Shown here one piece after another: positions 1-32,458 of a stretch of DNA of 32,458 nucleotides (its first letter is position 1; each line of letters begins with the position of its first letter). A model generated the notes under the pieces. That model saw nothing but the letters and a program-made list of their open reading frames with translations. It did not search any database and had not been told where the DNA came from. The DNA is taken from the IMG/VR virus record IMGVR_UViG_3300020370_000020, positions 1 through 32,458 of that record. One strand, written 5' to 3'. A program made the position numbers and the translations under genes. Origin of the DNA: a virus.

Positions 1-531
1 AAAGTAAACAATTCTAAACAAATTTGTTTTAATACCGAGTTGTTTACTTTTAATTTAAAATTTGCACAAACTTTAATAAATTATAGAAATTTAGAAAATT
101 TTTTATCATTTGATACTATAATTTTAGAAAATGTTATTTCAAATATATGTCGTAAAAATAATTTAAAAATTCATGTTAACGAAGAACCTCTTGAAAATAA
201 TACATTAGGTCTTGTCCCTTTTGGACATAATTCAAATTTAAAATATTTTATTCCTTTTGAAACGGTTTATTTAAAAAATATTCAACATGATTTTGTATTA
301 TTTCCTTTTAAAGATGAGAATGAATATAAATTTTTTTGGTTCGCTCAGAACATAGACGTAAATGATGAGATTTTCTATAGAGATTTTAAATTATATATTG
401 ATGATAATTTTATAAAATCTAATGAAATAGTTTCAATAAATAAAAATTCTAAATTATCATTTTTTCATAAAAATAAAAAAATTAGAGATTTTCAATTTAA
501 CGATGAAAAACATTTTGGATATAAAAAATGA
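1..531 (+). CDS. Hypothetical protein, 5' end outside the window
   Basis: The reading frame is open from base 1 to the TAA-less junction at 531, so the gene probably begins upstream; the first in-window start-like codon is TTG at 40, without a clear ribosome binding site. At least 163 residues are encoded, rich in Asn, Lys, Phe and Ile, with no recognisable motif, signal peptide or membrane segment. Base composition is markedly more AT-rich than the genes that follow. Its TGA overlaps the ATG of the PLP-enzyme gene (ATGA), implying translational coupling and one transcript. I do not recognise the family. Confidence 0.6.
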   Translation, partial: KVNNSKQICFNTELFTFNLKFAQTLINYRNLENFLSFDTIILENVISNICRKNNLKIHVNEEPLENNTLGLVPFGHNSNLKYFIPFETVYLKNIQHDFVLFPFKDENEYKFFWFAQNIDVNDEIFYRDFKLYIDDNFIKSNEIVSINKNSKLSFFHKNKKIRDFQFNDEKHFGYKK

Positions 532-1331
532 GTACACTATGGAATGAGACCGATGAGGATTATCTTGAACTTGTGAAAGATTGGACAGACCCATATCCTA
601 CACCACAACTGGTTGAGCATGATGGTATTCTTGTAGTACGAGATGACATGCTCAATGCAGGTTCAAAAGTACGATTTATAGATTATCTTATAGGTTCAAA
701 TAAAGACATAAATGAATGGGTTTTTGGTTCATGTCCTGCTACTGGATACGCACAAATAAGTTTACCGATTGCATGTAAACGTCATAACAAAAAATCAGTA
801 TTGTTCATGGCGAAACGTGATGAAAAAAATCTTACTGAATATCAAAAACGTGGCATAGAATTAGGTGTTGATTATCATTGGGTAGAAAATGGTATGTTGA
901 CAGTCACACAAAAACGTGCAAAAGATTATGCCGCCGAATCATCTGACAGAATGGTTTTGCCTTTGGGTCTTGAACATCCATCAGTTCTTGGTTCGATAAT
1001 AAAAGTTGCAAGAAATCTACCAGTCACACCAAATGAAGTATGGACCGTGGGTTCAAGTGGAACATTAAATAGAGGGTTACAACTTGCGTGGCCTAATGCG
1101 ACAATACATGTTGTAAGTGTAGGACATACTATGAATGAACGAGAAATAGGAAGAGCAATTTATCATCGTAGTGAATATAAATTTGACCAACCCGTTAAAG
1201 AAGATGAAATGCCTCCATTTCCTTCTGCACCTACATATGATGCAAAGGCGTGGAAGTTTATTCAAGAACTTTCTGATAAAAAATTATATGGTGATATAGG
1301 TACAACATTGTTTTGGAATGTAGGAGCATAA
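528..1331 (+). CDS. PLP-dependent enzyme, fold type II (ACC deaminase / D-cysteine desulfhydrase-like)
   Basis: A 267-residue protein whose layout fits tryptophan-synthase-beta-like (fold type II) pyridoxal-phosphate enzymes. The segment GSKVRFIDYL (residues 45-54) matches the family's GNKxRKLExL, making Lys47 the probable Schiff-base lysine. SCPATGYAQ (68-76) lies where the substrate/cofactor QSNHxRxT loop normally is, and GSSGTLNRG (175-183) resembles the Gly-rich phosphate loop. It is shorter than cellular homologues (about 320-340 residues). The substrate cannot be read from sequence. It is coupled by overlap to the upstream ORF and to a small methyltransferase downstream. Phage PLP enzymes are known in thymidine-hypermodification clusters, which makes a DNA-modification role possible but unproven here. 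Confidence 0.62.
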   Translation: MSTLWNETDEDYLELVKDWTDPYPTPQLVEHDGILVVRDDMLNAGSKVRFIDYLIGSNKDINEWVFGSCPATGYAQISLPIACKRHNKKSVLFMAKRDEKNLTEYQKRGIELGVDYHWVENGMLTVTQKRAKDYAAESSDRMVLPLGLEHPSVLGSIIKVARNLPVTPNEVWTVGSSGTLNRGLQLAWPNATIHVVSVGHTMNEREIGRAIYHRSEYKFDQPVKEDEMPPFPSAPTYDAKAWKFIQELSDKKLYGDIGTTLFWNVGA

Positions 1332-1867
1332 TGGCACACTTGCAACAGGCAGAATATGTAAAATCTTTGAAAAAAATTTATCCACATTTTTTTAGTAAGA
1401 AGAAAGTTTTAGAAGTAGGCAGTTTGAATATCAATGGTTCTATTAGAGATTTTTTTTATGAATGTGAATATGTAGGTATAGACGTAGGAGAGGGAGAAGG
1501 TGTAGACTTAGTATGTGAAGGACAAAAATATGATGCTCCAAACGAAACTTTTGATGTATCTTGTTCAGCCGAATGCTTTGAGCATAATCCATTTTGGCTA
1601 GAGACTTTTTTGAACATGATAAGAGTTACTAAATCAAAAGGCATGGTCTTTTTTACTTGTGCTAGTGATGGAAGACCAGAGCATGGAACGACAAGAACCA
1701 GTCCTGGTAATTCTCCATTAACAATTGATAAAGGATGGGATTATTATAAAAATTTAAACAAAAAAGACTTTACAAAGTTAATAGACTTTGATAAACTATT
1801 TGTATCATATAGTTTTGCGATAGATAAAGAAATTTGTGACCTCTATTTTTTCGGTATAAAGAAATGA
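1331..1867 (+). CDS. Class I SAM-dependent methyltransferase (small, Methyltransf_11-like)
   Basis: Encodes 178 residues from ATG 1331, which sits in TAATG overlap with the previous stop and has AGGAG at 1322-1326; an upstream in-frame ATG at 1313 lies inside the previous gene and is disfavoured. VLEVGS (residues 26-31) is the SAM-binding motif I, YVGIDVGEGEGVD supplies the acidic end of strand 2, and SAECFEHNPFW resembles the motif after strand 4 in small-molecule or sugar methyltransferases. No DNA-recognition domain is visible, so the substrate is open (nucleotide, sugar or protein). The stop overlaps the start of the next methyltransferase (ATGA). A similar pairing of a small methyltransferase with an SPPY methyltransferase recurs at 17530-19385. 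Confidence 0.7.
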   Translation: MAHLQQAEYVKSLKKIYPHFFSKKKVLEVGSLNINGSIRDFFYECEYVGIDVGEGEGVDLVCEGQKYDAPNETFDVSCSAECFEHNPFWLETFLNMIRVTKSKGMVFFTCASDGRPEHGTTRTSPGNSPLTIDKGWDYYKNLNKKDFTKLIDFDKLFVSYSFAIDKEICDLYFFGIKK

Positions 1868-3402
1868 AACATTATTATGAACGTAATGACTACGTTTTAG
1901 ACCATGAAGTCAATAAGACATTTGAAGAAATTCTTTGGATGTCAGATGATGAATTTCGTCAATGGTTGACTGACATGAGAAATACAATCGCATATGCTTG
2001 GGATGAACTTGGTCTACCTCCAAGAGTAGGTTGGAATAAGGATGCTATAATAGAACAATTTAATAAAATGTCATCTTTTCCAGTTCATGAAATGCATAAA
2101 GGTGATAATATAATTCGAAATACATCGGTCATTGGTAATGCTTGTAATCAGTTCTTTCCTACCATGATGAAGACCCGAATTAATTATTCTAAAAATGATG
2201 ATGGTCTTTCAATCTATGACCACTTTGTAGATGATAAATTATCAGAGAAAGTTTACAAATATTCACATCGTCATTTCAAACGTGACAGTTTTTATGAATA
2301 CTCTCAAACAGTTCCTGTTAAAGGTAGAATAAAAGATTTTTTGATTCCTGCTGAATCTGGTAAACAATGGGTAGAAATTTTTGAACGTGATTTTAGAGGT
2401 TTGGGCACTCATGATTATTGGATTGCACCTCATTCCGAAGATACAGAATATACTGGTCATAATCAAGACCTTGTGAACGTAAAATGGTGTACACTTACAA
2501 AAGATGAAATTAAAGAATTAAATATTCCTGAAAAATGTTTAGTAAATGCAAAACTTGATGAAAATGATTTGTTTCGTATTCGTTTATTCAAGTTTGGTCA
2601 AAAAATATTTCCTGTAGGTTTTAAGGCATTTCGTATTTCATGGTGTCAGTATGCAGTAAACTTTCCTCCTCTTACCGCTAAATATTTGTATGAAAGGTAT
2701 ACTGAACACATTAAAGAGCAAGATGTTATCAATGTTTATGACCCTTCTAGCGGTTGGGGCGGTCGTTGTCTTGGCGCTATGTCTGTTACCGATGACCGTA
2801 ATGTCCATTATATCGGGACCGACCCTAATACCGACCATTGGATTGAAGAGTTGGGTATTACGAAATATGAGTATCTTGCAAAATTTTTTAATGAGAATAA
2901 ATATGGCTCACTTTTTCCGCACAACCATACCTATGAAATATATCAGCTTGGTTCCGAAGAAATCAAAAATAATAAGCAGTTTCAAACCTACAAAGGAAAA
3001 CTTGATTTCATCTTCACAAGTCCTCCGTACTTTGCTAAAGAAGCATACTCAGAAGATGAAGAACAATCCTACAAAAAATTCCCAGAATACCAATCTTGGG
3101 TAGATGGTTTTTTAAGACCCACCCTTGAGACATGTATCGAGTATTTGAGACCTAAACGATATTTACTTTGGAATATCGCCGATGCAAAATTTGGTCCTGA
3201 TATGTTACCTCTTGAAGAAGATAGTAACAAGATTTTGAGAGAGCATGGTATGGAGTTTGTTGAGAAAATTAAAATGACATTAGCCTGGATGCCAGGCGGT
3301 AATCGAATTGGTGATGACGGTAAACCAAGTTATAAGAATGCCGTTAAAGTTGATGATAAATGGTTCAAGTTCGAACCAATTTTTGTTTGGTATAAACCTT
3401 AA
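1864..3402 (+). CDS. DNA methyltransferase-like protein with SPPY motif (copy 1)
   Basis: A 512-residue protein with a long N-terminal region and a C-terminal Rossmann methyltransferase domain. DPSSGWGGR (about residues 291-300) is a motif I for SAM binding, followed by YIGTDPN as the strand-2 acidic turn, and TSPPY (about 385-389) is the catalytic (D/N/S)PPY motif of N6-adenine/N4-cytosine DNA methyltransferases. The same architecture, including the conserved xPPLTAKYLYERY-type helix before motif I, occurs in the protein at 17530-18807, so the two are paralogues. The target base and sequence are unknown. The SPPY type is also used by base-modifying enzymes of phages, so protection against host restriction or hypermodification is a reasonable inference. 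Confidence 0.72.
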   Translation: MKHYYERNDYVLDHEVNKTFEEILWMSDDEFRQWLTDMRNTIAYAWDELGLPPRVGWNKDAIIEQFNKMSSFPVHEMHKGDNIIRNTSVIGNACNQFFPTMMKTRINYSKNDDGLSIYDHFVDDKLSEKVYKYSHRHFKRDSFYEYSQTVPVKGRIKDFLIPAESGKQWVEIFERDFRGLGTHDYWIAPHSEDTEYTGHNQDLVNVKWCTLTKDEIKELNIPEKCLVNAKLDENDLFRIRLFKFGQKIFPVGFKAFRISWCQYAVNFPPLTAKYLYERYTEHIKEQDVINVYDPSSGWGGRCLGAMSVTDDRNVHYIGTDPNTDHWIEELGITKYEYLAKFFNENKYGSLFPHNHTYEIYQLGSEEIKNNKQFQTYKGKLDFIFTSPPYFAKEAYSEDEEQSYKKFPEYQSWVDGFLRPTLETCIEYLRPKRYLLWNIADAKFGPDMLPLEEDSNKILREHGMEFVEKIKMTLAWMPGGNRIGDDGKPSYKNAVKVDDKWFKFEPIFVWYKP

Positions 3403-3417
3403 TATAAAAAAATAATT

Positions 3418-3633
3418 ATGAGAGATGTTGTCAAAAAAGATGTTCTAGAAAAATTAGAACTTGTTAAAATGAAGTATGCCGCAATGGACAAAAATAGAAA
3501 ATGGTATGCATTTGAACAAAAACCAGATTGCGTAGATGATATGTGGGATGTTAAAGATGGTGATTTTATTAGACTGCATACTCTACCTGTCAGAACGATT
3601 AGGTACCAAGAGTCATTAGTAGAAAGAGTATAA
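3418..3633 (+). CDS. Small hypothetical protein (71 aa)
   Basis: A short charged ORF 15 nt after the methyltransferase stop, ending 9 nt before the tRNA. It has no obvious Shine-Dalgarno sequence, no membrane segment and no recognised motif; the N-terminal half looks helical and basic, the C-terminal half acidic. Coding is supported mainly by its fit in the tightly packed + strand array. Function unknown. Confidence 0.5.
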   Translation: MRDVVKKDVLEKLELVKMKYAAMDKNRKWYAFEQKPDCVDDMWDVKDGDFIRLHTLPVRTIRYQESLVERV

Positions 3634-3642
3634 TTTTTTTGG

Positions 3643-3718
3643 GCGAGTATAGTTCAGTTGGTAGAACGTTTGCTTGCCAAGCAAAAGGTCACGAGTTCGA
3701 ATCTCGTTACTCGCTCCA
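3643..3718 (+). tRNA. tRNA-Gly(GCC)
   Basis: Complete cloverleaf: acceptor stem GCGAGTA/TACTCGC with seven perfect pairs, D-arm with GTTC/GAAC pairing and AGTTGGTA loop, anticodon stem TTTGC/GCAAA enclosing TTGCCAA with anticodon GCC at 3676-3678, and T-arm ACGAG/CTCGT with TTCGAAT loop. Discriminator T is followed by an encoded CCA (3716-3718). It would read GGC and GGT; GGT is very common in the genes here. It sits between a small ORF and the promoter of the VWA gene. Confidence 0.97.
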
Positions 3719-3727
3719 AAAAAAAAC

Positions 3728-3755
3728 TTGACACCTCATCAGAATTTGGTAATAT
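3728..3755 (+). promoter_or_regulatory. Sigma70-type promoter of the VWA/zincin gene
   Basis: TTGACA at 3728-3733, a 16-bp spacer ending AATTTGG, and TAATAT at 3750-3755 as -10. The spacer end and the leader downstream (ending TAACCCTT) match the promoter at 6196-6223, which supports this alignment over the alternative TATATA at 3753. The ATG lies 66 bp after the start of the -35. Confidence 0.72.
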
Positions 3756-3793
3756 ATAACTATGTTGATGAGTAACCCTTCCTAAAAAATCTC

Positions 3794-6190
3794 ATGAATT
3801 TACGAGAATCAAAATCAATGTTGGCTAAACTGCTAGCCACAGAAAATATCAAAGTTGAACATGGCAATTATGAGACTGCCGCTTTTGACCCTAAAAATCG
3901 TGTGCTTTATCTTCCGATTTTCAAGTGGATGGACGGTGATGTCTATGACCTTCTTGTTCTTCATGAAGTAAGTCATGCACTCAATACTCCTGCTGATGGT
4001 TGGCATTCGTCAGGTAATGAAAAAGGCAAAGGTTACAAGTCATTTCTCAATGTTACCGAAGATGCTCGTATTGAGAAGAAAATCAAACGAAAATATCCTG
4101 GTGCTTCTAAGGCAATGGTTCTTGGTTATCGTGAATTAATGCGTAACGATTTCTTTGGTATCAATGGAATCGAGATTGATGGACTTCCTCTTATTGACCG
4201 CATTAACCTTCATACAAAAGGTGGTGCTTCAATGGGCATTGAATTTACTGAAGATGAAATGAAGTGGGTTGATGAACTGATGTCTCTTGAAACTTTTCCT
4301 GAGATTGTCGAATTTACTGACAGACTTTATGATTATTGTGCAGAAAATGAAAGCATGACCGATGACCATGATTTCAATATGTTTTCTGGTGATGGTGATG
4401 GTGAAAGTGAAGAAGGTGATATGGACTTTGACCCGATGGGCGAAACACCTTTTGAATGGAATGAAGAGTCTGAAGAATCAGAGCCACGTTCTGGTATGCC
4501 TGATGGTGAGGGTGATGAAGGCGAGGAAAATGAGTCTGAATCAGATAATTCAGAAGGTCCATCTTCCGAATCTGAAGAATCTGCGAATGGTTCAGATGAA
4601 ACAAAATCTTCAGATGGTAATTCGCCTGCCGATAAATTCAAAGATGAATTTGAAAACGATGATAATGATGAAACAGATGGTCAAGTCAATCCGTCAAATA
4701 CTGTTGGTGCTGAAGGTGGTGTTGGTACAAATGTAAATCCAAATGCAGTTTCAGGTCCTCGTTCAATTACTGATGAATTCTTTCGCAGAAAAGAATCAGA
4801 ATTGAATGAAGTTATTGATGATGATAGAAAATATATCTATGCCAATATTCCAAAAGCAAATTTGAAAAATATTGTTATTGATTACAAACAATTGGCTCAG
4901 ATGCATGAAAAGTTTTATGGTGATGAATCTCACACTGGTTATTGGGGTACTATGACACCAACCGAGTCATGGTCTTCCGCACCTAAAAGATTCAAAGAAT
5001 TTCGTGAGCAAAATAAATCAATCATTGATTATCTTGCAAAAGAATTTGAGATGAAGAAACGTGCAGATGAGTACAAACGTACCGCATCGGCAAACACTGG
5101 TGTTCTTGAAACGTCAAAACTTTATTCTTACAAGTATTCAGACAATCTTTTCAAAAGAGTGGCTACCGTGACAACCGGTAAGAATCATGGTCTTGTCATG
5201 TTCATTGATTGGTCTGGTTCTATGAATAGTAATATGGCCGGTACTGTAGAACAAATGATGATACTTGTAATGTTCTGTAGAAAAGTTAATATTCCTTTTG
5301 ATGTTTATGCATTTACTGACCGATTGTGGCGTTCAAGTAGCCAAAGAGCCAGTTTAGACATGGAACATGATGCTCCAAGATGGGATTATCAACCTGGTGA
5401 CTTGTGTGAGCAAGAGCATTTTAATTTGATGCAATTGTTTTCGAATAAAATGTCAAACACCGATTTCAATAAAGCCTGCTGGAATGCTATCAATATACGT
5501 GACCATTTCGTAGGTAAAATTAATTGGCATTATAGTGATAGTAAAACACCTTCAATACCAAATGAATACTGCCTAGGTGGTACTCCTTTAAATGCGGCCA
5601 TTGTTGCAGGTCATGATTTGGTTCGAAAATTCAAACGTGATAACAATGTTCAAATTGTTAACACTGTATTTCTGACAGATGGTGATTCAAGTCAATTTGA
5701 CCGTTATCTCGATTCAAGTAAAAAAGAACAATATTTTAATCGTCATGACCATTTGACAATTCGTGATACAAATACAAAAACAGAAGTTGTGAGAAAAACT
5801 GCAATGAGTTGGTCGGCCAGTCACAGAAGCATGACTGAAATCTTATTTGATTCTTTGCGTAAATCAACTGGTGCAAACATCATTGGTTTCTTTCTTGTTA
5901 ATCGTCTTGACCGACATAAAGTTGGTTACTATGCACCTAAATCTTCTGATTATGAAGAAATTATGTCATCATGGCGTAAAGAAAAATGTATTGTAACCCA
6001 AATGGATGGTTATGATAATCTTTATATCATTAAAGACGGTGCTGACCTTCAGATTGATAGTACCTCAGAACTTGACAAAGTTGATGTTGGTTCTAAAAAA
6101 TCTGCAATACGTAATGCTTTCAAAAAAATGAATCGTAAGAAATTACGCAACCGTGTAGTTCTCAATAAATTTATTGATTTGGTAGCATAA
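3794..6190 (+). CDS. CobT-like zincin plus VWA-domain protein (putative metallopeptidase/MoxR partner)
   Basis: A 798-residue protein in three parts. The N-terminal domain contains LVLHEVSHAL with HEVSH at residues 57-61, a zinc-metallopeptidase HExxH motif. Residues about 190-320 are a low-complexity Asp/Glu/Ser-rich linker, as in CobT and other MoxR partners. The C-terminal region carries a von Willebrand A domain with MIDAS DWSGS at 472-476, a conserved threonine in GGTPLNAA and LTDGD further on. It is followed by a CobS-like AAA+ ATPase (6269-7489). MoxR/VWA pairs usually act as ATP-driven chaperones or chelatases, but the HExxH motif makes a protease or metal-handling role equally possible. 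T4-like cyanophages carry genes annotated cobS/peptidase of this type. Cobalamin synthesis is not implied by anything else here. Confidence 0.78.
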   Translation: MNLRESKSMLAKLLATENIKVEHGNYETAAFDPKNRVLYLPIFKWMDGDVYDLLVLHEVSHALNTPADGWHSSGNEKGKGYKSFLNVTEDARIEKKIKRKYPGASKAMVLGYRELMRNDFFGINGIEIDGLPLIDRINLHTKGGASMGIEFTEDEMKWVDELMSLETFPEIVEFTDRLYDYCAENESMTDDHDFNMFSGDGDGESEEGDMDFDPMGETPFEWNEESEESEPRSGMPDGEGDEGEENESESDNSEGPSSESEESANGSDETKSSDGNSPADKFKDEFENDDNDETDGQVNPSNTVGAEGGVGTNVNPNAVSGPRSITDEFFRRKESELNEVIDDDRKYIYANIPKANLKNIVIDYKQLAQMHEKFYGDESHTGYWGTMTPTESWSSAPKRFKEFREQNKSIIDYLAKEFEMKKRADEYKRTASANTGVLETSKLYSYKYSDNLFKRVATVTTGKNHGLVMFIDWSGSMNSNMAGTVEQMMILVMFCRKVNIPFDVYAFTDRLWRSSSQRASLDMEHDAPRWDYQPGDLCEQEHFNLMQLFSNKMSNTDFNKACWNAINIRDHFVGKINWHYSDSKTPSIPNEYCLGGTPLNAAIVAGHDLVRKFKRDNNVQIVNTVFLTDGDSSQFDRYLDSSKKEQYFNRHDHLTIRDTNTKTEVVRKTAMSWSASHRSMTEILFDSLRKSTGANIIGFFLVNRLDRHKVGYYAPKSSDYEEIMSSWRKEKCIVTQMDGYDNLYIIKDGADLQIDSTSELDKVDVGSKKSAIRNAFKKMNRKKLRNRVVLNKFIDLVA

Positions 6191-6195
6191 AACCC

Positions 6196-6223
6196 TTGAC
6201 ATTGACCAAAAATTTGGTATAAT
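6196..6223 (+). promoter_or_regulatory. Sigma70-type promoter of the CobS-like AAA+ gene
   Basis: TTGACA at 6196-6201 and a perfect TATAAT at 6218-6223, 16-bp spacer ending ATTTGG. The leader contains ATGTTGGTAATGAG and TAACCCTT, closely matching the leader after the promoter at 3728. It lies directly after the stop of the VWA gene, giving the ATPase its own promoter within the unit. Confidence 0.87.
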
Positions 6224-6268
6224 ACTAATGTTGGTAATGAGAAATAACCCTTTGCTCAATGAGGCATT

Positions 6269-7489
6269 ATGAATTTGACTGATAAACAAAAACAATTCGT
6301 TGAACTGGCAATCTCTGAAGGTTTTGGTGAAACCATCACCACACGAGATATCAAAGAACTTCAAGCCAAACATGGCAGTTCTTTATCCGTGCAATGGTTG
6401 CAAAAATCTGATGTACTTCGCATGTCTCGTGGTGTTTATCGTCTGCCAACTATTGCCGCCAATGGTGCGGTTGTAATGAGTGAAAGCACCTCTAACCCTG
6501 TATCTTCAGAATCAACTATGATTGCTACCAAAGTAGATGAGAAGGTTACTAAGATTGAACCTTCTCTTCCTGCATCTATCACTAATACTGAAGATGTGAG
6601 TTTTGTTCCTGAAGTAGATGGAACATTTGTTCCGTTCGGTCAATTCAAAGATATTCATAATATCATTAAATCAAATCTGTTTTATACAGGTTTCATTACT
6701 GGTCTGTCTGGTAATGGTAAAACTTTTCTCGTTGAACAGGCTTGTGCCAAAGCCAAACGTGAAATGTTTCGTGTCAATATTACTGTTGAGACTGATGAAG
6801 ATGACCTTCTCGGTCACTACGTATTGATTGACGGTCAAACTGTATGGCAAGATGGTCCTGTCATTCAAGCCATGGACCGTGGTGCCGTTCTGCTTCTTGA
6901 TGAAGTAGACCTTGCATCTAACAAAATCATGTGTTTGCAACCAGTTCTTGAGGGTAAAGGTGTTTATGTCAAAAAGATTAATCGTTTTGTCAAACCCAAG
7001 ACTGGTTTCAATGTGATTGCTACCGCAAACACTAAAGGTAAAGGTTCTGATGATGGCCGTTTTATCGGTACTAACATCCTCAATGAGGCTTTCCTTGAGA
7101 GATTTGCAATTACCATTGAGCAAGAGTATCCTACTCCTGCTACCGAGAAGAAAATTCTCGTTGGTATCATGCAGTCACTTGGGTGTCTTGATGATGAGTT
7201 TGCACAAAAACTTGTTGATTGGGCCGACATCATCCGTAAGACATTCTATGATGGTGGCATTGATGAAATCGTTGCTACCAGACGCCTTGTTCACATCGTA
7301 AATGCATTTAAGATTTTCGGTGACCGAATGAAGGCGATTCAACTTTGTGTCAATCGTTTTGATGACGAAACAAAACAGGCATTTCTTGACCTGTACACCA
7401 AGGTTGATGGTGATGTTAATAAACCTTCAGAAGAGACTTCAGAAGGAGGTGAACCTCAAGTTGATTCTGATGACAGAACACCTTTTTGA
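6269..7489 (+). CDS. CobS/MoxR-like AAA+ ATPase
   Basis: A 406-residue AAA+ protein. The N-terminal 60 residues look like a small winged-helix or helical domain; Walker A GLSGNGKT is at 145-152 and Walker B VLLLDEVD at 207-214, followed by sensor-like ATANT and an arginine-finger-like FLERF. The best family fit is CobS/MoxR ATPases, which work with VWA proteins such as the preceding CobT-like gene. The C-terminus is acidic and Ser/Gly-rich. ATG 6269 is 46 bp after a near-perfect -10. An intrinsic terminator follows immediately, so the pair forms a separate transcription unit. In cyanophages this gene is usually annotated cobS (porphyrin biosynthetic), but the true substrate is not established here. 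Confidence 0.85.
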   Translation: MNLTDKQKQFVELAISEGFGETITTRDIKELQAKHGSSLSVQWLQKSDVLRMSRGVYRLPTIAANGAVVMSESTSNPVSSESTMIATKVDEKVTKIEPSLPASITNTEDVSFVPEVDGTFVPFGQFKDIHNIIKSNLFYTGFITGLSGNGKTFLVEQACAKAKREMFRVNITVETDEDDLLGHYVLIDGQTVWQDGPVIQAMDRGAVLLLDEVDLASNKIMCLQPVLEGKGVYVKKINRFVKPKTGFNVIATANTKGKGSDDGRFIGTNILNEAFLERFAITIEQEYPTPATEKKILVGIMQSLGCLDDEFAQKLVDWADIIRKTFYDGGIDEIVATRRLVHIVNAFKIFGDRMKAIQLCVNRFDDETKQAFLDLYTKVDGDVNKPSEETSEGGEPQVDSDDRTPF

Positions 7490-7502
7490 TTGTCATATAT
7501 AT

Positions 7503-7537
7503 AATAGGTGAGTCCAAAAAGACTCACCTATTTTTTT
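7503..7537 (+). terminator. Rho-independent terminator after the CobS-like gene
   Basis: A 12-bp perfect stem (7503-7514 with 7521-7532; core AGGTGAGTC/GACTCACCT), six-base loop CAAAAA, then a run of seven T to 7537. It begins 13 bp after the ATPase stop. Confidence 0.93.
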
Positions 7538-7556
7538 ATTTACTCGTGAGAAAATT

Positions 7557-7823
7557 ATGGAAATCAAATTAACAGGGAATGTAATCATAAGGCACCAATC
7601 AGTTCCCGAATGTCAATGGTGCGATAAAGCAAAAGAATATCTAGAAGAAAAAGGGCTGAAATATACAGTCATTAATTCTGATAAACGTTTTTTTGGTGAG
7701 ATTATGAAACACACCAAATCAACGTCTGTACCTCAAATTCTCATTAAAGGCGAGTTTGTGGGTGATTATAAAGGTATGTTACAATATTTTCTTGATAAGG
7801 AGGAAGAAGATGTCGATTGTTGA
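7557..7823 (+). CDS. Glutaredoxin
   Basis: An 88-residue thioredoxin-fold protein with redox centre CQWC at residues 19-22, preceded by a VIIRHQSVPE strand and followed by the KAKEYLEEKGLKY helix typical of glutaredoxins. TSVPQILIKG (cis-Pro segment) and GDYKGMLQYF (GG-like glutathione site) complete the fold at normal length. It overlaps the peroxiredoxin gene by 14 bases, so both proteins should be made together. In Haemophilus-type enzymes Prx5 and glutaredoxin domains are fused in one chain, so this glutaredoxin is the probable electron donor of the neighbouring peroxiredoxin. Phage glutaredoxins can also reduce ribonucleotide reductase. Confidence 0.9.
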   Translation: MEIKLTGNVIIRHQSVPECQWCDKAKEYLEEKGLKYTVINSDKRFFGEIMKHTKSTSVPQILIKGEFVGDYKGMLQYFLDKEEEDVDC

Positions 7824-8367
7824 TGTTGACGGTAGAATTAAACACCAAGAAATATTTAAATATCAAAGAAAAGTACCTAATACTACTTTTAAGATTAGGA
7901 AAGGCGAAGATTGGTATCAAGAAACCTCTGAAGATTATTTTAAAGATAAAGTATCTTTAGTAGTATCTTTGCCAGGTGCTTTTACGCCTACTTGAAGCAG
8001 TATGCAACTTCCAGGTCTGGAAGCATTATATGATGATTTCAAGGCAAAAGGCATAGATGAAGTTTATTGTCTTTCGGTAAATGATTCATTTGTTATGAAT
8101 GCATGGGCTAAAGATTTAGAAATTGAAAACGTTAAAATGATTCCTGATAGTAATGGAGAATTTACTAGAGACATGAATATGTTAGTATGGAAAGAAAATT
8201 TAGGTTTTCGTAGTTGGAGATATGCTATGTTCATAAATGATATGAACGTTGAATATGTAATTTCGGAAAAACCTCCTCAAGGATTTTTTGACCTTGATAC
8301 CGACCCATATGAAAAAACTAAACCAGAAATTTTGATTCATATGTCAAAAGATTATAATCAAAAATAA
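7810..8367 (+). CDS. Prx5-family peroxiredoxin, candidate selenoprotein with in-frame UGA (Sec62)
   Basis: Read through one TGA (7993-7995), the frame gives a normal-length 185-residue peroxiredoxin of the Prx5/AhpC-TSA type. SLPGAFTPT at residues 53-61 is the active-site lead-in and codon 62, the TGA, falls exactly on the peroxidatic cysteine, followed by SSMQLPG as in PGAFTPTCSxxHLPG. The frame then continues intact through VNDSFVMNAW, PDSNGEFTR and SWRYAMFI (the last with the conserved active-site Arg) to a stop at 8365. A hairpin with an AGGTCT loop starts right after the TGA (separate entry). Start ATG 7810 has AAGGAGGA at 7797-7804 and overlaps the glutaredoxin gene. The protein should reduce H2O2 or organic peroxides with selenocysteine. 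Alternatives are a sequencing error or a decayed gene, which do not explain the hairpin or the intact downstream frame. Confidence 0.88.
7993..8026 (+). promoter_or_regulatory. Candidate bacterial SECIS element with its UGA codon
   Basis: UGA at 7993-7995 is followed 17 nt later by the hexamer loop AGGTCT (8013-8018) closed by CTTCC (8008-8012) and GGAAG (8019-8023). A lower helix ATG (8002-8004)/CAT (8024-8026) is separated by a three-base 5' bulge. From memory, the E. coli fdhF element has the same AGGUCU loop, also closed by C-G, at the same 17-nt distance, with a 5' bulge in the stem. This is the structure recognised by SelB. Confidence 0.85.
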
Positions 8368-8374
8368 ATTTTAA

Positions 8375-8545
8375 ATGAATGCAAGAATTCAGCATAAACA
8401 AGACAAACGAAAAATAGATAAATTAGAAAAAAGAATTTTATATTTAATCGGATGTAATGAAGAGCTAGAATTGCTAATTTCAAAGTATGAAAAAAAAGAA
8501 AAATTTGAACAATTGCTTGATAAGCAATGGGCAGATGCATTTTAA
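8375..8545 (+). CDS. Small charged helical protein (56 aa)
   Basis: ATG 8375 lies 7 nt after the peroxiredoxin stop and the frame runs to TAA at 8543. The product begins MNARIQHKQDKRK and is rich in Lys, Glu and Leu, with heptad-like spacing suggesting one long amphipathic helix or coiled coil. No membrane segment or known motif. It fits the packed gene order and ends 14 nt before the next start, but has no strong ribosome binding site. Function unknown. Confidence 0.55.
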   Translation: MNARIQHKQDKRKIDKLEKRILYLIGCNEELELLISKYEKKEKFEQLLDKQWADAF

Positions 8546-8559
8546 CAATGAAAGGTAAA

Positions 8560-8748
8560 ATGAAAAAATCACATCAATATGTATTAATTGCAACCGTGCT
8601 ATCATTAGCACTTTCAATCTATTTGTTTTTCTTTATGGACCATTATGATGCCAAACTTTATGGAATCTATGTAGGTCTTTGGGTTCCATCAATTTTAGGT
8701 GCTTTCAGGGTAATTGAAACTGGGACAGAGGAGAATGGGACTGATTGA
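8560..8748 (+). CDS. Small two-helix membrane protein (62 aa)
   Basis: Begins MKKSHQYVLI, with AAAGG at 8551-8555 four bases upstream; ATG 8548 and 8527 are in frame alternatives, the latter overlapping the preceding gene and less likely. Two hydrophobic stretches (about residues 7-25 and 34-50) flank a short loop with DHYDAKLYG, and the tail is acidic. Proteins of this shape are common hypothetical genes in marine T4-like phages. It heads a run of three overlapping tiny membrane proteins. Holin, holin-antagonist or membrane-remodelling roles are possible but unsupported by a motif. Confidence 0.6.
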   Translation: MKKSHQYVLIATVLSLALSIYLFFFMDHYDAKLYGIYVGLWVPSILGAFRVIETGTEENGTD

Positions 8749-8854
8749 ATTTTTTAATGACCCCAATTCCGCAATCATTTTTGGTTGCGGAATTGTTGTG
8801 AGTATTGTATTTTTAATCGGTGTTACACAATCTATGTACGGACCTAAGAAATGA
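8735..8854 (+). CDS. Tiny single-helix membrane protein (39 aa)
   Basis: ATG 8735 is preceded by GAGGAG and overlaps the previous gene's end by 14 bases; its TGA (8852-8854) overlaps the next ATG at 8851. The product has one hydrophobic segment (about residues 13-30, around IIFGCGIVVSIVFLIGV) and a short polar tail ending GPKK. An 11-bp inverted repeat lies inside the gene. The strong ribosome binding site and double overlap argue that it is translated. Function unknown. Confidence 0.6.
   Translation: MGLIEFFNDPNSAIIFGCGIVVSIVFLIGVTQSMYGPKK
8764..8795 (+). repeat. Perfect 11-bp inverted repeat inside the 39-aa gene
   Basis: CAATTCCGCAA (8764-8774) pairs with TTGCGGAATTG (8785-8795) around a ten-base loop; two further pairs can form inside the loop. 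No T-run follows on either strand, so it is not a standard terminator. It could stabilise or attenuate the mRNA between the small membrane genes. Confidence 0.7.
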
Positions 8855-9018
8855 TATTCATGATGATGTTTGTCGCTATGATAATAGTGGCGGTAATTTC
8901 TTTAACTACAATGGCGTATGCTCTTATATGGCCAAAGAAAAAAATTCAGCATAATATATGTCATACTGACAAAATAAAACCAGAACAGTCTCATGGTCAT
9001 ACGGAACCACATGTTTAA
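8851..9018 (+). CDS. Small membrane-anchored protein (55 aa)
   Basis: ATG 8851 overlaps the preceding TGA. The N-terminal 27 residues are strongly hydrophobic (MIFMMMFVAM start, then IIVAVISL) and end near MAYALIWPKKK, so the protein is either a type II/III membrane protein or carries a signal sequence; the C-terminus is polar and His-rich (SHGHTEPH). It ends 8 nt before the glycosyltransferase gene, whose AGGAG overlaps its stop. Function unknown. Confidence 0.6.
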   Translation: MIFMMMFVAMIIVAVISLTTMAYALIWPKKKIQHNICHTDKIKPEQSHGHTEPHV

Positions 9019-9026
9019 GGAGTATA

Positions 9027-10019
9027 ATGAAAATTGAAGTACAAGTACAGGAACTTAGAAAGAAGAAAATATTCATAGCAACACCAATGTATGGTGGTAA
9101 TTGTGTAGGAATGTTTTCAAAAGCCTGTATTGATTTAGCTACCATGTGTGCTAACTACGGAGTTGAAACGAGATTCTTTTTCATATTTAATGAATCTCTT
9201 ATCACAAGAGCGAGAAATTATCTTGTGGATGAATTTTTGAGAGCCGAAGGGTTCACGCACTTAATGTTTATCGATTCTGATATTCATTTTGACCCAAGAG
9301 ATGTTTTGTCTCTTGCAGTTCTTTGTGATGATGACAAACCTATTATAGGTGGTCCTTATGGTAAGAAATGCATTGCATGGGAAAAAATAAGAAGAGCCGT
9401 AGACATTGGTATAGCGGATGAAGAGCCAGATGAATTGGCAAAATTTACAGGTGACTTTGTTTTTAATCCTGTTTTGGGTACAAAAGAAATGAAGGTTAAT
9501 GAGCCTGTAGAAGTTCTAGAAATTGGTACGGGTTTTATGATGGTTAAGAGAGATGTTTTTGACGATTGGAGAGAAGCGTTTCCTCAATTTCATTATAAAC
9601 CAGACCATAATAGGTCTCAATTTTTTAAAGGTGACCGTTATATTCATGCATATTTTGATACGGTAATCGATAATGATGCATATATGCCAGGAGGAGAATC
9701 TGGCGGTTCTGATAGATATCTATCAGAAGATTATATGTTTTGTCAATTATCTAGAAAAATAGGTAAGAAAATTTTTCTATGTCCTTGGATGAAATTAGGT
9801 CATGTTGGTTCTTATGTGTTTGATGGCACTATGGCAGATTTAGGTAGAATAGACCAAGCTAATCCTTATGCAATGACCAACCTTAGAGATTCAGAACATT
9901 TAAGGGAGCAGAGAAGAATTAAAAAAGAAAATGAAAAGGCCGTTGAAGAGGTTGAACAAATTCAGAAAAAAACCGAAAAAAGAAGTCAGAAAAGAAAGGC
10001 TTTAAAAAATAAAAAATGA
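9027..10019 (+). CDS. Glycosyltransferase-like protein, GT-A fold
   Basis: A 330-residue protein opening with KIFIATPMYGGNC (strand 1 of a GT-A Rossmann-like fold), then ITRARNYLVDEFL and the metal-binding DxD-type motif FIDSDIHFDP at about residues 81-90. IGGPYGKK and IGTGFMMVKRDVF are typical of family-2-like phage glycosyltransferases. The last 40 residues are a highly charged Lys/Glu helix, probably a coiled coil or nucleic-acid-binding tail. AGGAG 6 nt upstream supports the start. It could glycosylate modified DNA bases or a virion protein; nothing in the sequence decides. The gene lies just upstream of the gp45 promoter. Confidence 0.75.
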   Translation: MKIEVQVQELRKKKIFIATPMYGGNCVGMFSKACIDLATMCANYGVETRFFFIFNESLITRARNYLVDEFLRAEGFTHLMFIDSDIHFDPRDVLSLAVLCDDDKPIIGGPYGKKCIAWEKIRRAVDIGIADEEPDELAKFTGDFVFNPVLGTKEMKVNEPVEVLEIGTGFMMVKRDVFDDWREAFPQFHYKPDHNRSQFFKGDRYIHAYFDTVIDNDAYMPGGESGGSDRYLSEDYMFCQLSRKIGKKIFLCPWMKLGHVGSYVFDGTMADLGRIDQANPYAMTNLRDSEHLREQRRIKKENEKAVEEVEQIQKKTEKRSQKRKALKNKK

Positions 10020-10048
10020 TTGACTTATCTTTTTTATATTGTTATACT
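10020..10048 (+). promoter_or_regulatory. Sigma70-type promoter for the gp45-gp44-gp62-regA unit
   Basis: TTGACT at 10020-10025 and TATACT at 10043-10048 with an ideal 17-bp spacer, ending 34 bp before the gp45 ATG. The -35 begins at the last base of the preceding gene's stop region. It is the only good promoter between the glycosyltransferase and the clamp gene. Confidence 0.82.
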
Positions 10049-10082
10049 ATTTTTATCATGTTAAATAAATTATGGAGTTATT

Positions 10083-10760
10083 ATGAAACTAAGTGAACAA
10101 ACTATTTCTATTTTGAAAAATTTTTCTAATATTAATAGTGGTTTGTTTTTTCAAACAGGTAAACAAATCAAAACAGTTGCACCTTCAAAGGCAATACTTG
10201 CTCATGCTAATATTGCTGAAGAAATTCCTGTAGAATTTGGCATCTATGACTTGAATAGGTTGCTTGGTGTTCTATCTTTGATTGAACAACCTGATATTGA
10301 ATTTGGCGATAAGCAATTAGTATTGAAGGATGCTACTCGTTCTAGTAGAGGACAAAAGCAAACATATTGTGATGCTAGTCTAGTTGTTAGACCTCCTGAC
10401 AAAGAGGTTGCTCTTCCTACTGAAGACGTTAAGTTTACACTTCAGAAAACAGTTTATGAGTATATCGTAAAATCTTCTGCTATTCTTCAATATCCTGAAG
10501 TTGCAGTTGTAGGTGATGGTTCAAAAGTTAAAATTGTTGTTATTAATTCCAAAAATCAAATGACAGACGAGGCATTTGATGAAGTTGGCGAAACAGATAA
10601 AAATTTTAAATTCATTTTTAAGGTAGAAAACTTTAGTAAAATTATGTCTAAAGAATATACTGTTTCTCTTTCTCAAAAAGGTCTGGCAAAATTTGTTAGT
10701 ACCGATGATGTTTTAACATATTTCATTGCACTAGAACCTAACTCTGTATTTGAAGGTTAA
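10083..10760 (+). CDS. gp45: DNA polymerase sliding clamp, T4 gp45
   Basis: A 225-residue homologue of the T4 trimeric processivity clamp, near T4 length (228). It begins MKLSEQTISILKNFSNIN, a hallmark start in T4-like clamps, and has the GIYDLNRLLGVLSL segment. Position at the head of the gp45-gp44-gp62-regA cluster confirms the assignment. The clamp encircles DNA, tethers gp43, and in T4 also activates late transcription through gp33/gp55. GGAG lies a few bases upstream of the ATG, and a sigma70-type promoter precedes it. Confidence 0.95.
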   Translation: MKLSEQTISILKNFSNINSGLFFQTGKQIKTVAPSKAILAHANIAEEIPVEFGIYDLNRLLGVLSLIEQPDIEFGDKQLVLKDATRSSRGQKQTYCDASLVVRPPDKEVALPTEDVKFTLQKTVYEYIVKSSAILQYPEVAVVGDGSKVKIVVINSKNQMTDEAFDEVGETDKNFKFIFKVENFSKIMSKEYTVSLSQKGLAKFVSTDDVLTYFIALEPNSVFEG

Positions 10761-10765
10761 TCCAC

Positions 10766-11710
10766 ATGCAAAATCGTGAATCATTTCTCTGGTGTGAAAA
10801 GTATCGCCCCAGAGAAATTTCGGAATGTATCCTACCGGACCATATAAAAGATATATTTCAAGGTATAAAAGACCAAGGTAGAATTCCTAATATGATTCTA
10901 TCTGGCGGTCCTGGTACAGGTAAAACTACTATTGCAAAAGCACTTTGTAATGAAGTTGGTTGTGACTATCTATTCATTAACGGCTCTGAAGAATCTGGTA
11001 TTGATGTTCTTAGAAATAAAATTCGTAACTATGCTTCTACTATGAGTTTTGATGGTGGAAGCAAAGTCGTAATACTTGATGAAGCCGATTATCTAAATCC
11101 ACAATCTACACAACCTGCCCTAAGAGCTTTTATTGAAGAGTTTGAGAAGCATTGCACTTTTATTCTTACGTGTAACTATGCAAATCGAATTATTTCACCA
11201 TTGCATTCAAGATGTCAGGTTGTAGAATTTAAGTTACATAATGATGACAAGCAACAAATGGCGGGTCACTTTATGAAACGAATTGGATATATATTAGACA
11301 AGGAACAGATAGAGTACGATAAAAAGGTAGTTGCAGAAGTAATCATGAAACACTTTCCTGATAACAGGAGAGTAATAAATGAACTACAAAAATATTCTTC
11401 ATTTGGTAAAATAGATTCAGGCATACTTTCACAAGTATCAGAAGTAAATCTTAAAGATTTGATGCTTGCTATGAAAGAAAAGCAGTTTAATAGTGTACGT
11501 AAATGGGTTGCTGACAATATTGACAATGACCCACAAAAGGTTTTTCGTAGAATATATGATGTAGCATCCGAGTATGTCCAACCGTCTTCTATTCCTCAAT
11601 TAATTTTAATCTTAGCAGACTATCAATACAAATCTGCATTTGCGGCCGACCAAGAACTTAATCTTGTAGCCTGTCTTGTAGAAGTAATGGTAGAATGTCA
11701 ATTTAATTAG
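10766..11710 (+). CDS. gp44: Clamp loader large subunit, T4 gp44
   Basis: A 314-residue AAA+ ATPase with Walker A GGPGTGKT at 47-54, Walker B VVILDEAD at 101-108, and the SRC arginine-finger motif at 148-150 (SPLHSRCQVVEF). It starts with FLWCEKYRPREI, the usual RFC-type N-terminus. With gp62 it forms the ATP-driven complex that opens gp45 and loads it at primer-template junctions. It follows gp45 by 5 nt. Unlike in T4, the next gene is not gp62 but a putative lipoprotein. Confidence 0.96.
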   Translation: MQNRESFLWCEKYRPREISECILPDHIKDIFQGIKDQGRIPNMILSGGPGTGKTTIAKALCNEVGCDYLFINGSEESGIDVLRNKIRNYASTMSFDGGSKVVILDEADYLNPQSTQPALRAFIEEFEKHCTFILTCNYANRIISPLHSRCQVVEFKLHNDDKQQMAGHFMKRIGYILDKEQIEYDKKVVAEVIMKHFPDNRRVINELQKYSSFGKIDSGILSQVSEVNLKDLMLAMKEKQFNSVRKWVADNIDNDPQKVFRRIYDVASEYVQPSSIPQLILILADYQYKSAFAADQELNLVACLVEVMVECQFN

Positions 11711-11717
11711 GATAAAA

Positions 11718-12158
11718 ATGTCTAAAAAATCAATACTGGCTATGGTTTTGATGATAAGTATTGGTTATGGATGTACACAAAATTATGCAAAAGTTGATAC
11801 TCCAAAAGATAATATTTCGATTGAACAAATCGAAACAAGAAAGTGGGACCCCATAAGAAAAGAATTTTGGACCACTATGTTATTTTCACAATTATCTCAA
11901 TTGCCTCATGTAAGAACAAGATTTGTTCCTAAACATTTGCATTTAATGGTAAGATGTGCTATAGCTGAGTATGAAAAAAGATATGAAATAGAATATTTTG
12001 AAAAAACTTTTGGACAAACTGCTGGTAATTTGGCACCAGATAATGCTAGAATTGCATATAATATAACCTTTGCTTGTTCGGAAAAACAGGCTGAATTGCA
12101 GAGACAAGAACTTTTAAATGGAATGATGGAAAATCCTAGTCCTAAAAATATGTTATGA
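11718..12158 (+). CDS. Putative lipoprotein or exported protein inserted in the clamp-loader operon
   Basis: A 146-residue protein with a basic N-terminus (MSKK), a hydrophobic stretch (SILAMVLMISIGYG) and Cys19 followed by TQ, as in a lipoprotein signal; the lipobox GYGC is non-canonical. The mature part is polar and helical, with a second and third Cys (RC, FAC) and no known domain. The ATG follows the gp44 stop by 7 nt and its TGA overlaps the gp62 ATG, so it is cotranscribed and coupled with replication genes. Superinfection exclusion or inner-membrane anchoring are possibilities only. Confidence 0.7.
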   Translation: MSKKSILAMVLMISIGYGCTQNYAKVDTPKDNISIEQIETRKWDPIRKEFWTTMLFSQLSQLPHVRTRFVPKHLHLMVRCAIAEYEKRYEIEYFEKTFGQTAGNLAPDNARIAYNITFACSEKQAELQRQELLNGMMENPSPKNML

Positions 12159-12547
12159 CACCTTTTGATTTTATTAATGAAATAAATCATGGAAAAAAGA
12201 ACCTGATGGCCGATGATATCGACCGTCAGGTTGAAAAAAAATATAAACCTTTCATAGTGAATCGAGGTCTTTCTTATTTTATGGATACGATATTTGATGC
12301 CAATGAAATGAATATTCGTCCTAACATAGAGAACAAACTTCAATTTGAGTATTTACTAAATAATATCAGGCAGAAGAAACGATTCTCAAAATGGCACAAA
12401 GCCGATGAAAATGAATTATTGACCATGCTTATGGAATACTACAGTTTCAACATCCACCGAGCAAAAGAAGCACTGCCGTTACATTCTAAAGACCAATTAG
12501 AACATATTAGAAAGATACTTGATAAAGGTGAATTGAAAGGAGCATGA
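12155..12547 (+). CDS. gp62: Clamp loader small subunit, T4 gp62
   Basis: A 130-residue gp62 homologue, shorter than T4's 187. Conserved segments include PFIVNRGLSYFMDT, NEMN, NKLQFEYLLNNIRQKKRFSKW and the Trp that follows. It is the non-ATPase clamp-loader subunit that contacts gp44 and gp45. The ATG overlaps the TGA of the putative lipoprotein, and the gene's end overlaps the regA start region. A long hairpin lies near the start of the coding region. Confidence 0.93.
   Translation: MTPFDFINEINHGKKNLMADDIDRQVEKKYKPFIVNRGLSYFMDTIFDANEMNIRPNIENKLQFEYLLNNIRQKKRFSKWHKADENELLTMLMEYYSFNIHRAKEALPLHSKDQLEHIRKILDKGELKGA
12200..12232 (+). repeat. Long hairpin inside the gp62 5' coding region
   Basis: AACCTGATGG (12200-12209) pairs with CCGTCAGGTT (12223-12232), one G-T wobble; the loop itself holds CGAT/ATCG (12211-12214/12218-12221), giving about 14 pairs with one mismatch. 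On the minus strand it is followed by a T-rich tract (complement of 12191-12199), so it is shaped like a terminator for antisense transcription; on the + strand it could pause ribosomes or shield mRNA. Confidence 0.55.
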
Positions 12548-12945
12548 TGTCTTATGATATCAGTCAAATGGTTGAAGTTTCTTTGAAAGAAAAAGATGAT
12601 TTTCTCAAGGTGAAAGAAACTCTAACGAGAATAGGTGTAGCAAGTAGAAAAGAAAAAACATTATATCAATCGTGTCATATTTTACACAAACAACAAAAAT
12701 ATTATATTGTTCATTTTAAAGAACTTTTTGCATTAGACGGAAAACCTTTTAATTTTTCAGATACAGATATTGCAAGAAGAAATACTATAGCAAATCTTTT
12801 AGCGGAGTGGGACCTTGTCGGATTAATAAATCCTTCAAAGACAGAAGAGCCTACTTTACCTCTCAATCAATTAAAAATATTATCTTTTGCAGAAAAGGAA
12901 GAATGGACTTTAACGCCAAAATATAATATAGGCAAAAAGTCTTAA
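12547..12945 (+). CDS. regA: RegA translational repressor
   Basis: A 132-residue homologue of T4 RegA with the diagnostic block FLKVKETLTRIGVASRKEK, then LYQSCHILHKQQKYYIVHFKELF and the C-terminal EEWTLTPKYNIG. RegA binds start-codon regions of early mRNAs and represses their translation. ATG 12547 is preferred because AAAGGAG at 12536-12542 is 4 nt away; ATG 12544, overlapping the gp62 stop, is only 1 nt from it. The position after gp62 is the conserved T4 order. Confidence 0.95.
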   Translation: MSYDISQMVEVSLKEKDDFLKVKETLTRIGVASRKEKTLYQSCHILHKQQKYYIVHFKELFALDGKPFNFSDTDIARRNTIANLLAEWDLVGLINPSKTEEPTLPLNQLKILSFAEKEEWTLTPKYNIGKKS

Positions 12946-12973
12946 TAATTGAAAAATTAAATTATGGAGTAAA

Positions 12974-13495
12974 GTGAATACGATACAATTACAACAAAGT
13001 TTAGGTGTTTTTTGTTTATATGATGACATTGAAATTCCATCATTAGCAACAGAAAAATCTGCATGTTTTGATTTAAAAGCATATCTCAAAGCAGGAAAAA
13101 CTATTATTGGTTATAATCGATATAATCATAAAAAAGAAATTATATTAAAAAATGATTCACTTGATATGTTGCCTAAATGGAGATATCTCATTCCTACAGG
13201 AATAATATTTGATATACCTTTTGGCTATTATGTAAAAGTTCATCCTCGTTCAGGTAATGCTTTAAAAAAAGGATTAATTACTGCAAATAATGTAGGTATT
13301 ATTGATGAAGATTATGTTGAAGAATGCAATTGTATAATGACAAATATTTCTCATGATACAATTTTAATAAATCATGAGGACAGAATTGCACAAGCTGAAA
13401 TGAGGAGAACAGAACCTTATGTTATTAATAGAATTGATAACAGACCTGAGCAAAAAACAGAAAGAGATGGAGGGTTTGGGTCAACAGGATTATGA
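12974..13495 (+). CDS. dut: Trimeric dUTPase (dUTP diphosphatase)
   Basis: A 173-residue protein starting at GTG 12974 with ATGGAGT upstream. It has the dUTPase motifs in order: EKSACFDLKA (27-36, motif 1, with Cys-Phe where Gly-Tyr is usual), PRSGNALKKG (91-100), NVGIIDEDY (106-114), EDRIAQAE (135-142) and ERDGGFGSTG (163-172). An extra segment of about 30 residues lies between motifs 1 and 2. It hydrolyses dUTP to dUMP and pyrophosphate, keeping uracil out of DNA and supplying dTMP synthesis. Its stop is followed within 4 nt by the hsp20 promoter. Confidence 0.93.
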   Translation: MNTIQLQQSLGVFCLYDDIEIPSLATEKSACFDLKAYLKAGKTIIGYNRYNHKKEIILKNDSLDMLPKWRYLIPTGIIFDIPFGYYVKVHPRSGNALKKGLITANNVGIIDEDYVEECNCIMTNISHDTILINHEDRIAQAEMRRTEPYVINRIDNRPEQKTERDGGFGSTGL

Positions 13496-13498
13496 CGC

Positions 13499-13527
13499 TT
13501 GACAAAAATTAAAAAAGGATATATAAT
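13499..13527 (+). promoter_or_regulatory. Sigma70-type promoter of hsp20
   Basis: Consensus TTGACA at 13499-13504, 17-bp spacer and consensus TATAAT at 13522-13527, the strongest promoter in the window. It lies directly after the dUTPase stop and should start a leader of about 110 nt before the hsp20 ATG. Confidence 0.92.
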
Positions 13528-13534
13528 ATAAATA
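13527..13534 (+). promoter_or_regulatory. T4-type late promoter TATAAATA overlapping the hsp20 promoter
   Basis: An exact match to the T4 late -10 octamer TATAAATA begins on the last T of the sigma70 -10. If used by the phage late sigma/clamp system, hsp20 would be transcribed both early and late. AT-richness makes chance matches possible, but this is intergenic and in the right orientation. Confidence 0.55.
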
Positions 13535-13560
13535 TAGTAAAAAGAGATGACGTATAAATG

Positions 13561-13642
13561 TATCTCGCCGTTGCAATACCGCAACAATCTTCTGACTTAA
13601 TGTAGAAGATATTTAAATAATCTCGCTAATATAGGAGATAAT
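13561..13642 (+). promoter_or_regulatory. Structured hsp20 leader, candidate RNA thermometer
   Basis: Three serial hairpins can form: GTTGC/GCAAC (13570-13574/13581-13585), a 7-bp stem (13587-13593/13604-13610), and ATCTC/GAGAT (13620-13624/13635-13639). The last one buries most of the ribosome binding site AGGAGA (13633-13638), 5 nt before the ATG. TATCTC at 13561-13566 can pair with the same bases instead. Leaders of bacterial small heat-shock genes often work as thermometers with this layout. Confidence 0.5.
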
Positions 13643-14113
13643 ATGTATTTAGTACCGAAAACAATCGAAGAACTCAATCGCCAACTTTCAACAAGTGTAG
13701 GGTTTGATTCTTTTTTTAATCGTCTTTTTGATGATGCTTCTTTTTCTGCGAATGGTCAAGGAGGTTATCCTCCATATAATATTCGCAAAATTGACGATTA
13801 CCAGTACGTAATCGAATTAGCCCTTGCAGGGTTTACAAAAGACGACCTAGACATAGAACTCGCAGATGGCACACTCACAATAAAATCAGTGCCACGCAAA
13901 GATAATGATGGTGAAAGTTATTTGCATCATGGAATCGCCAAGCGAGTCTTTACCCGAAGGTTTAACTTAGCGGATGACGTTATTGTGAAGGGTGCGGACT
14001 TATTTAATGGCTTGCTTAAAATTGATTTAGAGCGAGTTATACCAGAGGAAAAAAGACCTCGCAAAATTGATATTCACGATGGAGTGAAAACAGTCGAACA
14101 TAAAGTAGTATAA
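13643..14113 (+). CDS. hsp20: Small heat-shock protein, Hsp20/IbpA family
   Basis: A 156-residue alpha-crystallin protein. The N-terminal arm contains FDSFFNRLFDD, typical of IbpA; the core starts at YPPYNIRKIDDYQYVIELALAGF, continues through LDIELADGTLTIKS and HHGIAKRVFTRRFNLADDV, and ends with NGLLKIDLERVIPEEKRP, including the IbpA-like C-terminal tail. It is an ATP-independent holdase that may protect phage proteins or assembly intermediates. Hsp20 is a recurrent auxiliary gene in T4-like cyanophages. It is monocistronic: own promoters, structured leader and a strong terminator just after the stop. Confidence 0.95.
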   Translation: MYLVPKTIEELNRQLSTSVGFDSFFNRLFDDASFSANGQGGYPPYNIRKIDDYQYVIELALAGFTKDDLDIELADGTLTIKSVPRKDNDGESYLHHGIAKRVFTRRFNLADDVIVKGADLFNGLLKIDLERVIPEEKRPRKIDIHDGVKTVEHKVV

Positions 14114-14120
14114 CTTTAGA

Positions 14121-14145
14121 GGCGGTCTACGGACCGCCTTTTTTT
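14121..14145 (+). terminator. Rho-independent terminator of hsp20
   Basis: Perfect GC-rich 7-bp stem GGCGGTC/GACCGCC (14121-14127/14132-14138) closed by a stable C(TACG)G tetraloop, followed by seven T (14139-14145). Confidence 0.96.
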
Positions 14146-14158
14146 ATTGGATTTACAA

Positions 14159-14380
14159 ATGGCTTGGGTAACAGTCACAGGTTCAAATAATAAATGGCAA
14201 TATGAAAATGCGGCTACGGCTTCTGATACTTATTCAGATGCAAATGGTTCAGTTTCAGGTGGTATTAGAACTTTTAATAGACCATCTGGTGTTTCTGAGA
14301 AAATTTATATAAAATGCAGAAAAACTGGAGAAACCGCAGTTCGTGGAGAACTTTCTAAAACATATTATGATGCACAATAG
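14159..14380 (+). CDS. Small hypothetical protein (73 aa), marine-myophage type
   Basis: The start is taken as ATG 14159 (MAWVTVTGSNNKWQYEN); the in-frame TTG at 14147 falls right after the terminator. The protein has GIRTFNRPSGVSEKIYIKCR and ends RGELSKTYYDAQ, a pattern I associate with small conserved proteins of T4-like marine phages, and looks all-beta. No function is known. It has no good Shine-Dalgarno sequence and lies 11 nt upstream of the M15 peptidase gene, so a role in the virion or near the lysis functions is only a guess. Confidence 0.6.
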   Translation: MAWVTVTGSNNKWQYENAATASDTYSDANGSVSGGIRTFNRPSGVSEKIYIKCRKTGETAVRGELSKTYYDAQ

Positions 14381-14391
14381 AAAGGTGTACC

Positions 14392-14856
14392 GTGAAAATA
14401 ACACAAAATTTTTCATTAGCAGAATTAATTAAATCGTCAACGGCTACACGATTAGGTATTAATAACACACCAAAAAATGATGAAATAATCGTTAACCTCA
14501 CGAATCTCTGTTGTAATATTTTACAACCAGTCAGAACTCATTTTGGTAGAGTAGTCACTATTAATTCAGGATATCGAGGTCCTGAGTTGAACAAAGCAAT
14601 AGGTTCCAAATCCACCTCTCAACATTGCAAAGGGGAAGCCGCCGATTTCGAAATTATTGGTTTGTCTAATTCAGAATTGGCAAAATGGGTTTATAAGAAT
14701 CTAGAATTTGACCAAATCATTCTCGAATTTCATGACCCTTCGGACCCAAACAGTGGGTGGGTACATTGCTCATATAAAAAAGATGGTACTAATCGTAAAA
14801 ACGGTTTAATCATCAATAAAAAAACAAAAGGAAAATATCTTCCTTGGAAGCCATGA
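14392..14856 (+). CDS. Peptidase M15-family endolysin-like enzyme (D-Ala-D-Ala/L-Ala-D-Glu peptidase)
   Basis: A 154-residue protein from GTG 14392, with AAAGG about 6 nt upstream. It matches Peptidase_M15_3: INSGYRGPELNKAIG (57-71), zinc ligands in STSQHCKGEAADFE (His78, Asp85) and GWVHCSY (His125), and an acidic residue in IILEFHD as catalytic base. It should cleave peptidoglycan stem peptides. No signal peptide or transmembrane segment is present, so it would need a holin if it is the endolysin. Its stop overlaps the ATG of a 53-residue ORF with a hydrophobic N-terminus. Confidence 0.87.
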   Translation: MKITQNFSLAELIKSSTATRLGINNTPKNDEIIVNLTNLCCNILQPVRTHFGRVVTINSGYRGPELNKAIGSKSTSQHCKGEAADFEIIGLSNSELAKWVYKNLEFDQIILEFHDPSDPNSGWVHCSYKKDGTNRKNGLIINKKTKGKYLPWKP

Positions 14857-15014
14857 GACCTCTACTCTGGAAAATATATTTACAAATTTTATTTTTATTA
14901 GGTGCCTTTCAATCTAAAAGAACCTGGATTGACAATCACATTCTATTGTGTTATGATAAACTAGACGAAATGGGGAGTCCTTATCAATATAGATATACAA
15001 AATACACTACATGA
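14853..15014 (+). CDS. Small protein with hydrophobic N-terminus (53 aa)
   Basis: ATG 14853 overlaps the M15 peptidase stop and TGA 15012-15014 overlaps the DNA polymerase ATG, so it fills the gap between the two with coupled translation. The N-terminus (LLWKIYLQILFLLGAF) is a short hydrophobic helix, followed by a polar tail with WIDNHILLCYDKL. It may be membrane-associated and help lysis, but the helix is short. Function unknown. Confidence 0.55.
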   Translation: MRPLLWKIYLQILFLLGAFQSKRTWIDNHILLCYDKLDEMGSPYQYRYTKYTT

Positions 15015-17530
15015 CCTTTTATACTAATGTTCAAAATTGGGGCGGTAAGATTCATTACCGTGGAATTGATAAAAATGGTAAACACTTCAAATCTAAATTA
15101 GATTATAATCCTACCTTATACGTACCTTCACCAAAACCTACAGAATTCACGACTCTTGATGGGGATTATGTTGCTCCTATGGAATGTGGCTCTATTAGAG
15201 AGGCCAGAGAATTCATAAAAAAATATGATGGTGTAGAAAATTTTTCTATCTACGGTAACACTAATTATCACTACTGTTTTATATCTGATAATTTTGAAGG
15301 TACAGTTCCCTATGACCTGAGTAAAATTATTGTAGCAAATATTGACATCGAGACTGGTTCTGAAAATGGTTTTCCTGACCCTCAAAGAGCAAGCGAACCA
15401 GTTACGGCCATTACTGTTAAGGTTGAAGATGTTTTTTATGTATTTGGTGCTGGTGAGTATAAAGTGCATGATGACAATGTGCTTTACTATAAGTGTAGTG
15501 ATGAATTACATTTATTGACAGAATTTGTTTCTTTTTGGTCAAAGCAGAATATTGATATTATTACTGGTTGGAATGTAAAGTTTTTTGACATACCTTATCT
15601 TGTCAACAGAATGACCAGATTGTTTGATGAAAGATTTTGTTCTGGTCTTTCTCCTTGGGGATTTGTAAGTGAAAGAACGGTTAATCAAGCAGGTTTTGGC
15701 GGTACCAGAGAACAACAGGCTTTTGAAGTCATGGGTGTTGCCACACTTGATTATCTTGACCTCTACCGTAAATTTACACACACTCAAAGAGAAACCTATA
15801 GATTAGACCATATAGGTCATGTTGAATTAGGTGAGCGTAAACTTGATTATTCTGAATTTGGTTCTCTTCACAATTTATGGAAAGAAGATTATCAAAAATT
15901 CATTGATTATAATATTAAAGACGTTGAAATAGTTAACAGACTTGAGAACAAGATGAAACTGATTGAGATGTCTATTGTCCTGGCCTATGATGCTAAAGTG
16001 AATTATACAGATGTATTTACTCAAGTTCGTATGTGGGACACTTTGATATACAATGAATTGAGAGAAGAGAATATAGTTCTTCCTCCTAAAAAAGATAGAA
16101 TTAAAAACGAACCATATCAAGGCGCTTTTGTAAAAGAGCCTGTTCCTGGTATGTATGATTGGGTTGCTAGTTTTGATTTAGATAGTTTATATCCTCATTT
16201 GATTATGCAATACAACATTTCACCTGAGACAGTTATTACTGACTATCCTCCTAAATCTGTATCAGTAGATTCTCTATTAGACCAAGATGTCGATACAAAA
16301 TATGTTAAGGCTCAAGGTATGTGTTTGGCCGCAAATGGTTTTCATTTTAAAAAAGATGTTCAAGGTTTTCTTCCAAAAATGATGGAAAGAATGTATGCTG
16401 AGAGAAAAGTCTTTAAGAAAAATATGTTGATTGCTAAACAACATTACGAGAACGAAAAAGACCCATCTAAAAAAGTAGAATATGATAATGAAGTATCACG
16501 TTTGAATAATATGCAGATGGCTAGAAAAATTCAGTTGAATTCTGCTTATGGTGCTTTAGGTAATCAGTATTTTAGATTTTATGACATAAGACAGGCAGAG
16601 GCTATTACAACTGGCGGTCAACTCTCCATTCGTTGGGTTGAACGAGATGTTAACCTGTATTTGAATAAGATTCTCAAAACAGAAGATAAAGATTACATTA
16701 TTGCCGCCGATACTGATTCGATTTATGTGTGTCTTGACGATTTGGTAAAAACCGTTTTTGAAGAAGAGACTGATAAAGAAAAAATAATTAAATTTTTAGA
16801 TAAGGTTTGTGAGTCAAAACTTCAAGATTGTATCAGTAAATCGTATGAAAATCTTAAAGATTATATGAATGCTTATCAGCAAAAGATGAACATGTCAAGA
16901 GAAGTCCTTGCTGATAAAGCAGTATGGACTGGCAAGAAACATTACATCATGAATGTTCATAATAGTGAAGGTGTTCAGTATGCAAAACCTAAACTGAAAG
17001 TTATGGGTATTGAGTCAGTAAAATCTTCTACGCCTGCTATTTGTAGAGATAAACTGACAGAAGCATTTCATATTCTAATGAATGGTACTGAAGATGAAAT
17101 GATTTCTTTTGTCGAAAATTTCAGAAATAATTTTGAAACACTTCAACCAGAAGATGTTGCTTTTCCTAGGTCGGTTAAAGGTATTGCAAAATATTCTGAT
17201 AGTGTACAATTATATAAGAAAGGTACCCCGATTCACGTAAAAGGTACTATTATTCATAATGAACTTTTGAAAAAAAATAAGTTGACCAACTTACATCAGT
17301 TAATACAAGAAGGTGAGAAGATAAAGTTTTCATATTTGAAAACGCCTAATCCTACAGGTGATACAGTTATTAGTATGGGCACAGTTCTGCCAAATGAGTT
17401 CGGTTTACATGAATTTATTGATTACGATATGCAATTTGAAAAATCTTTTTTGGAGCCCCTCAAAGCAATATTAAAATGTGTCGGTTGGGAATATGAGAGA
17501 AGAAATACAATCGATAATTTTTTCGTTTAA
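15011..17530 (+). CDS. gp43: Family B replicative DNA polymerase, T4 gp43
   Basis: An 839-residue polymerase (T4: 898). The exonuclease domain has IDIETG (111-116, Exo I), NVKFFDIPYL (Exo II) and YNIKDVEIV (Exo III, near 300), so proofreading looks intact. Polymerase motifs are SFDLDSLYPHLI (A, about 386-397), KIQLNSAYGALGNQ (B, about 506-519) and AADTDSIYV (C, about 564-572). It replicates phage DNA tethered by gp45. ATG overlaps the upstream small ORF, and its TAA overlaps the ATG of the second SPPY methyltransferase (TAATG). No intron or split is visible. Confidence 0.97.
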   Translation: MTFYTNVQNWGGKIHYRGIDKNGKHFKSKLDYNPTLYVPSPKPTEFTTLDGDYVAPMECGSIREAREFIKKYDGVENFSIYGNTNYHYCFISDNFEGTVPYDLSKIIVANIDIETGSENGFPDPQRASEPVTAITVKVEDVFYVFGAGEYKVHDDNVLYYKCSDELHLLTEFVSFWSKQNIDIITGWNVKFFDIPYLVNRMTRLFDERFCSGLSPWGFVSERTVNQAGFGGTREQQAFEVMGVATLDYLDLYRKFTHTQRETYRLDHIGHVELGERKLDYSEFGSLHNLWKEDYQKFIDYNIKDVEIVNRLENKMKLIEMSIVLAYDAKVNYTDVFTQVRMWDTLIYNELREENIVLPPKKDRIKNEPYQGAFVKEPVPGMYDWVASFDLDSLYPHLIMQYNISPETVITDYPPKSVSVDSLLDQDVDTKYVKAQGMCLAANGFHFKKDVQGFLPKMMERMYAERKVFKKNMLIAKQHYENEKDPSKKVEYDNEVSRLNNMQMARKIQLNSAYGALGNQYFRFYDIRQAEAITTGGQLSIRWVERDVNLYLNKILKTEDKDYIIAADTDSIYVCLDDLVKTVFEEETDKEKIIKFLDKVCESKLQDCISKSYENLKDYMNAYQQKMNMSREVLADKAVWTGKKHYIMNVHNSEGVQYAKPKLKVMGIESVKSSTPAICRDKLTEAFHILMNGTEDEMISFVENFRNNFETLQPEDVAFPRSVKGIAKYSDSVQLYKKGTPIHVKGTIIHNELLKKNKLTNLHQLIQEGEKIKFSYLKTPNPTGDTVISMGTVLPNEFGLHEFIDYDMQFEKSFLEPLKAILKCVGWEYERRNTIDNFFV

Positions 17531-18807
17531 TGATTAAAGATGACATTGTTAAATATTTTTTGATTAATTCTGATAGCAGAAACATACCTTATGTTTCTTC
17601 AAAAAATTGGAAAGTATTTAAAGAAAAATATAAAAAAGAAGATATAAGAGAATCATTGGCCAATTATATTGTGTCAAATGATGTTCCATTTCCTATCAAA
17701 AAAATTCCAGAAAAAAGATTAATAGATTTATTTTTTAGATTTTGTAATAGTAGTATGTTGGACGAGTATAAAACTTTTGATGTCATAAAAGAGAGATATG
17801 ATTACAAATATAAATACTCCGATAAACCATTAGGGGTTATTGATAAGTCTCATACTTACAACGATGTAAGTGATTATTTTCATCAAGAAAATAGAATGAA
17901 ATGTGGTTCGAATTCATCTAAATCTCCTCAAGACATATGGAAAAGCGAAGAGTCGTTACGAAGTATGAATTGGATATTTTGGAGACCTACCGTAATGATG
18001 AATAAGAACCTCGATGAACAGACTTTTAGAGAATCATTTCGATTAGGCACTTACACGGCTACGCAATTTAAACCATCAGTTGCAAAAGCGATATATGAAA
18101 AACATGAATCAAAAAATATATTGGATACTTCTTGTGGATGGGGCGACCGTTTAGCAGGATTTTACGGAACTCATTGCACTGAATCATATGTTGGTTGTGA
18201 CCCTAATCCACAAACATTCGAAATGTATAAAAAACAATGCATTTTCTATGAAAAAGTTTTGGGTGTACATGCTAGACTAATTGAGAAAAATGATTTTTTT
18301 ATTTGTGAGGGCAGAAAAAAAGTTAAAATTTTTAGAAAACCTTCAGAAGATGTAAACTGGAATGAATATGAAAATTCTTTCGATATGTATTTTACATCAC
18401 CTCCATATTTTGAAACTGAACGATATGCGAGTAATACCGATTATGAAGATGACCAATCTTGGAAAAGATATAGCAGTTTTGATAGTTGGAAAAATGATTT
18501 CTTTTTTAATGTGTCACATGAAGTATGGGAAACTATTAAAGACGATGGTTTTATGATGATAAACATCATAGAGCCTAGAACTAGAAACAGTAAAAGATTG
18601 AATTTATGTGATGACATGGTGAATACTTTTTCGGGGTTTACAAAGTCCAATTATCTTGGTAAAATAGGTATGAGAATGATACCAAGACCTAATGCAGATG
18701 AAGCTGGTGAGGTGTTTATAGAACCGATATGGGTCTTTAGAAAAAATAATCAGAAATATTTGACAGACAATAAGAATACTATAGAGGATTTTTTATGCAT
18801 GAGTTGA
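17530..18807 (+). CDS. DNA methyltransferase-like protein with SPPY motif (copy 2)
   Basis: A 425-residue paralogue of the protein at 1864-3402. ILDTSCGWGDRLAGF (about 196-210) is motif I, YVGCDPNPQTF the acidic turn, and FTSPPYFETERYA (about 287-299) the catalytic SPPY region, followed by DSWKNDFF where copy 1 has QSWVDGFL. FKPSVAKAIYEKH before motif I corresponds to FPPLTAKYLYERY in copy 1. The N-terminal 100 residues are not shared and are Lys-rich. It starts at the gp43 stop and overlaps the next methyltransferase by 13 bases. Target unknown; N6A/N4C methylation or a related base modification is inferred from the motif. Confidence 0.72.
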   Translation: MIKDDIVKYFLINSDSRNIPYVSSKNWKVFKEKYKKEDIRESLANYIVSNDVPFPIKKIPEKRLIDLFFRFCNSSMLDEYKTFDVIKERYDYKYKYSDKPLGVIDKSHTYNDVSDYFHQENRMKCGSNSSKSPQDIWKSEESLRSMNWIFWRPTVMMNKNLDEQTFRESFRLGTYTATQFKPSVAKAIYEKHESKNILDTSCGWGDRLAGFYGTHCTESYVGCDPNPQTFEMYKKQCIFYEKVLGVHARLIEKNDFFICEGRKKVKIFRKPSEDVNWNEYENSFDMYFTSPPYFETERYASNTDYEDDQSWKRYSSFDSWKNDFFFNVSHEVWETIKDDGFMMINIIEPRTRNSKRLNLCDDMVNTFSGFTKSNYLGKIGMRMIPRPNADEAGEVFIEPIWVFRKNNQKYLTDNKNTIEDFLCMS

Positions 18808-19385
18808 CACAATTGGCTAATAAGTATGGTACTGACAAAGGCACAGAACATTTTAAATATGCCCATGCATATACTGAATTTTATGGACCGTTTTTAAAAC
18901 CATACAAGAAGACAATAAAAAATATGTTAGAAATAGGCATATTTGAATGTGCGAGTATGAAAATGTGGAGAGATTTTTTTCCAAATACTATTGTAACAGG
19001 ACTTGAAAATACGGTATTGAGAGAAAATTTATATAAAGATGAAGATAGGTTAGTAGTTCTTGATGGTAGAAATGCTTATTCCGAAAGAACTTTATCTTAT
19101 TTTGTTAAAAATTCCATAAAATTTGATTTCATATTGGATGACGGTCCTCATGATATGCCATCATGGAGTTTTACACTAAAACATTATACAAAATTGCTGA
19201 CAGAAAATGGCATTCTAATGATAGAGGATATAGGATTCATTGGTGAATGTCATGATTTAATAGATTCCTTTGATGGGGACAAAACAAGATTAACTGTAAT
19301 TGATAGAACAAAAACAAGTGTTAATGTGGCAGGAATTAATTATGGTCCAAATCGAAAACCCGATTATATATTATTATACATGTAG
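18795..19385 (+). CDS. Class I SAM-dependent methyltransferase (Methyltransf_24-like)
   Basis: A 196-residue protein starting with LANKYGTDKGTEHF, a signature of the family that includes sugar O-methyltransferases and many phage methyltransferases. MLEIGIFECASMKMW is motif I, and FDFILDDGPHDMPSW includes the acidic/His metal-binding pair typical of the family. It could methylate a sugar or small molecule. GAGG lies about 8 nt upstream of the ATG. It overlaps the SPPY methyltransferase before it, and UvsX follows after 8 nt. Confidence 0.78.
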   Translation: MHELTQLANKYGTDKGTEHFKYAHAYTEFYGPFLKPYKKTIKNMLEIGIFECASMKMWRDFFPNTIVTGLENTVLRENLYKDEDRLVVLDGRNAYSERTLSYFVKNSIKFDFILDDGPHDMPSWSFTLKHYTKLLTENGILMIEDIGFIGECHDLIDSFDGDKTRLTVIDRTKTSVNVAGINYGPNRKPDYILLYM

Positions 19386-19393
19386 GAGAATAA

Positions 19394-20473
19394 ATGAATT
19401 TTTCAAGTGCATCTTCAAATTTTTTAAAAGATATTGTTAAGGAGACAGGAAATGAATATGCTGGACTGGTTTCTGACGGTATTGAGGCAGGTGATGTCGA
19501 ATCCTTTATCGATTCCGGTAGTTATGCTCTCAATGCTTTACTATCGGGAAGCATCTACGGAGGGCTCCCTGCAAACAAAATTACCGCCTTTGCTGGAGAA
19601 TCGGCTACAGGAAAAACATTTTTCGTATTGGGTATTGTCAAACAGTTTTTGTCAGATAATCCTAGCGGTGGTGTTATTTACTTTGAGTCTGAATCTGCAA
19701 TAACAAAACAGATGGTAGAACAACGTCAAATCGATACCAATCGAATGGTCATCATGCCAGTTGCGACTATACAAGAATTTACGCATCAGGCTACCAAAGT
19801 ATTAGACAAATATTTGTCTACTGAAGATAGACCACCTTTGATGTTGTGTCTTGATAGTTTAGGCATGTTATCAACTTCAAAAGAAATGAATGATACTGCT
19901 GAAGGTAAAGAAACTAAAGATATGACACGAGCCGCTTTAGTGAAAGCCGCATTTAGAGTATTGACACTGAAATTAGGTAAAGCAAAAATACCTATGTTGG
20001 TAACTAATCATACTTATTCTCAAGTTGGAACTATGTTTCCTCAGCAAGTTATGGGAGGAGGAACAGGTTTATACTATGCATCAAGTAATATTGTTTTTCT
20101 TTCTAAACGAAAAGAAAAAGATGGTAAAGATGTTATTGGAAATGTCATTCATTGCAAAAATCAAAAATCAAGACTCACCGTTGAACATAAAATGATAGAT
20201 GCCTTGGTCACTTATGATAAAGGATTGGATAGATATTATTGGATGTTAGAATTGGCTGAGGCATGTGAAGCATTTAAAAAAGTATCTACTAGATATGAAA
20301 TGCCAGATGGTAGCAAGCATTTTGGTAAAGCTATATTAGCAGAACCGACAAAATTTTTTACAGATGATGTTCTTCAAAAGATTGATGAATATTGTAAAGT
20401 AGAATTTTTATATGGAACAAATCAATCGGAGACTGAGGATGTCGAAAGAGAAGAACCTGAAGAATCTGTATGA
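19394..20473 (+). CDS. uvsX: RecA-like recombinase, T4 UvsX
   Basis: A 359-residue strand-exchange protein. Walker A GESATGKT is at 68-75, followed by [15 protein letters not shown], the UvsX form of the RecA strand; [15 protein letters not shown] is the Walker B region, and [10 protein letters not shown] with the Gly-rich [12 protein letters not shown] matches the DNA-binding loop 2 area. It drives recombination-dependent replication and repair. The C-terminus is acidic. AGGAG precedes the ATG, and the next gene starts inside its last codons. Confidence 0.96.
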
Positions 20474-20747
20474 AGTAATTCGTTTTGATGAAGACGAAGA
20501 TGAACATGCATTTAGAATTATAGATGGTAAATTTAAAGATGTAGTTTACAAATATAATCGTTTTGGTGTAATTGAACCGGAAGAAAATGAAGAAGAATTG
20601 AAATATAGATTTGAATATGATATAATGGAAATTCCTGAAGAAATTAGAGAAAAAAAATATTCTGATAAAGAAGGAAAAGAGTTTGAAGAAATGATTGGAG
20701 ATATTTTAATAGAAGTAATACAAGAAAAAATGATAGAAATGGACTAA
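20439..20747 (+). CDS. Small acidic hypothetical protein (102 aa)
   Basis: The start is ATG 20439, with CGGAG at 20427-20431 seven nt upstream; the in-frame ATG at 20412 would overlap uvsX further and lacks a site. It overlaps uvsX by 35 bases and its TAA overlaps the gp41 ATG. The protein is very acidic (runs of Asp and Glu) with [19 protein letters not shown] in the centre, and it looks like a compact beta-alpha domain. Conservation of such an ORF between uvsX and gp41 is common in marine T4-like phages. Function unknown. Confidence 0.7.
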
Positions 20748-22195
20748 TGGAAAGATTAGAAGACACAATATTAAAAAGTTTATTATATAATGATGATTTT
20801 GTTAGAAGAGCTTTACCATATTTAAAACCAGATTATTTTACCGAACATCTTGATAAAACCGTATTTGAATACGTCAGTGACTTTATTCAAAAATACAATG
20901 TGTCTCCTACTAAAGAAGCTTTGGTTATCGAATTGAATGAAAGCACAGGATTAAATGAAGACCAGTTTAAACAAATAGTTTCTCGTTTGAATCTATATGA
21001 TGAAAATAAACATGATAGACCTGATACAGAATGGATTGTAGACTCTACTGAAAATTTTTGTCAAGATAAGGCCATATACAATGCGGTACTGGAATCTATT
21101 AGTATTATTGATGGTCAAAAAGAAACAAGTAAGGACAAGGGTGCGATACCAGCAATTTTATCTGATGCTCTTGCGGTTTGTTTTGACCCAAATATTGGTC
21201 ATGATTATATTGAAGATTCGGATGATAGATATGATAGTTATCATAAAGTCGAGCAAAGAATACCATTCGATTTAGAATATTTTAATAAAATAACATCAGG
21301 CGGTCTTCCTAATAAAACACTTAATGTTGCCATGGCAGGTACTGGAGTGGGCAAATCTTTGTTTATGTGTCATCAGGCGGCTAGTTGCTTATCTCAAGGC
21401 CATAATGTTTTGTATATTACACTTGAAATGGCAGAAGAAAAAATTGCTGAAAGAATAGATGCTAATTTGATGAATGTTACACTTGATGATTTGAAGCAGT
21501 TGCCAAAAGACATGTATCAAAGAAAAATCGAAAAAATTAGAAAAGTGACAAATGGTAAATTGATTGTCAAAGAGTATCCGACTGCCGCCGCTAATACTAA
21601 TCATTTTCGTAATCTTTTGAGTGAATTGAAACTTAAAAGACAATTTATTCCTCAAATAATATTCATCGATTATCTAAATATTTGTTCATCATCTAGATTA
21701 AAACAAGGTGCGAATGTAAATTCTTACACGTTTATCAAATCTATTGCTGAAGAATTGAGAGGACTTGCCGTAGAATGTAATTTGCCTATAGTCTCGGCCA
21801 CTCAAACAACAAGGTCTGGATATACTAATACTGATGTAGGACTAGAAGATACTTCTGAATCATTTGGTCTTCCTGCTACGGCTGATATGATGTTTGCTTT
21901 AATAAGTTCGGAAGAACTTGAAGAACTTAATCAGATTCTTGTAAAACAGTTGAAGAATAGATACAATGACCCTACAAGTTCAAAGAGATTTGTTATTGGT
22001 ATTGATAGGGCAAAAATGAAATTATATGACCTTGAAGAATCGGCCCAAGCAGATTTGATTGAGAGAACTAATAAAAGAAAAGATACCAAATTACCATGGA
22101 ACAAAAAAGAAGAGGATGATGTTCCAGCATTTGACAAAGCAACTGATAACAGAATGACAAAAAAGAAAGATTTTTCGGAGTTTAGTTTTACATGA
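20747..22195 (+). CDS. gp41: Replicative DNA helicase, T4 gp41 (DnaB-like)
   Basis: A 482-residue hexameric helicase. The N-terminal domain has LLYNDDFVRRALPYLKPDYF, typical of gp41/DnaB. The RecA-like domain has Walker A AGTGVGKS (about 197-204), YITLEMAEEKIAERIDANLM, Walker B IIFIDYLNIC, and VSATQTTRSG near the DNA-binding loops. It unwinds the fork 5'-3' and works with the gp61 primase. It begins in TAATG overlap and ends in overlap with a small ORF. Confidence 0.95.
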   Translation: MERLEDTILKSLLYNDDFVRRALPYLKPDYFTEHLDKTVFEYVSDFIQKYNVSPTKEALVIELNESTGLNEDQFKQIVSRLNLYDENKHDRPDTEWIVDSTENFCQDKAIYNAVLESISIIDGQKETSKDKGAIPAILSDALAVCFDPNIGHDYIEDSDDRYDSYHKVEQRIPFDLEYFNKITSGGLPNKTLNVAMAGTGVGKSLFMCHQAASCLSQGHNVLYITLEMAEEKIAERIDANLMNVTLDDLKQLPKDMYQRKIEKIRKVTNGKLIVKEYPTAAANTNHFRNLLSELKLKRQFIPQIIFIDYLNICSSSRLKQGANVNSYTFIKSIAEELRGLAVECNLPIVSATQTTRSGYTNTDVGLEDTSESFGLPATADMMFALISSEELEELNQILVKQLKNRYNDPTSSKRFVIGIDRAKMKLYDLEESAQADLIERTNKRKDTKLPWNKKEEDDVPAFDKATDNRMTKKKDFSEFSFT

Positions 22196-22422
22196 TTAAG
22201 GTATCAGCACCAGAAGGAGCATTCTCTATCGTCTTTGAATTCAAAGGTCATGACATTATTTTCTTTAGTGTGCCTGACACGGATACGGAAATGATGTGTG
22301 ATATGCGAGTTTTTAGAGACGGTAAGGATGTTTCTTCTGAATTTACAGAAATTTTAGAACCTAATGCAGAGATAGTATATGATATAATGAGAAAAATAGA
22401 CCAAAACTCCCTCCAAAAATAA
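22192..22422 (+). CDS. Small hypothetical protein (76 aa)
   Basis: ATG 22192 overlaps the gp41 stop (ATGA). The product appears to be a small beta-rich domain (FSIVFEFKGHDIIFF, MRVFRDGKDVSSEF) ending in a helix; no motif is recognised. It closes the gp43-gp41 run before a non-coding gap that holds a late-promoter-like box and a weak hairpin. Function unknown. Confidence 0.65.
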   Translation: MIKVSAPEGAFSIVFEFKGHDIIFFSVPDTDTEMMCDMRVFRDGKDVSSEFTEILEPNAEIVYDIMRKIDQNSLQK

Positions 22423-22450
22423 TTATTCCTCTCCTTCAAATAAATAATAT

Positions 22451-22458
22451 CATAAATA
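22451..22458 (+). promoter_or_regulatory. Possible late promoter (CATAAATA)
   Basis: A 7/8 match to the T4 late octamer TATAAATA, 35 bp upstream of the ATG at 22493, in the short gap where replication genes give way to genes of a different character. It overlaps the left arm of a weak hairpin. Confidence 0.45.
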
Positions 22459-22476
22459 GTTTAAGACTATTTTTTT
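22454..22476 (+). terminator. Weak AT-rich terminator-like hairpin
   Basis: AAATAGT/ACTATTT (22454-22460/22466-22472) with a five-base loop and T-run to 22476. The stem has only two G-C pairs, so termination would be inefficient. It lies in the 70-bp gap after the gp41 cluster. Confidence 0.4.
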
Positions 22477-22492
22477 AACTAATTGTATTACT

Positions 22493-23722
22493 ATGCAAAA
22501 ATTCAAAGAGTTTTTGGTAGAAAACCAAGGCGCCAATAAGCATTTAGAACACATCGAAGATGAAATTTTGAACGATGGTTTTGATGGTCTTAGAAAATCT
22601 ATAACTTATTTGTTAACCATACAAAAGGCTTTAGAAGGTAATGCTACTAAAAAATTGACTATTACAACTAAATGGGATGGTGCTCCTGCAATTGTCGCAG
22701 GTATCGACCCAGTTAGTAAAAATTTTTTTGTAGCTACAAAGCATGGTGCATTTGGTAAAAAGCCAAAATTAAATTTTACTGATTCTGATATTGATGAGAA
22801 TCATCCTGCACAAGGTCTTAATGTGAAGATGAAAAGTGCATTAAAATATCTATCGAAGATAGGTATGGATGGTGTTTATCAGGGTGATTTATTGTATTCG
22901 GAACAGGGAGACAAAAAAATAGAAAATATTGATGATGAATCGATGGTAACTTTTTCGCCTAATACTATCACATATGCGGTGCCAATAAATTCAGAATTAG
23001 GCAAAAAAGTTAATTCGTCAAAAATAGGTATTGTTTGGCATACAAAATATAGTGGAAATGGACCTGTAAATGAGATGTCAGCAGGATATGAAATAAATTT
23101 AAATAACTTTGGACAAAGTTCAGATGTTTGGTATAGAGATGCAAATTATGAGATAATGGATGGTGTAATAAATTTTACAAAAGATGAAAAAAATAAATTT
23201 TCAACTTTAATGTCAGGAGCAGGTAAATTATTCAGAAGTTTAAATAAAAAAACTTTAAATGATATATCTGACACAGATGACCTAAATATTCAGATAAAGG
23301 CTTATACTAATTCTAAAGTTAGAGAAGGTCAAATTATAGGAAATCCTAGGGCACATGTAGTTGGTTTAATAGCATACTTAAAAAGAAAATTGAATGCTCA
23401 GGTAGAAAAATTAAAAACGGAAAAAGCTAGAAAAACCAAGCAAGAAAAGCATGATGAGTTTATTTCATTTTTTGTAAATAATAAAGTTGAATTAAGAAAA
23501 ATATTTGAGATGCAAAATATTTTAATAGCGGCTAAAACAATGTTGTTAAAAAAGTTACAAGAAATTAGTCAACAAGCAAAGACATTTATTACCACACCTG
23601 ACGGATTTAAAGTTACAAATCCTGAAGGTTTCGTTGCCGTTACCGCCGAAGGCGGTGCGGTTAAGCTTATTGACCGCTTAGAGTTTTCACGACAAAATTT
23701 TACATTGACCAAAAATTGGTAG
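22493..23722 (+). CDS. Nucleotidyltransferase/ligase-fold-like protein (DUF6267-like)
   Basis: A 409-residue protein with features of the covalent nucleotidyltransferase (DNA/RNA ligase) fold: KWDGAPAIV at 60-68 resembles the active-site KxDG motif I with Lys60 as nucleotide acceptor; GVYQGDLLY (127-135) resembles motif III; FSPNTITYAVP (154-164) IIIa; IGIVWHTKYSG (178-188) motif IV. The C-terminal half is helical and Lys-rich, ending AEGGAVKLIDRLEFSRQNF. Similar uncharacterised proteins occur in T4-like cyanophages, annotated only as conserved hypothetical. If active it may seal or adenylylate RNA or protein. Lack of a clear motif V is a caveat. A late-promoter-like box is upstream. Confidence 0.6.
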   Translation: MQKFKEFLVENQGANKHLEHIEDEILNDGFDGLRKSITYLLTIQKALEGNATKKLTITTKWDGAPAIVAGIDPVSKNFFVATKHGAFGKKPKLNFTDSDIDENHPAQGLNVKMKSALKYLSKIGMDGVYQGDLLYSEQGDKKIENIDDESMVTFSPNTITYAVPINSELGKKVNSSKIGIVWHTKYSGNGPVNEMSAGYEINLNNFGQSSDVWYRDANYEIMDGVINFTKDEKNKFSTLMSGAGKLFRSLNKKTLNDISDTDDLNIQIKAYTNSKVREGQIIGNPRAHVVGLIAYLKRKLNAQVEKLKTEKARKTKQEKHDEFISFFVNNKVELRKIFEMQNILIAAKTMLLKKLQEISQQAKTFITTPDGFKVTNPEGFVAVTAEGGAVKLIDRLEFSRQNFTLTKNW

Positions 23723-23734
23723 GAGTTTTAAAAA

Positions 23735-24199
23735 ATGCAGAATTCAGAAGAACAAGTTCTAGATAATCTTTCTCAAAAGTTATTAAGAATAAATTTAAAC
23801 GAAAATGTAGATACAAGACTAAAAAAATTAGCCTTGTCTGGTTTAATAGATGATGGTGATTACAGTAAATTTATGAGGCTGATGAAATTGTTAAACGAGG
23901 AGAAGCCAATTCCTCCAGATTTGAGAAAAATGGTTTCCAAACTTTTTGAGAAATTGGTTGGATATCTAACAAAGGATAAAGTTATATTGGCTAGTTTAAT
24001 AAGAAATATGAAAGATACTAAACGCAAAAAAGTTAGAGAAGATAATGAATATTTTCTTCAACAAAAAAATGCATTTCAACGCAAATATAAAGTTTTTGAC
24101 CATGAAGGAGAAAAATACTTTATAAATGAAGAAGAAAAAATGATTAAATTTGATGATGATGCGATTAATCAATTCATAGAAAGTAAGAGGAGTAAGTGA
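23735..24199 (+). CDS. Hypothetical protein, tandem paralogue A (154 aa)
   Basis: AGGAG about 9 nt upstream supports ATG 23735. The N-terminal 85 residues share a clear pattern with the next gene: EEQ at the start, RLKKLALSGLIDDGDYSKFMRLMKLL and a following amphipathic helix. The C-terminal region (YKVFDHEGEKYFINEEEKMIKFDDD) ends IxxFIxSK, again shared. The protein is helical and charged, without a known motif. The stop overlaps the next start (TGATG). Role unknown; its place among head/structural-type genes suggests virion assembly. Confidence 0.72.
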   Translation: MQNSEEQVLDNLSQKLLRINLNENVDTRLKKLALSGLIDDGDYSKFMRLMKLLNEEKPIPPDLRKMVSKLFEKLVGYLTKDKVILASLIRNMKDTKRKKVREDNEYFLQQKNAFQRKYKVFDHEGEKYFINEEEKMIKFDDDAINQFIESKRSK

Positions 24200-24651
24200 T
24201 GTTAAAAGAAGAACAAGCATTAGTCGATAGATTAGAAGAATCTATGATGGGAATTGCTCTTAGAGAAGGCGCCGATGACCGACTTAGAAGATTAGCAATG
24301 GGCGGATTGATTGAGAAAAGTGAATATTCAAAATTTGTTCGGCTTATGAAAAGTTTAAAATCGGAAGAAGACCTTTCACCAGAATTGAGAATTTTAATTG
24401 TCAGAATGCTCGATAAACTATTAGGACTTGTCATGGGAGATAGTCTAATTTATCAGAAGATATTGAAAAAGGTAAAAGGTGATAAAGCAGTAAGAGAGCA
24501 TAGAGAGAAAACTACTTTTGAATCTGTGCATACCATTGTTGAAAATGAGGGTAAAAAATTCTATGTCGATGAAAATAAAGAATTGAAACCTTATACCAAT
24601 AAGGCAATCAAAGATTTTATTTACGCAAACGAAATGTATGACCACTCATGA
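24199..24651 (+). CDS. Hypothetical protein, tandem paralogue B (150 aa)
   Basis: Paralogue of the preceding gene: EEQALVDRLEESMMGIALREG, then RLRRLAMGGLIEKSEYSKFVRLMKSL, parallel to copy A, and a shared KFYVDENKELKPY ending. ATG 24199 is preferred over GTG 24196 because GAGGAG at 24187-24192 is 6 nt away. It overlaps copy A's stop and its own stop overlaps the NMNAT-like gene. The pair looks like a diverged tandem duplication. Function unknown. Confidence 0.72.
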   Translation: MLKEEQALVDRLEESMMGIALREGADDRLRRLAMGGLIEKSEYSKFVRLMKSLKSEEDLSPELRILIVRMLDKLLGLVMGDSLIYQKILKKVKGDKAVREHREKTTFESVHTIVENEGKKFYVDENKELKPYTNKAIKDFIYANEMYDHS

Positions 24652-25844
24652 AATCATTACGTCATTTAATTTCAGAAGCAAAAAATGAAAATAAAACTGT
24701 CGTATTTACTTATGGCAGAATGAATCCTCCTACCATTGGTCATTTAAAGTTGGTGAAGAAAATGATAGGTGAGGCAAGAAGATATAAAGCCGACCCTTGG
24801 ATTTTTCTTTCACCGACTCAGAATGCCAAAAAAGACCCATTAAGTCCAAAACGTAAAATTTACTATGCGGAAAAATCTTTTGGTCCAAATGTTAATATAG
24901 ATATACAAGCAAATATTTTTAAAGTTTTAGTTGAACTTTACGAAAAAGGATATAAAAAAATTGTAATGATTGTCGGCAGTGATAGAATACCTGAATTTTC
25001 AAAAACAATACCAAAATACAATGGGGTTGAAGGAAAACCTCATGGTTTCTATAATTTTGAGAGTATTGATTTTCAAAGTGCAGGCGAAAGAGACCCAGAT
25101 GCAGAAGGTGCGGCAGGTATGTCAGCATCAAAATTAAGAGGTTTTGCAGTTGCAGGTGATTATGACAACTTTAAAAAAGGTAATAATTTAAATGATAGAG
25201 ACTCGAAATCATTATATAACGAAATAAGAAAAGCTCTAAAGGTAGAGACTATGAGAGAAGACCATAAAGACGAACCTAAAGTTTATACAAGAACTTTTAA
25301 GGATAATAATTTAGTCATTACTGATTTTATGTTAGAATCTTTGAAAAATAAGTCTGAAAAATCAGGTATACCCACAAAGGTTTTAAAAGAAGTGCATCTT
25401 AGAGCATTGAAATCTTGGAGAAAAGGTCATAAGGCAGGAGTTTCTTCCGACCAGTTTGCGGAATCGAGAGTTAACTCATTTATAGCAGGCGGAAAATCAA
25501 GAACAGAATCTAATAAAGATTTGTGGGAATCAGTTAATACTTCACAAAGAGTACGAAAAGAAGAGAAAGATATTGATAAATCTTTTGAAATGTGGAACTC
25601 TTTAAATGAGGTAGATAGTCGCTTAGATAGTCCAATGGGAACGGCTATAGTAAAAGGTAAAAGCCCTGCTCAGGCTGAAATGGATGCCAAAAGAAAATTT
25701 ACAAGACCTGAAGATAGAAAAAAAATAAAAGCTAAAGTTGCAACGCCTCTAGAGAAAAGATATTTGCAAGATATGCCTGGTGATGAAAAACAAGAAGAAA
25801 ACAAATCAACTTTTAGAAGAATGATGAAAAACATCAAGGGATAA
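24648..25844 (+). CDS. NMNAT/cytidylyltransferase-like nucleotidyltransferase with C-terminal extension
   Basis: A 398-residue protein. Residues 17-200 form a nucleotidylyl transferase domain: VVFTYGRMNPPTIGHLKLV with TIGH (29-32) as the (H/T)xGH motif, VMIVGSDRIPEF as the strand before the second half, and AGMSASKLRGF as the ISxTxxR-type motif. The best fit is nicotinamide-mononucleotide or related adenylyl/cytidylyltransferases, often annotated cytitidyltransferase in cyanophages. The C-terminal half has RALKSWRKGHKAGVSSDQFAESRVNSFIAGG, a module seen in marine phage proteins, then a basic low-complexity tail. It may salvage NAD or modify a ligand. Start overlaps the previous stop; the next ATG is 3 nt after its stop. 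Confidence 0.75.
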   Translation: MKSLRHLISEAKNENKTVVFTYGRMNPPTIGHLKLVKKMIGEARRYKADPWIFLSPTQNAKKDPLSPKRKIYYAEKSFGPNVNIDIQANIFKVLVELYEKGYKKIVMIVGSDRIPEFSKTIPKYNGVEGKPHGFYNFESIDFQSAGERDPDAEGAAGMSASKLRGFAVAGDYDNFKKGNNLNDRDSKSLYNEIRKALKVETMREDHKDEPKVYTRTFKDNNLVITDFMLESLKNKSEKSGIPTKVLKEVHLRALKSWRKGHKAGVSSDQFAESRVNSFIAGGKSRTESNKDLWESVNTSQRVRKEEKDIDKSFEMWNSLNEVDSRLDSPMGTAIVKGKSPAQAEMDAKRKFTRPEDRKKIKAKVATPLEKRYLQDMPGDEKQEENKSTFRRMMKNIKG

Positions 25845-25846
25845 AA

Positions 25847-28800
25847 ATGGCAGACGAAAAGAAAAAAATTTTTACACCTGACAACAATAAACCTAAGAAA
25901 AAACCAGCACCAAAACAACCTCCTATCGAACAACCTGATGGATTTACTCCAGCAAACCAGGAACCTGAAAAACAGCCTGCCGAGCCTGAAGCACAACAAC
26001 CTGCTCCTCCAGACCCACGAGAAATCATTCGACAAAAACAAAAAGATATTAAAAAAGGTCTCAAAGGAATGAAAAAAAGTTTAGAGATTAAACTTTCAGG
26101 TAAAAAAGATGATGTTAAAATTTCTAAACCTAACAAAGAAGCACCTGTTTCTGAAAAGAAAAATATAAAAGAATTAGATGCTTCTACGTATCATAGTGCT
26201 AGTGCTAAGATGTCAGATAGTGACAAACCTAATAAGAGTGACCGTGCATTAGAACTACGATTAAAGGGTAATAGAAAAGACAGAAAAGATTTAGAGAAAT
26301 CTTGGAAAAAAGGTTTTGCTAGAGGTAAGTCATACTCTCAAATGACAAAACAAGGGGGTTTGAGTTACAGAGAAGAGACAGAAATACAAGAGAAAGCAGT
26401 ATCAAAACAACAACAAAAATTCTTTGGTCTTGTCAGAGCAATACAAAAAGGTGAAGCAAGCGGTTCGCCAGAAGCTGAGAAGGCCGCAAAAGACATGAGT
26501 AAAAAAGATGTCAAAGATTATGCGAGTACTAAACATAAAGGTTTACCTAAAAAAGTACAGAGCGAAAGTGAACTAAACAAAAGAATTAAAGAGTTAAAAA
26601 ATAAACCAGTTAAAGAAGAGTTGCCGCCACATCTTGCCAAACATTTTGACAAAAAAGGTAATGCTATCAAAGGTGATTGGAAAGATGGTAAATGGAAGGC
26701 AAACAAAAAACAACCTGATTTTAAAATCAAAGACGTAACACCTAAAGGCTACGGTCCTGCTGATGAGGCATGTTGGACTAACTACAAACAAGTAGGACTT
26801 AAAAAGAAAGGAAAGAAAATGGTTCCTAACTGCGTACCCGAAGAAACTAACGAAGATGTGAATGTCGCATCAAGCGTTTTTAATAAAGCAAAATTTGTTA
26901 GAAGTTTTAAAGAAATGTCGGCTGATAAGGCATACAAGGCTATGGACAAAGCGGATAAACAAAGTAGAGGTGAGATGTCCGTGATAGACCCAAAGAAAGC
27001 AGTAAAAAGAAGATTGCAAGCAAAAAAGTTTGCTGATTATTCTATTAAGAAAACTCTTAATAAGGAAGAATTTAATGCCGTGTATGAAGAGGCTTTAAAA
27101 GAAAACAAAATGTATGATACACATGAAGAAGCACTACAAGAAAATATGCATAGGAATTTACAAACTTTCGGAAAAGAATTAAAAGCCTATTCTGACAAGA
27201 GTGGTGGAATAGACAAAAAATATTTTAACAAAATTGCACAAACTGCTTTAGACGGTAAAATGCCTGCGAAATCTGATGTCGATGGTGACACGGACCCTAG
27301 AGATTTTGTGTTAGGTATGATGCAAAGAATTTTAGGAAAACCAGTCATGAAAAACTATAAGGGTATTTCGCCTGCATTCGAAGATAATCACAAAGAAGTC
27401 GAAAAACGTGTGAAGATGTTTAAGAGACTTAGGGATAAGAAAGCATCTCAAGGTTATCAGAAAACCGACCTAGCAAATGAGGGAATCATTAAGAAAGATT
27501 GGAAACCAGGAACTTATCACGTAAAAGATGCAGATGGCAAAATACATGGTACGTATAAATCTGGAAAACATGCTTCTAAAGCAATGCATAAACTCATGGA
27601 TAAAGGTGCTCATAAAGAATTAGAAGTATCGAGAGCTGATGAGGCATATGACCAAGACCATGCTGATTTTTATGCTGGCAAAGACCCAAAAAAGAAAAAA
27701 ATGATTGTGCCTCCTAAAGACCCAAAATACAAACATGGTACTGGAATAGATGGTCAAAAAGGAAATACAGGTACAAATGAAGAAGCATATGATGTTAAGA
27801 CCGCAAAAACAAAGTATGGTAAAATTACTGTAAAGAGTTTTGACAGTCACGATGATGCAAAATCACATCTTGCTTCAATGAATAAGAAAGGTCATAAGGG
27901 TATTATTTCCCAGGGCGGAAAACCAGTCAAAGAAGAAAAAGGTTTTAAAATTCGTGACAAAAATAGAGGTCATGGAGAAGACAAAGTTTACAAAACTCGT
28001 AAAGATGCAGAAAAGGCCGCAAAATTTAAGGCGGCAATGACAGGTGGTAATTACGAGGTGCATGAAGGTGATATGAAAGTACCATCTTATGCTAATAGAA
28101 AAACTGCTCAAGCCGAAAAAAAGGCAAGAGAAGAAGCACAAAGAAAAAGAGCCGGATTAGATGAGGCAAAAAAATCCGATTACGAACTCTATCATAAAGA
28201 TTTCTCCTCTGCTATGCAACATGCATATGAAGTTGCAAAGAAGAGAGGATATATAGTCGATAAAGATGATATCGACAACAAAGTGGCAACAGGTCCTAGA
28301 AAACCTTCTAGTGGTAAAACAAATCGTTATATTCTAGGAACAGACAAAAAACAAAATTTACATGTTCAGGTCGCAAACCTAGACAATAAACGTTACGAAC
28401 TCAATATGTACATTGAAGATGTACAACAGGAAGATATGGTACCAGTAAACAAAAATGAAGTCAAAAAGAAGTTCAGAGACCGCACAAACAAAGACATTGA
28501 TAGAGACGGTGATGTAGATTCTTCGGATAAATATTTACATAAAAGAAGAAAGGCAATCTCTAAGGCTATGGCAAAAGAACACCACGAAAAAGATGCAAAC
28601 GGTGAGCCAATACCTCATGATGATGCAGAAGGAAACGATATTAATGAAGTTGAATCCGCATATGCAAAGCAAATTGCAGACTATAAAAAAAGAGGCGGTA
28701 CAGTTAAAACGCATACCGGTCCTGACATGAAAAAAGTTAAAAGAGCAACTGCAGGTTTTAAGAAAAAACTTGCAAAGACAAATAAAATTGTTGCTCAAGA

Positions 28801-29875
28801 ACTTGAAAGAGAAAGGGCAGAAAAAGAAGCCAATAGAGCAAGTAATCAAGAAGAATCATATACAACTGGTTCGAGCGATACTGATGTATTGAGTGCTTTG
28901 AAACTTCTATCTGAAAAGGGTAAAAACCAAGAGATTAAAGAATTTGCTAATGATACAATCAAAGAATATTCTACACAAAAAACTTTTAGTGAAGAGAATA
29001 TTAAGAGATTGAACTATTATGTAAATAATAATCCATACGAAACTGGTGACCAATCTAAGATGACTAATAAACTTTATTTGATGCATCAAGCAAAAATTTC
29101 AAACAAATTAAAAGGCGAAGAAAGAGAATTGAAAATCTCTGAACTTGAAAAACTCGCAGAGCAAATGGGTTTCACTCAAGCACAATATAAGAAAATTTTT
29201 AATAAGCAAGGCTTGTATGAAACAAAAGGTTTGAATAAACTTAATAAAGTTATGAGTCAAAGAAAAGTTGAAGAGGAATATGGTGCAGGAGAAGAAGGTA
29301 CCGATAAACTAGTTAAAAAGTACAAGAAAGATACACCTGGACAAGGTGATGGCATCAAAGAAGCAACAGGTCACACTGCATATGACGGTAGAGACCCATA
29401 TAGACTTTTTGAAAAAATGTTTCACTTTTTTGTCGGTTCTTCGATAAAAGACATATCGGATGTTACGGCTTCGGTTCTTGACAATTATCACAATGCTATT
29501 AAGTTAGAGGATAACAGAACGGGTGCTTTTGGAATCGTAAAATTAGATGATGCAAAACAATTTTATAACAATCATGAAATGGACATGGAAGAGTTTGTTT
29601 CAATGGTTAAAGATTTAGGAGTGACTATGATTGATGACCCTGATACTGATGATACAGTTATTGGTCACATAAAGACAAAGGCGTTTCAAGCACAGGTGAA
29701 TGAAGAAGCTGAAACTGAAATTGACGAAAAAGAAAAACTTGATTCGAATAATGAAACATCAAGTGAAATTGACCCTGCAATGAAAAAATATTCTGATTTT
29801 ATTTCTTTTTCAACAAATTATGAAAAAAACGGTTTTTACACAAATCATTTTTCAGAATTAAAAAATAAGGAGTAA
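25847..29875 (+). CDS. 1342-residue lysine-rich modular protein (putative virion-associated)
   Basis: A very large, Lys/Glu/Asp-rich protein built as a string of small modules joined by acidic linkers. Visible modules: Pro-rich N-terminus (1-65); AVSKQQQKFFGLVRAIQKG (about 184-238, DUF3008-like); HLAKHFDKKGN to VPNCVPEE with CWTNYKQVG (about 258-330); KKDWKPGTYHVKDADGK (about 546-600); YGKITVKSFDSHDDAKSHLA (about 655-690); DKVYKTRKDAEKAAKFK (about 711-740); DYELYHKDFSSAMQHAYEVA to YELNMYIED (about 775-857); DIDRDGDVDSSDKY, an EF-hand/dockerin-like loop (about 880); and C-terminal helices. No catalytic site is seen. Modules recur in separate small proteins of marine myophages. A packaged internal-head or scaffold-like role is inferred from size, charge and neighbours only. 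Confidence 0.75.
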   Translation: MADEKKKIFTPDNNKPKKKPAPKQPPIEQPDGFTPANQEPEKQPAEPEAQQPAPPDPREIIRQKQKDIKKGLKGMKKSLEIKLSGKKDDVKISKPNKEAPVSEKKNIKELDASTYHSASAKMSDSDKPNKSDRALELRLKGNRKDRKDLEKSWKKGFARGKSYSQMTKQGGLSYREETEIQEKAVSKQQQKFFGLVRAIQKGEASGSPEAEKAAKDMSKKDVKDYASTKHKGLPKKVQSESELNKRIKELKNKPVKEELPPHLAKHFDKKGNAIKGDWKDGKWKANKKQPDFKIKDVTPKGYGPADEACWTNYKQVGLKKKGKKMVPNCVPEETNEDVNVASSVFNKAKFVRSFKEMSADKAYKAMDKADKQSRGEMSVIDPKKAVKRRLQAKKFADYSIKKTLNKEEFNAVYEEALKENKMYDTHEEALQENMHRNLQTFGKELKAYSDKSGGIDKKYFNKIAQTALDGKMPAKSDVDGDTDPRDFVLGMMQRILGKPVMKNYKGISPAFEDNHKEVEKRVKMFKRLRDKKASQGYQKTDLANEGIIKKDWKPGTYHVKDADGKIHGTYKSGKHASKAMHKLMDKGAHKELEVSRADEAYDQDHADFYAGKDPKKKKMIVPPKDPKYKHGTGIDGQKGNTGTNEEAYDVKTAKTKYGKITVKSFDSHDDAKSHLASMNKKGHKGIISQGGKPVKEEKGFKIRDKNRGHGEDKVYKTRKDAEKAAKFKAAMTGGNYEVHEGDMKVPSYANRKTAQAEKKAREEAQRKRAGLDEAKKSDYELYHKDFSSAMQHAYEVAKKRGYIVDKDDIDNKVATGPRKPSSGKTNRYILGTDKKQNLHVQVANLDNKRYELNMYIEDVQQEDMVPVNKNEVKKKFRDRTNKDIDRDGDVDSSDKYLHKRRKAISKAMAKEHHEKDANGEPIPHDDAEGNDINEVESAYAKQIADYKKRGGTVKTHTGPDMKKVKRATAGFKKKLAKTNKIVAQELERERAEKEANRASNQEESYTTGSSDTDVLSALKLLSEKGKNQEIKEFANDTIKEYSTQKTFSEENIKRLNYYVNNNPYETGDQSKMTNKLYLMHQAKISNKLKGEERELKISELEKLAEQMGFTQAQYKKIFNKQGLYETKGLNKLNKVMSQRKVEEEYGAGEEGTDKLVKKYKKDTPGQGDGIKEATGHTAYDGRDPYRLFEKMFHFFVGSSIKDISDVTASVLDNYHNAIKLEDNRTGAFGIVKLDDAKQFYNNHEMDMEEFVSMVKDLGVTMIDDPDTDDTVIGHIKTKAFQAQVNEEAETEIDEKEKLDSNNETSSEIDPAMKKYSDFISFSTNYEKNGFYTNHFSELKNKE

Positions 29876-29876
29876 A

Positions 29877-30044
29877 ATGGCTGAAAAAAAGGAAAAGGCA
29901 GAAAAAGCTGCCCCTAAAAAGAAGGCGACTAAAGAAAAGGCGCCTGCAGTAAAAAAGAAGTCATCGGTAGATGAATCAGTTTGGAAATCAAAAGGATTTC
30001 ATAGTGAAGAAGCATATGAAAAGTTTCTTGCGAAAGGATTTTAA
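29877..30044 (+). CDS. Small Lys/Ala-rich protein (55 aa)
   Basis: ATG 29877 begins one base after the preceding stop (29873-29875), with AAGGAG at 29867-29872. The first 28 residues are Lys/Ala/Glu-rich and resemble histone H1-like tails, and the rest (VDESVWKSKGFHSEEAYEKFLAKGF) is a small helical unit. Basic tails of this kind bind DNA, so it may be a packaged or DNA-associated protein, but no homologue is recognised with certainty. Confidence 0.65.
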   Translation: MAEKKEKAEKAAPKKKATKEKAPAVKKKSSVDESVWKSKGFHSEEAYEKFLAKGF

Positions 30045-30072
30045 TATATTTTAACCTATAATATGGAGTGTG

Positions 30073-30318
30073 ATGAGTAAAACTAAAAATCCTAAATTAA
30101 TGATAAATGAAGAAAAAGAAAATTTCTCATTATCATTGTTTACTAAACAAGATGAATTAAAAAGTTTATATAATTCTTCTATGACTAAAATGAAAGAGAT
30201 TGAAAGTAGAAGAAACCAACTAAATAAAGAAGAAGAATCTTTACAATTTGAGCTATCAGGATTGCATGGTGCTTTAAAAGTAATAGATGAATTAATAGAA
30301 GAAGCAAAGATTCAATAA
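30073..30318 (+). CDS. Small coiled-coil protein (81 aa)
   Basis: ATG 30073 is chosen over GTG 30070 because GGAG at 30065-30068 gives 4-nt spacing. From about residue 24 the protein is one long heptad-patterned helix (SLYNSSMTKMKEIESRRNQL onward), highly charged, with no other motif. Probably an oligomeric structural or assembly factor; not assignable to a T4 gene from sequence. Confidence 0.68.
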   Translation: MSKTKNPKLMINEEKENFSLSLFTKQDELKSLYNSSMTKMKEIESRRNQLNKEEESLQFELSGLHGALKVIDELIEEAKIQ

Positions 30319-30424
30319 GACTCTGGACGTATAAGACATCCCTCTTATACCTCCTTTACATTATGAACAGTCTTGGCTGAGTCCCAGCAAAACTTCAGTC
30401 TAATAATAAAAAGGAGTTCAAACA
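30319..30424 (+). other. Structured 106-nt intergenic leader before the structural genes
   Basis: Holds a perfect 8-bp hairpin GTATAAGA/TCTTATAC (30329-30336/30343-30350, six-base loop), a second stem GCTG/CAGC (30376-30379/30385-30388), and GACTC (30319-30323) that can pair with GAGTC (30379-30383), an alternative to the second stem. The ribosome binding site AAGGAG lies at the end. No T-run follows the first hairpin, so it is not a typical terminator. I see no clear promoter in it. Confidence 0.45.
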
Positions 30425-31192
30425 ATGGCTGACAAAAAAATGACAGAATTACAGGACCTTGGTACGGGTATTGCGGCAGGAGATATTCTTCATGTCGTTG
30501 ATGACCCAACCGGTGCACCTGTAAATAAACAAATTTCTGTAGAAAATTTCGTAGGAAATTTAAATAAAACTGTTGGTGCCACTGAAGGTGCCTCAGGAAA
30601 ATCTGGTGTAAAAACTACGTTAACAACTGGTGCTTTAGCTACTCCAGCATATGGAGAACTTACACCATTAGAAACAACTTTAACCGCATCTGCGGCCGCT
30701 GAACATACCAATGTTTATGGTGCTAAATTTACGGCTAAAATGAGTTCTGCTTCATCAAATCTTACTTTAGCAACAGGTGAGGCGGCAGGAGTTAAAGCTG
30801 AATTAGACCTTACTGATGGTATTGTAAATGTAGGCGGTAAAACATATGGGTTGATTGTTAAACTCAATGACTCAAATAAAGCTACAACTGCAAGGGCAAT
30901 GACTCCATCTGCTATGATTAAGTTGAGTGATGATACTTTTGATGCTATTACCAGTTCTCCAGAAGCATCTGATGCTCATACTGCTACTGTTCAGCATTTA
31001 GCTGACTTAGGAAATGTTCATATGACAACTAATTCTGCTTATTGGACTGCTTCCGATAAAGGAATGGTTTTCAAGAGTGCAAATACAGTTACTACCACAG
31101 AAATTGCAAGTGGAACTCATAAAATTAGAGTTAAAGTCAATGGCTCAGATATGTTTTTATTGGCAGTAGCTAATGGACATAGTACTTTCTAA
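30425..31192 (+). CDS. Virion structural protein (tail-fibre-type N-terminus), 255 aa
   Basis: The N-terminus MADKKMTELQDLGTGIAAGD followed by DILHVVDDPTGAPVNKQISVENF is a widespread adaptor-like start of marine-phage fibre and structural proteins. The body is Thr/Ala/Ser-rich with repeated short beta strands and ends in NGSDMFLLAVANG, typical of trimeric fibre or decoration proteins. No enzyme motif. AAGGAG lies 8-10 nt upstream. The next gene shares the N-terminal 45 residues, so both may attach to the same virion site. Confidence 0.7.
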   Translation: MADKKMTELQDLGTGIAAGDILHVVDDPTGAPVNKQISVENFVGNLNKTVGATEGASGKSGVKTTLTTGALATPAYGELTPLETTLTASAAAEHTNVYGAKFTAKMSSASSNLTLATGEAAGVKAELDLTDGIVNVGGKTYGLIVKLNDSNKATTARAMTPSAMIKLSDDTFDAITSSPEASDAHTATVQHLADLGNVHMTTNSAYWTASDKGMVFKSANTVTTTEIASGTHKIRVKVNGSDMFLLAVANGHSTF

Positions 31193-31211
31193 TTTTTTCT
31201 GGTAATCATAA

Positions 31212-32458
31212 ATGGCTGACAAAAGAATCTCAGGTTTACCTGGTGCCGAAAGTGTTACGAAAGATGATTTATTATTAATTGTCGATGACCCTTTAGGTAC
31301 TCCTACAAACAAAAGAATCACAGTAGATGGATTCTTTTCGAATGTTAATCCCAAAGTAGTTTTTTCTAATACCGTATCAGCATTTCAGGCAGATAATGCA
31401 TCTGTCAGTTTTGCTGGTGGGGTCGGTATACAAAAAAATCTAATTGTTTTAGGTGACCTAGAAATTAAAGGTAATGTAAAACAGACACAAGCGGTCACGA
31501 TTGAAGCATTTAATTCAAATCTTGTGCCATTTTCGCACATGACATTTGATATTGGTAATAATACCACTTCATGGAAAAATTTACATGTTAAATTTATAGA
31601 AGGTGATACTTCTGGAGATTTAACAATTACGGCAAATACAATTTTGTCAGCCGATGATTTTACAATTTATAGTGATACTATAACATTTAATGATACTGGT
31701 TCAAGTCATATAAATGTTAATCCTTCAATCCGTTTTCGCAATAATGTTGAGTTTGATTCAACAATTGAACGACTACAGATTCAAGCCGATAATTTAGATA
31801 TACAAAGTAAAACTGATTTTATTGGTGCAAATGTTACTTTTGATGCAGATGTTTATTTACAGGATAATGTATTTCATACTGGAACATTACATCTCGTAAA
31901 TTCTAAAGATTTGACGGTAAATGCAAATGCCGTTTTCTATGGAAATACGACAATAGGCGTTAAGTCTACAGAAGGAAATCCAAAAGGAACTACATCTTCA
32001 AACGTAAATATCGGGGCGGCAAATGCTTATATAGACGCCAATCTTACTCATTTCGGCACTACCGCACACTTCAAATCAAACGTTGAAGCAAATTCTATAT
32101 TAGTAAGAATTAATTCTTCAAACACGTATCTTGAATCAAATACAAATATTGTACATAGGCCTGAAAGTGCAATTAGTCAATTTAAAGTAAATTCAAATAT
32201 AACTCTTATTGAAAGTGCTAATCTTCACGTTGTTGGCACAAATAATTACATAACTTCAAATGTTACTATAGATTCATTAGTACATAGTATTAATTTAACC
32301 GATTCCACAACTAATTCGACAGGTTCAGTAGTATTAGATGGAGGTATGGGTATTAATAAGCAACTAACAGTTGGTGATAGAATATTATTGCATGGCGATT
32401 TACATGTCAATAATAACATAACTGCTAACGGTACTATGATGGTTGACGGCAATGTGAC
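31212..32458 (+). CDS. Virion structural protein with beta-repeat body, 3' end outside the window
   Basis: The frame opens at ATG 31212 and continues without a stop to the window edge (415 codons). MADKRISGLPGAESVTKDDL and LLIVDDPLGTPTNKRITVDGF align with the start of the preceding protein, indicating paralogous N-termini. The body is Asn/Thr/Ser-rich with repeating short strands, and the STGSVVLDGGMGINKQLTVG block (near codon 370) is a very common repeat in tail-fibre and neck proteins of T4-like cyanophages. There is no obvious ribosome binding site 5-10 nt upstream, so it may depend on coupling from the upstream gene. Confidence 0.75.
   Translation, partial: MADKRISGLPGAESVTKDDLLLIVDDPLGTPTNKRITVDGFFSNVNPKVVFSNTVSAFQADNASVSFAGGVGIQKNLIVLGDLEIKGNVKQTQAVTIEAFNSNLVPFSHMTFDIGNNTTSWKNLHVKFIEGDTSGDLTITANTILSADDFTIYSDTITFNDTGSSHINVNPSIRFRNNVEFDSTIERLQIQADNLDIQSKTDFIGANVTFDADVYLQDNVFHTGTLHLVNSKDLTVNANAVFYGNTTIGVKSTEGNPKGTTSSNVNIGAANAYIDANLTHFGTTAHFKSNVEANSILVRINSSNTYLESNTNIVHRPESAISQFKVNSNITLIESANLHVVGTNNYITSNVTIDSLVHSINLTDSTTNSTGSVVLDGGMGINKQLTVGDRILLHGDLHVNNNITANGTMMVDGNV

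Follow-up and report, generated by a model that had tools for sequence, protein, structure and literature searches.

A T4-type phage peroxiredoxin gene with UGA at its peroxidatic position and a SECIS-type hairpin downstream: a proposed phage selenoprotein

We consider it very probable that the peroxiredoxin (Prx) gene at 7810-8367 of the window (the whole stretch of DNA analysed, a record of 32,458 bases that may be a fragment) encodes a phage selenoprotein, in which selenocysteine (Sec) is inserted at an in-frame UGA by the machinery of a host that is unknown; no protein, RNA or selenium data are available. Many independent contigs have the UGA at the catalytic position, together with a conserved hairpin and selection on the reading frame, and TGA serves as a normal stop elsewhere. 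The features of the locus are the following.

7557..7823, plus strand: glutaredoxin gene, 88 aa, with CQWC (Pfam Glutaredoxin PF00462, 45.9 bits), overlapping the start of the Prx gene by 14 nt
7797..7803, plus strand: Shine-Dalgarno-like AAGGAGG, recognised from the sequence, 6 nt before the Prx ATG
7810..8367, plus strand: Prx5-type peroxiredoxin gene (Redoxin, PHROG 2281, 1nm3, Prx5 fold, purifying selection before and after the UGA)
7993..7995, plus strand: TGA, proposed selenocysteine codon 62, in frame at the peroxidatic Cys position
8008..8023, plus strand: bacterial-type SECIS hairpin CUUCCA-GGUC-UGGAAG, its loop beginning 18 nt downstream of the UGA; a seventh G-C pair is possible

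The Prx frame runs for 185 codons from ATG to TAA (MSIV...SLPGAFTPT-TGA-SSMQLPGLE...NQK-TAA) and contains, as the initial annotation had claimed for this Prx5-type gene, a single internal stop, the TGA of codon 62, exactly at the peroxidatic Cys of the PxxxTxxC motif; it is proposed that the gene is full length only when this UGA is read through as Sec. The Pfam Redoxin model spans the TGA, scoring 81 bits with '1 TGA' inside the match and 90 bits with the TGA read as Cys. Read through as Cys, the protein matches PHROG 2281 ('peroxyredoxin antioxidant') with 207 bits, and its nearest solved relative is the Haemophilus influenzae Prx5-glutaredoxin hybrid 1nm3 (E 3e-41). A fold search with a structure model (pLDDT 81, pTM 0.81) returned 1nm3 as the best chain, followed by other Prx5/type II peroxiredoxins (TM 0.7-0.9). 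The criteria for a Prx5/type II enzyme are met by the Redoxin domain, the PxxxTxxC(U) motif, the catalytic Arg and the Prx5 fold; position 62, Cys87 and the arginine of RSWRY are invariant in Sec and Cys members alike.

Since TGA lies one base from TGC and TGT, a nonsense mutation, a sequencing error or a decaying pseudogene could have hit the Cys codon by chance. The distribution of homologues argues against this. Codon 62 is TGA in 10 of the best 80 viral homologues (the window itself excluded) and TGT or TGC in the other 70 (54 and 16, respectively), which is beyond chance and agrees with the earlier argument that a random stop would rarely land on this codon. An unbiased pattern scan of IMG/VR, in which PGAFTP[TI] was followed by TRR so that TAA, TAG, TGA and TGG were all detectable alike, gave 31 TGA, 2 TAA, 2 TAG and 1 TGG matches; 30 of the 31 TGA matches are peroxiredoxins, and the remaining one (L185) together with all five TAA, TAG and TGG matches are unrelated frames. 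The tabulation of Cys versus TGA that the initial annotation had called for therefore yielded only these two states, with no TAA or TAG at codon 62 in any Prx among the best 80 viral homologues or in the TRR scan. The same TGA occurs in 30 viral contigs besides the window, from 28 metagenome ids, and the corresponding scan with PGAFTP[TI]-TGY gave at least 120 matches, the viral relatives with TGC or TGT numbering more than 100. Four TGA lineages are distinguished by the sequence after U, namely S..QLPGLE (the window), TKQHLPRLE, S[NS]RQLPSLE and STQQVPQFE; the TGA sequences are mutually related and their counts are not independent. The reading as chance damage, to which we give next to no credence, is refuted by the homologues, and even TGC or TGT reads for one contig would leave the others unaffected.

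Conservation of the frame past the UGA also speaks against mutation or error. All 26 distinct complete genes retain the TGA, with dS close to 1 in most comparisons, and downstream of it dN lies below dS by a factor of several to more than ten in the pairs compared (dN/dS of 0.231/1.34 for the window and L003, 0.057/0.73 for L003 and L004, and 0.084/1.38 for L194 and L209). Judged from these comparisons, the frame beyond the TGA is under strong purifying selection. Frame decay in homologues, named beforehand as an outcome that would overturn the selenoprotein reading, was looked for and is absent; the frame continues intact to its natural TAA, as first described, and its part downstream of the TGA covers 118-136 codons in most homologues. 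Another reading is that two proteins are made, a short N-terminal fragment and a C-terminal one initiated anew at the ATG at 8002, which lies two codons past the TGA in the window, with the UGA acting as a regulatory stop. An equivalent of that ATG is absent in L005, L184 and lineages 2-4, and an internal restart is therefore not a conserved alternative; moreover, the active site would be divided between the two pieces, and the constancy of UGA at the Cys position would remain unexplained. We reject this scarcely credible arrangement in favour of a single read-through protein.

The sequence directly 3' of the window TGA (AACUUCCAGGUCUGGAAGC) contains the hairpin listed above, which, like the overlapping glutaredoxin gene, was absent from the initial account. 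The bacterial SECIS model requires a loop of 3-9 nt, a stem of 4-16 bp, a G in the first two loop positions, a distance of 16-37 nt from the UGA and an energy of -7.5 kcal/mol or lower (PMC13188914, a 2026 review). The window hairpin meets this geometry with its 6-bp stem, its GGUC loop and its distance of 18 nt, and with -8.4 kcal/mol it also meets the energy threshold. A downstream hairpin (energy -6.8 kcal/mol or lower) was found in 18 of 18 distinct TGA regions, the apical loop beginning 18-20 nt past the UGA and having G in loop position 1 or 2, whereas 45 distinct Cys regions had no SECIS-like hairpin in the same place (mean -2.0, best -5.6 kcal/mol); the Mann-Whitney p for this comparison ignores relatedness and is descriptive only. 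In lineages 1-3 pairing of the 7-bp helix reaches 99.1%, against 22-57% once the partner strand is slid; at the final pair, G-C gives way to A-U in six sequences and to G-U in another one. The hairpin of lineage 4 lies in the same place and differs in sequence (GUCC-CUCA-GUU-UGAG-u-GGGC); it scores well only with a bulge allowed. The codons of the stem are constrained too: every one of 23 stem Leu codons is CTT, and CCA, CTG/TTG and GAA are nearly fixed, even though CTG accounts for only 4% of the Leu codons of the window. We attribute this near-fixation to the constraint that the hairpin places on the codons.

Fold energy by itself carried little information. The -7.5 kcal/mol threshold was met by 15 of 18 TGA regions but also by 13 of 45 Cys regions, and the fold energy of the window was unexceptional against shuffles when taken alone (z -0.37). 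Criteria based on energy only were discarded, as they do not discriminate between TGA and Cys regions; a hairpin of -5 kcal/mol or lower at the required spacing does separate the two groups (15 of 18 versus 0 of 45).

Recoded stop codons occur in phages, and this precedent lends some support to an altered genetic code that reads TGA as an amino acid (Trp, Cys or Gly), or to a suppressor tRNA encoded by the phage. TAG reassignment in phages has been reported (PMC9523058). However, 14 of the 32 listed ORFs of the window terminate with TGA, no other recognisable gene of the window is interrupted by an in-frame TGA, and only ordinary anticodons occur among the tRNAs found on 34 TGA-phage loci. A changed code is contradicted by the normal use of TGA as a stop and by these anticodons, would leave the hairpin unexplained, and is in our judgement extremely improbable. 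The selenoprotein interpretation of the initial annotation is supported by the restriction of codon 62 to TGA or Cys, the lack of decay and the confinement of the SECIS-type hairpin to TGA forms.

If this interpretation is correct, ribosomes in a Sec-making host would arrive at the UGA of codon 62 of the Prx mRNA, and host SelB carrying Sec-tRNA would bind the hairpin 18 nt downstream, so that Sec is inserted in place of termination. The predicted product is a complete Prx5-type peroxiredoxin whose peroxidatic residue, Sec, would attack peroxide during infection; the resulting selenenic acid would be reduced via glutathione and the glutaredoxin from the overlapping upstream gene, possibly with the assistance of Cys87. 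The use of host Sec machinery, the enzymatic activity, the reduction by glutaredoxin and the benefit to infection are inferences only, and protection of infected cells from peroxide by the Prx, a reasonable inference, is untested. Bacterial decoding of UGA as Sec competes with termination, and this competition favours a further reading, in which the Sec-UGA is mainly a switch: without selenium or SelB, synthesis would be shut off early and Prx output would be matched to the selenium state of the host. No data in this analysis bear on the switch, which is compatible with the selenoprotein reading and which we think rather unlikely to be its main role.

Glutaredoxin probably reduces the Sec peroxiredoxin in the clade of the window; this is inferred, without reduction data, because the nearest solved relative fuses both domains. 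That relative, H. influenzae HI0572 (1nm3), is the closest PDB entry by sequence and fold and likewise pairs Prx5 with glutaredoxin, but it has Cys instead of Sec and is a single fused chain with the Prx first, whereas the phage locus consists of two overlapping genes with the glutaredoxin first. The upstream glutaredoxin of this clade has a CxWC motif, and the 14-nt overlap is present in 11 contigs of the clade (the window and ten others); the glutaredoxin neighbour is restricted to the clade, and lineages 2-4 have different Prx neighbours. Just upstream of the redox pair in the window lie a gene (3794-6190) whose large product matches no Pfam family and by eye has a VWA/CoxE-like metal-binding appearance, and a gene for a MoxR/CbbQ-type AAA ATPase (6269-7489).

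Searches of 25 phage records, most of which are fragments, gave no SelA, SelB or tRNA-Sec above cut-off; weak tRNA-Sec matches on phage contigs coincided with ordinary tRNAs where compared. A second selenoprotein was not recognised in the TGA-phage contigs, where, by eye and among the matches listed, only the Prx site is broadly conserved and the other shared TGA frames look like shadow frames of conserved genes.

The phage origin stated in the initial annotation is borne out by the T4-type genes (PHROG) of the window, which encode a DNA polymerase, a sliding clamp, both clamp-loader subunits, UvsX and a DnaB-type helicase; the polymerase is about 52% identical to marine cyanophage polymerases. 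The window also encodes a 1342-aa Lys/Glu-rich phage protein (25847-29875) whose only matches, all weak, are to PHROG families without a known function. Permuted (two-piece) tmRNA genes occur on Sec-phage contigs (L223:8980-9401, L229:1270-1587, L232:8243-8663 and L188:3850-4248), with tags including ANNNDYTSASMAMAA and ANNADYTPAQVALAA, and an Rfam alphaproteobacterial tmRNA model matches two of the tmRNA-bearing contigs. The tmRNA type points to an alphaproteobacterial host, which is a hint and no more; a host search by tag pattern in 385 genomes from the class to which a marine Rhodospirillaceae belongs gave no match and was uninformative.

Several Sec-phage contigs carry further genes. Contigs of lineages 1 and 2 include full-length genes for ammonium transporters (L223:4387-5610 and L229:10688-11839; PF00909, about 337 bits); the PHROG family they match has no assigned function. 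The T4-like contig L229 also encodes a Rieske-type ring-hydroxylating oxygenase-like protein (1983-3071), ribonucleotide reductase, primase, exonucleases and PhoH. The 31-kb lineage 4 contig (L233/L234), whose viral status rests on IMG/VR and PHROG matches, has cargo unusual for a phage: PEP carboxykinase, IMP dehydrogenase, a class II tRNA synthetase-like gene, tRNA nucleotidyltransferase and two solute-binding proteins.

When phage Sec, phage Cys and cellular Sec Prx were placed in trees, the phage forms split from the cellular Sec forms with full support, and the phage Sec proteins are nested within the phage Cys proteins as two groups, one with the window and lineages 2 and 3 and the other with lineage 4. 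A single Sec group appeared in 0 of 200 bootstrap trees, and a single origin of the phage Sec forms was not rejected by the AU test (p 0.367). On the basis of these sequence trees we favour two origins, without claiming them as shown. We suggest, tentatively and with a little less than even confidence, that marine T4-like phages turned their own Cys Prx into a selenoenzyme at least twice, with a new in-frame SECIS each time, tapping the selenium machinery of the host to boost an antioxidant enzyme. Three Cys Prx (L013, L014 and L015) lie beside or inside the main Sec clade in a quick tree with no hairpin left, and may possibly be Sec-to-Cys reversals or a Cys sister group.

The GenBank phage matches to the window Prx are all below 60% identity. 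The Cys Prx of PHROG 2281 from cyanophages and Pelagibacter phage HTVC008M belong to the same family (48-61% identity) and share the Prx5 motifs and the second Cys, but their catalytic codon is TGT in HTVC008M and TGC in Synechococcus phage DSL-LC03; the metagenomic Cys relatives, unlike the phage Sec Prx, lack a SECIS-like hairpin. The bacterial Sec-Prx (TxxU; Eubacterium acidaminophilum PrxU, Sargasso Sea and GOS sequences) resemble the phage proteins in having a Sec-UGA in PxxxTxxU and a downstream bSECIS (PMC13188914, PMC1088965, PMC2398784), but they are cellular and form a separate tree branch, whereas the phage-borne Sec forms lie among phage Cys forms. Reyranella, Rhodospirillales, Enhydrobacter and Rokubacteria have cellular Prx5 in which the corresponding codon is UGA, and SelB was above cut-off in two of the three cellular Sec-Prx5 genomes checked, the third being a metagenome-assembled genome. 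Another AhpC-like family, seemingly with a signal peptide, has UGA in IGAFTPTU-T[RT]EV in Rokubacteria and deltaproteobacteria (L086, L090, L093, L101, L115, L141 and L148) and appears to be a further cellular Sec-Prx type.

Sec peroxiredoxins with the TxxU motif have been described from bacteria and are plentiful in marine metagenomic data (PMC1088965, PMC2398784, PMC13188914); some environmental Sec-Prx reads may be phage-derived yet unrecognised, which is untested. The 2026 review of the prokaryotic selenoproteome leaves phages and viruses unmentioned (PMC13188914), and according to a marine survey the families beyond a few metalloproteins had no or very few viral sequences. In line with the earlier statement that phage selenoproteins are hardly described, our full-text literature searches found none; most subscription papers and all preprints were outside their scope, and priority is unproven. 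The nearest published hint of phage Sec use is the report of tRNA-Sec genes in huge wastewater phages (PMC10747093), which rests on tRNA annotation only, without a selenoprotein, whereas the phages described here have a selenoprotein gene and no tRNA-Sec found on the fragments.

What is apparently new here is a proposed bacterial-type selenoprotein of the peroxiredoxin family that is carried, and was apparently evolved, by phages. Selenoproteins have been catalogued in bacteria, archaea and eukaryotes, and in a few animal viruses. The ORF list of the window ends the Prx at the UGA, as standard gene callers do, and such proteins are therefore probably split or missed in viral catalogues. If the proposal is true, a phage of this kind depends on Sec-decoding hosts, its UGA is therefore a host marker, and its recoding serves an auxiliary metabolic function.
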